This document shows positions 1 through 64,000 of a stretch of DNA of 64,000 nucleotides, in pieces (position 1 is the stretch's first letter; the number at the start of each line of letters is the position of its first letter). The stretch is from NCBI RefSeq assembly GCF_020164555.1, contig NZ_JAIQZB010000020.1, positions 1 through 64,000 of the forward strand. Reading direction: 5' to 3'. Both the position numbers and the translations under genes were made by a program. The notes below the pieces were generated by a model. That model was not told the DNA's origin. It worked only from the letters and a program-made list of their open reading frames with translations, and did not search any database. Source of the stretch: Salegentibacter lacus. Its GTDB lineage: Bacteria > Bacteroidota > Bacteroidia > Flavobacteriales > Flavobacteriaceae.

Positions 1-123
1 GGTGGATGGAAAGGGTATCAATCTCAAGGTCCACCTGGAGTAATCGTTCTAAAAAGAGGAATGGAAAGGTTCAACTATATTATGGAAGGGTTAGAACTGG
101 CAAAAGATGTGTACACACGGTAG
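1..123 (+). mobile_element. C-terminal end of a probable IS4-type transposase (partial)
   Basis: Frame 1 is open from the window edge to a TAG at 121-123 and gives the last 40 residues of a protein cut by the window start. The peptide has the pattern GGWKGY, then QGPPG, then LKRGMERF and an EGLELA end. This resembles the C-terminal tail of IS4-family (DDE) transposases, which often end with a GG-x-PPG-x-L-x-RG-x3-F block. The assignment rests on recall of that pattern only, so it is moderate. A short hairpin (AGGAG, six-base loop, CTCCT) follows at about 135-150 and could be part of the element end or a terminator. No second terminal repeat is visible because the rest lies outside the window. 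Confidence 0.5.
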
Positions 124-181
124 CTTAAAAAAGGGAAGGAGCATTTACTCCTGTCTTATAATCAAAACGCAAGACATTAAA

Positions 182-200
182 ATATTCGTGTATTCGTGGC
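182..200 (-). repeat. Dispersed repeat family D, copy 1
   Basis: Read on the minus strand this is a GCCAC(G)AATACACGAATAT-type sequence. A related copy in the plus orientation lies at 10112-10130, matching at about 16 of 19 positions. It sits between the transposase remnant and the end of the wzc-like gene. Such GCCACGAAT..CACGAAT strings recur in flavobacterial intergenic DNA (recalled, not searched). Function unknown. Confidence 0.4.
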
Positions 201-219
201 AAAACAGAAAAACAAAAAT

Positions 220-2691
220 CTACTCAAAATTCCTCATCGCCTTCTTCCACCAGCGTTTAAATTTTCGAGTGGGATCAGATTTTTCAACGTAGCCTTTAGA
301 ATATCGGTTGTAGCCGTAGCCGTAGCCATAACCGTAGCCATAACCATAGCCATAACCATAACCGTATTTAGCGCGGTGTACAAAGTGGTTTAATACAAAA
401 CTGATGTTTTTAATTTCCCCTTTGTGATATTTTTCGTTGATAGATTCCAACATCCCGCGTTTGGTATAATCCTGACGTACCAGGTAAATTGTAGCATCAG
501 CGTGTTTCACCAGGTTTAAAGCATCGGCAACCATCCCAATTGGCGGGGTATCCAGGATAATATAATCGTATTTCTGTTTTAATTCCTCCATCAGCTTATC
601 CATCTGTTCATTGATCAATAACTCTGATGGGTTCGGAGGCACCGGCCCCGCGGTGATTACATCCAGATAAGGAATTTTACTTTGCTGTATAATCTCATGG
701 GCTCCTGCCTGGTCTATCAAATAATTCACCACTCCTACATCATTATTCAGTTGGAAATCATCAAAGATCTTTGGCTTTCTTAAATCGACCCCCACCAGTA
801 CCGTTTTTCGTTCACTTAAGGCGAAAACCGTTGCTAAGTTCATCGCACAGAAGGTTTTTCCTTCCCCGGAAACCGAAGAGGTAATAAGCAAAGTCTTAGA
901 TCCGGTGACGCCCTGTTTTTTATACATAAACTGAAGGCTGGATCGCAAGCCCCTAAATCCTTCAGCAATAGAAGATTTTGGATTGCTAAAAACCACCAGG
1001 TTCGAGTCCATTTTACTTTTCCCGATCATTCCTAAAATAGGAATCGGGGATAAACGAGTTACTTCCTGCGCATTGTGGATATTTGTATTTAAGAAAACCA
1101 ATAAAAACACAAATGTTAGTGGAATCACGCCCCCAACCAGTACGGCCATTACGTAATTAAGTTGGGTATTCGGACCAATTTGCCCGCCGCCGGTATCTTT
1201 AGCCGAATCGATCACCATCACATCGCTTACATTCGCGGCCTTAATAAGTCCCGCTTCGCTTCGCTTCTCGAGGAACATATTGTAGGATTTCTCGTTGAGA
1301 CTATAACGGCGCTGAATTTTAAGCAAGTCCTGTTCTTCCTGCGGAAGTTTACTTATTTCAGATTCCAGCTGTGCGATCTGCCTATTTATATCCCTTTGTT
1401 CATCCTGCAACAAACCTTTAGAGGAACTGATATTTTCCAGCAAAATAGATTTAACCGAATTGATTTGACGGTCTATATCGTCAAAAACCGGGGAATCTTC
1501 TTTTAAGGAATACTGGTAATTGCTTCTTTCTTCCGCCAGGGAAATAATTCGGGAAACCCCGCTGGCAATGCTTCCTTCTGAAATCCCGGCTACAGATGGC
1601 GCGGGAACATTGGAATAATCATTTCTGGTTTCCAGGTAATTTCTTAAAGTTTCATAGTAAGAAAGTTGCCGTCTTATATCTTCTTTCCTGAGGTCTAAGG
1701 TTGAAAGCCGATTGGAAAGCTGGGAACTTTCCGCAGAAATATCCATTATCGCGTTTTCATTCCGAAACTGGTTCAGTTCTGCTTCTACCAGTTTTAAGGC
1801 TTCAGATTGGACCGCTAAACTGGAATCTATAAAACGAATGGTCTTGGTAGCAAAAAGGTTTTTCCGCGCCAGCATATTATCGCTAAGCACTTTCACGGTT
1901 CCGTTTAAATAATCTACAATCCGGGACTTATTTCCACCGGTTTGACTCATCCTTAATACCGAAGATCCCTGGGATTCAGGACTTACATTAACACCTCTAT
2001 ATCTCCCCACCGCCGAGTCAAAATTCATAAAACTCACGTAAAAAGGAGTTCCCACCTGCAGGGGCTGTTCTACCCTAAGAATAGTTCCGCTAAAAAATGG
2101 AAGCCGTACCTGTTCTCCCGATTTATAATTTTTACTGAATTCTTTAGGATCTACCTCCCTGTATGATTTCTCTTTGGTTTTATAATTCTGAAGACTCAAA
2201 CTCGAGGGTACATTCGCTTTTAAATTATAAGTTGACGAATCTAAAAATGTAATCGTCATGGTTACATTTAAAGCTTGCGACATCGTGGTATCGGCAACTA
2301 CTTTAAAAGGTGCACTTCCATAAGCATCAATTCGCTGATATTCCCCGTCTTTTAAATATTGGGTATAAAACTGAAGTTTTTCTACCACTTCTTCATTATG
2401 TGAACGCGATCTTAAGATCGTCATCGCGGTATTCACCTTATCTGAAGTGCCGCCCCAGTTAAAGGTTAAACTGGTGTTACTGGTAAAAAACGGATTTTGA
2501 TCGTCTTTTATTGAAATGGAATTCCCCAGGTTATAAACAGGTAATTTTCTAACATTGTTATAGTACGCCACAGCCAAACTTATCCCCACCGAAAGTAAGA
2601 TCAACTTCCAGTAGCTTATTACTTTAAGCACAAAACCTTTAAAATCGAAGGTTGAGCCTACATCTGATATGTGATCATCTTCATGCGCCAT
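220..2691 (-). CDS. Wzc-like exopolysaccharide chain-length regulator / BY-type tyrosine kinase
   Basis: An 823-residue inner-membrane protein that controls chain length and export of an exopolysaccharide through ATP-dependent autophosphorylation. The N-terminus has a Wzz-type region with a membrane segment at about residues 27-46. A long periplasmic coiled-coil region follows, then a second membrane segment at about 507-530. The cytoplasmic BY-kinase domain has Walker A (GEGKT, about 600-606), Walker A' (VGVDLRKP) and Walker B (YIILDTPP, about 710). The tail carries nine Tyr-Gly dipeptides plus further tyrosines, which fits the tyrosine cluster that BY-kinases phosphorylate. The stop of the upstream wza-like gene abuts this ATG with no gap, so the two are co-transcribed. 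Exact polymer unknown; the rest of the locus lies outside the window. Confidence 0.93.
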   Translation of the reverse strand: MAHEDDHISDVGSTFDFKGFVLKVISYWKLILLSVGISLAVAYYNNVRKLPVYNLGNSISIKDDQNPFFTSNTSLTFNWGGTSDKVNTAMTILRSRSHNEEVVEKLQFYTQYLKDGEYQRIDAYGSAPFKVVADTTMSQALNVTMTITFLDSSTYNLKANVPSSLSLQNYKTKEKSYREVDPKEFSKNYKSGEQVRLPFFSGTILRVEQPLQVGTPFYVSFMNFDSAVGRYRGVNVSPESQGSSVLRMSQTGGNKSRIVDYLNGTVKVLSDNMLARKNLFATKTIRFIDSSLAVQSEALKLVEAELNQFRNENAIMDISAESSQLSNRLSTLDLRKEDIRRQLSYYETLRNYLETRNDYSNVPAPSVAGISEGSIASGVSRIISLAEERSNYQYSLKEDSPVFDDIDRQINSVKSILLENISSSKGLLQDEQRDINRQIAQLESEISKLPQEEQDLLKIQRRYSLNEKSYNMFLEKRSEAGLIKAANVSDVMVIDSAKDTGGGQIGPNTQLNYVMAVLVGGVIPLTFVFLLVFLNTNIHNAQEVTRLSPIPILGMIGKSKMDSNLVVFSNPKSSIAEGFRGLRSSLQFMYKKQGVTGSKTLLITSSVSGEGKTFCAMNLATVFALSERKTVLVGVDLRKPKIFDDFQLNNDVGVVNYLIDQAGAHEIIQQSKIPYLDVITAGPVPPNPSELLINEQMDKLMEELKQKYDYIILDTPPIGMVADALNLVKHADATIYLVRQDYTKRGMLESINEKYHKGEIKNISFVLNHFVHRAKYGYGYGYGYGYGYGYGYGYNRYSKGYVEKSDPTRKFKRWWKKAMRNFE
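310..366 (-). repeat. Hexamer tandem repeat coding for (Tyr-Gly)9-Tyr
   Basis: Nineteen codons alternate Tyr (TAC or TAT) with Gly (GGC or GGT), giving ten tyrosines and nine glycines in strict alternation, preceded by Lys and followed by Asn-Arg-Tyr. At DNA level this is a six-base repeat with wobble variation. It forms the tyrosine-rich tail of the Wzc-like kinase. Six-base units can expand or contract without breaking frame, so the number of phosphorylatable tyrosines could vary between strains. Confidence 0.95.
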
Positions 2692-3489
2692 TTATATCCT
2701 GCTAAATAATAAAATTGTGGTTGTAACAAACGATAATATTGTCACTCCGGTTCTAAATATCTCCAGTCCTGTAGTGCCTAACCCCAGTGCTTTTTGCGGG
2801 AGGGCATTTACCAAAATAAGGTCGTTGGGTTGTATATAATAATACTCACTTTTCGTAGCATCTATATCGGTTAGGTCTATATGATGAATCTTTTCCCCTT
2901 CGGGATATTGCCTGATAATCTTTACATTTTCCATATCACCATATTCGGTAATTCCCCCGGCATTGGCCACGGCTTCCATAATAGACACTTTTTCTTTATA
3001 AATTACCTGGCTGCCGGTTCCTATCTCGCCCAGCGTGGTATATCTAATTCCTGCCAGCTTTACAGTAACAAAAATATTGGCTTCTTCCCTAAAATAATTT
3101 TCTAATAAAAGCTCTTCTATTTTCTCTCTTATTTCCCTTTCGGTATAACCTAATACGTTTACCTCGCCTAAAGTAGGAACGCGAATATTGCCGTGATCGT
3201 CTACGGTAAACCCGTCAAAATAAACTGCCTCTTCAGTAGTTGCGTTCGGATTTGCTTCTCCAACCGGATTAAACATTCCTACTAGTTCCTGGTCCAAAGC
3301 CTTTACCCGGATACTCAAAAGATCGCCGGTTTGTATACGATAAGGTTTTTTTAGCTGTTGAATTTGAATAATACTATCCAGCCTTTCGTCATTATCCTGG
3401 AGATAAGTGGTTTTTTTAGTAGAAATACAGGACGAGAAACTCAAAACTCCCGCCAGTAAGATTAGGATTAAATAGTATCTCTTCAGCAT
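2692..3489 (-). CDS. Wza-like polysaccharide export outer-membrane lipoprotein
   Basis: A 265-residue polysaccharide biosynthesis/export family protein, the outer-membrane partner of the Wzc-like kinase downstream. It begins with a lipoprotein signal peptide whose lipobox ends at Cys21 (LSFSSC). The Poly_export domain follows (YRIQTGDLLSIRV, about residues 50-60), then SLBB-like segments (VYFDGFTVDDHGNIRVP and the TTLGEIGTGSQV region). A hydrophobic segment lies at the very C-terminus. It is shorter than E. coli Wza, as is usual in Bacteroidetes. It is the first gene of the pair and has a Bacteroidetes-type -7 box about 90 bases upstream. Confidence 0.93.
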   Translation of the reverse strand: MLKRYYLILILLAGVLSFSSCISTKKTTYLQDNDERLDSIIQIQQLKKPYRIQTGDLLSIRVKALDQELVGMFNPVGEANPNATTEEAVYFDGFTVDDHGNIRVPTLGEVNVLGYTEREIREKIEELLLENYFREEANIFVTVKLAGIRYTTLGEIGTGSQVIYKEKVSIMEAVANAGGITEYGDMENVKIIRQYPEGEKIHHIDLTDIDATKSEYYYIQPNDLILVNALPQKALGLGTTGLEIFRTGVTILSFVTTTILLFSRI

Positions 3490-3580
3490 ATTTTACTATT
3501 GGTTCGGGACATCAGGATGAATTAACTCGCCCAATGCACTTTAGAGCTTCCCATCATCATCCTAATTTAGATAGTTTTAA

Positions 3581-3588
3581 CAAATATA
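3581..3588 (-). promoter_or_regulatory. Putative -7 box for the wza-wzc pair
   Basis: The minus strand reads TATATTTG, a full match to the Bacteroidetes TAnnTTTG -7 consensus, about 90 bases before the wza-like ATG. A clear TTG -33 element is not visible at the usual spacing, so this is a moderate call. Confidence 0.4.
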
Positions 3589-3654
3589 GTTTTTGTAGGC
3601 TAATAATAAAATTAAGTCGCAATTTTCCTTTTATTTTGCACAAAACTCAAGTCT

Positions 3655-5526
3655 GTGAATTATTTAAGTGTAGAAAATATTGCCAAAGCCTATGGCGAAC
3701 ATGTATTATTCGAAGATATTTCCTTCGGAATTAATGAAGGCCAAAAAGTAGGTTTTATTGCCAAAAACGGAACCGGGAAAACGTCCCTCCTAAATATACT
3801 GGCAGGTTTCGATTCGCCAGATGCCGGTAAAGTGGTGTATAGAAAGGATATCACCACTGCTTTTCTTCCGCAGGAACCCAATTTAGATCCGAATTTAACG
3901 GTGGAAGAAACCATATTTTCTTCAGATAATGAAATTCTGAATATTATAAACCGATACGAAAAAGCGCTTAAAAATCCCGATGATGCTGATGCTTATCAGA
4001 AAGCTTTTGAAGAAATGGATGCTGCACAGGCCTGGGATTTTGAAACTCAATACAAGCAGATCCTTTCTAAACTGAAGTTGGATGATCTTTCTAAGGAAGT
4101 GAAATATCTTTCCGGCGGACAAAAAAAGAGGCTTGCCCTTACGGTAATGCTGTTGCAAAAGCCAAATTTCATCATTATGGATGAGCCTACCAACCACCTG
4201 GACCTGGATATGATCGAGTGGCTGGAAGAATATTTTAAGAAAGAGAATTTCACCATTTTTATGGTAACACACGACAGGTATTTCCTGGAACGGGTTTGTA
4301 ATGAAATCGTGGAGCTGGATCACGGCCAACTATACACCTACAAAGGAAATTACGGCTATTATCTTGATAAAAAAGATGCGCGTATGGCCCAGGAAGCTGT
4401 CAATACCGATAAAGCCAAGCAACTTTATAAAAAAGAACTGGACTGGATGCGCCGCCAACCAAAAGCGCGTACCACAAAATCTAAATCCAGGATAGACGAT
4501 TTTCAGGATATTAAAGACCGGGCGCATAAACGCCGCCAGGACCACGAAGTGCAGCTTGAACTCAATATGGAACGAATGGGCAGCAAAATTGTGGAGCTTC
4601 ATAATATCGGGAAATCCTTTGAAGATAATGAGTTACTCAAAAATTTCAGCTATAATTTTAAGCGAGGAGAACGCATAGGAATAATTGGTAAAAACGGAAC
4701 CGGAAAATCTACTTTCCTGAATATTCTCACCGGAGCAATAAAACCCGATGCCGGAAAAGTGGTTATTGGTGAGACCATAAAATTTGGTTACTATACCCAG
4801 GCTGGTATCAATATTAAACCCGGCCAGAAAGTTATCGAGGTAATTCAGGAATTCGGTGATTATATTCCACTGAAGAAAGGACGGCAAATTTCGGCGCAGC
4901 AGCTTTTAGAACGCTTTTTATTCGATCGCAAAAAACAATACGATTTTGTTGAAAAACTAAGTGGTGGCGAGCGCAAACGACTTTACCTGTGTACGGTTCT
5001 TATTCAAAACCCCAACTTCCTTATTCTGGATGAGCCTACCAACGATCTTGATATCGTTACGCTAAATGTATTAGAAAGCTTCTTACTGGACTTCCCGGGA
5101 TGTTTGGTGGTGGTTTCCCACGACAGGTATTTTATGGATAAGATCGTAGATCACCTGTTCGTATTTCAGGGAGATACCGAAGTTCAGGATTTCCCCGGAA
5201 ATTATAGCGATTACCGTGAATATGAAGAAAGCGCTGCCGCAGAATCTAAACAAGAATCTCAATCTACCGAGCAAAAAGACAATAAAAAGGACTGGAAAAA
5301 AACCAGTTCGGGCAGTAAACTGAATTATAACGAACAAAAAGAATACGGAAAACTGGAAAAAGAGATCGCCAAACTCGAGAAGAAAAAAGAGGAAATTCAG
5401 CAGAAATTCCTACAGGACCTCAGCGGCGAAAAAGTAGCCGAAAATTCAGTTGAACTCAAAAAAATTGAAGACCAGATAGAAGAAAAAACCGAACGTTGGT
5501 TCGAGCTTGGGGCGAAGGCGGAGTAG
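3655..5526 (+). CDS. ABC-F family ATPase (Uup-like)
   Basis: A 623-residue soluble protein with two ABC ATPase domains and no membrane segments. ABC-F proteins act on ribosomes or, for Uup, on branched DNA or ribosome-associated processes. Visible motifs are Walker A NGTGKT (about residues 39-44), signature LSGGQKKR, Walker B IIMDEPTNHLD, then in domain 2 NGTGKS, LSGGERKR and LILDEPTNDLD. The C-terminus from about 525 is a charged Lys/Glu coiled coil typical of the Uup subfamily. The start is GTG at 3655, matching the usual MNYLS start of the family; no earlier ATG fits. It is transcribed divergently from the polysaccharide export genes. Confidence 0.93.
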   Translation: MNYLSVENIAKAYGEHVLFEDISFGINEGQKVGFIAKNGTGKTSLLNILAGFDSPDAGKVVYRKDITTAFLPQEPNLDPNLTVEETIFSSDNEILNIINRYEKALKNPDDADAYQKAFEEMDAAQAWDFETQYKQILSKLKLDDLSKEVKYLSGGQKKRLALTVMLLQKPNFIIMDEPTNHLDLDMIEWLEEYFKKENFTIFMVTHDRYFLERVCNEIVELDHGQLYTYKGNYGYYLDKKDARMAQEAVNTDKAKQLYKKELDWMRRQPKARTTKSKSRIDDFQDIKDRAHKRRQDHEVQLELNMERMGSKIVELHNIGKSFEDNELLKNFSYNFKRGERIGIIGKNGTGKSTFLNILTGAIKPDAGKVVIGETIKFGYYTQAGINIKPGQKVIEVIQEFGDYIPLKKGRQISAQQLLERFLFDRKKQYDFVEKLSGGERKRLYLCTVLIQNPNFLILDEPTNDLDIVTLNVLESFLLDFPGCLVVVSHDRYFMDKIVDHLFVFQGDTEVQDFPGNYSDYREYEESAAAESKQESQSTEQKDNKKDWKKTSSGSKLNYNEQKEYGKLEKEIAKLEKKKEEIQQKFLQDLSGEKVAENSVELKKIEDQIEEKTERWFELGAKAE

Positions 5527-5530
5527 TTCA

Positions 5531-5617
5531 GTTGTGAGTTGTGAGTTGTGAGTTGTGAGTTGTGAGTTGTGAGTTGTGAGTTGTGAGTTGTGAGTTGTGA
5601 GTTGTGAGTTGTGAGTT
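5531..5617 (+). repeat. Tandem array of about 12.4 copies of a 7-bp unit (GTTGTGA)
   Basis: Twelve uninterrupted copies of GTTGTGA plus GTT follow five bases after the ABC-F stop. The units look identical, which suggests recent slippage. The array lies between the ABC-F gene and the four-helix-bundle gene. A block of related motif in the opposite orientation (AACTGACAAC units) lies on the far side of the four-helix-bundle gene. It is not CRISPR-like: there are no spacers. Confidence 0.97.
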
Positions 5618-5641
5618 AAAATTAATTTTTAAATATAACAT

Positions 5642-6004
5642 ATGAAAAGCTACCGGGACTTAGATATCTACAATCTATCTTTTGAATACGCATTAGAAGT
5701 TCATAAAGCCTCACTTAAGCTTCCTAAATTCGAATTATATGAACAGGGCAGTCAGTTAAGAAGATCTTCAAAAAGTATTAAAGACAATATTGTTGAAGGA
5801 TATGGAAGAAGAGCTTATAAACAAGATTTTATAAAATTCCTGGTATACGCACACGCCTCACTTTTAGAATGTTTATCACAATTGGAAATGATTGACGAAT
5901 TATATGAAATCAAAGAAATAAAGATACTAAGAACAAAATACGATCTTTTAGGGGGAAAGATTTATTCGTTTATACAATACGTGGAAAAGAATTGGAAGAC
6001 TTAA
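5642..6004 (+). CDS. Four-helix-bundle protein (S23/IVP-like)
   Basis: A 120-residue, nearly all-helical protein of the family related to proteins encoded by 23S rRNA intervening sequences and to diversity-generating-element Avd proteins. Family hallmarks are the SYRDLDIYNLS start, the L(R)RSSKSIKDNIVEGYGR block at about residues 39-56 and a helical end. The molecular role of stand-alone copies is unknown. There is no reverse transcriptase or rRNA nearby, so neither a diversity-generating nor an rRNA role is supported here. The gene is bracketed by a 7-bp tandem array upstream and inverted AACTGACAAC motifs downstream, which suggests a small mobile or repeat-associated cassette. Confidence 0.9.
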   Translation: MKSYRDLDIYNLSFEYALEVHKASLKLPKFELYEQGSQLRRSSKSIKDNIVEGYGRRAYKQDFIKFLVYAHASLLECLSQLEMIDELYEIKEIKILRTKYDLLGGKIYSFIQYVEKNWKT

Positions 6005-6036
6005 TAATTTATAACCGAATATTAAGAATCGAAACC

Positions 6037-6072
6037 CACAACCGAAAACTGACAACTCATAACTGACAACCG
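6037..6072 (-). repeat. Inverted counterpart of the GTTGTGA repeats
   Basis: AACTGACAAC occurs twice (6047-6056 and 6061-6070) separated by TCAT, with a related ACAACCGAAA just before. On the minus strand these read GTTGTCAGTT, close to the GTTGTGAGTT phase of the array at 5531-5617. The two blocks therefore flank the four-helix-bundle gene as imperfect inverted repeats. Confidence 0.6.
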
Positions 6073-6077
6073 ATAGC

Positions 6078-6944
6078 TTGCTTCTAAAATCCTACATAAA
6101 ATTCCTTCTTAAATCCCAAAATCAACACGGGTTGCACTCCCCTTTTGTTTATGATTTGGTGACGAATTGTTTTTATGATAGAAAGAAACACAAGGAATAT
6201 ACGCTTCTAAACGAGTACCGAAAAGATCTTTTAAAAAACCATAAGACGATTAAAGTTACCGATTTTGGTGCCGGGAGCAGGGTGTTTACCTCTAATGAAC
6301 GTATGATTTCAGCCATTACAAAGAATATTGGAATTCCGAAGAAAAGAGCCAGGTTTTTATTTCGGTTGGTTAATTATTTAAAGTGCAAAAATATTCTGGA
6401 ATTGGGAACTTCTCTGGGAATTGGTACAGCTGCACTATCTGCAAATAAAAAAAGTAATGTAACGAGTATTGAAGGCTGCCCGCAAACAGCTGATATAGCG
6501 CGGCAACAGTTAAAGAAATTTGGCATTAACACTGTAAAGCTTGTTGTGGGGGAGTTTGAGGAAATACTTTCCAGAATTTTAACCCACTCACAAAATAAAA
6601 CAAAAACCGAAAGTTCAGGAAATTTAGAAAGAACACAACGAAAAACAACAAACAATAAACACCAAACCAAAAACTACAAACCAAGAATAACTTTCGATCT
6701 TATATATTTCGATGGGCATCATACCAAGGAAGCAACCTTAAAATATTTCCATCAATTACTACCAACCGCTCATAATGATTCGGTATTTGTTTTTGACGAT
6801 ATTCACTGGTCCCCAGGGATGGAAGCTGCCTGGGAAGAAATTAAAGCGCATCCAGAAGTAAGGGTGAGTATTGATACATTTTTCCTCGGACTCATATTTT
6901 TTAGAAAAGAACAGGCTAAACAGCATTTTACAATCAGGTTGTAA
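6078..6944 (+). CDS. Class I SAM-dependent methyltransferase with low-complexity insert
   Basis: A 288-residue protein related to O-methyltransferases that act on small molecules. The SAM-binding core is visible as ILELGTSLGIGTAAL (about residues 106-120), an acidic IEG loop (131-133), and FDLIYFDGHH (206-215). The substrate is unknown. Residues about 169-203 are a Lys/Thr/Asn/Gln-rich stretch with no counterpart expected in this fold, lying between core strands. It starts with TTG at 6078, only a few bases after the inverted repeat motif that ends the four-helix-bundle cassette. The native start or promoter may have been displaced by that cassette. Confidence 0.85.
   Translation: MLLKSYIKFLLKSQNQHGLHSPFVYDLVTNCFYDRKKHKEYTLLNEYRKDLLKNHKTIKVTDFGAGSRVFTSNERMISAITKNIGIPKKRARFLFRLVNYLKCKNILELGTSLGIGTAALSANKKSNVTSIEGCPQTADIARQQLKKFGINTVKLVVGEFEEILSRILTHSQNKTKTESSGNLERTQRKTTNNKHQTKNYKPRITFDLIYFDGHHTKEATLKYFHQLLPTAHNDSVFVFDDIHWSPGMEAAWEEIKAHPEVRVSIDTFFLGLIFFRKEQAKQHFTIRL
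6582..6686 (+). repeat. Low-complexity A/C-rich in-frame insert in the methyltransferase
   Basis: About 105 bases within the methyltransferase gene are almost free of T on the plus strand and rich in AAAAC/ACAAAC strings. They encode a polar, unstructured stretch of about 35 residues between VVGEFEEILS and FDLIYFD. The composition resembles the ACAACCGAAAACTGACAAC intergenic motif at 6037-6072. It keeps frame. Boundaries are approximate. Confidence 0.65.
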
Positions 6945-6989
6945 CAAAAACCGTAAAGCGGCGTCCTATAAGCACAAAATTATTTCTGC

Positions 6990-7688
6990 ATGAGTAAAGT
7001 CATTGAAATCAGACAAATTACCAGGGATTTTCCTTTAGGAAATGAAATCGTAAAAGTTTTAAAAGGAATCGATCTTGATATAGATCGTGGTGAATATGTA
7101 GCCATTATGGGACCTTCCGGTTCGGGAAAATCTACCTTAATGAACTTGCTGGGTTGTCTTGACACACCAACTTCCGGACACTATATTCTAAATGGAAAAG
7201 ATGCAAGCCAGATGAGCGACGATGAACTCGCTGAAATCAGAAACAAGGAAATCGGTTTTGTTTTTCAAACTTTTAACCTGCTTCCAAGAACTACTGCTTT
7301 AGAAAATGTAGCCTTACCAATGATCTATGCCGGTTACAGCAAAGCAGACCGAATTAAACGTGCGGAAGAAGTTTTAACAAACGTAGGGCTTGGAGACAGA
7401 ATGGACCATAAACCCAATCAGCTTTCGGGTGGACAACGCCAAAGAGTTGCTGTAGGAAGGGCTTTAGTTAATAAACCTTCCATAATTCTTGCCGATGAAC
7501 CTACCGGAAACCTGGATTCAAAAACTTCATTGGAAATTATGAATCTTTTTGATGAAATCCACGCAGCAGGAAATACGGTAATTCTGGTTACTCACGAAGA
7601 AGAAGTTGCCAACCACGCCCATAGAATTATTCGCCTTCGCGATGGAATTATAGAAAGTGATGAGCGAAAAGAGGTGTTAAGCAACTAG
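6990..7688 (+). CDS. ABC transporter ATP-binding protein, LolD/MacB type
   Basis: A 232-residue ATPase subunit of the MacB/LolD/FtsE group, which drives extrusion of lipoproteins, peptides or drugs, or works in envelope processes. Motifs are Walker [10 protein letters not shown] (about residues 41-49), Q-loop [10 protein letters not shown], signature LSGGQRQRV (about 146) and Walker [12 protein letters not shown]. No permease gene lies beside it: upstream is the methyltransferase and downstream, convergent by two bases, the PhnA-like gene. It must pair with a permease encoded elsewhere. The ATG start fits the family N-terminus. Confidence 0.93.
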
Positions 7689-7689
7689 C

Positions 7690-8271
7690 TTAAACCTTCT
7701 TGACAAATTTGGTTAGAATTACAATTTGCTGACCTTCTACTTTACCTTCAATTTGTTCAGGATTGTCGTGCACTAAAGAAACCCTGCGAACTGCAGTACC
7801 GCGTTTTGCAGTAAGACTACTGCCTTTTACATTTAGATCTTTGGTAAGTACAACCGTATCCCCGGCTTCAATTAGGGCTCCGTTGCTATCTTTATGGATT
7901 ACTTCTGTGGTAGTATTTTCTTCGGAAACCAACTGGGATTGAGCAAAAGCTTTCAACTCGTCTTCCATATACATCATATCAAGCAAGTCTTGAGGCCAGC
8001 CTTCAGCCTTTAGTTTGGTCAGCATCTGAAAAGCAGTTACCTGAACAGCAGGAACCGTACTCCACATACTATCGTTTAAACAACGCCAATGATTTACCTC
8101 AACTTTATCAAAATCTTCCAGTTGTTCGGTGCAAACCTGGCACGCCATAAAACTTCCATCGGTAACTTCACCGGGGAAATCCTCAAGACTATAAACCTGT
8201 AAATTATCTGTAGCGCTACAAAGTTCGCAGGTACTATCGCTGCGCTCCCTTAATTCCTTTTCTAAATTCAT
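7690..8271 (-). CDS. PhnA-domain protein with N-terminal zinc ribbon
   Basis: A 193-residue cytoplasmic protein. The N-terminus has two Cys pairs (Cys15/Cys18 and Cys44/Cys47) that fit a zinc ribbon. The C-terminal half has the PhnA domain (DSNGALIEAGDTVVLTKDL, about residues 127-145, ending IVILTKFVKKV). PhnA-family proteins were named from the phosphonate region, but most stand-alone copies have no proven role. No phosphonate genes are near. It converges with the LolD-type gene with two bases between stops. Confidence 0.88.
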   Translation of the reverse strand: MNLEKELRERSDSTCELCSATDNLQVYSLEDFPGEVTDGSFMACQVCTEQLEDFDKVEVNHWRCLNDSMWSTVPAVQVTAFQMLTKLKAEGWPQDLLDMMYMEDELKAFAQSQLVSEENTTTEVIHKDSNGALIEAGDTVVLTKDLNVKGSSLTAKRGTAVRRVSLVHDNPEQIEGKVEGQQIVILTKFVKKV

Positions 8272-8342
8272 TATTGATTTTTGAAGTCGCGAAGATAGGA
8301 TATTAAAGAAGAAACCATAGAGGTATCAATCGTTTATAACAG

Positions 8343-10049
8343 CTATTTGGTTTCTTCAATAAAAGCATTCACCCGTTCTTCTAAAATAGGAAGCGTAACC
8401 ACCCCCTGCTCTAAAATAACTTCATGGAAATCTCGAATATTGAAATCTGCTCCTAAAGTTTCTTCTGCTTTTTTGCGTAATTCCCTGATTTTAATCTCGC
8501 CAATCTTATAGGAAACCGCCTGTCCCGGCCAGGAAATATATCGATCTACTTCGGTGTTAATATTATGCATAGAAAGCGCGGTATTTTTTTCGAAATATTC
8601 TACTGCTTCTTCCCTGCTCCAACCCATCGCGTGGATTCCGGTATCGATTACCAGTCGGCAGGCGCGCCATTGCTCGTAGGTGAGTTTTCCAAACAGCTCG
8701 TAAGGCGTGGTATAAATTCCCATATCTTCGGCTAAAAATTCAGAATATAAGCCCCAACCTTCTCCATAAGCCGATAAATACATATTCCTACGGAATTTAG
8801 GAATACTGTCTCCCAGTTCGGCATTAAGCGCATTTTGTAAATGGTGACCAGGCACGGCTTCGTGAGCGGTTAAAGATGGCAATACGTACAACGGACGATT
8901 AGATAAATTATAAGTATTCACCCAGTAATAGCCCGGTTGGGTTTCATCTGAAGCACCAATATAACGGCCCGTGGTATATTTCGGAGCGATGGCATCGGGC
9001 ACTTTTGTAACCCCGTAAGGTTTTCTTGGTAAGGTTTTAAAATATGCCGGAAGTTTTGCGTCAATTCGCTTGGCGATGTCGCGGGCTTCCTTTAATAATT
9101 CTTCCCCGGTTTTTGCATAAAACTGCTCATCGGTTCTTAAATAATGGATAAATTCCTCGAAACTCCCGTCAAATTCAACCTCAGCAATAATCTTCTTCAT
9201 TTCTGAATTAATCCGCGCTACTTCTTCTAAACCAATCTGGTGAATTTCTTCTGCACTCAGGTCTAAAGTGGTATAATAATCCAAGCGATTTTGATAATAT
9301 TCACGACCGTTCGGAATTTCGGAAACACCTAAACTTGTTCGGGTTCCTGGCAAATATTCGGTTTCAAAAAATTCTTTAATTCTTATAAACTGCGGAATCA
9401 CATTATTGGCAATCGCATTTTCTGCAGCCGTTAAAACCGAATCCTTTTGCGCTTCGGAAAGTATCCCTGGTAGATTTTCAAAAGGTTCATAGAAATAGCT
9501 TTCTTTTGGATCTTCCACGATCTGGTCGTTATAAGTAGATTCATAACCTTCAAAAATTATTCGTGGCTGGGTATTTCCTTTCTGTAAACCTTCACGCAAT
9601 AAAGCGAAATGCTGATCTACATAAGTGGGAATCGCATTCAGTTTATTTAAATAAGCTTTCACCTGTGCATAATTATTTAAATCACGCACCTGGTAAGCCA
9701 GGCTTAAATGAAAACCAGAATCAGAAAGCAAAGGATTCAAATAGGCTTCATACTCATAGCGATCTATGGTTTCCTGAAGCTTAAACTTTAGCATTTCCAG
9801 CGAAATCTGTTCAGTTTCGCTTAAAGAATCAGCATTGATCTCCTGAAGTTCCTCTATATGTTTTTCGGCAAATTTAGCTTCCTCTTTATAATATTCTTCG
9901 GTATAAAGTCCTAACGGAAATTCCTCCCTATCGTAGGCTTTAAGATCCTCAATTTTACTGATAATCGAATCAAGGTTTTTTGAATTCTGTTGGCCCGATA
10001 AACCGGAAATAAATAAAAAAGTAAAAACAAGTGTAAATAAATATTTCAT
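8343..10049 (-). CDS. DUF885-family secreted metallopeptidase-like protein
   Basis: A 568-residue protein with a Sec signal peptide (MKYLFTLVFTFLFISGLSG, cleavage near residue 20), so it is probably periplasmic or outer-membrane associated. The DUF885 family carries a zinc-peptidase-like HExxxGHH motif, seen here as HEAVPGHH at about residues 395-402. A conserved tyrosine-rich GYYWVNTYN segment precedes it. Substrate not known; several relatives are annotated as putative peptidases. It stands alone, with small palindromic or repeat sequence upstream. Confidence 0.88.
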   Translation of the reverse strand: MKYLFTLVFTFLFISGLSGQQNSKNLDSIISKIEDLKAYDREEFPLGLYTEEYYKEEAKFAEKHIEELQEINADSLSETEQISLEMLKFKLQETIDRYEYEAYLNPLLSDSGFHLSLAYQVRDLNNYAQVKAYLNKLNAIPTYVDQHFALLREGLQKGNTQPRIIFEGYESTYNDQIVEDPKESYFYEPFENLPGILSEAQKDSVLTAAENAIANNVIPQFIRIKEFFETEYLPGTRTSLGVSEIPNGREYYQNRLDYYTTLDLSAEEIHQIGLEEVARINSEMKKIIAEVEFDGSFEEFIHYLRTDEQFYAKTGEELLKEARDIAKRIDAKLPAYFKTLPRKPYGVTKVPDAIAPKYTTGRYIGASDETQPGYYWVNTYNLSNRPLYVLPSLTAHEAVPGHHLQNALNAELGDSIPKFRRNMYLSAYGEGWGLYSEFLAEDMGIYTTPYELFGKLTYEQWRACRLVIDTGIHAMGWSREEAVEYFEKNTALSMHNINTEVDRYISWPGQAVSYKIGEIKIRELRKKAEETLGADFNIRDFHEVILEQGVVTLPILEERVNAFIEETK

Positions 10050-10111
10050 AGAAAAAGGGAATTTTCAATAAAGATAAGATTTCTGAAGAAATGGTTTTGG
10101 CGGAAAGTTTC

Positions 10112-10130
10112 GCCACTAGTGCACGAATAT
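10112..10130 (+). repeat. Dispersed repeat family D, copy 2
   Basis: GCCACTAGTGCACGAATAT, similar at about 16 of 19 positions to the inverted copy at 182-200. It lies in the 151-base gap between the DUF885 gene and the toxin-antitoxin pair. Just before it is a small hairpin (GGCG..CGCC, about 10099-10114). Confidence 0.4.
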
Positions 10131-10200
10131 CCTCTATTTGCAATAATCATCTCGATAAATTTAAAATTGTATCTTGTAGTAAGTTTAAATTGATAAAAAA

Positions 10201-10383
10201 ATGCTTACAAAAAGTAAATTAAGAGAGGAAATTGAAAAACTACCAGACACATTCTCCATTGATGAGCTGGTAGAACGCTTAATCTTTATTGAAAAAGTTG
10301 AAAGAGGTATAAGTCAGTCACAAAAGGGGGAAGTAATCTCTGAGACTGAACTGGACAATGAAATTGAAAAATGGTTCAAATAA
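10201..10383 (+). CDS. Small antitoxin-like protein of a RelE/ParE module
   Basis: A 60-residue acidic protein whose stop codon overlaps the start of a RelE/ParE-type toxin gene by 13 bases. Position, size and overlap are typical of the antitoxin of a type II toxin-antitoxin operon. The N-terminus (MLTKSKLREEIEKLP) is helical; the C-terminal half is acidic and likely wraps the toxin. No clear DNA-binding motif can be seen, so autoregulation is uncertain. The function is inferred mainly from context. Confidence 0.75.
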   Translation: MLTKSKLREEIEKLPDTFSIDELVERLIFIEKVERGISQSQKGEVISETELDNEIEKWFK

Positions 10384-10667
10384 ACTGGACTTTTCAAGCA
10401 AAATATGACCTAAATAGTATTGCTGAATTTATTAGTAAGGATTCTAAGAAATATGCGGAACTGCAAATCATTAAACTTAGAAACCGAACAAAAATTTTAA
10501 AGACTCAACCCTATTCCGGAAAATTAGTACCTGAAATAAATCAGCCAGAAATTCGGGAGTTGATCGAAGGGAATTATAGAATTATTTATAAAATTGTAAA
10601 TGACCTAAGAATAGACATATTAACTGTACACCACTCCGCACGCAATTTTAAAGGAGAAAAGTTGTAA
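10371..10667 (+). CDS. RelE/ParE-family toxin
   Basis: A 98-residue protein with the ParE/RelE fold signature: the WTFQAKYDLNSIAEFI helix region at about residues 6-21, the strand pair IRELIEGNYRIIYKIV and the C-terminal ILTVHHSARNF, which matches the usual ending of ParE-like toxins. Members either cleave ribosome-bound mRNA or inhibit gyrase; which applies cannot be told here. Translation is coupled to the antitoxin by a 13-base overlap. Both genes look intact. Confidence 0.9.
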   Translation: MVQINWTFQAKYDLNSIAEFISKDSKKYAELQIIKLRNRTKILKTQPYSGKLVPEINQPEIRELIEGNYRIIYKIVNDLRIDILTVHHSARNFKGEKL

Positions 10668-10685
10668 TTATTAATTGAACAAGCC

Positions 10686-11693
10686 CTAATTCCCCAAGAT
10701 TCGGTTTCCCAACTGCGATAATAATTCCTTTGCATCGCCTCGTGTTTTTTCTGTTTCTATGGCTTTGATTTCACCATTTTCTTCAATCAGTTTATAACTA
10801 AAAGCAAAGTCGGCGTCTACCCTGGCTATTGGGCTTAAGGTGCCAAAACGAAGATCATTAAAATAAATTTCTCCTTCTTTTTCTGAAATGGTATACCAAC
10901 CTTCGGAAATATCGATAAGTCGTTTTACATTTCTTTTTTCACTCCAATTGCCCAGCAAGTCGTGGTTTTTAGGATGCGATACAAACTCGATCGGTTGTGT
11001 ATCAAAAATTGAATAATTGCCAATTAAGTAAGCCTTATCCACTTCCACATTGGCCGACCATAAAATAGTATTTAAGGGTGAGGGTTTTGTTTCTATCTTT
11101 TTATAGTCAATTCCCTGTTTATCTAAAGCATCAACAAACTTGTCAAAAGTATAAAGCTTTAAAGCCGGGGTAATCATCAATAAATAAATACTGCTAATTA
11201 TAAGTCCAAAATTATTAAGTTTTCTTCTTTTTGCGGTTCCTCTTTTTTGCCGCATCGCCAGGATTAAAAACACAAGAAAAGGCAAAGTGTATAAAGGATC
11301 TATCACAAAAATATTCTTATACGCCAAACGCACTTCTAAAGGCCAGAATAACTGTGTACCCCAGGTTGTATGGGAATCTAGTAAGGGGTGCGTAAAAAAG
11401 CCCCAAAACATCAACCACGACCAGTTTTGCCAGGTAGCAATAGATTTTCTTTCAATTTTTGAGATCAGCCAACCAAAAACAGGTGCAAAAAGTATGGAAA
11501 ACGCAATAGAGTGTGTAAATCCGCGATGGATCTCAATGGCAGTTATAGTATCGGTAAAAACGCTGGCAAAAGTATCCAGATCTGGGATAGTGCCAGCAAT
11601 TGCACCGTAGAGCATCGCTTTGTTACCTACTTTTTTTCCGAGAACTGCTTCACCTACCGCAGCACCTAATACTATTTGAGTTAGTGAATCCAT
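10686..11693 (-). CDS. YdjM-like membrane metal-dependent hydrolase (DUF457)
   Basis: A 335-residue inner-membrane protein. The N-terminal region MDSLTQIVLGAAVGEAV, the GTIPDLD acidic motif (about residues 34-40), the HRGFTHS motif (about 57-63) and HPLLDSHTTWG (about 102-112) define the YdjM/DUF457 group of putative metal-dependent hydrolases. Four or so membrane helices lie in the first 180 residues, and a soluble C-terminal domain follows. Substrate unknown. It converges with the toxin gene. Confidence 0.88.
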   Translation of the reverse strand: MDSLTQIVLGAAVGEAVLGKKVGNKAMLYGAIAGTIPDLDTFASVFTDTITAIEIHRGFTHSIAFSILFAPVFGWLISKIERKSIATWQNWSWLMFWGFFTHPLLDSHTTWGTQLFWPLEVRLAYKNIFVIDPLYTLPFLVFLILAMRQKRGTAKRRKLNNFGLIISSIYLLMITPALKLYTFDKFVDALDKQGIDYKKIETKPSPLNTILWSANVEVDKAYLIGNYSIFDTQPIEFVSHPKNHDLLGNWSEKRNVKRLIDISEGWYTISEKEGEIYFNDLRFGTLSPIARVDADFAFSYKLIEENGEIKAIETEKTRGDAKELLSQLGNRILGN

Positions 11694-11732
11694 TTATGAT
11701 TTTGGCTCTTGTAAATTTATTTTTTTCACAGA

Positions 11733-11783
11733 TTAGATCCTGACTTCTCGACTCCGCTCGAAGTGACAAATTCGGGATGACGA
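11733..11783 (+). repeat. Dispersed repeat family A, copy 1
   Basis: A 51-base element starting TTAGATCCTGACTTCTCGAC and ending GGGATGACGAA. It has near-identical copies at 15803-15852 (inverted) and 24075-24124, and a half copy near 54701. The centre can form an imperfect hairpin around CTCGA..TCGAAG. It lies in the gap between the YdjM-like and MutS-like genes. No coding capacity. Confidence 0.85.
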
Positions 11784-11796
11784 AAAAAGACAGAAA

Positions 11797-13575
11797 TCAA
11801 TCATCTACAATCTCCATTTTCCGAAGAAGAAAAGACGCATTCATATTCTGGCAAATCCCGTCTTTGAATTTATAGTCAAAATGTAACTCGTCATTGATGA
11901 TTTCTGCATCGAAATAATGGTTTTTCACCTGACTTAATTCTGAAGTGATTTCACATAAGCTTAAATCGTGCGTCGCGATAATTCCGGTGGAATTGGAATT
12001 AACCAATTTCCTGATGAATTTTTTGGAGCCGATAGCTTTATCGCTGCTATTTGTTCCTTTTAAAATTTCGTCCAGAATAATAAAATAACGATCGGTTTTA
12101 ATTTCGTCTACAATAAATTTTAGTCGCTTTAATTCCGAAAAGAAATACGATTCATCGTCACTTAGCGAATCGCTGGTACGCATACTGGTAATAAGTTTAA
12201 TTGGCGAATATTTGCAATTTTCAGCACAAACCGGCAGCCCAATATTACTCATTAAAATTTGCAGGCTAACCGTTCTTAGAAACGTACTTTTCCCAGCCAT
12301 ATTTGCCCCGGTGATAATAAAGAATTCTTCATCGCCAATTGCAAAATCGTTGGCTATTCTTTTTTCAGGATCTAAAAGCGGGTGCGCTAATTTCTCTGCA
12401 GAAATCCCTCTTTTTTCATTGATGATTTCAGGAAAAACATAGGTTGGGTGATTAAACACAAAATTACCTAGCGAATTATAGGCATCGGTAAATTCAATCA
12501 CTTCAAACCAGTTTTCAACGTGTTGACGGTAGGCTGAAATCCATTTTTCCAGCTTATAGCTTTGCCGAAGGTCCCAAAGCAAAAATCCGTTGGCAAAAAT
12601 CCCAAAAAGCATATTATTACGCTGGTCTAAAGAATCTATCGCTTTGGAAAATTCTTTAAAAATCGCCGAGGCTTTTTTCTTTTCAGCATTAATAAGTTGC
12701 TGATTCTTTTTTAAGGTGTCTGAGGAAAAATTTTCTCGTTCTATAAGTCCGAGTAAAAAATGGTATTGATGAAAAGTATCCTGAATCTTACTCACACTCC
12801 CTGAAAGTAAATTGATCTTTTTCAGGTGAATTCCTGTAAAAAGCAATCCTGCCAGAAACCATAGGAAAAGATGGATGCCTTTTAAATAATCAAAAGAATA
12901 ACCCGCGATCACTAAAATAGAAATCACCGAAAATACTGCGGGCAACCATTTGATGTACTTCGGGACAAAGTTTTTATAGTTTTTAAACCAATTAATCACG
13001 GTTTTTGAAGGGGTTTCGGTCTTTACCAATTTGGCAAGCGCGGTAAATTCCTGCCGCCATTCCGGTTTCTCTGCTAATTCTTTTACAGTTTCCTGTTTCT
13101 GCTGGATATCCTCAATACTATTTTCGGTAAAAATAGCCGCCAGTTTTTTAGTGCCTTCATAAAGCGAGGTGCGGTTGGAATATTGAAAAAACGATCCCCG
13201 CCCAAACAAATCGATATCCTGGCTATAGGGATGCAACGGGTTTTCAAATTCGCTCCCATTAGGCAAATCGTGGAAATTCCTGGTTTTAAGAATATCAATT
13301 TCCAGTTCGTTAAGCCGAATTATTTCCTTTTGCTTGTCACTTTTGTCTTTAAGATCACTGTGCCGGGAAACCAAAAACAGGAAAAGCGCAATCCCGCCGA
13401 TAATTACCGGAACGATCACGTTCATATTTCCAAAGAAATAATAAATAGCGAAACAAATTGCCAGGAAAATCAGTAAGCGAATTAAACTGGAAACCATCAG
13501 CTTTTTGGATATCTTGCTTAATTCCTGCTGGTGTATTCCTTTTTGTTTTGTGTAAAATTCAAGTGGATTATTCAT
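11797..13575 (-). CDS. Membrane-anchored MutS-like ATPase
   Basis: A 592-residue protein with the MutS-type ABC ATPase at its C-terminus: Walker A GANMAGKSTFLR (about residues 422-433), Walker B RYFIILDEILKGTNS, and the MutS HDL motif IATHDLSLCE. The N-terminal mismatch-recognition and connector domains of MutS are absent. Instead there are hydrophobic segments at about 28-65 and 212-250 that look like two membrane hairpins. A lever-like helical region links them to the ATPase. Such proteins are usually annotated as MutS-family repair proteins, but membrane anchoring makes that role doubtful. It overlaps the MmcQ/YjbR-like gene by eight bases. Confidence 0.88.
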   Translation of the reverse strand: MNNPLEFYTKQKGIHQQELSKISKKLMVSSLIRLLIFLAICFAIYYFFGNMNVIVPVIIGGIALFLFLVSRHSDLKDKSDKQKEIIRLNELEIDILKTRNFHDLPNGSEFENPLHPYSQDIDLFGRGSFFQYSNRTSLYEGTKKLAAIFTENSIEDIQQKQETVKELAEKPEWRQEFTALAKLVKTETPSKTVINWFKNYKNFVPKYIKWLPAVFSVISILVIAGYSFDYLKGIHLFLWFLAGLLFTGIHLKKINLLSGSVSKIQDTFHQYHFLLGLIERENFSSDTLKKNQQLINAEKKKASAIFKEFSKAIDSLDQRNNMLFGIFANGFLLWDLRQSYKLEKWISAYRQHVENWFEVIEFTDAYNSLGNFVFNHPTYVFPEIINEKRGISAEKLAHPLLDPEKRIANDFAIGDEEFFIITGANMAGKSTFLRTVSLQILMSNIGLPVCAENCKYSPIKLITSMRTSDSLSDDESYFFSELKRLKFIVDEIKTDRYFIILDEILKGTNSSDKAIGSKKFIRKLVNSNSTGIIATHDLSLCEITSELSQVKNHYFDAEIINDELHFDYKFKDGICQNMNASFLLRKMEIVDD

Positions 13576-13933
13576 CTAAATCTTTAAGTTCTTGTTGTTG
13601 TTTTTTGGTTAAACCCGCTATTACCAAATTGTATGAATGGTCTATCAACTCATACACAAAGTTTGGTTTCAAACGCCCATCCAGGATCACGGTATTCCAG
13701 TGTTTCTTATTCATATGGTAACCGGGCAAAATATGAGCTTCATACTCTTCGCGAAGTTCCACTGCTTTCACTGGATCGCATTTTAAGTTTACACTAAGTG
13801 GCGCCGAATCCAGCCCTGCCAATGCAAAAACCTTTCCTATTACTTTAAATACCAGCGTATCTGGACCAAAAGGTAATTCTTCCGTCACGCCCTTTTTGGC
13901 AATACAGTAATTTCTTAGGCTTTCAATGTCCAT
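13568..13933 (-). CDS. MmcQ/YjbR family protein
   Basis: A 121-residue cytoplasmic protein of the MmcQ/YjbR (CyaY-like fold) family. Recognisable parts are the start MDIESLRNYCIAKKGVTEELPFG, the VFKVIGKVFAL strand block (about residues 29-39), KCDPVKAVELREEY and the HWNTVILDG motif (about 78-86). Members have a double-wing fold and some bind DNA, but the role is not settled. It is upstream of and overlaps the MutS-like gene, so the two are translated together. Confidence 0.9.
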   Translation of the reverse strand: MDIESLRNYCIAKKGVTEELPFGPDTLVFKVIGKVFALAGLDSAPLSVNLKCDPVKAVELREEYEAHILPGYHMNKKHWNTVILDGRLKPNFVYELIDHSYNLVIAGLTKKQQQELKDLDE

Positions 13934-13943
13934 AATTAAGTCC

Positions 13944-13970
13944 TGTCATTTCCGTGAAGACGGAAATCTA
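13944..13970 (+). repeat. Dispersed repeat family C, copy 1
   Basis: TGTCATTTCC..GAAG.CGGAAATCTA with a hairpin core TTTCCG..CGGAAA. A second copy lies at 23973-23998. It occupies most of the 54-base gap between the MmcQ-like and DUF4230 genes. It resembles the widespread GTCATTCCC..GGGAATC class of bacterial intergenic palindromes. Confidence 0.65.
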
Positions 13971-13987
13971 ATTTTACCAAAAGAAAT

Positions 13988-14602
13988 CTATTTTTCAATT
14001 TTCGCTTGTTTTTTATCCTCTAAGGTCAGCGCGGTATAATCAAGTTTCCAGCCTATGGTTTCAACAATTTTTTCCATCAATAAAATAGTATCTAAAGCCT
14101 CTTTTCGCGCCTGGTCTAAAAGTCCGCTTTGTGGAATTTTATCGACGATATAATTTTTTGCATCTCGATTAATATCAGTAAGATCTGAAGTGGTAAACGG
14201 GTTGGCCCAGCCTTCACGCTTATCGTAATACTTAAAATCGGTTTCTACGGTAAGTAATTCCGGTTGCGGAAAATTGGTAAGTAAAATCGTTCTTTTCTCG
14301 TTGTCGCTATTCATTCTAATCTTGCTAAGGTCAAAACCAACGTGCGCTTTGGCATTAACCAGAACGATCGCTTTTTTCTTTCCAAGTAACAAACTCAGGT
14401 ATTTTTCCTTTAAATTCTCGTAATGATAGATTTCAGAAAAATCGCCTTCAACCGTAATGAACTTGCAAACGCTTTTTATTTTATCCATAATCACCAGCGA
14501 TTGCTCATTGGTTTTAAGCTTTGATTTTTCTCTGTTAAACCTGGCAAAAATAAAATAAGCCACGACCGCTCCCACGGCCAAACCGATAAATAAAAATTCC
14601 AT
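13988..14602 (-). CDS. DUF4230 protein, membrane-anchored (paralogue 1)
   Basis: A 204-residue protein with one N-terminal membrane helix (LFIGLAVGAVVAYFIFARF, about residues 4-22) and a soluble DUF4230 domain. Domain features include VEGDFSEIYHYE, KKAIVLVNAKAHVGFDLSKI and a C-terminal IVETIGWKLDY motif. Function unknown. A second DUF4230 gene, clearly paralogous, lies at the right edge of the window. One base separates its start from the stop of the DUF4260 gene upstream, so they are probably co-transcribed. Confidence 0.88.
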   Translation of the reverse strand: MEFLFIGLAVGAVVAYFIFARFNREKSKLKTNEQSLVIMDKIKSVCKFITVEGDFSEIYHYENLKEKYLSLLLGKKKAIVLVNAKAHVGFDLSKIRMNSDNEKRTILLTNFPQPELLTVETDFKYYDKREGWANPFTTSDLTDINRDAKNYIVDKIPQSGLLDQARKEALDTILLMEKIVETIGWKLDYTALTLEDKKQAKIEK

Positions 14603-14603
14603 A

Positions 14604-14954
14604 TTAATTTCCTATTTCTCCCAAATGAGTGAATTTGAAGCCCTTTTCGTACTTGAGTCCGTAGCCCAAAATACGATCAAAAGCCGCGTGCGAAAACAAA
14701 ATTACGCCTATTAATTGAAATACCTCGTCTTGAAGATAAAATCCCAAAAACCATAGCAAAATAGCAAGTCCTTTATGGTGAAAAATGTTGTAGATAAGAG
14801 CGCCGATTTTATTTCCGAAGAGATAACCCAGCATTCCAAAATCTGGTGTGAAAAACAAAACCAAAAACCACCACCAGGCAAAATCTAAGTGGCTAAAAGC
14901 GAAGACTCCCAACAGTAACATCGCGAGTTCTTCCAGTTTGAGTGTTATTTTCAT
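14604..14954 (-). CDS. DUF4260 small membrane protein
   Basis: A 116-residue integral membrane protein with about three to four hydrophobic helices and the family pattern FFTPDFGMLGYLFG (about residues 33-46), YNIFHHKGLAI and FSHAAFDRILGYGLK, ending in FTHLGEIG. These match DUF4260. Function unknown. It precedes the DUF4230 gene in a probable operon. Confidence 0.88.
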   Translation of the reverse strand: MKITLKLEELAMLLLGVFAFSHLDFAWWWFLVLFFTPDFGMLGYLFGNKIGALIYNIFHHKGLAILLWFLGFYLQDEVFQLIGVILFSHAAFDRILGYGLKYEKGFKFTHLGEIGN

Positions 14955-14974
14955 GGCTTAATCTTATAAGACTT

Positions 14975-15721
14975 TTATTGAATTTTATATAAAACAGGTT
15001 TTGAAGGGCTGGCATCATTTTCAAAAGAAGCGAACTGCAGGTTTAATAAATAATCCCCATCCTCGATAGAATTTGGGACATAAATAAGCTCGGTAATTGT
15101 AGCTTCAAAACGGGTATTTTTCGGGTAATTCCAAAAAGCTTTGTGCGCCAGCAACTTTCCACCGTCTTTTTCTTTATCTACTGAAGGCAAATCGATGAGC
15201 AGATGCTTTACCCCGCAACTTCTAAGGTAAACCATCGCCTCCTCGCTAAGATAAGGCCAGTTGGTATGCGAATATTTTCTGGTTTGCTTTTCCCTGAAAT
15301 TAGGAAGCGTCCGAATAATCAAAGCTTCGGTGTTTTTAGACTGAAAATTTTCCTTTAAAATTGCCTCGGAAATCACCTGATCTCCTCCTATTGTTTCGGG
15401 TTCTACGGAAATCAATTTTGAAAAGAAGAAAAACCTCTTCAGCGTTTGATTGATACTATAAAATTCCCTGGAAATATGACCAACACATTCGGTATGTGTT
15501 CCGTGGGCGTGCGGATTAAATTGAATGTTATTAAAATTAACCGAAGCACCTTCGGAAACCTTCCCAATAAAATCACCGTCTTTCACCGGGTTTATTTTGG
15601 GCGCATCCAAATACCAGGCCACAGGATTTTTTGCATCCCCCCGCAACCCGATGGAAATATCTAAGGGTTTCGAAAAATCTGTCTGGTAGGTTTTATTGTT
15701 GAGTTCTATACTTGCTTTCAC
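14975..15721 (-). CDS. Cyclase-family protein (kynurenine formamidase-like)
   Basis: A 248-residue metal-dependent hydrolase of the cyclase/KynB fold. The metal-binding motif of the family appears as HAHGTHTECVGH (about residues 91-102). The C-terminal LRSCGVKHLLIDLPSVD block is also typical. Substrate cannot be assigned; no tryptophan degradation genes are near. The start is GTG (15719-15721), followed by KASIELNN. A gap with repeat family A lies upstream. Confidence 0.85.
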   Translation of the reverse strand: MKASIELNNKTYQTDFSKPLDISIGLRGDAKNPVAWYLDAPKINPVKDGDFIGKVSEGASVNFNNIQFNPHAHGTHTECVGHISREFYSINQTLKRFFFFSKLISVEPETIGGDQVISEAILKENFQSKNTEALIIRTLPNFREKQTRKYSHTNWPYLSEEAMVYLRSCGVKHLLIDLPSVDKEKDGGKLLAHKAFWNYPKNTRFEATITELIYVPNSIEDGDYLLNLQFASFENDASPSKPVLYKIQ

Positions 15722-15802
15722 AAGTTAAATGTATTAAAAAAGTTTTGCTCTAAAACAAGATTGATATAGAATGAGATGAGTCTTTGTGAAATGTAATCAG
15801 AT

Positions 15803-15852
15803 CGTCATCCTGAACTCGTCACTTCGAGCGGAGTCGAGAAGTCAGGATCTAA
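15803..15852 (-). repeat. Dispersed repeat family A, copy 2 (inverted), with adjacent hairpin
   Basis: The reverse complement reads TTAGATCCTGACTTCTCGAC and ends AGGATGACG, matching the copies at 11733 and 24075 almost throughout. Twenty-five bases further on is a perfect 8-bp hairpin (AAGCTGAA 15878-15885 and TTCAGCTT 15891-15898) followed by GACGAAA, which echoes the end of the half copy near 54701. Together these fill the 228-base gap between the cyclase and hemW genes. Confidence 0.85.
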
Positions 15853-15949
15853 GTTGTTCGTAATTAGAATATGTTAGAAGCTGAAATAAATTCAGCTTGA
15901 CGAAATCAAAGTTTTAAAATACTCCTTAGATTTAAAGTAAAAACCAAAG

Positions 15950-17083
15950 CTAATTTTCCTCAAGAAAAAATAAATCTGCCGCAATCCCATCGCTTAAAAA
16001 TTTTCCTTTTGAAGTGATATGGAAAATCCCTTTTTCTTCTGCTAACAGGTTTTCTGTTTGAAGTGCCTGTGTCAGGTTTAGAAAATGATCTTTGTAAGCG
16101 ACTCCGAACTTTTCTTCAAGCTCAACCAGGGAAACCCCGAATTTTGTTCGAAGGCGTGTCATCACATATTCATTGTACTTATCAGAAAGGGATAAGTCTT
16201 CAGTTTCCTGCGGAATTTCATCATTTCCCAGGGCTTTTATATATAAAGGATTATTCGAGATATTCCATTTCCTTGAATTCCCATCGTAGGAATGGGCAGC
16301 AGGACCAATTCCCAAATAAGGTTTCCCCAACCAGTAAGCGGTATTGTTTTGTGAAAAACAGCCCGGTTTGCCAAAATTGGAAAATTCATAATGTTCAAAG
16401 CCATTTTTGGTAAGCGTGTGGACTAAAATTTCAAAGTGAAGTTTAGCAGCTTCATCGTCTACCGGTTTAATTTTCCCTCTTTCAATAAACTTCTGAAGCG
16501 CAGTATTCGGTTCTACCGTTAGCGCATAACTGGAAATATGCGGTACGCCGAGTTCAAGCGAGATTTCGAGGTTTCTTTTCCACTGCTCCACACTCATTCC
16601 GGGAATTCCGTAAATAAGGTCTATAGAAATATTATCGAAATATTGTTTGGCCAGTTTGATACTTTTTAAAGCTTCTTCGGCATTATGGGCGCGGTTCATC
16701 AACTTTAAATCGTCTTCAAAAAATGACTGGATTCCAATGCTTAATCTGTTGATTTTAGAAGCAGCCAGCATTTTTATTTTTTCTTCGGTTAAATCATCGG
16801 GATTTGCCTCCAGGGTGATTTCGGGGTTTTCAGTAATTTTATAATTAGCGTAAATCGTTTCAAAAATCTGGTGAAGTTCATCGGCTTCCAGCAAACTCGG
16901 AGTGCCACCTCCAAAATAAATTGTCTGAATTTCAGGTGATGTAAGTTCGTCTTTTCGTAATACCAATTCTTTGCAAAGCATATCTACCAGCTGCCCTTTC
17001 TTTTTTAAAGAGGTAGAAAAATGAAAATCACAATAATGGCAGGCCTGCTTACAAAAAGGAATGTGGATGTAGATACCAGACAT
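15950..17083 (-). CDS. hemW: Radical SAM heme chaperone HemW
   Basis: A 377-residue radical SAM protein. The N-terminal CxxxCxxC cluster motif is present as Cys11, Cys15 and Cys18, following IYIHIPF, which is the HemW hallmark. GGGTPS follows at about residue 60, and a C-terminal HemW domain is present (YNEYVMTRLRTKFGVSL, about 300). HemW was formerly called oxygen-independent coproporphyrinogen oxidase-like; it binds heme and helps insert it into membrane enzymes. It lacks the longer N-terminus of true HemN. The gene is just downstream of ruvC with a 32-base gap. Confidence 0.93.
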   Translation of the reverse strand: MSGIYIHIPFCKQACHYCDFHFSTSLKKKGQLVDMLCKELVLRKDELTSPEIQTIYFGGGTPSLLEADELHQIFETIYANYKITENPEITLEANPDDLTEEKIKMLAASKINRLSIGIQSFFEDDLKLMNRAHNAEEALKSIKLAKQYFDNISIDLIYGIPGMSVEQWKRNLEISLELGVPHISSYALTVEPNTALQKFIERGKIKPVDDEAAKLHFEILVHTLTKNGFEHYEFSNFGKPGCFSQNNTAYWLGKPYLGIGPAAHSYDGNSRKWNISNNPLYIKALGNDEIPQETEDLSLSDKYNEYVMTRLRTKFGVSLVELEEKFGVAYKDHFLNLTQALQTENLLAEEKGIFHITSKGKFLSDGIAADLFFLEEN

Positions 17084-17115
17084 TTTGATAATTTGAGGAT
17101 TTGGAATAATCTGAA

Positions 17116-17667
17116 TTATTTGATTTTTTTCGGATTTTGCTTTACAAAAGCTGCCCAGCCGGTATAATTTTTACCGACTTCAGTCCGGCCCGAATTGTAA
17201 AAGTGACAAACCGCTGCCGCAAGCCCATCGGTTGAGTCGAGATTTTTTGGCAGGGATTTCAAACCTAGTAAACTTTGCAGCATTTTCGCTACCTGTTCCT
17301 TGCTGGCATTTCCGTTGCCGGTAATCGCCATTTTTATTTTCTTGGGTAAATATTCGGTAATGGGTATTTGTCTCGAAAGCCCGGCGGCCATTGCCACACC
17401 TTGTGCCCTGCCCAGTTTTAGCATAGATTGTACATTTTTACCAAAAAATGGGGCTTCAATCGCGATTTCATCGGGATGATAGGTGTCAATCAACTCTATG
17501 GTACGCTCAAAAATCAATTTTAGTTTTACGTAGGGATCGCTGTATTTACTCAGCTGTAATTCGTTCAGCTGCATAAATTTCATCTCTTTGTTCTCCACTT
17601 TTATGAGTCCAAAGCCCATAATCGTGGTCCCGGGATCAATTCCTAAAATAATTTTTTCGCTCTTCAA
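17116..17667 (-). CDS. ruvC: Holliday junction resolvase RuvC
   Basis: A 183-residue endonuclease that cuts Holliday junctions with RuvAB. The catalytic acidic residues can be seen: Asp11 in GIDPGT, Glu in IAIEAPFFG (about residue 69) and the C-terminal DSTDGLAAAVCH block. Length fits the family. The start is TTG at 17665-17667; it yields the usual short N-terminus before the first strand, and no ATG lies nearby in frame. It is likely co-transcribed with hemW. Confidence 0.95.
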   Translation of the reverse strand: MKSEKIILGIDPGTTIMGFGLIKVENKEMKFMQLNELQLSKYSDPYVKLKLIFERTIELIDTYHPDEIAIEAPFFGKNVQSMLKLGRAQGVAMAAGLSRQIPITEYLPKKIKMAITGNGNASKEQVAKMLQSLLGLKSLPKNLDSTDGLAAAVCHFYNSGRTEVGKNYTGWAAFVKQNPKKIK

Positions 17668-17853
17668 AATAGCTGTTTCGATTTAAAGCTCGCATAATTT
17701 CAGCCAGCTTCGCAAAGCTAAGCAATTTCATTTCCTTACCCGCTAAGCGAGGTTCTAATTACGCAATTACTGGAAGCACTTTTCTACTTTACCGCCCGTG
17801 GTTTTGCTGTAAATTAGTTTACTTTACAGGGAATAAGAAACTAAAAACCGAAT
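17668..17853. other. Intergenic region with small palindromes
   Basis: The 186-base gap between the divergent ruvC and glycosyltransferase genes has several short hairpins: AGCTT-CGCA-AAGCT at 17706-17719, CGCTAAGCG at 17741-17749, and CTGTAAA with TTTACAG at 17807-17829. The last lies just upstream of the glycosyltransferase start and could be an operator. No coding potential seen. No function can be assigned. Confidence 0.4.
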
Positions 17854-18993
17854 ATGATTTTCTTTATAATTATTTGTTTTTTTTATGCAGTTTTAATGTT
17901 AATGCTACTTTATGGCTGGAAAAAAACACAGGAATTCCCTTCGGAAAATTCACCTGCGGAAATCGGGTTTTCCATAGTTATTCCTTTCAGAAATGAAGCC
18001 GAAAATTTACCGGATTTACTAAGTTCACTCACCGAAATAAACTACTCAAAAACGAAATTTGAAATTTTACTGGTTAATGATGAATCTCAAGATAACTCGG
18101 TAGAAATCATCGAAGAGTTTCAGCAAAATCACTCAGAATTCAGTGTAAAACTGTTAGAAAACAAAAGAGTTTCAAATTCTCCGAAAAAGGATGCCATTTC
18201 TACCGCGATTAATTCTGCAAAATTTGAATATATCCTTACCACCGATGCCGATTGCCAGGTCCCTGAAAACTGGTTAAAAACTTATAACGATTTTATTCTA
18301 AAAACCGGAAATAAACTTATTGCAGGTCCGGTAACTTTAATTCCGTTTTCTTCGAAAAACAAACAAAAATCCAAATTTAGAAATTTTGAAGCATTAGACG
18401 TTTTAAGTCTGCAGGCATCAACCGCAGGAACTTTTGGGATAGGAAAAGCATTTATGTGCAATGGCGCTAATTTATGTTATGAAAAGAACGCCTTTTTTAA
18501 GGTTTCCGGGTTTTCGGGAAATGATAAAATTGCCAGTGGCGATGATGTGTTTTTGCTTCAAAAATTTCAGAAAGAAAATTATAAAATCAGTTTTTTGAAA
18601 AGTAGGGAAGCGATTGTTTCTACCCAGCCTCAAAATAATTTAGGTAATTTGGTTTCTCAAAGAATAAGATGGGCTTCTAAAACACCGGCTTATAAAACCT
18701 TATTTGCAAAATTTACGGGAATCACCGTTCTTTTAATGAATTTAAGCCTTGTCATTGCCGCTATTTTAGTGTTTTTTCAGGTTTTGTCATATCAGTCTAT
18801 TTTGATCATTTTTCTAATAAAGTTTAATTTGGATTTTATTTTGATCTACAGCTCAGCTAAATTTTTTAAGCGGGAAACCGTATTACGAAGTTATTTTTGG
18901 AGCAGTATCTTTTATCCTTTTTTTAGCACTTATGTAGCAGTGAAATCCCTATTTTCGGGTTTTTACTGGAAAGGAAGACAATTCAAAAGATAA
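17854..18993 (+). CDS. Family 2 glycosyltransferase, membrane-bound
   Basis: A 379-residue processive-type GT2 enzyme. It has an N-terminal membrane helix (about residues 2-20), then the GT-A domain starting at FSIVIPFRNEAENLPDLL (about 43-60). The nucleotide-sugar DxD-type motif is TTDADCQVP (about 129-137), and a QxxRW-like acceptor motif is present (SQRIRWASK, about 268-276). Two or three membrane helices close the C-terminus. It probably makes a glycolipid or surface glycan; the sugar is unknown. The YciI-like gene follows after two bases. Confidence 0.9.
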   Translation: MIFFIIICFFYAVLMLMLLYGWKKTQEFPSENSPAEIGFSIVIPFRNEAENLPDLLSSLTEINYSKTKFEILLVNDESQDNSVEIIEEFQQNHSEFSVKLLENKRVSNSPKKDAISTAINSAKFEYILTTDADCQVPENWLKTYNDFILKTGNKLIAGPVTLIPFSSKNKQKSKFRNFEALDVLSLQASTAGTFGIGKAFMCNGANLCYEKNAFFKVSGFSGNDKIASGDDVFLLQKFQKENYKISFLKSREAIVSTQPQNNLGNLVSQRIRWASKTPAYKTLFAKFTGITVLLMNLSLVIAAILVFFQVLSYQSILIIFLIKFNLDFILIYSSAKFFKRETVLRSYFWSSIFYPFFSTYVAVKSLFSGFYWKGRQFKR

Positions 18994-18995
18994 AG

Positions 18996-19271
18996 ATGAA
19001 TTATTATATTTTAAGTTATACAACCGGGGAAAACTACCTGGAAGAACGGGTGAAATACCGACAAGAACATTTAAACCACGCCACCGAATATTTTAATGAA
19101 GGCTACCTCACTCTTGGTGGTGCTATAGATTCAGCCAACGAAGCTATACTGGTTTTTAAAGCAGGTTCTGATAAAATTGTCAAAGCTTTTGCAGAAAACG
19201 ATCCCTATGTAAAAAACGGACTCATAAAAGCCTGGACGGTAAAAAAATGGAATGTGGTGATTGGAAATTAG
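18996..19271 (+). CDS. YciI-like protein
   Basis: A 91-residue ferredoxin-fold protein of the YciI family. The pattern includes YRQEHLNHATEYFNEGYLTLGGA (His at about residue 26, family core), then FAENDPYVKNGLIKAWTVKKW, with the conserved DPY. The family holds putative small enzymes and fused regulatory domains, but the role is unknown. It is two bases after the glycosyltransferase and overlaps the convergent hicB by four bases. Confidence 0.88.
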   Translation: MNYYILSYTTGENYLEERVKYRQEHLNHATEYFNEGYLTLGGAIDSANEAILVFKAGSDKIVKAFAENDPYVKNGLIKAWTVKKWNVVIGN

Positions 19272-19672
19272 ATAGAAATGGAAAGAAGGTCTTCGCCTAA
19301 TTCGTGAATAGCTTTTTCAATTTTTCTTGCCCTTTCTTCTGAAGCATTTGCCTTTCCGCTGGCATACTGGCGCATTAGTGATGGATTTATACCGGTCTTT
19401 TCGGCGATAGCTGAAATTTTTATCGGTAGAAGTTTAAAGAACGAAGCTATATCCAGCTTATATTCAAATTCGTTTAAATCTTTAATTTCATTTAACCAGT
19501 CTTCATTAAGATCTTCGGCTACTTCTTTGTAATCCTGAAATGCAATCCTTAGATTTTGCTTTAGTTCATCTAATGAACTTCCAAAGGCACTTACACCACC
19601 GGGAATATTTTGAGTGCTTCCCCAGTAAGTTCCATCCTCTGCCTTTTCAACATAAATCTCTACCTTTTTCAT
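19268..19672 (-). CDS. hicB: HicB-family antitoxin (orphaned)
   Basis: A 134-residue protein. The N-terminal half is the HicB ribonuclease-H-like fold with KVEIYVEKAEDGTYWGST and PGGVSAFGSSLDELKQNL. The C-terminal half is a helix-turn-helix (about residues 85-120, AIAEKTGINPSLMRQYASG) that probably binds the operon promoter. HicB normally neutralises the HicA mRNA interferase encoded immediately upstream. Here the upstream hicA is broken, so this is likely an orphan antitoxin and perhaps still a repressor. Confidence 0.88.
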   Translation of the reverse strand: MKKVEIYVEKAEDGTYWGSTQNIPGGVSAFGSSLDELKQNLRIAFQDYKEVAEDLNEDWLNEIKDLNEFEYKLDIASFFKLLPIKISAIAEKTGINPSLMRQYASGKANASEERARKIEKAIHELGEDLLSISI

Positions 19673-19678
19673 TACAGT

Positions 19679-19837
19679 TTATTTAATTCCGGCTTGTTTT
19701 AAAATTGCATTCAAGGTTCCTTTGGGAATATCTTTCTTAGGATGCGGAATGGTAACAATTCCCTTCTTTGTTGGATGTTTGAAGTGATGATGACTTCCTT
19801 TCGTTCTTACCAGAAACCAACCATCTTTCTTGCCTTA
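19679..19837 (-). pseudogene. hicA: hicA toxin remnant, N-terminus lost
   Basis: On the minus strand an open frame of 51 codons encodes the HicA core: GKKDGWFLVRTKGSHHHF with the catalytic-His SHHHF motif, then KHPTKKGIVTIPHPKKD and IPKGTLNAILKQAGIK, and a stop at 19679-19681. In frame just upstream of GKKDGW is a TAA (19835-19837), and no ATG, GTG or TTG start lies between. The usual first ten or so residues are missing. The stop abuts hicB's start region by six bases, as in intact hicAB operons. Sequencing error cannot be excluded. Confidence 0.85.
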
Positions 19838-19867
19838 ATAGGGGAAACCAAGTTCTCCTTATAAATT

Positions 19868-19889
19868 TATAACAAAAATGTTATATAAC
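19868..19889. promoter_or_regulatory. Palindromic site upstream of the hicAB remnant
   Basis: TATAAC, six bases, GTTATA (19868-19885) overlaps a perfect 10-bp palindrome GTTATATAAC (19880-19889). It lies where the hicAB promoter should be, so it may be the HicB operator. This is inferred from position only. Confidence 0.3.
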
Positions 19890-19919
19890 AAAACTGCTAT
19901 AATATGTGAAATTGAGAGA

Positions 19920-20489
19920 TTATTCAGCTTTAATTACAATTGGCATTTTAAAAACGGTAGAGACAGGCACCCCACGCTTGCTGGCGGGATATATTTTTGG
20001 AAGGGAATCTATAGATTGGTCTAACCACATTCTTAATTCCGGAAGCTGATCGTTTAATGTAGAATCTATTTGTACCGAATCTATCTCGGGATGACCCGAG
20101 CTGTTAATTTCAAGATAAAGATAAAGCGTATCGTCTATCGATTCAGTAACTACAGGTTGTTGTTTAGAAAGATAAGCGTAAATATTTTCAGCAACTTCCC
20201 GCTCAAAACATTCGCGTGCCGCAAGGAGTTCTGTTTCGTTTTGGCAATCTTCAAAAGCAGGATATGCGTCTACTTCTTTCCAGTTAAGCGTTTTGGATTC
20301 CAGCTCCAGCACCTCTTCTGAAGAAATTTTCTTAGTCTCAAAATTACAGGAGAAAACTACTAAAACAGCAATTGCAAGTAAACTTCGCCGAAACAGAATC
20401 GGGAAGTAATTATAGAAATAACAACACTTAAATCTCGAGACTGGTTTCAGAGCATTTAAATCTCGATTATCGAGTAAAGCTTTTTTCAT
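19920..20489 (-). CDS. TonB C-terminal-like lipoprotein, 5' end altered by a repeat
   Basis: A 189-residue protein if started at the ATG at 20487-20489. A hydrophobic stretch ending FSC at about residues 33-49 looks like a lipobox, but it lies unusually far from this start. The mature part has YPAFEDC..ARECFEREVAENI and ends YPASKRGVPVSTVFKMPIVI. Both blocks parallel the C-terminus of the M56 protein encoded upstream, and fit a TonB-type C-terminal domain. Codons just after the ATG fall inside dispersed repeat family B, so the true N-terminus may have been replaced. An upstream TTG at 20516 is possible but less likely. Confidence 0.65.
   Translation of the reverse strand: MKKALLDNRDLNALKPVSRFKCCYFYNYFPILFRRSLLAIAVLVVFSCNFETKKISSEEVLELESKTLNWKEVDAYPAFEDCQNETELLAARECFEREVAENIYAYLSKQQPVVTESIDDTLYLYLEINSSGHPEIDSVQIDSTLNDQLPELRMWLDQSIDSLPKIYPASKRGVPVSTVFKMPIVIKAE
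20431..20476 (-). repeat. Dispersed repeat family B, copy 1, inside a coding region
   Basis: The plus strand reads CTCGAGAC, then TCAGAGCATTTAAATCTCG and ATTATCGAGTAAA. A related copy at 54619-54664 shares CGAGAC..GAGCATT.AATCTCGATTATCGAGTAAA. The core CTCGATTATCGAG is a 13-base near-perfect palindrome. In this copy the repeat forms the first codons of the TonB-like lipoprotein gene. Confidence 0.75.
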
Positions 20490-20557
20490 TGGCAAACGCG
20501 CTTGGACTTTGAGCAAAAGTAATGAAATTTAAAAGAAAGCTTTGTGAAAATCAACGG

Positions 20558-20956
20558 CTAATCTTTTATAGCATCCAGCTTCAGCGACTTTACTTCTTGC
20601 TGCCAGCCGGAGTTCTCAAGATTGATATTTTTATATTCCAAAAGGTATTTATTGGTCTTAGACTGTAGACCTTCAACTGCGGATATAAGCTTATGGTTTA
20701 CATCAATAATAAAACCGTGTTTCAGATTTTTATCTCCGTAAATATTAAAAATGAGTCGGTTATACTTGGTCGCAGGTTGTTTGTAGATTAAATCTTTAGT
20801 TTCTTTAGAAAGTTCGCCTATCGTCACATTTCGATCTTCCAAATAGATGTTCTTATCAGCATCTACAAATACATTTACTTGAAAAGCCTCCTGGGCAAAA
20901 CCGGAAACAGTGATAAGAAAAAGGCTTATAAAAAGTGTAATAATCTTAAATTTCAT
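20558..20956 (-). CDS. Secreted ExbD-like periplasmic domain protein
   Basis: A 132-residue protein with a signal peptide (MKFKIITLFISLFLITVSGFAQ, about 22 residues). The mature part resembles the periplasmic domain of ExbD/TolR: VNVFVDADKNIYLEDRNVTIGEL and then YNRLIFNIYGDKNLKHGFIID, with the conserved D-K-N-x-x-x-G pattern. True ExbD has an N-terminal membrane helix with an essential Asp, and this is replaced here by a cleavable signal. It therefore cannot form a proton channel by itself. It is likely part of the BlaI/M56 operon. Confidence 0.55.
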   Translation of the reverse strand: MKFKIITLFISLFLITVSGFAQEAFQVNVFVDADKNIYLEDRNVTIGELSKETKDLIYKQPATKYNRLIFNIYGDKNLKHGFIIDVNHKLISAVEGLQSKTNKYLLEYKNINLENSGWQQEVKSLKLDAIKD

Positions 20957-21007
20957 AGGTGTTAATTTAAAAGGAATTACTAAAAATCCATTCGAAGCCT
21001 TTTCCAG

Positions 21008-22156
21008 TTATTTTCCAGCTAAGTGTATTTTTTTCTTAAGGTCACTGATCCTGGTTTTTGCTCTATAGAGCATTCCATCGTTTCCAGTACTTTCGTATTT
21101 ATTAAAATAAGCCTGGTAATAACCAATTGCGGTCTCATCATCTTCCATATAATTATCTGCCGCTACGGCACGTTCGTATAAAGCTCTTTCATTTTCTGGA
21201 TTTTCCTCCAGGGCTTTATTAAAATAATCCAGCGCATCTTTATACTTTTCCTGCATTTTGTAGGTGAGTCCCAAACTCAAATATTCGGCATCTACCGGTT
21301 GCTTTTTAATAAGGATGGACATTAATAAATGAGTTTCAGATTTGTCTAAATCCCCTGTTAAGGCATATAATTTTCCAAGGGTATAATGCGTAGCCGAGTT
21401 TCGGTCTTCAAACTCAAGCGCCTTATTATACATTTTTATCGCTTTCTCATAATCTCCCATTTGATAATAAGCAAAACCAAGTTTATTGAAGATAAACTCG
21501 GTGCCCTGCCCAAGATCAATCAACTTTTTATAAGGCGGAATCGCTTCTTTATAAAGGGTTAACGAGGAATAAGTTTGGGCCAGAATAGAAAGCAGAGAGG
21601 GATTATTAGGATTTGCCCGAAGCCCGCGTTTACTATAATGCTCTGCCATGGTGTACTGCCGGTTCCTTAATTTATCTTTAGCTACTTTGTAAAGCGCTGC
21701 CTGGTGCGTGGTGTCCAGCATTACCGTGTACATAAAATAATGCTGAGCCGTACTATCCTTAAGTTTTTCTTTGACTAATCCTTGCTGATATTTAAAACTG
21801 GCGTTCTTCGGATATTTTTCACTCAAAACTTTAAAAAGGCTATCGGCTGCTTTTAGTTTTCCGGTTTTTACCAGTAAGTCGCCATAATCTATGGTGGTTA
21901 GAATACGATCTGGATTTTGGTTTAAAACCTTTTTGTAGTTCTCCAGCGCGATTTCGGATTGTCGATTCGCCGCATAGTTCTTAGCCAGCTTAAGATAAGT
22001 TTTCTCTGTTTTAGGATTTATCTCCTGGAGTTTATTTATCGCTTCGGAATATTCCCCCACAGCATACAAACTGTCTGAAATGGCCAAAGCCGAAGTTTGA
22101 GCTTCGGCTTTAAAGGCTACTAACATTAAAATAATAATGAAACTAAACTTATTCAC
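21008..22156 (-). CDS. Secreted TPR-repeat protein
   Basis: A 382-residue protein with a signal peptide (about residues 1-19, ending AEAQ) and tandem tetratricopeptide repeats from about residue 30 to 350. The repeats include YLKLAKNYAANRQSEIALENY, FNKLGFAYYQMGDYEKAI and HYTLGKLYALTGDLDKS. TPRs form protein-binding scaffolds, so it probably docks a periplasmic partner. The start is GTG at 22154-22156, and the gene overlaps the M56 gene by eight bases, which shows translational coupling. Confidence 0.9.
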   Translation of the reverse strand: MNKFSFIIILMLVAFKAEAQTSALAISDSLYAVGEYSEAINKLQEINPKTEKTYLKLAKNYAANRQSEIALENYKKVLNQNPDRILTTIDYGDLLVKTGKLKAADSLFKVLSEKYPKNASFKYQQGLVKEKLKDSTAQHYFMYTVMLDTTHQAALYKVAKDKLRNRQYTMAEHYSKRGLRANPNNPSLLSILAQTYSSLTLYKEAIPPYKKLIDLGQGTEFIFNKLGFAYYQMGDYEKAIKMYNKALEFEDRNSATHYTLGKLYALTGDLDKSETHLLMSILIKKQPVDAEYLSLGLTYKMQEKYKDALDYFNKALEENPENERALYERAVAADNYMEDDETAIGYYQAYFNKYESTGNDGMLYRAKTRISDLKKKIHLAGK

Positions 22157-23600
22157 CTATCTGAAAAACTATTGGAAGTGAATACATCACGCTAATTTCC
22201 TTTCCGTCCTGTTTCCCGGGCTGCATTTTAGGAAGTTCAGAAATAACTCTTATGGCTTCTTCTTGTAAGGCTGGATGTGAAGCTCGCGCTTTTACATCTA
22301 CAACTTCTCCGGTTTCATCTATTCTAAATTGAGCTATTACGCGATTTACACCTTTTAGGTTTAATTCTTCACCTAAACCTGTATTGAAGTTTTTGTTTAC
22401 AAATTGGGAAATCTGGCGACTCATACATTCCTTTCTCTCCTTATTAGAACTTAAGCCTTCACAACCTTCAAATACAGGAACTTCTTCAATTACTGCAAAC
22501 GGAACAGCGTTCGAATTATCTCCTGAAGCTGATGATTTTTCAAAAGGTGGTAATGGCGGTGGAGTTGGACGATTTTCATTTTGACCCATCGCATCTAGAA
22601 TTTCAAATAATTGCTGCTTTTCAGTGTCAGATAATTTCTTACCATCATCAATGGCCATTTTAATTTCTGCTAATTGTTCAGAAATTGACTGATTATCGTC
22701 TATTCCTTCTTTATCTTCAGAACACGACACATAGGTGAGCATCATAAAGAGTAACGGAAGTACAAATAGGTACTTGAATTTTGCGATTGTTTTTGATCTT
22801 GATTTTTGTAACATAATAATTCGTTTTTTGATTAATGAATGATTAAAAAATTGATTGATGAATGAAATATTCTGCGTGTTAAACGCGGTGTTAAGCAACT
22901 GTTCGTAATAGCTGCGTTTAGTGGTGGTTTTTACCACATTTGCATCGGCGATGAACTCGTGCAAAGCGGCAATCCTACTCTGATAGATATATACCAAAGG
23001 ATTAAACCAAAATATGATCTTTAAAGCTTCAAAAAACACCAAATCCAGGCTGTGTTTTTGCCTAACATGAACTAATTCGTGCGATAAAATTTGTTGCTTT
23101 TCAGCTTCAGATAATTTATCGCCCAAAAACACGGTTTTAAAAAAAGTACAGGCAATATTTGAATTCGGAACTTCAATAATTCTCAGCTCTTTATTTTCTG
23201 AAATTCTTCGGAAACAAAATAAATTGTTCAGGTTTTGGTATTTCTTGAGCAATAAAATTAAACTAAGTACCACTCCTGAAATATAGGTAACTAACCACCA
23301 GTTTATTTGTAAACCTTGCTCTTGTGCTATATTCACGGCAGGCAACTGATGAACATTTTCAGGCTCACCGCCAATATAAACTTCCGGAAGCCAAACCTGC
23401 GAAAGCGCCGAGATGGATTCTGCCGGCACCAATGTCGATAAACTTTCAATTTTCAATAAAGGAAGTAAAAGCGAAACAAGCGGTGTTACTAATAAATACA
23501 ACCTGTTTATATTGAAAAACGTCTCTTTTTTTAGCAGCAGTTCATACATCAGCAAAAAACCGAGTTGGAACAATACCACCTGAATTATATACTGTAACAT
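22149..23600 (-). CDS. M56-family (BlaR1-like) metallopeptidase with TonB-type C-terminus
   Basis: A 483-residue membrane protein. Helices at the N-terminus are followed by the M56 zinc peptidase domain with HELVH (about residues 171-175) and the downstream acidic region LHEFIADANV. A further membrane helix (FKYLFVLPLLFMMLTYVSC) leads to a periplasmic region with VPVFEGCEG..KECMSRQIS and a TonB-like end (AQFRIDETGEVVDVKARA, MYSLPIVFQIGE). BlaR1/MecR1 proteins sense a signal and cleave the BlaI/MecI repressor. Here the usual penicillin-binding sensor is replaced by the TonB-type domain, so the signal is unknown and not necessarily beta-lactam. Overlaps blaI by one base. Confidence 0.9.
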   Translation of the reverse strand: MLQYIIQVVLFQLGFLLMYELLLKKETFFNINRLYLLVTPLVSLLLPLLKIESLSTLVPAESISALSQVWLPEVYIGGEPENVHQLPAVNIAQEQGLQINWWLVTYISGVVLSLILLLKKYQNLNNLFCFRRISENKELRIIEVPNSNIACTFFKTVFLGDKLSEAEKQQILSHELVHVRQKHSLDLVFFEALKIIFWFNPLVYIYQSRIAALHEFIADANVVKTTTKRSYYEQLLNTAFNTQNISFINQFFNHSLIKKRIIMLQKSRSKTIAKFKYLFVLPLLFMMLTYVSCSEDKEGIDDNQSISEQLAEIKMAIDDGKKLSDTEKQQLFEILDAMGQNENRPTPPPLPPFEKSSASGDNSNAVPFAVIEEVPVFEGCEGLSSNKERKECMSRQISQFVNKNFNTGLGEELNLKGVNRVIAQFRIDETGEVVDVKARASHPALQEEAIRVISELPKMQPGKQDGKEISVMYSLPIVFQIGE

Positions 23601-23962
23601 TATTGCTCTTTTTTATTGATCTCCTTTAAAATCGCTTCCAGGTCTTTGGTGTCCATATCGTTCTTTTTCATAAAAAAGGAAACCATACTTTTAAAGGAGC
23701 CGTTAAAATAATTATTCATCAATTTATTGATGCTTTGATTGCTATAAGTCTCACGAGCCAAAAGCGGAAAATATAAATAACCTTTCCCTTTCTTTTCGTG
23801 ATCTACAAAACCTTTATCTTCCAGGATTCTTACAATGGTAGAAACCGTGTTGTATGCGGGTTTAGGCTCTGGCATTTCCTCGATAATTGAAGCGACATTG
23901 GCTTTCTCCAGTTTCCAGAGAATTTGCATAATCTCTTCTTCGGCTTTGGTTAGTTGTTTCAT
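23600..23962 (-). CDS. BlaI/MecI/CopY-family repressor
   Basis: A 120-residue winged-helix repressor. The start KQLTKAEEEIMQILWKLEKA and the recognition region PAYNTVSTIVRILEDKGFV (about residues 33-52) are family hallmarks. The C-terminal helices drive dimerisation. Such repressors are cleaved by the M56 peptidase in the same operon, which lifts repression. It is the first gene of the operon, overlapping the M56 gene by one base (TAATG). Palindromic candidate operators lie upstream at about 24152-24190. Confidence 0.95.
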   Translation of the reverse strand: MKQLTKAEEEIMQILWKLEKANVASIIEEMPEPKPAYNTVSTIVRILEDKGFVDHEKKGKGYLYFPLLARETYSNQSINKLMNNYFNGSFKSMVSFFMKKNDMDTKDLEAILKEINKKEQ

Positions 23963-23972
23963 AAGTTCCTTT

Positions 23973-23998
23973 TGTCATTTCCCGAAGGCGGAAATCTA
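23973..23998 (+). repeat. Dispersed repeat family C, copy 2
   Basis: TGTCATTTCCCGAAGGCGGAAATCTA without interruption would exceed the family core; it matches the copy at 13944-13970 apart from the loop and one indel. The hairpin core is TTTCC..GGAAA. It starts about ten bases upstream of the blaI start codon. Confidence 0.65.
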
Positions 23999-24074
23999 TT
24001 TTAATTTTTCTACACCGGACTGAATTTTCAGACTTTATCCCGAATTGACTTCGGGATTCTAAATTGAATTGAAA

Positions 24075-24124
24075 TTAGATCCTGACTTCTCGACTCCGCT
24101 CGGAGTGACGAATTCTGGATGACG
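24075..24124 (+). repeat. Dispersed repeat family A, copy 3
   Basis: Starts TTAGATCCTGACTTCTCGAC and ends CTGGATGACG, matching 11733-11783 and the inverse of 15803-15852 with only a few changes. It separates blaI from the palindromic candidate operators. Confidence 0.85.
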
Positions 24125-24151
24125 TTTAATTCAATTTAATAATGCTAATAT

Positions 24152-24191
24152 AAACTAACATTTTAGTTTAACCTAATTATTTAGTTAAAAA
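24152..24191. promoter_or_regulatory. Palindromes that could be BlaI-family operators
   Basis: AAACTAA, CATT, TTAGTTT forms an 18-base perfect inverted repeat at 24152-24169. Overlapping it, TTTAAC (24167-24172) and a later GTTAAA form a second inverted repeat enclosing TTAGT again. BlaI-type repressors bind short dyads at their own promoter, but the motif used in flavobacteria is not known to me. The site lies about 190 bases from blaI and about 105 from the ATPase gene, so it could serve either. Confidence 0.35.
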
Positions 24192-24273
24192 AAATTAATA
24201 GAGGATGCCAAAAAAAATTTAAAATAATTATAAGGTCCGCACCAAAACAGCAAAAATCCTTAACTTTTAAGCT

Positions 24274-26952
24274 ATGATTTCAGAAAAAGAACTTTCAGAT
24301 CTACGCAAAAAAGCTTATCAACTCTCTTCCGAAGAGGTTATCGAAAAACTACAAACCGATGCCAATAATGGTTTAGATGAAAATAATATTAAGGATCGCC
24401 AGGAGAAATTCGGAAAAAACCAGCTCGAAGAAAAATCGGGAAAAAGTATTCTGAGTATTATTCTTAGCCAGTTAAATAATCCTGTAATATATCTCCTTAC
24501 TGCCGCTGCGGTAATCGCATTTCTTTTTGGCGATGTTCCCGAAGCCATAGTAATTCTTGTTGTTCTTATTGTAAATACCATTATCGGTTTCTGGATGGAG
24601 TTCCAGGCACAGAAGTCTATGGAAGCCATTAAAAAAATGGATAAAACCGAAATAACGGTGATTAGAGACGGGAAAGAAACTGAACTTGATGCCGAAGAAA
24701 TTGTGCCCGGAGATGTTCTAAAAATAGATGCAGGCGACTTAATTCCGGCAGATGCCCGTTTACTTGAAGCTAACGAACTTCGAATTGACGAAGCGGCCTT
24801 AACAGGAGAATCTGTACCGGTTAACAAATCTTCTGAAGCCATTGAAGATGAAAAACAAGTGGCCGATCGTAACAATACCATTTACAAAGGAACTGCCGTT
24901 ACTGCCGGAACCGGGAAAGCTGTGGTTTTTGCCACGGCTATGCACACCGAGGTAGGAAATATCTCGGCTATGGTCCAGGAACAGGACAAAGACGAAACGC
25001 CCTTAACTACCAAACTTAACCAGCTTACCAAAAATCTAATATGGGTCATTCTTGCTATGGCAGCGGCATTTTTCTTATTTGGCTGGTTAACCGATAAAGA
25101 CCTTTATCAACTGATCCAGACCTCAATTGCCTGGGCCATTGCCGCAATCCCGGAAGGTTTACCCATTGTTGCCAGTATTGCCCTTGCCCGCGGGATGTAT
25201 AGATTGTCTAAGCAAAATGTACTGGTTAAAAAATTAAGCGCCGTAGAAACCCTTGGAGAAACTACCGTAATATTTACCGATAAAACCGGAACGCTAACTA
25301 AAAATAAACTTACTGTCAAAAATTTCTCTTTGCCGAAAAAAGAGGACCTAAAAGTTAATTGGAAAGATGAAAAACCCGAAGTTGAAAATAAGGAGAACTC
25401 TAATTTTCAGGAAATATTTAAAATATCAGTTCTTGCAAACGATGCAAATTTGGAAGACGATGGGACAGAAAATGGTGATCCCTTAGAAATTGCCCTATTA
25501 AAGTTCACTAAGAATTTAGATGAAGAATTCTATACCGAAAACAAGAAAAAAGAGCGTATTCTTCATAAACCTTTTGACTCTGACACCATGACAATGGGTG
25601 TGGCTTCTAAAAGTGAAAATGCCAAAATATACATTGCTGCCAAGGGATCTACGAGTGCAATTTTAGATAGAAGTACGCATATTTTGGAAAATGATGAAGA
25701 AACAGAACTCAATAAAGAACAAAAAGAAAAATGGCAGCAGAAAAATAATGAGCTTTCTGAAGATGGATTACGGGTTTTAGCCTTTGGCTACAGAAAAACA
25801 GAAAAGAAACCTGAAGATGAAGACAATTTTATAGAGAAACTATGCTTTGTTGGATTAATAGGATTTATAGATCCGCCGCGGGAAGAAATTGCTTCATCTA
25901 TAGAAACCTGTAAAAAAGCAGGGATTAAAGTATTAATGGTTACAGGAGATCATCCCGGCACAGCTAAAAACGTAGGGAAAACGGTTCACCTTTTTTCCGA
26001 AGATGAAGAAAATAACGATGTGGCTGTGCACGGTAAAGACTTAAATGATAAGGATATTCCATACGAAGAAATAAAGGATTCTTATGTTTTCTCCCGTGTT
26101 GCTCCGGGGCAAAAATTAAAGCTTATTGAAACTTACAAAAATAATGGTGAAATAGTAGCTATGACCGGGGATGGAGTGAATGATGCTCCCGCATTGAAGA
26201 AAGCTGATATTGGTATTGCGATGGGAAAAAGGGGAACCCAGGTGGCCCAGGAAGTAGCCGATGTGGTATTAAAAGATGATTCTTTTGATTCTATAATAAA
26301 TGCAGTTGCACAAGGACGAATTATATTTGGCAATATTAGGCGTTTTGTAGTCTATCAACTTTCTTATCACCTTAGTGAGATTCTTATCATTGCGATAATG
26401 AGTTTCAGTTTATTTACCTTGCCTATTTTACCGCTTCAGCTGCTTTTTTTAAATCTTTTATCTGATGTTTTTCCTGCACTCGCACTAGGAGTTGGCGAAG
26501 GTGACAAAAAAGTACTTGAGCATCCGCCAAAAGATCCTAAGGAACCAGTACTTAAAAAGCAGAACTGGCGACAGATTATTTCTTATGGTTTAATAATAAC
26601 TGCAAGTGTAAGTGGCGCTTACCTCTACTCTCATTTTATATTACAGCAATCTGAAAGTATCAATAATAACATCGCATTTTTTAGTCTTGCTTTCGCTCAA
26701 TTTCTTCACGTTTTTAATTTGCGTGATGGGGATGAGAATATGTTTAACAACCAGGTTACCAGAAATAAATTTATCTGGATGGCATTACTGCTATGTATTA
26801 GCTTAGTTTTAATTGCCTATTTTGTGCCGGTATTTGCTGATGTTTTGTCTTTTGAAAAACTCAGTTTACAGAGTTGGATTCTTATAGGTATTAGTAGTAT
26901 TGCGCCGCTAATAATTATTCAGTTCATTAAAGAAATCAAAAAAGATTTTTAA
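24274..26952 (+). CDS. P2-type cation-transporting ATPase (1)
   Basis: An 892-residue integral membrane pump of the SERCA/PMCA-like P2 class. Motifs are TGES in the actuator domain, phosphorylation site DKTGTLT with Asp336, and MTGDGVNDAPALKKADIGIAMG in the hinge. M4 has the ion-binding PEGLP. In M5 the usual Asn of the SERCA site II is His (YHLSE), and M6 reads NLLSD. The cation is therefore uncertain: Ca2+ is the family default, but the altered M5 may change selectivity. It is followed after 15 bases by a DUF456 gene. A second P2 ATPase lies in the opposite-strand operon nearby. Confidence 0.92.
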   Translation: MISEKELSDLRKKAYQLSSEEVIEKLQTDANNGLDENNIKDRQEKFGKNQLEEKSGKSILSIILSQLNNPVIYLLTAAAVIAFLFGDVPEAIVILVVLIVNTIIGFWMEFQAQKSMEAIKKMDKTEITVIRDGKETELDAEEIVPGDVLKIDAGDLIPADARLLEANELRIDEAALTGESVPVNKSSEAIEDEKQVADRNNTIYKGTAVTAGTGKAVVFATAMHTEVGNISAMVQEQDKDETPLTTKLNQLTKNLIWVILAMAAAFFLFGWLTDKDLYQLIQTSIAWAIAAIPEGLPIVASIALARGMYRLSKQNVLVKKLSAVETLGETTVIFTDKTGTLTKNKLTVKNFSLPKKEDLKVNWKDEKPEVENKENSNFQEIFKISVLANDANLEDDGTENGDPLEIALLKFTKNLDEEFYTENKKKERILHKPFDSDTMTMGVASKSENAKIYIAAKGSTSAILDRSTHILENDEETELNKEQKEKWQQKNNELSEDGLRVLAFGYRKTEKKPEDEDNFIEKLCFVGLIGFIDPPREEIASSIETCKKAGIKVLMVTGDHPGTAKNVGKTVHLFSEDEENNDVAVHGKDLNDKDIPYEEIKDSYVFSRVAPGQKLKLIETYKNNGEIVAMTGDGVNDAPALKKADIGIAMGKRGTQVAQEVADVVLKDDSFDSIINAVAQGRIIFGNIRRFVVYQLSYHLSEILIIAIMSFSLFTLPILPLQLLFLNLLSDVFPALALGVGEGDKKVLEHPPKDPKEPVLKKQNWRQIISYGLIITASVSGAYLYSHFILQQSESINNNIAFFSLAFAQFLHVFNLRDGDENMFNNQVTRNKFIWMALLLCISLVLIAYFVPVFADVLSFEKLSLQSWILIGISSIAPLIIIQFIKEIKKDF

Positions 26953-26967
26953 ACCCATTCTAACCTT

Positions 26968-27465
26968 ATGGATATACTTTTATTTACGCTAGCAGCTATT
27001 TGTATGGTCCTTGGCATCCTGGGAAGTTTTTTGCCGGTTTTGCCCGGTGTACCACTTAGTTGGGTAGGATTATTGCTTCTTTATTTAGCACCTTCGGTTC
27101 CTATAAATTTCTGGGTTTTGGGAATCGCTTTTATTCTCGCCGCTATAATTTATGCTTTGCAACTTATAATCCCGGCAATGGGAACAAAAAAATACGGTGG
27201 TAGTAAAGCCGGAATGTGGGGTGCCACTATCGGCCTGGTAATTGGGATTTTTGTCCCTATCCCGCTGGGAATAGTAATTGGAGCTTTTGCCGGAGCTTTT
27301 ATTGGTGAAATCATCAATAAAGCTGATTCTAAATCGGCTCTACGTGCGGCTTATGGATCCTTTATCGGTTTACTAGCTTCTGCCTTTATGGAGTTGGTTG
27401 TAGCGGTAGGATTTTTAATTTTCTTCAGCTATAAAGCCTGGGAATTTCGGGAATTGATCTTCTAA
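26968..27465 (+). CDS. DUF456 membrane protein
   Basis: A 165-residue integral membrane protein with four or five hydrophobic helices rich in glycine, including FLPVLPGVPLSWVGLLLLYL, the KYGGSKAGMWGATIGLVIGI block (about residues 73-92) and AFAGAFIGEI. This is the DUF456 pattern with two glycine-zipper repeats. Function unknown; relatives often sit with stress genes. It is co-transcribed with the P-type ATPase. Confidence 0.9.
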   Translation: MDILLFTLAAICMVLGILGSFLPVLPGVPLSWVGLLLLYLAPSVPINFWVLGIAFILAAIIYALQLIIPAMGTKKYGGSKAGMWGATIGLVIGIFVPIPLGIVIGAFAGAFIGEIINKADSKSALRAAYGSFIGLLASAFMELVVAVGFLIFFSYKAWEFRELIF

Positions 27466-27469
27466 AAAG

Positions 27470-27558
27470 AGAGACTGCTTAAAATAATTTCACTCTAAGT
27501 CGGATAAATTGAGCTTAACCGGAATGAATTGTAACACATTTTCTTTTAAACAGTCTCT
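27470..27558. other. Long hairpin between convergent genes
   Basis: AGAGACTG (27470-27477) pairs with CAGTCTCT (27551-27558), and inner TTAAAA with TTTTAA extends the stem with small bulges. The loop is about 50-60 bases. It lies between the stops of the DUF456 and HPF genes and could be a two-way terminator, although no long T run follows. Alternatively it could be a small structured RNA. Confidence 0.5.
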
Positions 27559-27567
27559 GCAAGCATC

Positions 27568-27867
27568 TTAATGTGCTACGAAAACAGCTTTTCGTTTTTT
27601 GAGTTGCTGTTCCAGTTCGAAGATGGTCTTTTTGATGGCTAATTCAAAACTTTCTTCGGTTGAGGAAGCAAAAATCCTGGGACCGGGCGCACTTAGCTCG
27701 ATCTCACAAATCTTTGATTTTCCTGTAGGGTCATTTTCTTCTTTAAAATAAACTTCGGCTTTTATAAGCCAGTCATATTTATCTGATAGTTTATTTAGGC
27801 TTTTTGATACATTTTGAGTTAAAGCTTCACTTCCTTTTGTCTTTATAAATTGAATATTGATGAGCAT
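27568..27867 (-). CDS. Short HPF/RaiA-type ribosome hibernation factor
   Basis: A 99-residue protein of the S30AE/RaiA family: N-terminal MLINIQFIKTKGSEAL, the central AEVYFKEENDPTGKSKICEIEL and a C-terminal helix (FELAIKKTIFELEQQLKKRK). Short members bind the 30S subunit in stationary phase or stress and either inactivate ribosomes or promote 100S dimers. The gene is the last of the minus-strand block with phosphoenolpyruvate synthase and a P-type ATPase, pointing to a stress setting. Confidence 0.9.
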   Translation of the reverse strand: MLINIQFIKTKGSEALTQNVSKSLNKLSDKYDWLIKAEVYFKEENDPTGKSKICEIELSAPGPRIFASSTEESFELAIKKTIFELEQQLKKRKAVFVAH

Positions 27868-27970
27868 AGTAGTAGGTTTTTAATGTTAGTTCAAAATTAG
27901 GTTTAAGGGATTTCAAAAAATATGATGAGGGTCACTTTGCTATAGATTAGCCTGTTTTTCAGTATCCATT

Positions 27971-28411
27971 TCAGGAAATTTCCAGCACCTTATCGGTGTC
28001 TTTTATATATTCGGTGATCTTGAAAAGTTCTAACCTGTTTAACCTGAACGCCTTTACAAAACTTACTATCTCGTCTTCCAGATGTTCATGTTCTAATCTA
28101 AAAACCCTGGAATCTTCCATTTTTTCTAAAATCATTTTTCCTATTTGTTGTCTATGCTTATCGGTTTTTTCCAATAGATCCTGGCAACGTTCTTTCAACC
28201 TCAGGAGTTCATTCTTCATTTTTGATGCTACCCTGTAATTCTCATCTTTATCTATCCATATAAAATAGCTGTCTAAAAGTTTATGTAGAAAACTGAGATC
28301 GTCCCTAAAAAAATGTAAATCTGAATTCCAGTGTTTGGTAAGCGTATAGAGCTGCTCCATATTGGCCTCGGCAATAAAATCGCCTTTTGGCCTTTTCCTT
28401 ATACTTTCCAT
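27971..28411 (-). CDS. Uncharacterised helical protein
   Basis: A 146-residue, charged, nearly all-helical cytoplasmic protein without a signal or membrane segment. Heptad-like helices run from about residue 20 to 140, and His-rich helices include LHFFRDDLSFLHKLLDSYFIW. I do not recognise the family. The gene lies between the HPF gene (103 bases downstream) and the second P-type ATPase (78 bases upstream) on the same strand, so it probably belongs to that stress operon. Confidence 0.7.
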   Translation of the reverse strand: MESIRKRPKGDFIAEANMEQLYTLTKHWNSDLHFFRDDLSFLHKLLDSYFIWIDKDENYRVASKMKNELLRLKERCQDLLEKTDKHRQQIGKMILEKMEDSRVFRLEHEHLEDEIVSFVKAFRLNRLELFKITEYIKDTDKVLEIS

Positions 28412-28489
28412 AATTAATAGTTTTAGTATTCATTGAAATTAAAACAAAACGCTCTAAAAAAGTATGATTTTCGTCAGTCACGACTAAGT

Positions 28490-31117
28490 TTAATTAGCCA
28501 ATTTCAAACGCTTTAAGATCTGCGATATCATTAATGAAGCAGTACCAAAAACAATTATAACAACAAATTGATTAGCTGATAGGGGCACCAGCGATAAAGC
28601 TTCTGCCATCAAAGGAATATGATAAACAACAACCATAGTTAAAATCGAAAAAGCCGAGGCTGCCCAAACCCATGGATTGGAGGTTACTTCATTTTTCCAA
28701 AAAGATATTTTTCGTCTAGGAAGATTAAAGACATTCAGCAATTGTCCTAAAATAAGAGTGTAAAATGCAATATTATTCACCAAAATCGAGTTTAATCCCA
28801 TTTTAAAATGTGTGTAAGCCACTACCCCAATCACCGAGGCTGTAATACTTAAACCATACATCACTGTTGCAGTCCAAAGCTTTTTAGTAAGAATAGGCTC
28901 TTGCGGATCCCTGGGAGGATCTTTCATAATATTTGGATCTCCTTTCCCAACTCCCAAAGCCAAAGCAGGGAAAACATCGGTTATGAGATTTAGAAAAAGT
29001 ATTTGCAGCGGAAGTAATGGCATTGGTAAATTACCCAAAGAAGCCAGGGCAACCGAAATTATCTCTGCCAGGTTACAGGAAAGTAAAAAGACCACAAACT
29101 GCCTGATGTTCTCAAAAATGGTTCGTCCCTGCCTTATAGCAAGCTCGGTAGAGGTAAATTTATCGTCCATTAAAATTACATCAGCGACTTCTTTAGCGGC
29201 CTCGGTTCCACGAATTCCCATAGCAATGCCGATATCTGCCTTTTTAAGGGCCGGGGCATCGTTCACCCCGTCACCCAGCATTCCCACAATTGCTTTATTT
29301 TTTTGATAAAATTCTACCAAATCCAGTTTCTGACCGGGAACCATTCTGGCAAATATTCCGGCCTGCATTAAGGTATTTTGTTGGTCTTCGGTTAACGAAG
29401 CAATTTCCTCAAGATCCGCGCCGTGCACCACCATTTCTTTGGGTGCATCTACAGCAATTAACCCGATTTCTTCCCCAATTTTTCTCGCGGTGTCGGGATG
29501 ATCCCCGGTAACCATCACCACTCTTATTCCGGCGTTTTTATAGGTTTCAATTGCTTGTTTTATGTCTTTCCGCGGCGGATCTAAAAATCCTAAGATCCCA
29601 ACGAATGTGAGGTGCTCCATCAAGGTTTCCTGGGCAGGCTTTTCTTTACTTTCCTTATATGCGAAGGCCAGCACCCGCATTCCTTCCGCAGCGATTAGTT
29701 TTGCCTGTTGGTCCCATTTTTCTTTATCCTGAAATTCCTTAGGCCCATCTTCGGTTAAAACCAAATCACAGGAATTGAGTAAAGCTTCCAACGCTCCTTT
29801 TACGCAAGTTAAATAGTCACTTTCGAAAGTATGTAAAGTGGCCATTTTTTTGATTTCCGCATCAAAAGGAATTTCCCCTATTTTTGGATATTTCTCCTGA
29901 AGTTCTTTATAATCGAATCCCATTTCGGTAGCGAATTCAATTAAAGCAATCTCTACGGCATCTCCCGTGAATTTATCATCTTTCAATTTTGAATTATTAC
30001 AGAGACTACCTATATGTATCAGTTTTTCAAAAGCAAGATCATTTTTGAAGTTTGCGGCTTCTGTAGCAGGAAAATCTGAAGTACCCAGCATTAAGTGATG
30101 AACACTCATTTTATTTTCGGTAAGCGTACCGGTCTTATCGGTGCAAATAATCCCAGTTTCACCAAGGGTCTGAACAGCCTCTAATTTCTTAATTACCACA
30201 TTCCTTTTAGAAAGCCGAAGCATTCCCCTGGCAAGAGCAATAGTAGCCACAATAGGCAAACCTTCCGGAATTGCAGCGACGGCCAAGGCTATACCCGTTT
30301 TAATCATCAGCATTAAATCTTTGCCCTGAAAATAACCGGTGACAACAATAAGAATTGCGAGAATTAAAGTGAGCCAGATAAGCCACCTACTCAATCGCTT
30401 CAACTTCTTTTCTAAGGGTGTGCTTTCCTTTTTAGCACTACTGGTGAGTTCACTAATTCGACCAATTTCAGTTTTAATTCCTGTGGAAATCACAATAGCT
30501 TTCGCTTTTCCTCTAACCGCAATTGTGCCTTTGTAAAGCATATTCTTTCGGTTAGCCAGTGGAACTTTATCGGGAAGCGCTTCTATATTTTTTTCTATCT
30601 GATTACTTTCCCCGGTTAGGATCGCTTCTTTTACCGCAAAACTTTCGGTTTCAAGCATTCGGCAATCTGCAGGAATAACATCTCCACTTTCCAGAATTAC
30701 AATGTCTCCTGGAACTAATCCTTCCGCTTTAATTTCCTGTTCTTTGCCATCGCGCAAAACATTGGCCTTGGTTTCTACCATTTTTTGCAAAGCCTCTACA
30801 GAGCGAATCGCCTGCCATTCCATAAAAAAACCTATAAGCGCGGTAATGAGAATCACTATTAAAACGGCCGTGCCTTCCAGCCATTCACCAAAGAAATAAG
30901 CAAGAGCCATCGCGGCAGCCAGAATATAAATTATAGGATCAAGAAATTGTTCTAAAAATATAAGTCCGATATTTTTAGACTTTGATTTTTTTAAACGGTT
31001 GGGACCATGATCTTTTAATCTTAAAGTTACCTCAGCGGCTGTCAATCCTTTATCGGGATCGACCTTTAATTCTGAAAGGATTTTTTCAGAAGGAATAGCG
31101 TGCGGATCTTTCAACAT
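28490..31117 (-). CDS. P2-type cation-transporting ATPase (2)
   Basis: An 875-residue P2-type pump related to the first ATPase in this window. Motifs are TGES, DKTGTLT with Asp327 and MLGDGVNDAPALKKADIGIAMG. M4 has PEGLP. M5 reads SCNLAE and M6 NLITD, so the Asn/Glu and Asn-Thr-Asp ligands of the SERCA-type Ca2+ site II are kept. Ca2+ export is the best guess; other divalent cations cannot be ruled out. It starts 11 bases after ppsA stops, which shows a shared operon. Confidence 0.93.
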   Translation of the reverse strand: MLKDPHAIPSEKILSELKVDPDKGLTAAEVTLRLKDHGPNRLKKSKSKNIGLIFLEQFLDPIIYILAAAMALAYFFGEWLEGTAVLIVILITALIGFFMEWQAIRSVEALQKMVETKANVLRDGKEQEIKAEGLVPGDIVILESGDVIPADCRMLETESFAVKEAILTGESNQIEKNIEALPDKVPLANRKNMLYKGTIAVRGKAKAIVISTGIKTEIGRISELTSSAKKESTPLEKKLKRLSRWLIWLTLILAILIVVTGYFQGKDLMLMIKTGIALAVAAIPEGLPIVATIALARGMLRLSKRNVVIKKLEAVQTLGETGIICTDKTGTLTENKMSVHHLMLGTSDFPATEAANFKNDLAFEKLIHIGSLCNNSKLKDDKFTGDAVEIALIEFATEMGFDYKELQEKYPKIGEIPFDAEIKKMATLHTFESDYLTCVKGALEALLNSCDLVLTEDGPKEFQDKEKWDQQAKLIAAEGMRVLAFAYKESKEKPAQETLMEHLTFVGILGFLDPPRKDIKQAIETYKNAGIRVVMVTGDHPDTARKIGEEIGLIAVDAPKEMVVHGADLEEIASLTEDQQNTLMQAGIFARMVPGQKLDLVEFYQKNKAIVGMLGDGVNDAPALKKADIGIAMGIRGTEAAKEVADVILMDDKFTSTELAIRQGRTIFENIRQFVVFLLSCNLAEIISVALASLGNLPMPLLPLQILFLNLITDVFPALALGVGKGDPNIMKDPPRDPQEPILTKKLWTATVMYGLSITASVIGVVAYTHFKMGLNSILVNNIAFYTLILGQLLNVFNLPRRKISFWKNEVTSNPWVWAASAFSILTMVVVYHIPLMAEALSLVPLSANQFVVIIVFGTASLMISQILKRLKLAN

Positions 31118-31128
31118 TTTCTTGTGTT

Positions 31129-33495
31129 TTACTGCCCGGCTTCAGCCTGATTAATATTCTCTACCCCTTTTAAAAGCGCATCGGGATTAAACGAAATACT
31201 ACTGATTTTTTCATTTACTAAAAAAGAAGCAAATTCCGGAAAATCGCTGGGTGCCTGTCCGCACAGTCCTATTTTCTTCCCGGCCTTGCGAGCTTTTTGT
31301 ATTGCGGTTGCAATCATTTCTTTTGCAGCTGCATTATTTTCATCAAACACACCGGCCATTAATTCTGAATCGCGATCAACTCCCAGGGTTAGTTGGGTAA
31401 GATCGTTGGAGCCAATCGAAAATCCGTCGAAAAATTCAGCAAATTCCTCCAGGAGAATTACGTTAGAGGGAATTTCAACCATCATATAAATTTCGAGGGA
31501 ATTTTTTCCGCGTTCCAAACCGAATTCTTTCATTAAATCGATCACACTTTTCGCTTCATTTATGGTTCTGCAAAAAGGGATCATAACTTTTAAATTGTCA
31601 AGTCCCATTTCTTCCCGCACCCTTTTTATAGCTTTGCATTCCAGTTCAAAAGCCTCCTTATAATTCGGGTGATAATAACGGGCAGCACCTCTAAAACCGA
31701 GCATAGGGTTTTCTTCTAAAGGCTCAAATTGACGACCTCCTATTAAGTTTGCATATTCGTTACTTTTAAAATCACTAAGCCTTACAATTACTTCCTTAGG
31801 ATAAAAAGCTGCGGCCATAACCGCAATTCCTCGTGATAATTCTTCAACGAAAAAGTCACGTTTATCTTTATACTGCCAGGTTAGTTCTTCAATAATCTTT
31901 TTTGCTGCGGTTTCTTTAACCTCATCATATTTCACCAAAGCCATAGGGTGAATTTTCACCTTATGAGTGATAATGAATTCCATACGCAATAAACCCACTC
32001 CATTATTTGGGTAAAATGAAAGCTGAAAAGCCCTATCCGGATCTGAAAGAATAAATTTAGCTTCGGTTTTTGGCAGGGTAATTTTACCGAAATCAATTTC
32101 ATTTGTTTCAAATTCCAGGGCCCCTTTATAGACGAAACCTGTTTTTCCTTCGCAGGAAACAGTTATCATTTCGCCATCTTTAATCTTCTGGGTAGCATCA
32201 TTGGTTCCTACAATTGCCGGAACACCAAGTTCGCGAGCTACAATTGCCGCGTGACTTGTTCTCCCGCCTCTTTCGGTTACTACTGCTACTGCCAATTTTA
32301 ATAATGGATCCCAATCCGGGCTAGTGTTATTGGTGATTAAAATTTCTCCGGGATTTAATTTATGGCCTTCCTCCGGCGATTTTAAGTACCTGGCTTTTCC
32401 GGTTGCGATGCTAGAACCAATGGCACTTCCGCTGGTTAAAACTTCCCCTTTTTCCTTTAGATGATATTCTATATAAAAACGTTTGTCCTCATCTTTATGC
32501 ACAGTTTCTGGCCGGGCCTGAGTGATAAAAAGCTCGTTAGTTAAACCATCTTTTGCCCACTCTAAATCCATTGGACGGTTGTAATGCTTTTCGATAAGTA
32601 AAATCCATCGGGAAAGTTTAATCACCTCCTCATCACTCAAAACAAAACTATCCTGTTTTTCGAGCGGAGTTTCAATATTTACTGTTGAAGAATGGCCGCT
32701 GGATTCGGCGTAAACCATAGAAAGTTCTTTATGTCCCAGTTTTTTCTGAATAATGGGATTTTCAGCTTTATCAATAGTTGATTTAAAAACATCAAATTCA
32801 TCGGGATTAACCATTCCCTGCACAATATTTTCTCCCAATCCCCAAACTCCGGAAATATGAATAATATTCCTAAAACCTGATTCAGGATCGAGGCTAAAAC
32901 CAATTCCAGAGCAACTAATATCTGATCTCACCATTTTTTGAACACCCACAGAAAGTGCGACGTCGTGATGCAGAAAACCCTTATCTTCGCGGTATTTGAT
33001 AGCCCTGTTGGTATACAGGGAAGCAAAACAAGCTTTAACCGCATTTAGCAAAGCTTCAGAACTTTTGATATTTAAAAACGTATCATGCTGGCCGGCAAAA
33101 CTCGCATTGGGTAAATCCTCGGCGGTAGCGCTACTTCTTACAGCAACTTGTATATCTTCATCTTTGCCCAACTCCTGATAGGCGGTAATTATTTCTCTGG
33201 AAAAATCATCAGAAAAATTTCCTGATAAAATTAAATCCCTCGCTTCAGCGCCAATGCTACTTAGATTTTTAAAATTATCCCGATCCAGGGTCTTCAGCAG
33301 ATTATTTATTTTATCTTCAATATTATTCGATTTAATAAAAATCCAGAAGGCTTCAGATGTAGTCGCAAAGCCATCTGGCACCAGAACACCTTCAGAAGAT
33401 AATTCGTTATACATTTCGCCCAGGGAAGCGTTTTTTCCACCTACCTCAGCCACGTCTTTTATAGAGAGTTCCCTAAATTTTTTAATGAATTTCAT
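31129..33495 (-). CDS. ppsA: Phosphoenolpyruvate synthase
   Basis: A 788-residue enzyme that converts pyruvate, ATP and water to phosphoenolpyruvate, AMP and phosphate. Domains in order: N-terminal ATP-grasp (KFRELSIKDVAEVGGKNASL, then VRSSATAEDLPNASFAGQ), the swivelling His domain with GGRTSHAAIVARELG (phospho-His at about residue 411), and the C-terminal PEP-binding barrel with the catalytic Cys in KKIGLCGQAPSDFP. Length fits E. coli PpsA. It is in one operon with a small membrane protein upstream (12 bases) and ATPase 2 downstream (11 bases), an unusual setting for a gluconeogenic enzyme. Confidence 0.95.
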   Translation of the reverse strand: MKFIKKFRELSIKDVAEVGGKNASLGEMYNELSSEGVLVPDGFATTSEAFWIFIKSNNIEDKINNLLKTLDRDNFKNLSSIGAEARDLILSGNFSDDFSREIITAYQELGKDEDIQVAVRSSATAEDLPNASFAGQHDTFLNIKSSEALLNAVKACFASLYTNRAIKYREDKGFLHHDVALSVGVQKMVRSDISCSGIGFSLDPESGFRNIIHISGVWGLGENIVQGMVNPDEFDVFKSTIDKAENPIIQKKLGHKELSMVYAESSGHSSTVNIETPLEKQDSFVLSDEEVIKLSRWILLIEKHYNRPMDLEWAKDGLTNELFITQARPETVHKDEDKRFYIEYHLKEKGEVLTSGSAIGSSIATGKARYLKSPEEGHKLNPGEILITNNTSPDWDPLLKLAVAVVTERGGRTSHAAIVARELGVPAIVGTNDATQKIKDGEMITVSCEGKTGFVYKGALEFETNEIDFGKITLPKTEAKFILSDPDRAFQLSFYPNNGVGLLRMEFIITHKVKIHPMALVKYDEVKETAAKKIIEELTWQYKDKRDFFVEELSRGIAVMAAAFYPKEVIVRLSDFKSNEYANLIGGRQFEPLEENPMLGFRGAARYYHPNYKEAFELECKAIKRVREEMGLDNLKVMIPFCRTINEAKSVIDLMKEFGLERGKNSLEIYMMVEIPSNVILLEEFAEFFDGFSIGSNDLTQLTLGVDRDSELMAGVFDENNAAAKEMIATAIQKARKAGKKIGLCGQAPSDFPEFASFLVNEKISSISFNPDALLKGVENINQAEAGQ

Positions 33496-33506
33496 AAGCT
33501 TATTTT

Positions 33507-33893
33507 TTAGTATAAAACGAGTTGATAACCCATATTCAGTAGGAAAATTCCTAAAAGGAATAGCAGCACGTATATTACCTGTACAAATTTGAGGTTAAGG
33601 ACGGTAAGTTTTCGAGAGGTAGGTTCAGGAAATACGAAGAGCCCAAGGCCTATAAAGAGGGAAGTCCAGCCAAGGGCAGTTATTATAAATTCCCAACCCA
33701 GTTCCCATGTATTGTGAAATAAAATATTGAGCAAACCTATAATTATAGCGGCAAAAGCAGCTAAAATCAGGAATTTTTGATCTCTTAAATCTTTAAAGAT
33801 CTGTTGTATGCGTCTGGGATTAAAACTGAGCACAAAAAAGAAAATCAAGAGGTACCAACCCCAGAATTTAGCGAGAAATAGAGAAGTATCCAT
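33507..33893 (-). CDS. Small four-helix membrane protein
   Basis: A 128-residue protein with four hydrophobic helices (about residues 8-25, 40-60, 70-86 and 102-122) and a charged cytoplasmic loop SFNPRRIQQIFKDLRDQK. Family not recognised. It is the first gene of the ppsA / ATPase 2 operon, with a -7 box 24 bases upstream of its ATG. Confidence 0.75.
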   Translation of the reverse strand: MDTSLFLAKFWGWYLLIFFFVLSFNPRRIQQIFKDLRDQKFLILAAFAAIIIGLLNILFHNTWELGWEFIITALGWTSLFIGLGLFVFPEPTSRKLTVLNLKFVQVIYVLLFLLGIFLLNMGYQLVLY

Positions 33894-33917
33894 CTTTACA
33901 GCATTTGGTTAGCCTCC

Positions 33918-33925
33918 CAAATTTA
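33918..33925 (-). promoter_or_regulatory. Putative -7 box for the ppsA/ATPase operon
   Basis: The minus strand reads TAAATTTG, a full match to the Bacteroidetes TAnnTTTG consensus, 24 bases before the start of the small membrane protein. No good TTG -33 element is seen at the standard spacing, so an activator may be needed. Confidence 0.45.
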
Positions 33926-34079
33926 GACTGTAAAAAGAGATTTTAATATGATAAATATCAGTTGATTAACTAATAATTTAAAAACAAGTTTCACCTAATG
34001 TGTTAGGCTTTTTGAAAAATTTAAAGGACTTTAAGCAGGATTTAAATGATCTGAACAGCTTTAATTTTGAAGAAAATAA

Positions 34080-34105
34080 GAATTAGGATTTTTAATCACT
34101 AATTC
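34080..34105 (-). terminator. Possible terminator of the GAF histidine kinase gene
   Basis: GAATTAG (34080-34086) pairs with CTAATTC (34099-34105), the arm overlapping the stop codon; on the minus strand the hairpin is followed by a T-rich stretch. AT-rich and short, so uncertain. Confidence 0.35.
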
Positions 34106-35292
34106 TCTAAAATCATTATCGGAATTTCGACTTGAATGACACCACCATCATCCTGCGGACTAATACTGAAATTACCAGAAAGGCTCTCTACGAGATATTG
34201 AACCATATTAAGTCCGAGTCCATGTCCCTTTTCACCCTGTGTTCCAGTAGTGGAGTGCGCGTTTCCGGTTACTATCTCTTCTATCTTTTCTGGTGAGAAT
34301 CCGGGTCCGGTATCCTCAACCTTAAATAATAACATTTTGTGATTATCGGCTACAGGCAATAGCGAGAGATGCATGGTTACAGCTCCTTCTTCGGGAGTAA
34401 ACTTTATAGCATTAGAAATCAAATTACCCCCAATTTGCAATAATTTTGAGCTGCTAAACATTTCGCCTGGGATTTCTTCAGTGATTGTCACCTTGAAATC
34501 AATATTTTTAATTCCGGCCTGCGGCATGTACAAGGCCTCTAAATTTTGTGCCAAGGCACTAAGCGAGGTTTGGAAGTTTTTATCAGCCTTTGAAGCTTTA
34601 CTCTCCTGAAGAATTTCTGAAGTTAATTTAAGTAAACTGGAGCTACTTTCTGCAATCAAACTAAAATACTCACTCATTGCTGTATCTTTAGTTTGTTCCT
34701 CTATGGCAATTTCACTCAAACCTAGAATTCCATGAACAGGACCACGAATATCATGTGCTAACTTATTCTTAACCTGCACTGCTTCATTAAAACTATGATG
34801 AATTTGTTTTTCAGCTTTTAATACCTCCAACTTTTCTACAATTTCCTTTGCAATAAGCTTTAGTATTTCCAATTTTTCTTCAGAAATAGGCATCGCTTTT
34901 CTATCCATAACACAGAGCGCACCAATAGCGTGATGCTGGCTTGTTTTTAAAGGAATACCAAAATAATACCTGAGTTTTAATTCTCCGTTTACATATACTT
35001 TTTTAAAAAATCGTTCGTCTCTTGAAAGATCTCTTACCTCAAAAAAATCTTCTTTTGTAATAGTATGCTTACAAACCGAATCTTCCTTGGGCATTTGATC
35101 TATCTCTACACCATAATTTGAAACTGTCCACTGTGTGTGGTGATCTAGTAGATTTACTAGCGATATTTCGGTACCGGTAACTTTTGCGGCGAGTTCAGAA
35201 AGGTTTTTAAAATTTTCTTTTAATTTATTATAGTCAAGATCAAATTCTGAAAGAGCAACAAGACGTTTAAATTCTGTATTTGGGGTTATCAT
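34099..35292 (-). CDS. GAF-domain sensor histidine kinase
   Basis: A 397-residue cytoplasmic kinase without membrane segments. A GAF domain occupies about residues 20-160 (VTGTEISLVNLLDHHTQW and YFGIPLKTSQHHAIGALCVMD). The HisKA helix has the phospho-acceptor in AHDIRGP (His about 180). The HATPase domain shows the N box GGNLISNAIKFTP, G1 EDTGPGF and G2 GHGLGLNMV. No response regulator is adjacent, so it is an orphan kinase. The GAF ligand is unknown; members of this type may sense redox state, light or small molecules. Confidence 0.92.
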   Translation of the reverse strand: MITPNTEFKRLVALSEFDLDYNKLKENFKNLSELAAKVTGTEISLVNLLDHHTQWTVSNYGVEIDQMPKEDSVCKHTITKEDFFEVRDLSRDERFFKKVYVNGELKLRYYFGIPLKTSQHHAIGALCVMDRKAMPISEEKLEILKLIAKEIVEKLEVLKAEKQIHHSFNEAVQVKNKLAHDIRGPVHGILGLSEIAIEEQTKDTAMSEYFSLIAESSSSLLKLTSEILQESKASKADKNFQTSLSALAQNLEALYMPQAGIKNIDFKVTITEEIPGEMFSSSKLLQIGGNLISNAIKFTPEEGAVTMHLSLLPVADNHKMLLFKVEDTGPGFSPEKIEEIVTGNAHSTTGTQGEKGHGLGLNMVQYLVESLSGNFSISPQDDGGVIQVEIPIMILEN

Positions 35293-35567
35293 TATGTAGG
35301 GCTGTACTGAGTTTATAGTGGCTGTGCCTGAGCAATACTATATACTTAATTTTGAGCAAATCTACAGGAAAACATCCTAATAACTAAGGATTTATCAATA
35401 AGAATTCAAGGCATTAAATTATCCCTATTGACGGGAGTTTAACCTGTAATAATTACTCCCGTAATATAAAATTATTTATCTGAAAAGGTAGAATATGTAT
35501 TTATGCCTGTTAGTGTTTTGTGAAACTATGCACTAAATTTTTTAAAAAGATCTATTTTTAACTTACT
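35293..35567. other. Intergenic region with an 8-bp inverted repeat
   Basis: The 275-base gap between the divergent kinase and antiporter genes contains a perfect inverted repeat, ACGGGAGT (35431-35438) and ACTCCCGT (35455-35462), with a 16-base spacer. This could be an operator dyad. A TAATTTTG box at 35347-35354 faces the antiporter but is more than 200 bases away. Otherwise nothing is recognised. Confidence 0.4.
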
Positions 35568-36839
35568 ATGAAAGAGCACTATTGGATCTTAGCAGGAATT
35601 GGGTTTACTACCCTAATTATGGCCTGGCTCCCTTCCATTTCGAAGAAAATAAAAGTTAGCGGTCCTATAATTCTTTTACTAATTGGTTTTCTATTAGTGG
35701 GATTGGATTTACCTATTGGATGGCCAGATCCATTATGGGACGATGAGGGGCTTATGTATTTTTCTGAAATGATCGTGATTATTTCCCTGATGGGTGCCGG
35801 CTTAAAAATTGGAAATAATTATAGCCTTAAGGCCTGGAAAAGACCTCTTTTATTAGTTTTTTTAACGATGCCGCTTTGTATGATTTCTGCTTATTTCCTG
35901 GGGAAAAATTTTCTTTACTTAAGTGTGCCCTCCTCGTTATTACTGGCAGCCGTTCTTGCTCCCACCGATCCCGTTTTAGCCTCTGAAACTCAACTCAACG
36001 ACCCTGAAAGAGAAAAGGAATACAAAGGAAAAATTAGGTTTGCACTTACCGGGGAAGCCGGTTTAAACGACGGCCTGGCGTTCCCATTTACCTATATGGC
36101 GGTCCTGGTGGCCCAAGCCGGAGGTTGGGCTGCTTTCGATTTTACCGATTGGATGCTGGATAAGTTTTTTTTGAAAATTATAATTGGAACAATCGCAGGT
36201 TTTGCGATTGGGAATGCTATCGGTTTTATTCTGGACAAAATACATAAACACACCGGCATTAAAACTTTTGATGGTTTCCTCGCTTTATCACTCACATTGT
36301 TTAGTTATGGTGCCGCAGAACTTTTACACGGATATGGATTTCTCGCGGTATTCTTTACCGCTTTAAGCCTACGGCATTACGAAAAAATTAGTGGAGATTA
36401 TAAAACTAAAATGCATGATTTTGTTCACGAAATAGAGCGCATCCTGCTTGTGGTTTGGATTATTCTCTTTGGTGGTTCCATTATTAATGGAATGTTAAAC
36501 CTAACCGATTGGCGCGGAATTACATTCGCTTTCGCCTTTGTTTTAATTATTAGACCCATTGCCGGATTAATTGGTATGATTGGAATAAAAGACAGTTTTA
36601 AAAATAAACTCGCCATTAGCTTCCTCGGAATTAAAGGGATTGGTTCTGTATTTTATCTTGCCTGGGCTTTTGTTCAATTTGAAGGATTTGAACATAAAAA
36701 TGAACTTTACTCGATTACTGCTTATATTATTTTAATATCTATAGTTGTTCACGGATTCACCGCACCTTCAATTATTGAATATTTTAAGAAGAAAACAGAA
36801 CAAAACGAAAACGAATCAGGAGATACCCCCAAGGAATAA
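35568..36839 (+). CDS. CPA1-type cation:proton antiporter
   Basis: A 423-residue integral membrane antiporter with about 12 helices that exchanges Na+ (or K+) for H+. The conserved TDPVLAS motif (about residues 137-143) and the paired AGLNDGLAFPF motif (about 164-174) are hallmarks of the NhaP/CPA1 group. The C-terminal tail is short and acidic. Cation choice cannot be read off the sequence. It overlaps the convergent lrgB-like gene by 24 bases at the 3' end. Confidence 0.92.
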   Translation: MKEHYWILAGIGFTTLIMAWLPSISKKIKVSGPIILLLIGFLLVGLDLPIGWPDPLWDDEGLMYFSEMIVIISLMGAGLKIGNNYSLKAWKRPLLLVFLTMPLCMISAYFLGKNFLYLSVPSSLLLAAVLAPTDPVLASETQLNDPEREKEYKGKIRFALTGEAGLNDGLAFPFTYMAVLVAQAGGWAAFDFTDWMLDKFFLKIIIGTIAGFAIGNAIGFILDKIHKHTGIKTFDGFLALSLTLFSYGAAELLHGYGFLAVFFTALSLRHYEKISGDYKTKMHDFVHEIERILLVVWIILFGGSIINGMLNLTDWRGITFAFAFVLIIRPIAGLIGMIGIKDSFKNKLAISFLGIKGIGSVFYLAWAFVQFEGFEHKNELYSITAYIILISIVVHGFTAPSIIEYFKKKTEQNENESGDTPKE

Positions 36840-37520
36840 CTGAAGCAAATATGGAGTAATAAGCGCAGTGATAATTCCGTTTACACACATTGCGAGTCCG
36901 CTGTAAACACCTGCTAGTTTGCTTTCTTCAAAAGCACGGGCCGTACCAATCCCATGTGCGGCTGTTCCTAAAGCGGTGCCAATGGCAATTTTGCTTTTAA
37001 TCCCTAATTTCTTTAGAATAAATGGCCCGAAAGCGTTTCCGAAAATTCCAACGGCGATTACAATTCCTGCAGTAATTTCAGGAATTCCACCGGTAAGTTT
37101 AGTGATTTCAATAGCAATAGGTGTAGTAACCGACTTTGCTGCTAGTGATTCAATAATAAATCCAGGAACTTTTAAGAGTAAAAGAAAAATAATAACGGTT
37201 AAAATCCCGGTAATTCCCCCTACAACTACCGAGAGCAGGAACACTTTTAAATTCTGTTTTACTTCTTCATATTTTTCATAGAAGAAAACGCCAAGCGCAA
37301 CCACCGATGGCCCCAGGAAAAAACTAATAAATTTTCCGCCGCGATTATAATCTTCAAATTCAATATTAAAAATCAATAAAAATGAAATAATAAATACAAT
37401 AGCTACCAGAACCGGATTCAGCAGCACATAGTTGAATTTCTTCCGAAGTTCACGGGCACCTGCAAAGGCGATAATACTTATAAAAACCCCAAATACCGGT
37501 AATTGAAAAAATTCCTGCAT
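36816..37520 (-). CDS. LrgB/CidB-family membrane protein
   Basis: A 234-residue integral membrane protein. The family motifs are KSVTTPIAIEI (about residues 129-139), a conserved glycine-rich GIVIAVGIFGNAFGP and GTALGTAAHGIGTARAFEE (about 182-200). LrgAB-type pairs affect murein hydrolase activity or act as pyruvate/glycolate transporters, depending on the organism. The start overlaps the stop of the lrgA-like gene by one base, and the 3' end overlaps the antiporter gene. Confidence 0.92.
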   Translation of the reverse strand: MQEFFQLPVFGVFISIIAFAGARELRKKFNYVLLNPVLVAIVFIISFLLIFNIEFEDYNRGGKFISFFLGPSVVALGVFFYEKYEEVKQNLKVFLLSVVVGGITGILTVIIFLLLLKVPGFIIESLAAKSVTTPIAIEITKLTGGIPEITAGIVIAVGIFGNAFGPFILKKLGIKSKIAIGTALGTAAHGIGTARAFEESKLAGVYSGLAMCVNGIITALITPYLLQLFLGGIS

Positions 37521-37852
37521 TACTTCCCGAATTTTTCAATAATTATTGCTGAAACATAAAGCGTAATGACGGTGCTGGCGATAACCGCTACTGAGATTGG
37601 CAGCCAGTAATCGGCAATTATTTCAAAATAAACCATTAAACCCACACCGTAGGGAATAAAGAACAAAACCAGGTATTTTATTAACTTATCTGAAGCCGGT
37701 TTTACATCCTCTAGCTTAACAATTTTAAGCCGTAGAGCCAGGAAAATAAGAAACATTCCCAGAATGTTTCCGGCAATTGGGATTTTAAAAAAATAGGTGA
37801 TTAACTCACCTATAAGTAAAAACCCAAAAATATAAGCTAAGGCTTTAAGCAT
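37520..37852 (-). CDS. LrgA/CidA-family membrane protein
   Basis: A 110-residue membrane protein with four helices and the family signature IPIAGNILGMFLIFLALRL (about residues 24-42) and FFIPYGVGLMVYFE. It is the partner of the LrgB-like protein, with a one-base overlap. Such holin-like pairs are linked to autolysis control or small organic acid transport. The creatininase-family gene ends 14 bases upstream. Confidence 0.92.
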   Translation of the reverse strand: MLKALAYIFGFLLIGELITYFFKIPIAGNILGMFLIFLALRLKIVKLEDVKPASDKLIKYLVLFFIPYGVGLMVYFEIIADYWLPISVAVIASTVITLYVSAIIIEKFGK

Positions 37853-37866
37853 TGCGTTTTTAGAAA

Positions 37867-38637
37867 TTAATGATACATATCTTTAAGATCGGCAGCGTGC
37901 AATTCTACAAAGAAATCTGCGATCATATCGGTGGCCTTTTCAAAGAAAACTTTTCCTTTTTCAGCAGTTGCAGCTTTAGGGTTTCCCACTCCGGTATCTT
38001 CGGTAACCTGTGTCCATTTCCGTTGCGCACTCGCCCAACCTTCTTTTAAAGCTTTAATCTTAAACGTTTTGGCTTTCCCATCTCCGGCTTCCCCAAGCGG
38101 CAACACCGACTCCGGTCTTAAATGCATCACAGCTGCGGTTTCAAGCTCCCCCGCGTGATCTCCGGGTTCTTCAAAATAAGGCTTGGCATCAGTAGTTTGC
38201 CACCAGTTTACCGAACAGGCAAAGATCTCTGGAAATTCAAGGCTTAATTCCCTAATCATCTGTTTAAAATTATTACCGCCGTGAGCGTTTAAAATTACCA
38301 GTTTGTTGATTTTATGTTTCTTTAAAACCTGTGCTACATCTTTTAAAATCGCATACTGAGTGCTTGGATTAAGGTTCATACAGAGCTTTACATCCATTTG
38401 ACCGGTATTAACTCCAAATGGAATTGTAGGTAAAATCACAGCCTTAGCATCTTTTCTCCAGGCTTTCCCTGCAGCGCTTATTGCAGCTTCTTCCGCAAGA
38501 ATATTATCGGTTGCATATGGCAAGTGATAATTATGAGCTTCGGTAGCTCCCCAGGGCAAAACCGCTATGCTAAAATCTTCATCTTGAATGTGCTTCCAAT
38601 TGGTTTCAGCCAGCACATAGGGTCTTATTTTTTCCAT
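37867..38637 (-). CDS. Creatininase-family amidohydrolase
   Basis: A 256-residue enzyme with the creatininase fold and two-metal site. Metal ligands fall in LPWGATEAHNYHLPY (about residues 27-41), LNAHGGNN (about 119-126) and DHAGELETA (about 155-163). The family includes creatininase and several small-ring amidases, so the substrate is open. It is the first gene of an operon with LrgA and LrgB, which suggests a link between a hydrolase product and the transporter pair. Confidence 0.9.
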   Translation of the reverse strand: MEKIRPYVLAETNWKHIQDEDFSIAVLPWGATEAHNYHLPYATDNILAEEAAISAAGKAWRKDAKAVILPTIPFGVNTGQMDVKLCMNLNPSTQYAILKDVAQVLKKHKINKLVILNAHGGNNFKQMIRELSLEFPEIFACSVNWWQTTDAKPYFEEPGDHAGELETAAVMHLRPESVLPLGEAGDGKAKTFKIKALKEGWASAQRKWTQVTEDTGVGNPKAATAEKGKVFFEKATDMIADFFVELHAADLKDMYH

Positions 38638-38733
38638 AAACTAAATTTCATTTAAAATTAGCAATTCTGTATCTTTTTGCAGGATTTAACGAGCAAAAAT
38701 TAAAGCCTACCTTTATAATCAAAATTAAACTTA

Positions 38734-39786
38734 ATGCTGGACTTTATAATTGTTGGCGGCGCTCAGGCTGGACTTTCGATGGCCTATTACCTTAATAAAA
38801 TGGGTAAGGAATATATTGTGGTAGACAAAGAGACGGAAGTTGGAGCTTCGTGGTTAAACCGATGGGATTCATTGAAGCTTTTTACACCTTCAGAATTTAA
38901 CAATTTACCCGGTATGAAATTCCCAGCAGAAAAAGGTTATTATCCCACCAAAGAGGATGTAGCCGATTATTTTAAAAAGTATGTTGCCGAATTTAATATC
39001 GAAGTTAGATTAAATACGCTGGTAGAACAAATTACTAAAGAGGAAGATTACTTTATACTAAAGCATCAAAACGGGGAAATAAAGTCCCAAAATGTAGTAA
39101 TTGCCACTGGACCATTTCATATTCCCTACACGCCTTCCTTTTCAAAAAAGATTTCAGAGGAAGTTTTCCAGATTCACAGTAACTATTATAAAAACCCGGG
39201 ACAATTGCAGGAAGGTCCTGCTATGGTTGTAGGTGCGGGAGATTCAGGATTCCAGATCCTGGATGAAGTTTCTCAAACAAATAGAACCACCTATTTTTCC
39301 GGTGCTACAGATGTGCGAGTACTTCCGCAGGAGATTTTAGGAAAAACATTGTGGTGGTGGTTCACTAAAATCGGTTTCCTAAGTTTTAGCCGAAAAACCT
39401 GGTTAGGTAAAAAGTTGAGTCAGTCAAAACAACCAATCATCGGAACTGATGTAAAGGGCATTCTGAAACGAAACAACGTAATTCCCGTGGGAAAAACCAA
39501 AAATGCTAAAGGTGAAATTATAGTTACTGAAAATCGAAAAATTGAAGACTTAAAAAATATCGTCTGGGCAACCGGCTACAGGCCCAATTTTAGCTGGATA
39601 GAAGGCCTGGAACTTACCAAAGACGGCTACCCCAAACATCATCAAGGCATAAGTAATATTGAAGGACTTTATTTTATAGGACTTCCCTGGTTGCATACTC
39701 GAGGTTCAGCTACTTTAGGCGGAATTAAAAAAGATGCTCAATATTTAGCCAATTATATTGTATTAGAGCAGAATAAGCCTGTATAG
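38734..39786 (+). CDS. Flavin-containing monooxygenase-like oxidoreductase
   Basis: A 350-residue FAD/NAD(P)-dependent enzyme. The FAD-binding GxGxxG-type motif is IVGGAQAGLSMAYYL (about residues 6-20) and the NADPH-binding one MVVGAGDSGFQIL (about 165-177). ATGYRPNF (about 279-286) is the family's C-terminal motif, preceded by IVW. This is the group of YUCCA-like or trimethylamine-type flavin monooxygenases and related disulfide oxidoreductases. Substrate unknown. It stands alone. Confidence 0.88.
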   Translation: MLDFIIVGGAQAGLSMAYYLNKMGKEYIVVDKETEVGASWLNRWDSLKLFTPSEFNNLPGMKFPAEKGYYPTKEDVADYFKKYVAEFNIEVRLNTLVEQITKEEDYFILKHQNGEIKSQNVVIATGPFHIPYTPSFSKKISEEVFQIHSNYYKNPGQLQEGPAMVVGAGDSGFQILDEVSQTNRTTYFSGATDVRVLPQEILGKTLWWWFTKIGFLSFSRKTWLGKKLSQSKQPIIGTDVKGILKRNNVIPVGKTKNAKGEIIVTENRKIEDLKNIVWATGYRPNFSWIEGLELTKDGYPKHHQGISNIEGLYFIGLPWLHTRGSATLGGIKKDAQYLANYIVLEQNKPV

Positions 39787-40026
39787 GCTAACCGTATTAT
39801 TCTCAAAAGTTCGTGAAGAATTGAAACTTTACATCGAGAAATTTTTACCTATCTAAACCTTTTTAATCAGTTTAATTAATATACTGAATTACTATAGGTC
39901 TGATCACAACAATCTTTATTAAGGTTCGTTATAAAAATATAAGCTGCTAATTCCTAAAAACATCTCTTTCTACTTAGGGGAGTGTTGGCAGGGTAGTTGT
40001 AATACTTAAACCTAAACCCTAAAAAA
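39787..40026. other. AT-rich intergenic region, nothing clear seen
   Basis: The 240-base gap before the acidic lipoprotein is AT-rich and has a TTAAACC.TAAACCCTAAAA stretch just before that ATG. No hairpin, full -7 box or ORF was seen. Confidence 0.4.
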
Positions 40027-40749
40027 ATGAAAAAATTATTTTCCAAATTACTCACAGTTACACTTTTGGCTGGTATTTCTGCCTGTAGTTCAGATAACTC
40101 TACAGAGCAACCAGAGCAGGAACAAACTACCCTATCGGTAAATTTTAATACCGTGACATCACCTTTTGACGTACAGGCAGAGAGATCCGCATCTAACAAA
40201 CAAGCTACAGGAGGTAACTTTGTGTTTAGCGATGGATTCATTACCATATCAGAACTGGAATATGAAGCGGAATCAGAAAATGATTTGGAAACGGTGGAAT
40301 TCGAACTTGAACAAGTTATAGTGATAGATTTTGCTACAGGAATTCCGACACCGGACATTAGAGCAATATCGATTCCTGCTGGAACTTATGAAGAAGTGGA
40401 AATAGAAGTAGAGCTATTTGATGAGACAGACGAACCCTCGGTTGTTTTAAATGGTACTTACACCTCCCCGGATGGAACCACTCACCTGGTTCGCTTTGAA
40501 TTTAATTCAGATGAAGAGTTTGAAGTAGAAAGGGAAGGAACCATAATTTTCACCGAAAATCAATCGGCCATTGCAGAAATCACTTTTGATCCATCATTCT
40601 GGTTTGCAGGAGTTACTGACGAGCACATGGAAAATGCCAATAAAAATATGGATGGCATAATACTGATAAGTGAAGATTCTAATACCGATATATTTGATAT
40701 CGTTGAAGAAGGCTTGGAATTGGCAACTGACCTAGAGATTGAAAACTAG
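40027..40749 (+). CDS. Acidic surface or periplasmic lipoprotein, unknown function
   Basis: A 240-residue protein with a lipoprotein signal peptide; the lipobox ends at Cys20 (GISAC). After a Ser/Glu-rich linker the mature protein is very acidic and predicted to be mainly beta strands, with DIRAISIPAGTYEEVEIEVEL (about residues 116-136) as a recognisable strand pair. SSDN after the Cys is a common flavobacterial lipoprotein start. I do not recognise the family. The gene is isolated and is followed by a strong terminator. Confidence 0.75.
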   Translation: MKKLFSKLLTVTLLAGISACSSDNSTEQPEQEQTTLSVNFNTVTSPFDVQAERSASNKQATGGNFVFSDGFITISELEYEAESENDLETVEFELEQVIVIDFATGIPTPDIRAISIPAGTYEEVEIEVELFDETDEPSVVLNGTYTSPDGTTHLVRFEFNSDEEFEVEREGTIIFTENQSAIAEITFDPSFWFAGVTDEHMENANKNMDGIILISEDSNTDIFDIVEEGLELATDLEIEN

Positions 40750-40810
40750 GCTTTCAGCAAGACTAATCTATCTTCAACTATAAGGTGTCAACAAACATTT
40801 ATAATACTAA

Positions 40811-40843
40811 GAGGCTGTCTAATCAGGCAGTCTCTTTTTTTTT
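40811..40843 (+). terminator. Intrinsic terminator of the acidic lipoprotein gene
   Basis: GAGGCTGTCT, AATC loop, AGGCAGTCTC with two G-U pairs, followed by nine T residues. A classic rho-independent structure. Confidence 0.85.
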
Positions 40844-40943
40844 AAGCAATAGAGAAACCTGGCATAGTAGAGTCATTGCTAATATTAAATGTTTCTATAG
40901 ATTGACTACAGATGCAACATAGGTTTTCAATAAAGCTTCGACC

Positions 40944-40979
40944 ATAAAAAATCCCTAAAGTAGGTGAACTTAGGGATTT
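40944..40979 (-). terminator. Terminator downstream of the tRNA-Val genes
   Basis: On the minus strand AAATCCCTAA pairs with TTAGGGATTT around a loop of about ten bases, and a TTTTTT run follows. It lies 12 bases after the end of the first tRNA-Val in minus-strand order. Confidence 0.75.
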
Positions 40980-40990
40980 GGGAGTAAAAG

Positions 40991-41065
40991 TGGGCGCGAA
41001 GGGATTCGAACCCCTGACCCCTTGGGTGTAAACCAAGTGCTCTGAACCAACTGAGCTACGCGCCC
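40991..41065 (-). tRNA. tRNA-Val (anticodon TAC), copy 1
   Basis: A 75-base cloverleaf on the minus strand. The acceptor stem GGGCGCG pairs with CGCGCCC, followed by discriminator A. The D stem is GCTC/GAGC, anticodon stem CTTGG/CCAAG with loop TTTACAC (anticodon TAC at 41028-41030), and T loop TTCGAAT. CCA is not encoded. It appears identical to the copy at 41162-41236. Confidence 0.97.
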
Positions 41066-41125
41066 CCAATTTCAATAAATTAACCTTCTAGTTTATAGAG
41101 AAAAGCTAAACCCTCTAAGCTAAAA

Positions 41126-41154
41126 AAAGGCTTCCTTTTATAGAAGCCTTTTGA
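41126..41154 (-). terminator. Hairpin with T run between the two tRNA-Val genes
   Basis: AAGGCTTC and GAAGCCTT form an 8-bp stem around CTTTTATA-type loop sequence; on the minus strand the hairpin is followed by a run of T. It would stop or attenuate transcription after tRNA copy 2 and before copy 1. Confidence 0.7.
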
Positions 41155-41161
41155 ATTTCTG

Positions 41162-41236
41162 TGGGCGCGAAGGGATTCGAACCCCTGACCCCTTGGGTGT
41201 AAACCAAGTGCTCTGAACCAACTGAGCTACGCGCCC
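41162..41236 (-). tRNA. tRNA-Val (anticodon TAC), copy 2
   Basis: Same 75-base cloverleaf as at 40991-41065, seemingly identical base for base, with acceptor stem GGGCGCG/CGCGCCC and TAC anticodon. CCA not encoded. A good Bacteroidetes promoter lies just upstream on the minus strand. Confidence 0.97.
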
Positions 41237-41254
41237 TATTCCTGAATGCGGATG

Positions 41255-41285
41255 CAAATATAGATTAGTTTTTAATCTACACCAA
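41255..41285 (-). promoter_or_regulatory. Promoter for the tRNA-Val pair
   Basis: Minus strand: TTG -33 element (41283-41285), 20-base spacer, TATATTTG -7 element (41255-41262). Both fit the Bacteroidetes consensus with standard spacing. It lies 18 bases upstream of tRNA copy 2. Confidence 0.65.
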
Positions 41286-41302
41286 GAAAAATTTCAAAAA
41301 AA

Positions 41303-42523
41303 TTAAATTATTTCTGCTACCGTAAAAGTGCTCCCCCCTACAAACACCAGGTCTTCATCCAAGGCCGCGTCTACTGCAGCATCGTAGGCTTCTGGAACTG
41401 AACTAAATAATCTACCTTCCAATTCAAATTCAGACGCTTTTTCTTGTAAAATTTCGGCCTCCAATCCTCGAGGAACATCTGGTTTTGAAAAATAATAAAT
41501 GGCTGTTTTAGGGAATAAAGGAAGAATTTTATTCAAATCTTTATCGTTCACCACGCCTAAGACAATGTGTAGATGCTGAAATTTCTCCTTTTTCAGTTGT
41601 TTGAAGACCAAAGTTAAACCTTCACTATTATGAGCGGTATCACAAATTACTTTAGGCTTTTCCTTTAAAATATCCCAGCGGCCCTGTAGCGAGGTATGCA
41701 GTTTTACGCTATTAAGTCCGTTTTTAAGACATTCTTCCGGAATTTCCCAGCCTTTTTCTCGCAAAACTTTCACCGTAGCAATTACACTTTTAATATTCCT
41801 ATTCTGGTAATCACCCTTTAGATCTGTGTGATATTTTGGAAGTTTTAAATCTTGTGCAAAGTAAATTTCCGAATTATGTTTTTGAACTTCTTCAGTAAAA
41901 ACCGCCGTAGTTTCTTTTTGTTTTTCACTTATTATTACCGGAATATTATCTTTTATAATTCCGGCTTTTTCACGCGCAATTTCGGGTAACGTATCTCCTA
42001 AAAATGCGGTGTGATCTAATCCTATATTGGTGATGACTGAAACTTCAGGAGTAATAATATTAGTAGAATCAAGACGACCGCCCAAGCCAACTTCAATTAT
42101 AGCGATATCTACATTTACCCTGGCAAAATGATCGAAAGCCATTCCCACGGTCATTTCAAAAAAAGAAAGTTCATTTTCCGTTAGAAAATCTTTGTGTTCT
42201 TTAATAAAACCTACTACAGATTTTTTAAGAATAAATTTTCCGTTGACTTTAATTCGCTCCCGAAAGTCTTTTAAATGCGGGGAAGTATATAACCCAACTT
42301 TGAAACCGGCTTCCTGTAAAACAGAAGCCAACATATGGCTGGTAGAACCTTTGCCATTGGTGCCGGCAATATGAACTGACTTAAACTTCTTATGCGGATT
42401 ACCTAAATGTTCTGCAAGTTTTATGGTGCGGGAAAGATCTTTTTTGAATGCCTGCGCACCTACTCTTTGGTACATAGGCAACTGCTGAAACATCCATTCA
42501 ACAGTTTTAGTATATGCCTCCAC
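41303..42523 (-). CDS. folC: Bifunctional folylpolyglutamate synthase / dihydrofolate synthase
   Basis: A 406-residue Mur-ligase-family enzyme that adds glutamate to dihydropteroate and folates. It shows the P-loop IAGTNGKGSTSHML (about residues 52-65), the SPHL motif that follows, IIEVGLGGRLDSTN (about 140-153) and ICDTAHNSEG in the C-terminal domain. The start is GTG at 42521-42523, abutting the stop of the tonB-like gene, so it is translated from the same transcript. Confidence 0.95.
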   Translation of the reverse strand: MEAYTKTVEWMFQQLPMYQRVGAQAFKKDLSRTIKLAEHLGNPHKKFKSVHIAGTNGKGSTSHMLASVLQEAGFKVGLYTSPHLKDFRERIKVNGKFILKKSVVGFIKEHKDFLTENELSFFEMTVGMAFDHFARVNVDIAIIEVGLGGRLDSTNIITPEVSVITNIGLDHTAFLGDTLPEIAREKAGIIKDNIPVIISEKQKETTAVFTEEVQKHNSEIYFAQDLKLPKYHTDLKGDYQNRNIKSVIATVKVLREKGWEIPEECLKNGLNSVKLHTSLQGRWDILKEKPKVICDTAHNSEGLTLVFKQLKKEKFQHLHIVLGVVNDKDLNKILPLFPKTAIYYFSKPDVPRGLEAEILQEKASEFELEGRLFSSVPEAYDAAVDAALDEDLVFVGGSTFTVAEII

Positions 42524-43342
42524 TTATTCAGAAAGTTTGAAGTTATAAATTATAGTTCCAACCTGGCGAGAAGGTGCATTGCTATCGCTATTAAAACGAG
42601 TTGCCATCGCCGCTCTTCTTGCAGGATCTGTTAAACAGGCAGCGCTGTTAGTTGTTCCTTTTACACCCGGTGTAGCGTTAATTACCTGTCCGTTTTGGTT
42701 TACTTCAATACGCACCACCACAATCCCGGATTCATTACAATCCTGAACAAATTTTTCTTTATTTAAAGCACGCCTTCCACCTAAGCGATAATTACCATCA
42801 CCATCCAGGCCTGAGCCAGTTCCGTAGTAAGAGCTTGCATTAGGGTCACCGTCTGGGTCGCCTTTATCTCCTGCCTGATTATCGTTGCCTTCTCCTCCAC
42901 TTTCGGTACCGGAACGCTCCGGGCCGTTTAGAATACTACTCATAGCATCGGTAGTAGACTGGTCTGGTTTGGGTTCGGGCTTTTTAGCTGGTGGTTCTTC
43001 TACAGGTTTTTCTGGTTTTTTTTCTACTACCGGCTTTGGTTTTTGTTTTTCCTGAATCACCGGAGCTTCCTCCATTTGCTGTGTTACAACTTCTTCCTCT
43101 ATAACCGGTTCTGGCTGTGTTTGAGCTTCAGGTACAGTGGTTTGTTGAGGAGCAGATTTTACCGGCTCGGTAGGTTGCTCTTCTCCGGAACCAACTTCAG
43201 ATGTACCAAAATTTATAGCAATACCACTCTCTGGTGGTGGATCTAAATATTTAAAACCCAACAGAAATAACAATGCAATTAACAGCACGTGCAAAACAAC
43301 CGTGATGGTAAAAGATTTTTTTTCGTGTTTGGTTTCTAACAT
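42524..43342 (-). CDS. TonB/TolA-like energy transducer
   Basis: A 272-residue protein with one N-terminal membrane anchor (about residues 11-32), a long periplasmic Pro/Glu/Lys-rich spacer (about 50-140) and a C-terminal globular domain (VVVRIEVNQNGQVINATPGV, ending IIYNFKLSE). It couples the ExbB/ExbD proton motor to outer-membrane receptors or, TolA-like, to envelope constriction. The C-terminal domain lacks the standard TonB YP motif, so a TolA-like role is possible. It follows exbD by eight bases. Confidence 0.85.
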   Translation of the reverse strand: MLETKHEKKSFTITVVLHVLLIALLFLLGFKYLDPPPESGIAINFGTSEVGSGEEQPTEPVKSAPQQTTVPEAQTQPEPVIEEEVVTQQMEEAPVIQEKQKPKPVVEKKPEKPVEEPPAKKPEPKPDQSTTDAMSSILNGPERSGTESGGEGNDNQAGDKGDPDGDPNASSYYGTGSGLDGDGNYRLGGRRALNKEKFVQDCNESGIVVVRIEVNQNGQVINATPGVKGTTNSAACLTDPARRAAMATRFNSDSNAPSRQVGTIIYNFKLSE

Positions 43343-43350
43343 AATTAGAT

Positions 43351-43743
43351 TTATTCAGGTTTAACCGCTAAAACGATTCTGTAACTATTTCGATTTGCGA
43401 TATCCATAACATTTACGGCCTTTTCGATAGGCACCCCTTCGTCTGCCCTTAATACAATAGTTGGTTTTTCTTTGCCTGCCAGTTTCGTCCTTAAGGTGCT
43501 TTCTAATGCTGCCTGTGAAATGCGTTCATCGTCAACATAAAATTGAAGGTCTTTAGTAATGCTCACCGCTACATTTTGAACACTGGTCGTTTTCCCTTTG
43601 GCTTTTGGAAGTATTAGATCTAAAGCTTCTGGAGTAATTACCGGCGAGGTAAGCATAAAAAAGATCAATAACAGAAACACAATATCTGTCATTGAGCTCA
43701 TACTAAACTCGGGGCTTACTTTATTTCTTCCTCTCAAATTCAT
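43351..43743 (-). CDS. exbD: ExbD/TolR biopolymer transporter
   Basis: A 130-residue protein with one N-terminal membrane helix that carries the essential Asp (MTDIVFLLLIFFML, Asp at about residue 19) and a periplasmic domain ending in NVMDIANRNSYRIVLAVKP. It forms the proton channel with ExbB. One base separates the exbB stop from its ATG, and tonB follows. Confidence 0.93.
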   Translation of the reverse strand: MNLRGRNKVSPEFSMSSMTDIVFLLLIFFMLTSPVITPEALDLILPKAKGKTTSVQNVAVSITKDLQFYVDDERISQAALESTLRTKLAGKEKPTIVLRADEGVPIEKAVNVMDIANRNSYRIVLAVKPE

Positions 43744-43744
43744 A

Positions 43745-44446
43745 TTAAGCGGGCTCGTTTAACAGGTCAAGGAAATCTACTGCCGTAGCTTCCATTTGAT
43801 GCACTACTTTATCGGTTTTTACCACTAAATGGTTATAACCAATATAAGCGATAATACCTACAATAAGTCCGGCAACGGTTGTGGTCATCGCGGTATAAAT
43901 ACCCTCGGCTAGCGCTCCCATTTGAGCCTGGCCACTACTTGTTGCCAGTTCATGAAAGGCAATTACCATACCGATAACAGTTCCCAAAAACCCAATCATA
44001 GGTGCAGCTCCGGCAATGGTTGCCAAAATACTTACGTTCTTTTCAAGTTTGTAAACTTCTAAGCGGCCTGCATTCTCTATAGCGGTATTAATATCGTCCA
44101 AAGGACTTCCTATTCTGGAAATTCCTTTTTCAGTTAATCTCGCTACTGGAGAATCACTTTGTGCACAACGCATTTTAGCCGATTCAATATTCCCATTTAA
44201 AACATTATCTTTTATCTGGAGCATAAAATTCTTATCTACCTGGCTGGCCGATTTTATTGCAAAAAGCCTTTCAAAGTAAATGTAAACTGCAGCGAACAAA
44301 AGGATAAATAAAATAAGAATAATAATTTGGCCTCCAAGGCCTCCACTAAGCATTAAATCGAATAAAGACAGGGTTTTTTCTTCTACCACCGGCTCTGCCT
44401 CCTGGGCGGCTTCGGCAACGCCGTCCTGCTGAAAAAAGTATAGCAT
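43745..44446 (-). CDS. exbB: ExbB/TolQ/MotA proton-channel family protein
   Basis: A 233-residue inner-membrane protein with three helices: one near residues 35-60 and a pair at about 130-205 that hold the family signatures ATIAGAAPMIGFLGTVIGMV and GIYTAMTTTVAGLIVGIIAY. It is the first gene of a four-gene operon exbB-exbD-tonB-folC. A promoter with -33 and -7 boxes lies upstream. Confidence 0.94.
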   Translation of the reverse strand: MLYFFQQDGVAEAAQEAEPVVEEKTLSLFDLMLSGGLGGQIIILILFILLFAAVYIYFERLFAIKSASQVDKNFMLQIKDNVLNGNIESAKMRCAQSDSPVARLTEKGISRIGSPLDDINTAIENAGRLEVYKLEKNVSILATIAGAAPMIGFLGTVIGMVIAFHELATSSGQAQMGALAEGIYTAMTTTVAGLIVGIIAYIGYNHLVVKTDKVVHQMEATAVDFLDLLNEPA

Positions 44447-44500
44447 AAGTTTCTAATTGGGTTTTTAATGTAACGTGATAAACCAGATTTAATTGTAATC

Positions 44501-44530
44501 CAAATTTAGTAAAATAATCAGCAGTGCAAA
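44501..44530 (-). promoter_or_regulatory. Promoter for the exbB-exbD-tonB-folC operon
   Basis: Minus strand: TTTG -33 element (44527-44530), 18-base spacer, TAAATTTG -7 element (44501-44508). It is about 55 bases upstream of the exbB ATG. Confidence 0.55.
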
Positions 44531-44593
44531 CTGCTTTATCCCAATTGGGAATTTTTTATTTTTTGAATCTGATTTTTAATAATTTTTATTCAT

Positions 44594-44619
44594 AAAAAAA
44601 TCCCGCTCGAAAGCGGGAT
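44594..44619 (-). terminator. Terminator of the glutamate dehydrogenase gene
   Basis: On the minus strand ATCCCGCT, a TTCG tetraloop and AGCGGGAT form a perfect 8-bp stem followed by six to seven T residues. It lies about 50 bases after the GDH stop. A textbook intrinsic terminator. Confidence 0.92.
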
Positions 44620-44667
44620 CTTCAGAAATAATCTCAATCAACTAAAATTAAAAGATTAATCAAAAAT

Positions 44668-45894
44668 TTATACCAATTGCTTCAGTGCAACTTCAAAAGC
44701 GGTCTTACTTATATTGGTTTTACTACTATTATGATCGTAGGTATTTTGAATTGCATTTTTAATGGTCATAGAAGTATCATTAAAAATAGACTCATCGGTC
44801 ATTTGTACTCTTCTCTCCATAAAATATGCGAAAACCCTCGCCATTCCGCAGTTTGCTATAAAATCGGGAATAAGGCTAACTTTTTCATCGGTAGATTCCA
44901 TAATAGAACCAAAGAAAATTTCTTTATCGGCAAAAGGAACATTTGCTCCACTGGTAATTACCTCTAATTTTCTTTCAATAAGACTATTAATCTGGTCTTG
45001 CGTGATTAAACGGGAAGCTGCACAAGGAGCAAAGATCTCTGCATCAATTTCCCAAATCTTCTCGTTGATTTCTTCAAAAGGAATCAGGTTATCGTGCTTA
45101 AGAGTATTTCCCTCTTTATTAAGGAAAAGCTCTTTAATTTCTTCAAAAGTGAATCCGTCTTCATTTATTAAACCACCTGCACGGTCTATGATTCCAACTA
45201 CTTTAACGCCAATTTGCGCCAAGTAATACGCTGCTGCAGAACCTACATTACCAAAACCCTGAACAATTGCCTTTTTCTTTGTAACATCGCCACCATAAAT
45301 ATCATAGTAATGTTTCACTGATTCGGCAACGCCGTAACCGGTAATCATATCGGCCACAGTATATTTTCGAGTAACATCTGGAGAAAAGCGAGTGTTTTCC
45401 AAAACTTTAATTACACCCTGACGTAACTGTCCAATCCTATTAATTTTATCGGCTTCACTAGGCTTAAAATGCCCGTTAAAAACGCCTTCCTGTGGATGCC
45501 AAACCCCGCAATCTTCAGTAATAGGAATTACTTCATTTATTTCGTCTACATTTAGATCGCCACCGGTGCCGTAGTAACTCTTTAACAATGGGGAAACAGC
45601 TTTATACCAACGCTCCAAAACGCCTTTTTTTCGAGGATCATTTGGATCGAAATTTATTCCCGATTTCGCTCCTCCAATTGGAGGCCCTGAAACGGTGAAT
45701 TTCACTTCCATGGTTTTAGCAAGAGAAAGCACTTCATTTTGGTCTAATCCTACACGCATCCTCGTTCCTCCACCGGCAGCACCGCCACGTAAAGAATTAA
45801 TTACAGTCCAACCTTCGGCTTCGGTTTCAGAATCTTTCCAGTTAAAAACTATTTCGGGTTCTTTATTTTCGTATAATTTTAATAATTCCTTCAT
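44668..45894 (-). CDS. Glu/Leu/Phe/Val dehydrogenase (probable glutamate dehydrogenase)
   Basis: A 408-residue NAD(P)-dependent amino acid dehydrogenase that interconverts an amino acid with its 2-oxo acid and ammonia. The substrate-binding part has PPIGGAKSGINFDP with the catalytic Lys (about residues 70-83). GTGGDLNVDE and a Rossmann fold with VQGFGNVGSAAAYYL (about 211-225) follow. The shape differs from hexameric Escherichia GdhA, so the substrate preference (glutamate or a branched-chain amino acid) is not certain. It stands alone between a promoter and a terminator. Confidence 0.88.
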   Translation of the reverse strand: MKELLKLYENKEPEIVFNWKDSETEAEGWTVINSLRGGAAGGGTRMRVGLDQNEVLSLAKTMEVKFTVSGPPIGGAKSGINFDPNDPRKKGVLERWYKAVSPLLKSYYGTGGDLNVDEINEVIPITEDCGVWHPQEGVFNGHFKPSEADKINRIGQLRQGVIKVLENTRFSPDVTRKYTVADMITGYGVAESVKHYYDIYGGDVTKKKAIVQGFGNVGSAAAYYLAQIGVKVVGIIDRAGGLINEDGFTFEEIKELFLNKEGNTLKHDNLIPFEEINEKIWEIDAEIFAPCAASRLITQDQINSLIERKLEVITSGANVPFADKEIFFGSIMESTDEKVSLIPDFIANCGMARVFAYFMERRVQMTDESIFNDTSMTIKNAIQNTYDHNSSKTNISKTAFEVALKQLV

Positions 45895-45912
45895 TTATAC
45901 TCTAATTTTTCG

Positions 45913-45920
45913 CAAATATA
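45913..45920 (-). promoter_or_regulatory. Putative -7 box for the glutamate dehydrogenase gene
   Basis: Minus strand TATATTTG followed by CG, 19 bases upstream of the ATG. Full TAnnTTTG match; no clear -33 element. Confidence 0.45.
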
Positions 45921-45959
45921 TAAACTAAGAGGTATATTTTTAATTTTTCAGCAAAAAGT

Positions 45960-47024
45960 TTAGATCTCGTAAATTACTCCTGAAGAATGATCTTTTTTAG
46001 CGCCGGTTACCGATTTTAATACATTTACCTCATCTCGAAGTTTTAGCACGCCCAATAATCCGAAAATCAAAGCCTCTTTATAATTTATAATTTCATCTGA
46101 AGGAATCGTGAAATGGCAATTAGACTCTTTTTTCAAAAGCCTGATTAAAAAATTATTAAATGTTCCGCCGCCGGTCATAAAAACTTTTGAGTCGGAATTG
46201 TCATCCAGCGTTTTTGCGATCTGCTGAGACACGTGAACAGTGTAAGTATGAAGAATATCCTGAAGGTTTTCTGCATATTCTTCCAAAATGGGGAAAACTT
46301 CAGACTTAACCCATTCTATGCCTAAGGATTTTGGTGGTTTTTGATTATAAAAAGTCAGCTTATTCAGCTTTTTGAGTAATTCTTTATTCAGTTTACCGGA
46401 AGCTGCCAGTTTCCCACCTTCGTCAAACTCTTTTCCTAATTTTTGAGCGTAATAATTTAAAACAGTATTTACGGCACAAATATCATAGGCAAGACGTTCC
46501 TCATTTTTTTGGGTAGAGATATTTGCGAATCCACCTAAATTGAGACAATATTTATAATCTGAAAAAAGCAACTGATCACCAATTGGAACAAGGGGTGCGC
46601 CCTGCCCGCCCAGTTCAACATCCTGAACTCTAAAATCGCAAATTACTGTTTGACCTGTGAGATAAGCAAGTTCTGGTAAATTCCCTATTTGTAAAGTATA
46701 ATTATTTTCGGGCTCATGCTTAATAGTATGCCCGTGACTACAAATTGCATCAATATCCATTATATGATGGGTTTCAATAAAACGGGAGATGATTCCGGCT
46801 AAAAAATTTGTGTATTTTTTATTTAGCGCTTCTAAGCGTTCGTCTGAATAATTAATGGCTGCAGCAAAAGTTTCCTGCCAGTTCAAGGGATAAGGAATGG
46901 TTTCAGCCTTTAATATCTTATAACTCCAGGAGTTTTTAAAGTCGAAATTAACATAGACCATATCAATACCATCTAAGGATGTCCCCGACATCACACCAAT
47001 AACTTTGTAATTAGCTTTTTTCAT
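45960..47024 (-). CDS. anmK: Anhydro-N-acetylmuramic acid kinase
   Basis: A 354-residue enzyme that phosphorylates and opens 1,6-anhydro-MurNAc during recycling of the cell wall. The start is set at the ATG at 47022-47024 (MKKANYKVIGVMSGTS), because the GVMSGTSLDGIDM ATP-binding motif then lies near residue 9, as in the family. An upstream ATG at 47064-47066 would add 14 unusual residues. ICSHGHTIKHEP (about residues 94-105), GGQGAPLVPIGD and MTGGGTFN further support the call. It is divergent from the acyl-CoA dehydrogenase gene. Confidence 0.93.
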   Translation of the reverse strand: MKKANYKVIGVMSGTSLDGIDMVYVNFDFKNSWSYKILKAETIPYPLNWQETFAAAINYSDERLEALNKKYTNFLAGIISRFIETHHIMDIDAICSHGHTIKHEPENNYTLQIGNLPELAYLTGQTVICDFRVQDVELGGQGAPLVPIGDQLLFSDYKYCLNLGGFANISTQKNEERLAYDICAVNTVLNYYAQKLGKEFDEGGKLAASGKLNKELLKKLNKLTFYNQKPPKSLGIEWVKSEVFPILEEYAENLQDILHTYTVHVSQQIAKTLDDNSDSKVFMTGGGTFNNFLIRLLKKESNCHFTIPSDEIINYKEALIFGLLGVLKLRDEVNVLKSVTGAKKDHSSGVIYEI

Positions 47025-47048
47025 ATTCGTAAAATTAATGAAACTAAA

Positions 47049-47079
47049 TTGAAAATTACACACCAAAACTTTACCTTTG
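47049..47079 (+). promoter_or_regulatory. Promoter of the acyl-CoA dehydrogenase gene
   Basis: TTG -33 element (47049-47051), 20-base spacer, TACCTTTG -7 element (47072-47079). Full fit to the Bacteroidetes consensus, 38 bases before the ATG. Confidence 0.6.
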
Positions 47080-47117
47080 GTGACTAAAATTAGATTTTCC
47101 TAAATTAAAATAATAAT

Positions 47118-48260
47118 ATGGATTTCAAACTTACAGAAGAACATATAATGATTCGCGATGCCGCGCGTGATTTCGCTAAAAACGAATTATTGCCTGGTGT
47201 GATAGAAAGAGACGAGAAACAGGAGTTCCCTGCCGAGCAGGTGAAGAAGATGGGAGAGCTTGGTTTTCTTGGCATGATGGCTTCTCCAGAATTTGGCGGC
47301 GGCGGTATGGATACCATATCTTACATTCTTGCAATGGAAGAAATTTCAAAAATTGATGCTTCTGCTTCTGTGGTAATGTCAGTTAATAATTCCCTGGTTT
47401 GCTGGGGGCTTGACACCTACGGAAACCAGGAACAAAAAGAAAAATACCTTTCTAAACTTACTACCGGGGAGAAACTTGGAGCATTCTGTCTTTCTGAACC
47501 GGAAGCTGGAAGCGATGCAACTTCACAGCGCACCACCGCTATAGATAAAGGAGATCATTATTTATTAAACGGAACAAAAAATTGGATTACCAACGGGAAT
47601 TCAGCCGATTATTATATTGTAATTGCCCAAACCGATCGCGAGAAAAAACATAAAGGAATTAATGCCTTTATAGTAGAAAAAGGAACCGAAGGTTTTGAAA
47701 TTGGACCTAAAGAACAGAAAATGGGAATTCGCGGAAGCGATACGCATTCTTTAAATTTCAACGATATTAAAGTTCCAAAGGAAAATAGAATTGGCGAAGA
47801 TGGCTTCGGTTTCAAATTCGCTATGAAAACACTTTCTGGCGGAAGAATAGGGATTGCTGCCCAGGCATTAGGGATTGCTTCGGGAGCTTACGAATTGGCT
47901 TTAGATTATTCCAAACAACGTAAAGCTTTTGGCACCGAAATTTGTAATCACCAGGCTATCGCATTTAAGCTGGCCGATATGTACACGTCAATTGAAGCTT
48001 CAAGACATTTGGTAATGAAAGCAGCCTGGGATAAAGACCAGGGCGGTAATTATGACCTTACCGGTGCAATGGCTAAAGTTTACGCCTCAAAAACCGCGAT
48101 GGATGTTACTACCGAAGCTGTACAGGTGCACGGTGGGAATGGTTATGTAAAAGAATACCACGTAGAACGTTTAATGCGTGATGCAAAAATTACCCAGATA
48201 TACGAAGGAACTTCAGAAATTCAAAAAATTGTAATTTCAAGGGCTATCCTTAAAGATTAA
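47118..48260 (+). CDS. Acyl-CoA dehydrogenase
   Basis: A 380-residue FAD enzyme that makes the trans-2-enoyl-CoA in fatty acid or branched-chain amino acid breakdown. The family signatures are LGAFCLSEPEAGSDA (about residues 118-132), NGTKNWITNG and VQVHGGNGYVKEY near the C-terminus. The likely catalytic Glu lies in IYEGTSEIQK (about 364). It is of short/medium-chain type; chain specificity cannot be read. Single-gene unit with its own promoter and terminator. Confidence 0.94.
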   Translation: MDFKLTEEHIMIRDAARDFAKNELLPGVIERDEKQEFPAEQVKKMGELGFLGMMASPEFGGGGMDTISYILAMEEISKIDASASVVMSVNNSLVCWGLDTYGNQEQKEKYLSKLTTGEKLGAFCLSEPEAGSDATSQRTTAIDKGDHYLLNGTKNWITNGNSADYYIVIAQTDREKKHKGINAFIVEKGTEGFEIGPKEQKMGIRGSDTHSLNFNDIKVPKENRIGEDGFGFKFAMKTLSGGRIGIAAQALGIASGAYELALDYSKQRKAFGTEICNHQAIAFKLADMYTSIEASRHLVMKAAWDKDQGGNYDLTGAMAKVYASKTAMDVTTEAVQVHGGNGYVKEYHVERLMRDAKITQIYEGTSEIQKIVISRAILKD

Positions 48261-48283
48261 TTTTCTTGTTAATTATTGTAATT

Positions 48284-48315
48284 AAGTCCGGTTTTTCTAA
48301 AATCGGACTTTTTTT
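48284..48315 (+). terminator. Terminator of the acyl-CoA dehydrogenase gene
   Basis: AAGTCCG (48284-48290) pairs with CGGACTT (48304-48310), and a run of seven T residues follows. Confidence 0.88.
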
Positions 48316-48463
48316 ATGCCCTAAAACAAATATTTGATTTATAGAATCAATAATAGAAATGGGGTCAAATTACATAATTATCATTTTTAATAAATTTAAT
48401 TGTTTTTACTGAATTTCTTCTTACTTTAAGGAACAAACGCTTCATAATATTTATCTAAATAGG

Positions 48464-48471
48464 TAATTTTG
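48464..48471 (+). promoter_or_regulatory. Putative -7 box for gltBD
   Basis: TAATTTTG, a full TAnnTTTG match, 27 bases before the gltB ATG. A TTC in place of TTG occurs 20 bases upstream as a weak -33 element. Confidence 0.5.
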
Positions 48472-48498
48472 AGACGATAACTTAAGGACGACAAGGAC

Positions 48499-51400
48499 AT
48501 GAAATTAAAAAAACAGGGGCTCTATTCACCCGAATTTGAGCATGATAATTGTGGCGCAGGATTTATATGTAATCTAAAAGGCAAGCGTACAAACGATATA
48601 ATTCATAAAGCCTTAGATATTCTTATTCGCTTAGAACATAGAGGGGCGGTAAGTGCAGATGGCAAAACTGGCGATGGTGCCGGAATATTAATTGAAATAC
48701 CTCACGATTTCTTCAAAAAAACCTGTGAATTCAAACTTCCGGATTTTAAGGAATATGCAGTAGGAATGGTTTTTCTTCCACAGTCTGAAAATCAGCGTAG
48801 AATCTGTCGTGAGATTTTTGAGGAAGAAATTATTGGGCAAGGGCTTAATCTTATTGGCTGGCGTGAAGTGCCAGTGAATAGAGCGTGTTTGGGAAGCATC
48901 GCTTCACTCACTGAACCCAATGTACAACAGGTTTTTATAGGAAAAGGAGACGATGTATCTGATGAAAGTTTTAATGCAAAACTTTTTGCTGCCAGAAAAA
49001 TCGCCGAACATAGAATTGAAAAATCAGAACTTTCTGAAGCAGAATATTTTTACCTGCCAAGTTTATCAACAAATACCATTATCTATAAAGGTTTGTTGAT
49101 GCCACAGGATATCAACATCTATTACCGTGACCTTAACGAACCAGATGTTGTCACCAAACTTGCTTTGGTACACCAGCGTTTTTCCACCAATACTTTTCCA
49201 ACCTGGGATTTAGCACAACCCTTCCGCTATATGTGTCACAATGGGGAGATAAACACGCTTCGCGGAAATTTAAGCCGAATGAAAGCCAGGGAAGAGCTTT
49301 TTGAAAGCGAAAAATTTGGAGAAGACCTAAAGGAGGTTATCCCTATTGTTCCGGAAGGAAAATCAGATTCAGCCTCTATGGATATGGTTTTGGAACTGTT
49401 GCTACAAACCGGGCGTTCTTTACCTGAAGCTATTATGATGATGGTACCGGAAGCCTGGGAGAAAAACCCTACCATGGCCGATGAAAAGAAAGCATTTTAC
49501 GAATATAATGCCTGTATTATGGAGCCCTGGGATGGACCGGCTTCTATTCCATTTACGGATGGGAAATATATAGGTGCACTATTAGACAGAAATGGTTTAC
49601 GTCCTTCCAGATACACGCTTACAAAAGATGGTTACGTAATTATGTCTTCTGAAACCGGGGTTTTAGAGGTTAAACCGGAAAATGTTGAATTGCACGGAAG
49701 ATTAGAGCCGGGGAGAATGTTCCTGGTAGATATGCAGGAAGGCCGAATTATTGGTGATGAGGAAGTAAAGCAAAAAATAATTTCAGAAAGACCTTATCGT
49801 AAATGGTTAGACGAGAATTTACTTAATCTATCTGAAGTAGCTTATACCGGGAATAAAACCCCGGTTGAGAAAATAGACATCAATACCAGGCAAAAGCTTT
49901 TTGGATATACACAGGAAGACATAAAAACCATAATTAGCCCGATGGCGCTTCAGGGAAAAGAGGCGATTGGCTCTATGGGTGCGGATATTCCTTTGGCGGT
50001 ACTTTCAGACAAATCGCAGCTGTTATTCAATTATTTTAAGCAATTATTTGCGCAGGTTACAAACCCGCCTTTAGACGGAATAAGGGAAGAAATTGTAACC
50101 GATATCAGCCTTGCAATTGGGGAAGACCGAAATTTGTTCGATATCATTCCGGAGCAGTCCAAGAAATTAAGAATCCAAAATCCCGTGATTTCCAACGAGG
50201 ATTTGGATAAAATAAAATATATAGAGCATCCCGATTTCAAAACCGCCTCTATTTCGATTTTGTACGAAGCCGAAAAAGGTCTAAATGGACTCGAAACAAG
50301 ACTCGATGAAATTATTTACGAAATAAATGATGCAGTAGATGATGGATGTAATGTGATAATTCTTACAGACCGAAATGCTGATCCAAAATTAGCGCCAATT
50401 CCTTCGCTCTTGGCTTGTTCTTTTGTGCATCACCGAGTGAAGAAATACAACAGAAGATCTTCCTTCGGAATTGTAATAGAATCGGCTGAACCAAGAGAAC
50501 CACATCATTTCGCTTTATTATTCGGTTATGGTGCCAGCGCCATTAATCCTTATATGGTAAATGAAATTATCTACAGCCTCGTCGAAGAAAAGGAAATTGA
50601 AGTTGATGATCCTGAAGTTGCCGTAGAGAATTTTAACGTAGCGATTGGAAAAGGGATTGTGAAGATTATGAATAAGATTGGTATTTCTACCCTTCACTCC
50701 TATCGTGGTGCCCAAATTTTCGAAATCCTTGGATTAAACCAGAAATTTGTAGATAAATATTTCACCAATACACCAACCCGAATTGAGGGAATTGGATTGT
50801 ATGAAGTAGAAAAAGAAATTCAAAAACGCTTTGAAAACGCCTTTGCTCCAAAGAAAACAGATACCGATCTGGATCTGGAAATTGGAGGTGATTACCGCTG
50901 GAGAAGAACCGGAGAAAGACATATGTTTAATCCGGCCAGTGTGGCTAAATTGCAACAGGCGGTAAAGCAAAACAGCACTAAAGCTTACGAAGAATATTCA
51001 AAATTAATCAACGACCAAAGCGAACGTTTAATGACGCTTCGCGGAATGTTTAAGTTCCGTGATTTAAATCCTATTCCAGTTGATGAAGTAGAACCCTGGA
51101 CAGAGATCGTAAAACGTTTTAAAACAGGCGCCATGTCTTTTGGTTCCATAAGTAAAGAGGCGCACGAAAACCTTGCGGTTGCTATGAACCGTATGCAGGG
51201 AAAAAGTAATTCGGGAGAAGGAGGAGAAGATCCGCAGCGTTTCCATAAAGATCTTGATGGAAACTGGAGGAATTCTGCTATAAAACAGGTTGCTTCAGGA
51301 AGATTTGGGGTTTCTATTAATTATTTGAGCAACGCTAAAGAAATTCAAATTAAAATGGCTCAGGGTGCAAAACCCGGAGAAGGTGGGCAACTGCCGGGAC

Positions 51401-53025
51401 CAAAAGTAAATCCCGATATTGCTAAAACCAGAAATTCCACTCCTTATGTAGGATTAATTTCACCACCACCTCACCACGATATTTATTCCATCGAGGATTT
51501 GGCGCAATTAATCTTCGACCTTAAAAATGCGAACCGCGAAGCCAGAATCAACGTTAAACTCGTTTCTAAAGTTGGCGTGGGAACTATTGCTGCCGGTGTG
51601 GCAAAAGCAAAAGCCGATGTCGTTCTTATTTCAGGTTTTGACGGCGGTACGGGAGCTTCTCCCCTCACCTCGCTTAGACACGCAGGTCTGCCCTGGGAGC
51701 TAGGAATCGCCGAAGCCCAGCAAACATTACTTATAAATAATCTTAGAAACAGGATTGTTGTTGAGTGTGATGGCCAATTAAAAACCGGTCGTGATGTAGC
51801 TATTGCTACTTTACTTGGTGCAGAAGAATTTGGTTTTTCTACGGCACCGCTTGTCGCCTCAGGTTGCATTATGATGCGTGCCTGCCACTTAAACACCTGT
51901 CCCGTTGGAATCGCAACACAAGACCCTGAACTTCGTAAGAAATTTAAAGGTACTCCTGAAGACGTAATTAATTTTATGTATTTCATCGCGCAGGAATTAA
52001 GACAGATTATGGCCGATCTCGGCTTTAGGAATATCAACGAAATGGTTGGCCAGAGTCAAAAGCTGGACATGAACCGGGCGATAGAACATTACAAAGCTCA
52101 GGGGTTAGACCTTTCTAATATTCTATATAAGCCGAAGATCGATGAAGATATGCCGCTATATAATACCGAAACCCAAGATCACAATCTTGAAAACGTGCTG
52201 GATTTCGAAATATTAAAGCAGGCGCATCCGGCGATTTATCGAAAAGAAAAAATGAGCCTGGATTTCCCAATTAGCAACATTAACCGTACAACCGGTGCTA
52301 TTTTAAGTAATGAAATTTCAAAAATTCACGGGGCAAAAGGATTACCTAATGGCACGCTTACTTTAAATTTCACCGGTTCCGGTGGGCAAAGTTTTGGTGC
52401 TTTTGCTACCAAGGGTCTAACGATGAATATTAATGGTAATTCAAACGATTATTTAGGAAAAGGGCTCTCTGGAGCAACTTTAAGTGTAAGAAAGCCCAAG
52501 GAAGCATCCTTTAAATCTAACGAGAACGTCATTATTGGTAATGTCGCACTTTACGGCGCTACAGATGGTGAAGCATATATTAACGGAATGGGCGGTGAGC
52601 GTTTCTGCGTAAGAAACTCCGGTGCCAAAGCCGTTATTGAAGGAATTGGAGATCACGGTTGTGAATATATGACCGGTGGAATTGCAGTAATTCTGGGAAG
52701 AATAGGGAGAAATTTCGCTGCCGGAATGAGCGGGGGAATTGCTTATATCTATAACCCCGACAATTCTACTGTAGACCATCATAATTTCAATATGGAAATG
52801 ATTGGTTTAGAAGATCCTTCAGAAGAAAATAAAAAAGAATTAAAAGAACTTATTGAAAATCACTACCGCTACACCGAGAGCGATGTAGCAAAGGAAATTC
52901 TTGAAAACTGGAACGAAAATGCCGGTAAATTCATAAAAGTGATGCCAACCGAATTTAAAAAAGCATTACAAAAAATGGAAGAAGAGAAAATGGAAAAAGA
53001 ACAAGTAGAACTCAAAACAGCATAA
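48499..53025 (+). CDS. gltB: Glutamate synthase, large subunit
   Basis: A 1508-residue enzyme that transfers the amide nitrogen of glutamine to 2-oxoglutarate. The N-terminal class II amidotransferase domain begins with the nucleophile Cys18 in DNCGAGFI, after a short propeptide that must be removed. The central domain follows, then the FMN-binding synthase domain (KIKMAQGAKPGEGGQLPG, GFDGGTGASPLTS), and the 3Fe-4S cluster Cys residues in CIMMRACHLNTCPVG (about residues 1128-1142). The C-terminal GXGXG beta-helix domain ends the protein. It precedes gltD by two bases. Together they assimilate ammonia. Confidence 0.97.
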   Translation: MKLKKQGLYSPEFEHDNCGAGFICNLKGKRTNDIIHKALDILIRLEHRGAVSADGKTGDGAGILIEIPHDFFKKTCEFKLPDFKEYAVGMVFLPQSENQRRICREIFEEEIIGQGLNLIGWREVPVNRACLGSIASLTEPNVQQVFIGKGDDVSDESFNAKLFAARKIAEHRIEKSELSEAEYFYLPSLSTNTIIYKGLLMPQDINIYYRDLNEPDVVTKLALVHQRFSTNTFPTWDLAQPFRYMCHNGEINTLRGNLSRMKAREELFESEKFGEDLKEVIPIVPEGKSDSASMDMVLELLLQTGRSLPEAIMMMVPEAWEKNPTMADEKKAFYEYNACIMEPWDGPASIPFTDGKYIGALLDRNGLRPSRYTLTKDGYVIMSSETGVLEVKPENVELHGRLEPGRMFLVDMQEGRIIGDEEVKQKIISERPYRKWLDENLLNLSEVAYTGNKTPVEKIDINTRQKLFGYTQEDIKTIISPMALQGKEAIGSMGADIPLAVLSDKSQLLFNYFKQLFAQVTNPPLDGIREEIVTDISLAIGEDRNLFDIIPEQSKKLRIQNPVISNEDLDKIKYIEHPDFKTASISILYEAEKGLNGLETRLDEIIYEINDAVDDGCNVIILTDRNADPKLAPIPSLLACSFVHHRVKKYNRRSSFGIVIESAEPREPHHFALLFGYGASAINPYMVNEIIYSLVEEKEIEVDDPEVAVENFNVAIGKGIVKIMNKIGISTLHSYRGAQIFEILGLNQKFVDKYFTNTPTRIEGIGLYEVEKEIQKRFENAFAPKKTDTDLDLEIGGDYRWRRTGERHMFNPASVAKLQQAVKQNSTKAYEEYSKLINDQSERLMTLRGMFKFRDLNPIPVDEVEPWTEIVKRFKTGAMSFGSISKEAHENLAVAMNRMQGKSNSGEGGEDPQRFHKDLDGNWRNSAIKQVASGRFGVSINYLSNAKEIQIKMAQGAKPGEGGQLPGPKVNPDIAKTRNSTPYVGLISPPPHHDIYSIEDLAQLIFDLKNANREARINVKLVSKVGVGTIAAGVAKAKADVVLISGFDGGTGASPLTSLRHAGLPWELGIAEAQQTLLINNLRNRIVVECDGQLKTGRDVAIATLLGAEEFGFSTAPLVASGCIMMRACHLNTCPVGIATQDPELRKKFKGTPEDVINFMYFIAQELRQIMADLGFRNINEMVGQSQKLDMNRAIEHYKAQGLDLSNILYKPKIDEDMPLYNTETQDHNLENVLDFEILKQAHPAIYRKEKMSLDFPISNINRTTGAILSNEISKIHGAKGLPNGTLTLNFTGSGGQSFGAFATKGLTMNINGNSNDYLGKGLSGATLSVRKPKEASFKSNENVIIGNVALYGATDGEAYINGMGGERFCVRNSGAKAVIEGIGDHGCEYMTGGIAVILGRIGRNFAAGMSGGIAYIYNPDNSTVDHHNFNMEMIGLEDPSEENKKELKELIENHYRYTESDVAKEILENWNENAGKFIKVMPTEFKKALQKMEEEKMEKEQVELKTA

Positions 53026-53027
53026 TT

Positions 53028-54488
53028 ATGGGTAAGATAAGAGGTTTTATGGAATATGACCGTAAGGTTGAAGAGACAGAAGCTGTTGAAAAACGAGTTA
53101 AAGATTATAAAGAATTTACTAAAGAAATGTCTCCCGAGGAATTAGGTGTTCAGGGAGCGCGATGTATGGATTGTGGGATTCCGTTTTGTCACAGCGGTTG
53201 CCCGGTTGGGAATTTGATTCCCGATTTTAATCACGCGGTTTATAAAAACGACTGGAAAAAAGCACTTAAAATTTTACACGGAACAAATAATTTTCCTGAA
53301 TTTACAGGCAGATTATGCCCTGCACCTTGCGAATCGGCTTGTGTTCTCGGGATCACAGATCCGCCGGTTGCGATTGAACTTATTGAAAAATATATCGTAG
53401 AACGCGGATTCAAAGAAGGTTGGATTACACCCCAACCTCCAGAATCTCGAACAGGAAAAGCAGTTGCAGTTGTAGGTTCTGGTCCTGCCGGGCTCGCAGC
53501 AGCCCAACAATTGAACCGCGCCGGGCACGAGGTTACCGTGTTTGAAAGAGACAAGAAAATTGGCGGACTTTTACGTTACGGAATCCCCGATTTTAAGATG
53601 GAAAAGCAAGTGATAGATCGTCGGGTAAACGTTATGAAAGAAGAAGGGATTAAATTTGAAACAGGGGTTCATGTAGGTGAAAATTATGAAGCTGAAAAAC
53701 TTAAAGAATTTGATGCCGTAGTACTTTGCGGTGGCGCTACTAAACGCCGTAATCTTCCAATAGAAGGTATTGAAGGTGACGGTGTAATGCAGGCAATGGA
53801 TTTCCTTAAAAACAACAACGAAGTTGTTGACGGATTAAAAGAACTAACCGCAGAATATTCGGCTGCAGGTAAAAATGTCATTGTTATTGGAGGTGGTGAT
53901 ACCGGTTCTGACTGTGTAGGAACTTCTAACCGACACGGTGCAAAATCTGTCACGAATTTTGAAATTATGCCAATGCCAACAGAGCATAGAGATAATGAAA
54001 ATCCATGGCCCTACTGGCCTTTTACGCTAAAGACCACTTCTTCTCACGAAGAAGGTGTAGAGCGTAACTGGAGTATTAATACTAAAGAATTTATTAGGGA
54101 TAAAGAAGGAAAATTAAAAGCTTTAAAAACCATAAATATAGAATGGGTTAAAGGTGAAAACGGAAGACCACAGCTTCAAGAAATAGCAGGTTCAGAAAAA
54201 GAATGGCCTTGTGAATTGGTGCTTTTGGCCTTAGGTTTCACCGGACCTGAAAAAACCTTAAGTGAACAATTAGGTTTGCAACTGGATAGCCGAACCAATA
54301 TAAAAGGTGATGAAAGCTACCAAACCAACGTTCCAAACATTTTTGCTGCAGGGGATATGCGCCGCGGACAATCTTTAATTGTCTGGGCAATTTCTGAAGG
54401 CCGTGAAGCAGCTTATCACGTAGATAAATACCTAATGGGAAAATCTATGTTACCAAGAAAAGGGGAAGGCGATCTTCCCGCTGCTTAA
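53028..54488 (+). CDS. gltD: Glutamate synthase, small subunit
   Basis: A 486-residue FAD and Fe-S protein that supplies electrons from NAD(P)H to GltB. N-terminal Cys residues for 4Fe-4S clusters lie in CMDCGIPFCHSGCPVGN (about residues 47-63) and CPAPCESACVLG (about 97-108). The FAD site is VVGSGPAGLAAAQQL (about 148-162) and the NADPH site VIVIGGGDTGSDCVG (about 283-297). ANIFAAGDMRRGQS-type end motif present (about 440). It is co-transcribed with gltB. Confidence 0.97.
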   Translation: MGKIRGFMEYDRKVEETEAVEKRVKDYKEFTKEMSPEELGVQGARCMDCGIPFCHSGCPVGNLIPDFNHAVYKNDWKKALKILHGTNNFPEFTGRLCPAPCESACVLGITDPPVAIELIEKYIVERGFKEGWITPQPPESRTGKAVAVVGSGPAGLAAAQQLNRAGHEVTVFERDKKIGGLLRYGIPDFKMEKQVIDRRVNVMKEEGIKFETGVHVGENYEAEKLKEFDAVVLCGGATKRRNLPIEGIEGDGVMQAMDFLKNNNEVVDGLKELTAEYSAAGKNVIVIGGGDTGSDCVGTSNRHGAKSVTNFEIMPMPTEHRDNENPWPYWPFTLKTTSSHEEGVERNWSINTKEFIRDKEGKLKALKTINIEWVKGENGRPQLQEIAGSEKEWPCELVLLALGFTGPEKTLSEQLGLQLDSRTNIKGDESYQTNVPNIFAAGDMRRGQSLIVWAISEGREAAYHVDKYLMGKSMLPRKGEGDLPAA

Positions 54489-54514
54489 TTTGAATTTTGA
54501 ATAAATTGTAATTT

Positions 54515-54550
54515 AAAAGTGCCCGGATTTCGGGCGCTTTTATCTTTTTT
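54515..54550 (+). terminator. Terminator of the gltBD operon
   Basis: AAAGTGCCCG pairs with CGGGCGCTTT (one G-U pair) around GATTT, followed by TATCTTTTTT. Confidence 0.88.
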
Positions 54551-54618
54551 TAATTATTGTTCCAGTAAACTACTTCGGAGCAAGCTCACGAAGCATTATA
54601 ATTGAAAAATATAATTTG

Positions 54619-54664
54619 ATTTCGAGACAAGCCTCGGAGCATTCAATCTCGATTATCGAGTAAA
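54619..54664 (+). repeat. Dispersed repeat family B, copy 2
   Basis: CGAGAC..GCCTCGGAGCATTC followed by AATCTCGATTATCGAG and TAAAA, matching 20431-20476. The palindrome core CTCGATTATCGAG is conserved in full. It lies between the gltBD terminator and hemL. Confidence 0.75.
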
Positions 54665-54700
54665 ACTGTATTGTTTCCGCTTCTAACATTTCGGATCATC

Positions 54701-54752
54701 TTAGATCCTGAAATAAACCCGCCTGAACGGACGAAAATTAGTTTGACGAATT
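54701..54752 (+). repeat. Half copy of repeat family A
   Basis: It starts TTAGATCCTG like the three full copies, then diverges into AAATAAACCCGCCTGAACGG and ends GTTTGACGAA, which recalls the hairpin block after copy 2 (15878-15904). The end touches the hemL stop codon region. Confidence 0.5.
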
Positions 54753-56040
54753 AAAGCGTTTTAGCAACTTTATCTACTGCTTCAATAGTTTTATCAAGAT
54801 CTTCATAGGACAGTGCATCACTTATAAACCAGGTTTCAAAAGCACTTGGCGCAATATAAATTCCGTTTTCTAACATTCCGTGGAAAAATTTATTGAAAAT
54901 CCCATTTCGTGCTGATTTAGCGGCAGATTCAAAATCTACCACCGGCTCTTCCCCAAAATGAATCGAGATCATAGAACCTATACGGTTTATGGTATGTGCA
55001 ACCTTATTTTCAGAAAGTACTTTTTCTATTCCTTCGTGAAGATAAGCGGTCTTCTTGTCTATACTTTCAAAAATGCTTCGGTTATTATCTAATTCGGTTA
55101 ACATCGCTAGTCCGGCAGCCATTGCTAAAGGATTTCCGCTTAAAGTTCCCGCCTGATAAACAGGACCAATGGGAGCAAGGTAATCCATAATTTCATTTCG
55201 GGCAGCAAAAGCACCAACCGGCAAACCACCTCCAATAACTTTTCCGAAGCAAGCAATATCTGCATTCACTCCCAATCGTTCCTGAACACCACCTGCAGCA
55301 AGCCTAAACCCACTCATTACCTCATCAAAAATCAATAGGATATCGTGTTGATCACAAAGTTCGCGTAAACCTTCTAAAAAGCCTTTATTTGGAGGAATAC
55401 ATCCCATATTTCCCGGCACCGGTTCTATAATAAGACAGGCAATTTCATCTTTATTGGCTTCAATTAAAGACTTTACGTTTTCAAGATCATTATATTTTGC
55501 AAGCAATGTATCTTTTGCCGTACCTTTTGTAACTCCCGGGCTATTTGGGGTTCCAAAAGTAATCGCACCACTCCCGGCCTGGATGAGAAAAGAATCGCTA
55601 TGCCCGTGATAACAGCCGGCAAATTTGATGATCTTTTCTTTTCCAGTAAAACCACGAGCAAGTCTAACCGCACTCATGGTAGCCTCGGTCCCAGAATTCA
55701 CCATTCTTATCTTATCGATATTCGGAACCATTTTTACCGCTAATTCTGCGATTTTGGTTTCAATTTCGGTAGGTGTACCAAAAGAAGTTCCTTTTTTGGC
55801 AATATCAATTACCGCATCAATTACCGGTTTGTGCGCGTGACCTAAGATTAACGGACCCCACGAATTTATATAGTCTATTAATTTGTTTCCATCTTCATCA
55901 TACAAATATGCTCCTTCGGCTCTTTTGATAAAAATAGGCTCTCCGCCCACCGCCTTAAATGCTCTCACCGGAGAGTTAACCCCACCGGGAATTACTTTTT
56001 GTGCCGAAGCAAACAATTCACTACTTCTTTTATAAATCAT
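54751..56040 (-). CDS. hemL: Glutamate-1-semialdehyde 2,1-aminomutase
   Basis: A 429-residue PLP enzyme of the C5 heme pathway that makes 5-aminolevulinate. Visible signatures are [16 protein letters not shown] (about residues 18-33), [18 protein letters not shown] (about 114-131), the PLP-binding DEVMSGFR, and the Lys in [15 protein letters not shown] (about 264-278). Length fits the family. It is first in minus-strand order after the glucosaminidase gene, which stops six bases before this ATG. Confidence 0.96.
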
Positions 56041-56046
56041 AAATTT

Positions 56047-56877
56047 TTATTCTGAAGAGATAATCACCAACATTTGCCCAACGGAAATATTAGTATCTCT
56101 TAAATTATTAAATCGCTGTAATTCTTCTACAGTGGTATTATGCTGTTTCGCAATCCCATATAAAGTATCGCCTTTTTTAACCGTGTAAGTAACCGACTCG
56201 GGTGATTCAGGGGTGTACGTATAACTTGGGGAAGGCCGTTCTAAGACAGTGGCGTCAAATTGATAAAGCCTATAACGCTCTATTAAACTGATTAATTTAT
56301 CAGGATAACGTCTATCAGTAGCATAACCTGCCTTTCTCAAACCTTTAGCCCAGCCTTTATAATCATCTCTGTCCAATTCAAATAGATCTGCATAACGTTT
56401 TCTTTCTGTTAGGAACAGAGAGTGGTCCCTGTAAGAATAACGTGCGTCTTTATATTTTCTAAAACATTCATCTCGAGCGTCATCATCATGATAAGCTCGT
56501 GCTCCTTTCCAGTCGTGGCATTTAATTCCAAAATGATTATTGGCCCGCATGGTAAGGTCTCCTTTACCTCCACCAGATTCTAAAATTCCCTGGGCCAGGG
56601 TAATACTTGCGGGAATATCGTAAAGTCGCATCTCTTCCATTGCCACAGCCGCAAAATCCCTAATATAATCTTCTACGGTGTACAACCTGGGATTCACAGG
56701 TGGTAATTTGGGAGTTTCTCCTAAAGGCTTCATCCCTTCTACCACTCTATTTTCAGCAGACTCAATAGCATTCTCTCTATTTGAATCTTTTTTAGTAGTG
56801 ACTACTTTTTTCTTGCTTCCGCAGGAAACCGCAAATAATGACAGAAAAAGCAAAACAAAAAACCGGTTGATTCTCAT
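56047..56877 (-). CDS. LysM glucosaminidase lipoprotein (FlgJ-like)
   Basis: A 276-residue cell-wall hydrolase. The lipobox ends at Cys19 (FAVSC). The glucosaminidase domain spans about residues 75-215, with the catalytic Glu in ITLAQGILESGGGKGDL and the following NHFGIKCHDWKG motif. One LysM domain ends the protein (YTVKKGDTLYGIAKQHN, about 231-247) and should bind peptidoglycan. It probably trims peptidoglycan in the periplasm. It lies two bases after the ACC deaminase-like gene. Confidence 0.92.
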   Translation of the reverse strand: MRINRFFVLLFLSLFAVSCGSKKKVVTTKKDSNRENAIESAENRVVEGMKPLGETPKLPPVNPRLYTVEDYIRDFAAVAMEEMRLYDIPASITLAQGILESGGGKGDLTMRANNHFGIKCHDWKGARAYHDDDARDECFRKYKDARYSYRDHSLFLTERKRYADLFELDRDDYKGWAKGLRKAGYATDRRYPDKLISLIERYRLYQFDATVLERPSPSYTYTPESPESVTYTVKKGDTLYGIAKQHNTTVEELQRFNNLRDTNISVGQMLVIISSE

Positions 56878-56878
56878 A

Positions 56879-57817
56879 TTAAAAAGTGATTAGAGGCAAT
56901 TTTTTATTTTTTAAAAGTGTGTTCATTCCCTGGATTCCCTGTAAACCACCGGTGTGAACGGCTAAAATCTTACTCCCGGAAGGAAAATATCCGGTTTTTA
57001 TCAGGTCAAAAATACCAAAAACTAATTTTCCCGTATATACCGGATCTAATTGAATTTGATATTTTTCTTTGAATTTATTAATAAAATTTATCAAATGCGA
57101 ATCTACCTTAGCATAACCGCCAAAATGGTAGTTTAGTATTAATTCCCAATTATTCTTAGTGCTGTACTTTTTAATTTCTTCGGAAAGAAAATCACCTTTT
57201 AAAGCAGGAAATCCCAGTATTTTCTGATTTTCGGTAGAGGCATTTATCAAGCCAGAAAGTGTTCCTCCTGTTCCTACTGAAGCAGCTATAAAGTCGAATT
57301 CTTTATCTTTCTCGCTTAAAATCTCCTCACAACCTTTTATCGCTAATTCATTGGTACCACCTTCGGGAATCAAATAAAATTCACCGAATTCTTCATTAAG
57401 TTTCTGCTGAAACTCTAATGTTTCTTTTTCCCGATACGCTTCCCGGGAAACAAAATTGAATTGCATTGCGCAGGAATGAGCAAAATTTAAAGTTCTGTTT
57501 TGAGCTAAAGTTTTCTCGAGATCTTCTCCTAATTCTTCTCCTCTAATAACTCCAATAGTATTTAAACCCGAAATTTTTCCAGCCGCAGCTGTAGCTGCTA
57601 TATGGTTCGAATAAGCTCCACCAAAAGTCAACAAGGTTTTCTTTTCTTGTTTCTTAGCTTCAAGAATATTGTATTTAAGCTTCCTAAATTTATTCCCGGA
57701 AACTTCAGGATGCAGCAAATCTTCCCGCTTTAAGTGAAGGGATATTCCATTAGGAAATTCAGCTATAAATTGATTTTCCGAAGAAATTAAAGCATTAAAA
57801 TCTAAGTAATTCGGCAT
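56879..57817 (-). CDS. ACC deaminase / D-cysteine desulfhydrase-like PLP enzyme
   Basis: A 312-residue fold type II PLP enzyme. The PLP Lys lies in HPEVSGNKFRKLKYN (about residues 37-51), followed by TFGGAYSNHIAATA (about 64-77) and SVGTGGTLSGLI for phosphate binding. Members act as D-cysteine desulfhydrase or 1-aminocyclopropane-1-carboxylate deaminase; the two cannot be told apart from this sequence with certainty. Likely transcribed with the glucosaminidase and hemL genes. Confidence 0.88.
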   Translation of the reverse strand: MPNYLDFNALISSENQFIAEFPNGISLHLKREDLLHPEVSGNKFRKLKYNILEAKKQEKKTLLTFGGAYSNHIAATAAAGKISGLNTIGVIRGEELGEDLEKTLAQNRTLNFAHSCAMQFNFVSREAYREKETLEFQQKLNEEFGEFYLIPEGGTNELAIKGCEEILSEKDKEFDFIAASVGTGGTLSGLINASTENQKILGFPALKGDFLSEEIKKYSTKNNWELILNYHFGGYAKVDSHLINFINKFKEKYQIQLDPVYTGKLVFGIFDLIKTGYFPSGSKILAVHTGGLQGIQGMNTLLKNKKLPLITF

Positions 57818-57849
57818 AGAACAAAGGTCTAATTTCTGAGACTAACCAC

Positions 57850-58176
57850 CTATACAAATTGCAAAAATGCCCAGAATTTACGCTCCTTAATATAATTCTC
57901 TTTCATTTCCTGGGTATAAGCTTCCCGCTCAAAACTAATATTTTTATAAGCTAAAAAACGATCCTTATACTGAATTAAACGCAGCAGATATTCCAATAAG
58001 TACCAAATATAAAAAGGCAGGATAAGCAATTCCAATTGTTGCCTAAGATGAATCTTTTCGTGATTAATAAAAGTTTCATCTTTCTTAAGTTCCGGATTTT
58101 TTATAATCACAAAAGGCCATAAACTCACGCCTTTAAAAGATTTCCCCAGGAGATATTTGTTAACGATTAGAATCAC
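57850..58176 (-). CDS. Small HExxH membrane-type protein, unknown function
   Basis: A 108-residue protein with HEKIH at about residues 40-44, resembling the zinc motif of M56/M48-type peptidases. A hydrophobic segment follows (LLILPFYIWYLLEYLLRLI, about 51-69), then ERE at about 84-86, which could supply a third ligand. It is far shorter than known peptidases. GTG start (58174-58176). It is divergent from the DUF5522 gene. No firm function. Confidence 0.7.
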   Translation of the reverse strand: MILIVNKYLLGKSFKGVSLWPFVIIKNPELKKDETFINHEKIHLRQQLELLILPFYIWYLLEYLLRLIQYKDRFLAYKNISFEREAYTQEMKENYIKERKFWAFLQFV

Positions 58177-58196
58177 GTGTGGAAGTTAAGAAATTG

Positions 58197-58204
58197 TATT
58201 TTTG
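58197..58204 (+). promoter_or_regulatory. -7 box just before the DUF5522 gene
   Basis: TATTTTTG, a full TAnnTTTG match. Only four bases separate it from the ATG at 58209, so the message would have little or no leader. Confidence 0.45.
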
Positions 58205-58208
58205 CGGT

Positions 58209-58379
58209 ATGAGTTTTTTCAAAAAAAGAATTCCGCTGGAAGAAGGCGATTACTACACAACGCCGGAAGGCTATCGCTGTTTTACCGAGCAATATCACTT
58301 AAAACGAGGCTATTGCTGCGAAAGTGGTTGCAGGCATTGCCCCTACGGTTTTGATAAAAAAACCGGCAAGCAATTATAA
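58209..58379 (+). CDS. DUF5522 small protein
   Basis: A 56-residue protein with four closely spaced Cys residues (GYCCESGCRHCPYGF, about residues 36-50) that could bind zinc or another metal, and the N-terminal LEEGDYYTTPEGYRCFT motif of DUF5522. Start chosen at 58209, not 58179, because a -7 promoter box lies at 58197-58204 and the extra residues do not fit the family. Role unknown. It overlaps the convergent NlpE-like gene by six bases. Confidence 0.82.
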   Translation: MSFFKKRIPLEEGDYYTTPEGYRCFTEQYHLKRGYCCESGCRHCPYGFDKKTGKQL

Positions 58380-58838
58380 ATCATTGATTTTTGTTAGTCT
58401 GTATTTCATTGCAGAATCTCCCATTACTTTAGATTCGTCTTTAAAAACCTGCAGCAGATAATTTTGACTTACCTTAAAATATAGTTTTTGTCGCTCTCCT
58501 AAACTAATAGTGTTCCCTTGCTTGTTCCACTCAAATTTCCCGGTTTCGTTCAAGTTATTTTCTTCAGCCTCCGCCCTACCCAAATAGTGTTGTGAAAGCA
58601 CATAATCTAAATTATCATCTATTTGAATACTGGTTTCAATCCCGTCACAATCCTCACAGGGCAGGAAACCCTCGTAAACTCCGGTCCAATCCAAGGAAGC
58701 ACGAGGATTGTAAGTATTATCTGTAGTGCTTTCTATATTTTCTACTGAACTTTCAATAGTTTTTAGTTTTGAATTATTTTTTTCATTCTTACAGGAAACA
58801 AGACAAAAAACAGCAAGAAGAATTATAATAGATTTCAT
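58374..58838 (-). CDS. NlpE-N-domain lipoprotein
   Basis: A 154-residue lipoprotein with the lipobox ending at Cys16 (LVSC). The NlpE N-terminal domain is seen as GVYEGFLPCEDCDGIETSI (about residues 53-71), with the CxxC motif, and LGERQKLYFKVSQNYLLQV. NlpE of E. coli senses envelope stress and surface contact; the short one-domain form here has no proven role. It is divergent from hutU. Confidence 0.85.
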   Translation of the reverse strand: MKSIIILLAVFCLVSCKNEKNNSKLKTIESSVENIESTTDNTYNPRASLDWTGVYEGFLPCEDCDGIETSIQIDDNLDYVLSQHYLGRAEAEENNLNETGKFEWNKQGNTISLGERQKLYFKVSQNYLLQVFKDESKVMGDSAMKYRLTKINDL

Positions 58839-58943
58839 AATTTATTTCTTTAAAAGAGCGCTAAATTTATAGAAAATGAAATTTAAAACTTCTTAATTTA
58901 ACATTTCTTCCTATTATTGAAACCTATTGCAAACAGAAATTAA

Positions 58944-60941
58944 ATGGACTTTAAAGCGAAAATATTAAAGGGAATTCCCGGCGAACTTCCGTCTAAAAAA
59001 GAATACGATACATCGGTGAACCACGCACCAAAACGCAAGAATATTTTAAATGCTGAAGAAAAACGATTAGCACTCCAAAATGCGCTGCGGTATTTTGAAG
59101 AAAAGCACCACAAGGAACTTTTACCCGAATTTAAGGAGGAACTAGAGAAATTCGGGAGGATTTATATGTATCGCCTGAAACCAGATTATAAGCTATACGC
59201 CAGAAGTATTGAAGAATATCCTGGAAAAAGCATTCAGGCCAAAGGGATTATGCTAATGATTCAAAACAACCTGGATCCCAAAGTAGCGCAACATCCCGAC
59301 GAATTGATTACCTATGGAGGAAATGGAGCAGTTTTTCAAAATTGGGCGCAATACCTCCTCACAATGCAGTATTTAGCTGAAATGGAAAACGACCAGACCT
59401 TGGTAATGTACTCGGGTCATCCAATGGGATTATTCCCTTCCCACGAAAATGCTCCGCGAGTAGTCGTAACCAACGGAATGATGATTCCTAATTATTCTAA
59501 ACCCGATGACTGGGAAAAATTCAATGCACTTGGTGTAACCCAATACGGCCAAATGACGGCCGGAAGCTATATGTACATTGGCCCACAGGGAATTGTTCAC
59601 GGCACTACAATTACTGTATTAAATGCAGGAAGAAAAATATCAAAATCGGGCGAAGGCCTGGAAGGAAAATTATTTGTAACCTCGGGGCTTGGGGGAATGA
59701 GCGGTGCCCAGCCCAAAGCCGGGAATATCGCAGGTTGTATTACAGTTTGTGCCGAAGTAAATCCGAAAGCCACTCAAACTCGTCACAGCCAGGGCTGGGT
59801 TGATGAAGTAATTGAAGATCTTACTGCACTCGCAAAAAGGGTTCAGGAAGCCAAAGCGAACAAGGAAGTTATTTCTATCGCTTTTCAGGGAAATATCGTT
59901 GAAGTCTGGGAGTATTTTGACAAAGAAAATATTTATATCGATTTGGGTAGTGACCAGACTTCATTACATAATCCCTGGGCCGGCGGTTATTATCCGGTAA
60001 GCTTAAGCCTGGAAGAAGCTAATAAAATGATGGCCGACGAACCTGAAAAATTCAAAGAAAAAGTTCAGGAAAGTTTAAAAAGGCAAACCGCTGCAATTAA
60101 CAAACACACCGCCAAAGGCACCTATTTCTTTGATTATGGAAATGCATTTTTACTGGAAGCATCCAGAGCCGGTGCCGATATTTTTGCTAAAAATGGGAAA
60201 GATTTTAAGTATCCAAGCTACGTTCAGGATATTATGGGTCCTATGTGTTTTGATTATGGTTTCGGGCCTTTTAGATGGGTTTGTGCTTCTGGAAAAGAAG
60301 AAGATCTCGAGAAAACCGATAAGATCGCGACTGAAGTTTTAGAAGAACTTAAAAGGAATTCCCCGGAAGAAATTCAGCAGCAAATGGCTGATAATATTCA
60401 GTGGATAAAGGGTGCTCGAGAAAATAAACTGGTCGTTGGTTCTAAAGCCAGAATACTTTATGCCGATGCTGAAGGCCGGGTGAAAATTGCAAAAGCTTTT
60501 AATGATGCTATTGGTAAGGGTGAAATTGGACCGATTGTTTTAGGACGTGATCATCACGATGTTTCAGGCACAGATTCTCCCTATCGTGAAACTTCAAATA
60601 TTTACGACGGATCACAGTTCACAGCCGATATGGCCATACAAAATGTTATAGGAGATAGCTTTAGGGGAGCTACCTGGGTGAGCATTCATAATGGCGGCGG
60701 TGTTGGCTGGGGCGAGGTTGTTAATGGCGGATTTGGTATGATTCTTGAAGGAAATAAAACATCGGAAGAGCGTTTAAAATCTATGCTTTTCTGGGATGTT
60801 AATAATGGAATTGCCCGACGAAGCTGGGCCCGGAATAAAGAAGCAGTCTTCGCTGCTAAAAGGGCTATGCAAATGGAACCAAGGCTAAAAGTAACGATCC
60901 CAAACCTGGTAGACCCGGCTCTTTTCGACACTAACATCTAA
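58944..60941 (+). CDS. hutU: Urocanate hydratase
   Basis: A 665-residue NAD+-dependent enzyme of histidine breakdown that converts urocanate to imidazolone propionate. Family motifs include GKSIQAKGIMLMIQNNLDP, TYGGNGAVFQNWAQYLL (about residues 123-139), YSGHPMGLFPSHENAPR and IGPQGIVHGTT (about 216). It is about 100 residues longer than the usual 555. The other hut genes are not in the window, so the pathway is not clustered here. It is followed after 12 bases by a DUF4136 lipoprotein gene. Confidence 0.95.
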   Translation: MDFKAKILKGIPGELPSKKEYDTSVNHAPKRKNILNAEEKRLALQNALRYFEEKHHKELLPEFKEELEKFGRIYMYRLKPDYKLYARSIEEYPGKSIQAKGIMLMIQNNLDPKVAQHPDELITYGGNGAVFQNWAQYLLTMQYLAEMENDQTLVMYSGHPMGLFPSHENAPRVVVTNGMMIPNYSKPDDWEKFNALGVTQYGQMTAGSYMYIGPQGIVHGTTITVLNAGRKISKSGEGLEGKLFVTSGLGGMSGAQPKAGNIAGCITVCAEVNPKATQTRHSQGWVDEVIEDLTALAKRVQEAKANKEVISIAFQGNIVEVWEYFDKENIYIDLGSDQTSLHNPWAGGYYPVSLSLEEANKMMADEPEKFKEKVQESLKRQTAAINKHTAKGTYFFDYGNAFLLEASRAGADIFAKNGKDFKYPSYVQDIMGPMCFDYGFGPFRWVCASGKEEDLEKTDKIATEVLEELKRNSPEEIQQQMADNIQWIKGARENKLVVGSKARILYADAEGRVKIAKAFNDAIGKGEIGPIVLGRDHHDVSGTDSPYRETSNIYDGSQFTADMAIQNVIGDSFRGATWVSIHNGGGVGWGEVVNGGFGMILEGNKTSEERLKSMLFWDVNNGIARRSWARNKEAVFAAKRAMQMEPRLKVTIPNLVDPALFDTNI

Positions 60942-60953
60942 AAATATTATTAT

Positions 60954-61496
60954 ATGAAAGTCTTAAAAATTACACCGGTTTTACTTCTGCTGGCTGTTTT
61001 GGTAACTTCCTGCAGCAGTGTGAGAGTTGCTTCAGATTACGATAGGGAAGTTAATTTTAATCAATATGAGAGTTATGCTTTTTTTAAACCGGGGATAGAT
61101 AAAGCCGAGATTTCTGATTTAGATAAAAAACGAATTCTTAGAGCTATAGAAGATGAAATGCAACGCAAAGGCTTTACTAAGTCTGAAGATCCCGATCTTT
61201 TAGTAAGCATTTTCACCAAAACCAACGAAAATATTAATATCTACCAGAACAATATGATGGGCTGGGGATACGGCTGGGGATGGCACCCTTGGTACTGGGG
61301 CTCGGGTTTTAATACTGTAAATAGAACCAGTGAAGGAACGCTTTATATAGATTTAATAGATGCTGAAGGTAAAGAATTGGTTTGGCAAGGAATGGGTACC
61401 GCTGCTTTGGCCAGCGATGTGAATAAAAAACAAGCCAGAATTAACGAAATTGTTCAGGAAATACTGGAAAAGTATCCCCCACAAATAGAAGATTAA
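60954..61496 (+). CDS. DUF4136 lipoprotein
   Basis: A 180-residue lipoprotein with the lipobox ending at Cys20 (LVTSC). The DUF4136 features are DYDREVNFNQYESYAFF (about residues 28-44), a Trp/Tyr/Gly-rich stretch (GYGWGWHPWYWGSGF, about 103-117) and GTLYIDLIDAEGKELVWQG. Function unknown; located in the periplasm or outer membrane. It follows hutU by 12 bases and is closed by a good terminator. Confidence 0.9.
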   Translation: MKVLKITPVLLLLAVLVTSCSSVRVASDYDREVNFNQYESYAFFKPGIDKAEISDLDKKRILRAIEDEMQRKGFTKSEDPDLLVSIFTKTNENINIYQNNMMGWGYGWGWHPWYWGSGFNTVNRTSEGTLYIDLIDAEGKELVWQGMGTAALASDVNKKQARINEIVQEILEKYPPQIED

Positions 61497-61515
61497 CCCA
61501 ACAAATTTTTTTACT

Positions 61516-61548
61516 AAAATGCTCCTTAAACAGGAGCATTTTTATTTT
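61516..61548 (+). terminator. Terminator after the DUF4136 gene
   Basis: AAATGCTCCT and AGGAGCATTT form a 10-bp stem around TAAAC, followed by TTTATTTT. Confidence 0.9.
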
Positions 61549-61625
61549 ATAGGGCATTTGATTATCAATTTATGAATTTCAGCTTAATTTCTTATCTTTA
61601 TAATGAATTTTAGTTAATCACACTT

Positions 61626-63380
61626 ATGCTCGATAAAATTGAATCTAACGCGATTTTAGACCGTTTACCGTCCCATCTTCAGCAATATATAAAACCTCAG
61701 AATTACGATGATTATACTCCGGTCAATCACGCAGTTTGGCGTTATGTAATGCGTAAAAATGTAGATTACCTAAGTAAAGTTGCCCACGAATCATATTTAG
61801 AAGGTTTAAAACAAACCGGGATTTCTATAGATCATATTCCAAATATGTACGGAATGAACCGTATTTTAAAAGAAATTGGTTGGGCTGCAGTGGCTGTAGA
61901 CGGGTTTATCCCGCCAGCTGCTTTCATGGAGTTCCAGGCCTTTAATGTTTTAGTAATTGCCAGCGACATTCGGCAACTCGAGCATATTGAATACACCCCG
62001 GCACCCGACATTATTCATGAAGGGGCGGGTCACGCTCCTATTATTGCCAATCCTGAATACGCTGAATATTTGAGACGTTTTGGGGAAATTGGTTGCAAGG
62101 CTATTTCGAGCGCAAGAGATTACGAAATATACGAAGCCATAAGGCATCTTTCCATTATTAAAGAAGCAGAAGGTACTCCACAGGATGAAATTGAAGCGGC
62201 TGAGCGGAAAGTGGACGAACTTCAAAACCAAACCAGCGAGCTCAGCGAAATGGCGCAAATTAGAAATTTGCACTGGTGGACCGTTGAATATGGTTTGATA
62301 GGCACGCTTGAAGATCCTAAAATCTACGGTGCAGGCTTACTATCTTCCATTGGGGAAAGCGCCTGGTGTATGACCGATAAAGTGAAAAAGATTCCATATT
62401 CAATCGAAGCCTGCAAGCAGGAATTTGATATCACCAAACCTCAACCTCAACTTTATGTAACGCCAGACTTTGCTCATTTAAGTTCAGTTTTGGAAGAATT
62501 TGCCAATAAAATGGCCCTGAGAAAAGGCGGTCTGGAAGGAATTCAAAAACTGATAGATTCTAAAAATCTTGGTACCATAGAACTGAGTACCGGTTTACAG
62601 ATTTCGGGAGATTTTTCAAAAGTGATTTCATACGAAGGCAAACCAATTTATGTACAGACTTCAGGAAAAACTGCACTTTCCCACCGAGAAAAAGAATTGG
62701 TTGGACACAGCGTAAAAGACCATCCTGAAGGTTTTGGATCTCCAATCGGATCTTTAAAAGGAATAAATCTCGCGATAGAAGATATGAGTCCGCGCGATCT
62801 TAGAGCTTATGATATTTATGAAGGCGAAAAGATTGAATTTGAATTTGAAGGCGGAATAAAAGTTAAAGGCGAGATCATTACCGGAACCAGAAACCTACAG
62901 GGAAAAATTATCCTTATTAGTCTTAAAGATTGCAGCGTTACTTACGAGGACGAAATATTATTTAAGCCAGAATGGGGTAAATATGATATGGCGATTGGAA
63001 AAGAAATTATTTCAGCATTTGCTGGTCCTGCCGATAATCTTTCTTTTGATTTAATTACCCACAAAACTTCCAGTACTACCATAAAAAGTGAAAAGACTCC
63101 GGAACGTGAAGAACTGGATTCTCTTTATGAATCGGTTAGAAATATTAGGCAAGGAAACGACGCGAAATTTTCGTTGGATGCCGCTTTTGATCTTGTAAAA
63201 AAACACCATCAAAAAGACTGGTTACTTTCTGTAGAAATCTATGAATTAGTAGTTGGAAAAGAAGAAAAACTCACCAAAGAGGTTTTAAATCATTTGCAGG
63301 ATGTAAAATACAGACGACCCGATATTTCTCATTTAATTGAAGGTGGAATAAATCTTATTGATGTGCAATTGGTCAACTAG
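61626..63380 (+). CDS. Aromatic amino acid hydroxylase, long form
   Basis: A 584-residue protein. The iron ligands of the tetrahydrobiopterin-dependent hydroxylases are visible: His131 and His136 in HEGAGHAP, and Glu221 in WWTVEYGLIG. SARDYEIYEAI follows the first motif. Between the two ligand sites lies an extra helical stretch (about residues 165-215), larger than in animal or short bacterial enzymes. Residues about 300-584 form a C-terminal region not found in the 260-300 residue phenylalanine hydroxylases. Substrate probably phenylalanine; tyrosine or tryptophan cannot be excluded. No pterin-recycling gene is adjacent. Confidence 0.88.
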   Translation: MLDKIESNAILDRLPSHLQQYIKPQNYDDYTPVNHAVWRYVMRKNVDYLSKVAHESYLEGLKQTGISIDHIPNMYGMNRILKEIGWAAVAVDGFIPPAAFMEFQAFNVLVIASDIRQLEHIEYTPAPDIIHEGAGHAPIIANPEYAEYLRRFGEIGCKAISSARDYEIYEAIRHLSIIKEAEGTPQDEIEAAERKVDELQNQTSELSEMAQIRNLHWWTVEYGLIGTLEDPKIYGAGLLSSIGESAWCMTDKVKKIPYSIEACKQEFDITKPQPQLYVTPDFAHLSSVLEEFANKMALRKGGLEGIQKLIDSKNLGTIELSTGLQISGDFSKVISYEGKPIYVQTSGKTALSHREKELVGHSVKDHPEGFGSPIGSLKGINLAIEDMSPRDLRAYDIYEGEKIEFEFEGGIKVKGEIITGTRNLQGKIILISLKDCSVTYEDEILFKPEWGKYDMAIGKEIISAFAGPADNLSFDLITHKTSSTTIKSEKTPEREELDSLYESVRNIRQGNDAKFSLDAAFDLVKKHHQKDWLLSVEIYELVVGKEEKLTKEVLNHLQDVKYRRPDISHLIEGGINLIDVQLVN

Positions 63381-63418
63381 CCTGGGATATTTAAAACTCA
63401 GTAAGTGAGCAAAATAAT

Positions 63419-64000
63419 TTAGAGTTTTATCTCTTCCAGTTCTTTTGAATCATTAAAATTCTGGTCTTTATATTGAAGCGTCCAGCCCATAGAACTGGTT
63501 AAAATATAAATCTTTTGCAATTCACTTATCAGCCTGTTTTGGGCATTAGATTTTAACGAAGAAGCCTCTACTTTTTTCCGGATAGATTTTTCTATTCGGG
63601 TTCTTATTTTATTATGATCATCGGCATCAAACTGGTTTAAGTAATCTTGAGTCACATCGTAATATTTTATCTCCGGGTTAATGGAAATCTCTTCTTCAGG
63701 GATATAAGTGATGCGCACAATTTTATTTTCCTCATCAATTTCAGTTTGAAGTTTACTTAAATCATAAGCCACGGTTGCCGTTGCATTAACTACAATTAGC
63801 GCTTTCTTCCTCGCCGAGAAAACATCAAGATAGAATTTCTTCGAATCTTTGTAAGAATATACCTGGGAGAAAGTACCTTCAGTAACAACTAGTTTTCCAA
63901 CATTTTTTATTTGCTGTTGAAGCAGGGCAGTGCTTTCTTCCAGTTGATCTCTTTCATTATTTCTATTCTCACAATAGCGAATTCCAAAAACAATAAGCAA
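63419..64000 (-). CDS. DUF4230 protein (paralogue 2), cut at the window edge
   Basis: At least 193 residues; the start lies beyond the right edge. It opens with the end of a hydrophobic helix (MLIVFGIRY), then a DUF4230 domain: VTEGTFSQVYSYKD, KKALIVVNATATVAYDLSKL and a C-terminal SSMGWTLQY. Motif order and spacing match the first DUF4230 protein (13988-14602), so the two are paralogues about 49 kb apart. Function unknown. Confidence 0.88.
   Translation of the reverse strand: MLIVFGIRYCENRNNERDQLEESTALLQQQIKNVGKLVVTEGTFSQVYSYKDSKKFYLDVFSARKKALIVVNATATVAYDLSKLQTEIDEENKIVRITYIPEEEISINPEIKYYDVTQDYLNQFDADDHNKIRTRIEKSIRKKVEASSLKSNAQNRLISELQKIYILTSSMGWTLQYKDQNFNDSKELEEIKL

Follow-up and report, generated by a model that had tools for sequence, protein, structure and literature searches.

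A BlaI-M56 operon of Salegentibacter lacus with a TonB-type domain in its protease: a candidate self-regulated switch of Flavobacteriaceae

Introduction

What does a BlaR1-type protease sense when it carries a TonB domain where a beta-lactam sensor is expected? The question is raised by a group of genes in a 64,000-nucleotide stretch of the Salegentibacter lacus genome (contig NZ_JAIQZB010000020.1, positions 1 to 64,000; hereafter the window). BlaR1/BlaI is the textbook case of signal-driven repressor cleavage and is known for beta-lactams. The Flavobacteriaceae, to which S. lacus belongs, are a prominent family in the sea.

In the portions of the literature available to us, BlaR1 is reviewed (PMC7593790), and BlaI is named among induced regulators in Zobellia, as a mention in a list only (PMC5613140). 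PMC12632263 and PMC4026382 matched through the names of cited authors. The original prediction held that the present system, which may sense envelope stress or the Ton state, is not described, and its absence from the literature agrees with the available portions of the matches listed, among which no M56-TonB switch is described. The operator, the promoter layout and the operator-linked genes elsewhere are additions of this analysis.

Results

Five open reading frames on the minus strand were confirmed between positions 19920 and 23962 of the window. The first encodes a BlaI/MecI-family repressor of 120 amino acids (23600..23962) and the second an M56 (BlaR1-type) membrane zinc protease of 483 amino acids with a predicted periplasmic proline-rich linker and a TonB C-terminal domain (22149..23600). 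These are followed by a secreted TPR protein of 382 amino acids with a GTG start, which matches TPR families (21008..22156), an accessory secreted ExbD/TolR-like periplasmic domain of 132 amino acids that is without the ExbD membrane helix (20558..20956), and a lipoprotein that we call LipoT (19920..20489, from an ATG at 20489; the reading frame opens at a TTG at 20516). The tight coupling claimed for the genes was found in the overlaps of one base between BlaI and M56 (23600) and of eight bases between M56 and TPR (22149-22156). Rfam placed two tRNAs in the window and matched nothing within the operon. PADLOC paired BlaI with helix-turn-helix regulators of CRISPR (best 1.1e-5), TPR with models of PrimPol and PDC-M71B (best 5.1e-8), and M56 with capH (4.8e-3); we read these matches as shared general domains and rejected a defence system.

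The BlaI protein scored 116 bits against PF03965 (cut-off 22.6), which places it in the BlaI/MecI family, and its C-terminal motif YF.GSfksMvSFF was conserved in 141 distinct sequences, the window copy included. The M56 protein belongs to the M56/BlaR1-type family, with 70 bits against Pfam PF05569 (cut-off 31), and the HExxH motif (H174, E175, H178), E215, C380 and C392 were invariant in an alignment of 53 rows. Its model matched the BlaR1 structures 8exq-8ext (E 3.9e-6 to 8exq, from S. aureus) and had weaker matches to TonB C-terminal domains. Residues 420-480 gave 39.5 bits against PF03544 TonB_C (cut-off 24.6). No penicillin-binding or beta-lactam sensor domain was found by Pfam in this protein at E<=1, and the score against the NCBIfam BlaR1 model NF000326 was 34 bits, with a cut-off of 400. 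The sensor thus has the TonB-type domain originally proposed, in place of one for beta-lactams.

Gene order was compared in two samples. The first comprised 36 fetched loci from 35 genomes, picked by M56 or LipoT matches, and 28 of them had BlaI-M56 (22 with TPR and LipoT, four with LipoT and without TPR). The second was seeded with M56: 78 named loci were retained from the best 80 of 155 matches, and eight with short flanks were dropped. BlaI was present in 68 of the remaining 70, LipoT in 61 (no more than 6 kb downstream of M56), a TPR homologue downstream of M56 in 58, and all four genes in 48. The association of the genes exceeds chance. BlaI-M56(-TPR)-LipoT is the order that is widely conserved, and the presence of the ExbD-like gene varies. 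The five-gene set is not borne out in the form predicted: the order is conserved beyond blaI-M56 to the TPR and lipoprotein genes, but the ExbD-like gene is confined to part of Salegentibacter and to two of the four Christiangramia loci examined, where it lies between TPR and LipoT together with an extra gene.

Matches to the ExbD-like protein were found in 10 of 60 genomes, that of S. lacus included, and nine of these were in Salegentibacter. The gene occurred in 9 of 15 Salegentibacter genomes, once as a 40-amino-acid remnant and once with an in-frame stop. Its product scored 19.5 bits against PF02472 (E 0.0011), below the cut-off of 25.4; eight of nine homologues scanned matched the same family at E <= 0.1 (best 9.5e-5). 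ExbD/TolR proteins retain a membrane helix with an Asp. With a sub-threshold score and an N-terminus that by eye resembles a signal peptide, we did not assign the protein to that family.

In LipoT, the lipobox Cys, C51 and C63 were invariant across 65 rows. The window copy had no Pfam match, PF03544 included, and five of the 65 family members matched PF03544 at E<=0.1 (best 1.2e-4). The family profile aligned to the M56 TonB domain with an hhalign probability of 98.9% (E 1.6e-17), Foldseek matched the model to the TonB/TolA C-terminal fold (best E 9.9e-3), and VIA-align gave a middling Z of 7.2 against TonB in the FoxA-TonB complex (6i97_D). By profile-profile and fold match, LipoT itself is predicted to have the TonB C-terminal fold, in keeping with the earlier remark that the C-terminus of the lipoprotein parallels that of M56. 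At 8 of the 36 fetched loci LipoT occurred without BlaI-M56 (RuvC was near it in six of these eight), and its function therefore extends beyond the switch.

A double palindrome, AACTAAnnnnTTAGTT-nn-AACTAAnnnnTTAGTT, covers the promoter of blaI. On the minus strand of the window, the promoter-proximal palindrome is exact (AACTAAnnnnTTAGTT, 24153..24168), and directly downstream of the operator is a -7-like box, TATATTAG (24145..24152). The second palindrome, AACTAAnnnnTTAGGT (24171..24186), has one mismatch, and its TTAG arm stands at the position expected for a -33 box. The exact palindrome preceded the blaI operon in 22 of 22 chosen genomes, and an exact copy was present at all 28 fetched BlaI-M56 loci. 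The double operator, with at most one mismatch, was found in 179 of 299 family genomes, and in none with the reversed control. Among 57 oriented operators, a TAnnTT[TA]G box was present in 54, with TT[AT]G 18-21 nt upstream of it in 52. This layout points to a palindromic operator over a shared promoter, as in BlaR1-BlaI. Eleven of the 70 named loci had no double operator even at three mismatches. The double operator was also absent from the six genomes of the 299 with a LipoT locus without BlaI-M56 (L101-L106).

Single palindromes with at most one mismatch numbered 20 in the S. lacus genome versus 40 in reversed controls, so only exact or double sites were trusted. Exact single sites outside blaI promoters numbered 9 in 22 genomes versus 29 in the reversed control. 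Consensus scans were of little use (19 promoter-like sites vs 15.9 in shuffles; 6 terminator-like sites vs 3.7).

We opened 61 operator sites, namely 58 of 75 listed (following the order of the list, apart from G031 and G026; G247 and G303 were skipped) and three that were picked. A palindrome can serve either side, and each site was assigned to the nearest labelled gene. Fifty-six sites lay before the operon and five beside other genes: one FAQCGK small lipoprotein, one TPR and three ChaN/Tiki-like lipoproteins, once as second gene. As a candidate TonB-fold protein, the FAQCGK protein reached an hhalign probability of only 31% with LipoT and 0.6% with the M56 domain. TPR had its own double operator in two genomes (G212, locus L266; G037, locus L108). 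Of the 48 operator-led operons that retain LipoT, 17 had no TPR gene beside them, one of these genomes having TPR elsewhere.

The gene for a lipoprotein of the ChaN/Tiki superfamily carried operator copies in 10 genomes of seven genera, S. lacus included. The 299-genome sample had 30 ChaN/Tiki-like loci, of which seven without a motif-bearing reading frame were excluded; an exact operator started 14-62 nt upstream of 7 of the remaining 23 reading frames, and the other 16, with a second S. lacus copy among them, had no operator directly upstream. The unlinked S. lacus lipoprotein scored 29.6 against PF04187 (cut-off 27.7), which places it in the superfamily, and four other members scanned fell below the cut-off. 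The lipoprotein retains the NE.H and G..H motifs and had no sequence match at E <= 1 among solved structures.

Six exact single sites (G001 C42, G002 C17, G002 C22, G021 C5, G023 C24 and G031 C6) were left out of the regulon, since they were single or common to near relatives and their number did not exceed the chance rate. The genes at these sites were named by eye, except the PF00144 gene in G021, which had no close congener in 12 genomes.

Discussion

We read the locus, with a probability of roughly 0.6, as a self-regulated proteolytic switch of the BlaI/BlaR1 type with the TonB C-terminal domain as its sensor. From the layout, BlaI dimers would occupy the two adjacent palindromes, which take up the -33/-7 promoter, and would keep blaI-m56-tpr-(exbD)-lipoT repressed. 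Sequence, model and BlaR1 precedent suggest that M56 sits in the inner membrane, its zinc protease on the cytoplasmic side and its proline-rich arm and TonB domain in the periplasm. The TonB domain may gain or lose a partner at the outer membrane, either a TonB-dependent receptor or LipoT aided by TPR. A change of partner would switch on the protease, which, as in its family, would cleave BlaI. Loss of BlaI would release the operon and, where present, the unlinked ChaN/Tiki-like lipoprotein, whose operator was found. With outer-membrane contact as its sensor and an envelope lipoprotein as its output, the switch would thus work like BlaR1-BlaI-BlaZ. In its favour, the six genomes with LipoT and without BlaI-M56 have no double operator either; against it stand the named loci without a double operator, the occurrence of LipoT away from BlaI-M56, the operator-led operons without TPR and the ChaN/Tiki-like reading frames without an operator.

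What the TonB domain touches has two possible answers. It might bind the TonB box of a receptor and report substrate load or lack, a reading that we regard as doubtful. The M56 TonB domain shares 67% identity with a stand-alone TonB encoded by S. lacus, the TonB structure that best matches the model is that in the FoxA-TonB complex, and three other M56 proteins have three, three and four TonB domains in tandem. A second M56 of S. lacus, also in a BlaI-M56 pair (C107), carries TonB-receptor Plug domains. However, no TonB-dependent receptor was found among the operator-led genes identified, and the ExbD-like gene is not generally conserved. Secreted TonB-like domains were found apart from the switch too, so a TonB domain need not imply contact with the Ton system.

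Tentatively, the domain might instead pair with LipoT across the periplasm as a tether that monitors outer-membrane integrity, the protease being switched on when damage to the envelope or mislocalised lipoproteins break the contact. LipoT and the M56 domain have a predicted fold and paired cysteines in common, and LipoT lies downstream of M56 in the 61 named loci. Against this, LipoT occurs without M56 at the eight fetched loci, and the stretch read contained no LipoT for 8 of the 56 operator-led operons, of which two lie at contig ends.

An ordinary beta-lactam-responsive BlaR1/BlaI system with an altered sensor is improbable. It would account for the family membership of BlaI and M56, and the PF00144 serine hydrolase gene of G021 is preceded by an exact single operator, whose start lies 36 nt upstream. 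This site was seen once, however, and exact single sites were fewer than in the reversed control; moreover, neither the window M56 nor four other operon M56 proteins scanned had a penicillin-binding or beta-lactamase domain, and the window operon has no beta-lactamase. That blaI-M56 is the whole unit and the rest are chance neighbours is very improbable: the TPR and ExbD-like genes vary in presence, and LipoT keeps its place near RuvC in six of eight loci without blaI-M56, but TPR can have its own double operator, the operator is common to three kinds of envelope gene elsewhere, and the start of TPR overlaps M56 by eight bases.

For the switch as a whole, we put forward with considerable reserve that Flavobacteria turned the TonB arm into a sensor, in which one to four TonB domains, extended through the periplasm from an inner-membrane protease, would feel receptors or LipoT, and a changed grip would lead the protease to destroy the repressor, releasing the operon and envelope hydrolases. 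If true, TonB-arm sensing would be a proteolytic route of Ton-contact signalling; such a route would differ from FecR-type anti-sigma signalling. The operator address makes part of the regulon readable from sequence alone, with ChaN/Tiki-like lipoproteins and alpha/beta hydrolases among the candidate output genes.

Among known systems, the C107 locus of S. lacus shares the BlaI-M56 pair and differs in its Plug domains and in the absence of an exact operator from the 140 bases 5' of blaI. The unlinked, operator-led S. lacus lipoprotein resembles the ChaN/Tiki superfamily (PF04187) in its score over the cut-off and its two motifs, whereas the other members scanned fall below the cut-off. As in TonB proteins (PF03544), the M56 protein combines a membrane anchor, a proline-rich arm and a TonB domain; unlike in them, the anchor is a whole protease and the sole adjacent ExbD-like gene is without a membrane helix. 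With BlaR1-BlaI and MecR1-MecI of staphylococci the locus has in common the BlaI repressor, the HExxH M56 protease, the adjacency of repressor and sensor genes and the operator at the promoter. BlaI operators have a TACA/TGTA core, whereas the core here is AACTAA-N4-TTAGTT; as sensor, a TonB C-terminal domain takes the place of a penicillin-binding one, and the operon genes of the window are without a beta-lactamase. The system would thus be a BlaR1/BlaI chassis with a proposed sensor of outer-membrane contact and its own DNA address, present in many genera of Flavobacteriaceae.

Composition of the operon

The operon lies on the minus strand (23962-19920) of a 4.05-Mb genome; judged by the M56 protein, the closest named relatives belong to Salegentibacter. 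Its five genes encode, in order, BlaI (120 aa), an M56 protease that carries a TonB domain (483 aa), two secreted products, namely a TPR protein of 382 aa (GTG start) and an ExbD-like domain of 132 aa, and last the lipoprotein LipoT. Pfam cut-offs were passed by BlaI, by M56 (M56 and TonB_C), and by the TPR protein; ExbD was matched below the cut-off only, and Pfam gave no match with the window LipoT alone. The gene overlaps of one and eight bases, described in the original prediction, were confirmed in the window ORFs.

In the window (20397-20489) and eight congeners, the LipoT signal peptide is longer by an in-frame insertion of roughly 30 residues, which is absent from six other congeners. 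The leader from the promoter to blaI (23970-24140) contains, by eye, palindromic repeat units of the GTCATCCTGA type, which differ among congeners. A gene that looks like a cation P-type ATPase (24274-26952) separates the operon from DUF456, its usual divergent neighbor; of 15 Salegentibacter genomes, those of the window, G006, and G008 have it at this place. The operator of blaI is 88 bases ahead of this gene and might act on both it and the operon.

M56 and LipoT

The M56 residues H174, E175, and H178 (HExxH) and the distal E215 were invariant in a 53-row alignment, as were C380 and C392 of the TonB part. The AlphaFold model (mean pLDDT 79.6, pTM 0.58) matched the solved BlaR1 structure from S. 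aureus (8exq, E 3.9e-6); TonB C-terminal domains were a weaker match (6i97_D, E 4.5e-3). Domain-model scans found no penicillin-binding domain on the window M56; because this defining feature was looked for and absent, the protein is not classed as a BlaR1 beta-lactam sensor.

TonB_C matches occurred in five of 65 members of the LipoT family, all of them weak, and profile-profile alignment of the family with the M56 TonB domain gave a probability of 98.9%. The LipoT model (mean pLDDT 89.8) most resembled the C-terminal domains of TonB and TolA: the best Foldseek E was 9.9e-3, the top eight VIA-align rows were all TonB or TolA, and FoxA-bound TonB gave Z 7.2 (rmsd 2.8, 89 aligned), where Z below 8 can reflect a common arrangement. 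The parallel between the LipoT and M56 C-termini, already proposed from the sequence, was right, since the profile alignment and the model matches indicate one shared predicted fold.

Conservation of gene order

Thirty-six loci were fetched around M56 or LipoT matches. BlaI-M56 was present in 28, of which 22 had TPR and LipoT, four LipoT without TPR, one TPR without LipoT, and one neither; one of the 28 (L108, genome G037) comes from a different family within the same taxonomic order. LipoT occurred without BlaI-M56 in the other eight loci, with RuvC nearby in six, and one of these eight genomes (G024) had BlaI-M56 on another contig (L099). A larger set was seeded by the M56 protein (78 named loci from the best 80 of 155 matches). 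Among the 70 of these with enough flank, BlaI was found in 68, LipoT in 61, TPR in 58, all four components together in 48, and a double operator (≤3 mismatches) in 59.

BlaI-M56(-TPR)-LipoT is the order found widely, and the ExbD-like gene is present in some genomes only. The latter is accessory and not limited to one genus, because it was matched in nine of 15 Salegentibacter genomes (including one 40-aa remnant and one copy with an in-frame stop) and lay between TPR and LipoT in two of four Christiangramia loci examined. All four of these (L318, L324, L345, L351) had an extra small TonB_C gene (157-163 aa) between M56 and TPR. In three congeners (L073, L074, L079), LipoT is preceded by a 686-aa gene, whose product is T9SS-sorted according to Pfam in the single case scanned; in another (L081), the gene ahead of LipoT is 412 aa long and resembles, by eye, an IS256-type transposase. 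In this last genome, G009, the same transposase-like gene also lies beside an unlinked ChaN/Tiki-like lipoprotein gene (L387).

In locus L257 (G172), two BlaI-M56-TonB pairs in facing orientation flank a 415-aa gene, with a double operator at each.

Operator and promoter

Upstream of blaI are two AACTAAnnnnTTAGTT palindromes spaced by two bases, the first exact (24153-24168) and the second with one mismatch (24171-24186). The exact palindrome preceded the blaI operon in 22 of 22 chosen genomes, which held 41 exact sites, 32 before the operon and nine elsewhere (reversed control, 29). With at most one mismatch, the double operator occurred in 179 of 299 family genomes and 129 of 203 genera (reversed control, 0). 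A phylum sample gave 17 of 392 genomes, every one in the same family; outside those matches, the sister-family locus L108 had two exact double operators. The double operator was absent (0/6) from the scan of six genomes of the 299-genome sample with a LipoT locus lacking BlaI-M56 (G016, G018, G019, G022, G033, G034), which may hold other M56 genes elsewhere.

The consensus of 57 oriented operators was AACTAAAaaaTTAGTTtaAACTAAat.tTTAGTTATATTtg. TAnnTT[TA]G followed the operator in 54 copies, and TT[AT]G stood 18-21 nt ahead of that box in 52, which is the Bacteroidetes promoter layout. The spacer between the two boxes holds one palindrome, and the -33 box is overlain by an arm of the other; therefore, a bound repressor would block the promoter.

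Genes marked by the operator

Among the matches listed, 61 operator sites were opened, nearly in listing order and not picked by their genes; 56 led a BlaI/M56 set (TPR and LipoT in 31, LipoT only in 17, TPR only in three, and neither within the stretch read in five). The remaining five sites stood beside a lone TPR gene (L266), a 173-aa lipoprotein of the FAQCGK family (L215), and ChaN/Tiki-like lipoproteins (L232, L247, and L269, where it is the second gene, read in two ORFs). In G037, a separate double operator likewise lies 38 nt ahead of the TPR ORF. FAQCGK members, lipoproteins in three of four cases, also lie within or head the operon (L085, L231, L250), and an alpha/beta hydrolase (499-502 aa) is the first gene behind the operator in L092 and L236. 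An exact single operator and a TATATTTG box lie directly ahead of a serine hydrolase gene of the PF00144 beta-lactamase family (L152:1171-2523, G021); this occurred once and may be chance.

In the Salegentibacter lacus genome, an exact operator starts 46 nt ahead of a 544-aa ChaN/Tiki-like lipoprotein gene (C52:112900-114531). Near-full-length copies more than 60% identical were found in only three of 60 genomes of relatives (its own and the orthologues in G009 and G014), all operator-led; the G028 copy aligned partially at 33% identity. A profile of five members (three known operator carriers in Salegentibacter and two found via the operator) had matches in 25 of 299 family genomes. An NE.H-motif ORF was obtained at 23 of 30 loci, and seven had exact operator copies 14-62 nt upstream (G000, G268, and G184, which are in the profile, and the new G293, G124, G284, and G254). 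The remaining 16, including a second copy in the S. lacus genome, had no exact operator directly upstream, and one of them (G231) is the second gene behind an operator. Adding G231, G009, and G014 gives an operator-linked lipoprotein in 10 genomes of seven genera. The operator-led S. lacus copy passed the PF04187 cut-off, and other members were weaker. Members of the ChaN/Tiki superfamily vary in function, from haem binding to peptide cleavage and antibiotic hydrolysis.

Proposed mechanism and known systems

The genomes themselves show which parts there are and in what order, where the operator lies on the promoter, and that it also marks a few envelope genes. By analogy with their families, BlaI would bind the palindromes and M56 would cleave BlaI; the TonB domain would be the part that senses a signal. 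A grip on outer-membrane receptors is one tentative reading of that signal, suggested by the closeness of the M56 TonB part to stand-alone TonB proteins of the same genome (67% identity over 116 residues, and 54% for a second one) and by tandem TonB copies in M56 homologues (three, three, and four TonB_C domains in three proteins). A tether to LipoT, to which the TonB-fold lipoprotein encoded next door points, is about equally likely; each of the two is less likely than not, and the remaining probability falls to other signals.

In the second BlaI-M56 pair of this genome (L154:3285-5402, contig C107), the sensor contains two stretches of the TonB-receptor Plug domain (PF07715). Plug is the domain on the other side of the TonB contact, so both halves of that contact occur as M56 sensor parts in a single genome.

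BlaI-M56 pairs are common, and databases may already list M56-TonB fusions. Among the matches listed in a literature search, no description of an M56-TonB system, its operator, or its regulon was found, and within that scope we file the system as a previously undescribed form of the BlaR1/BlaI kind.
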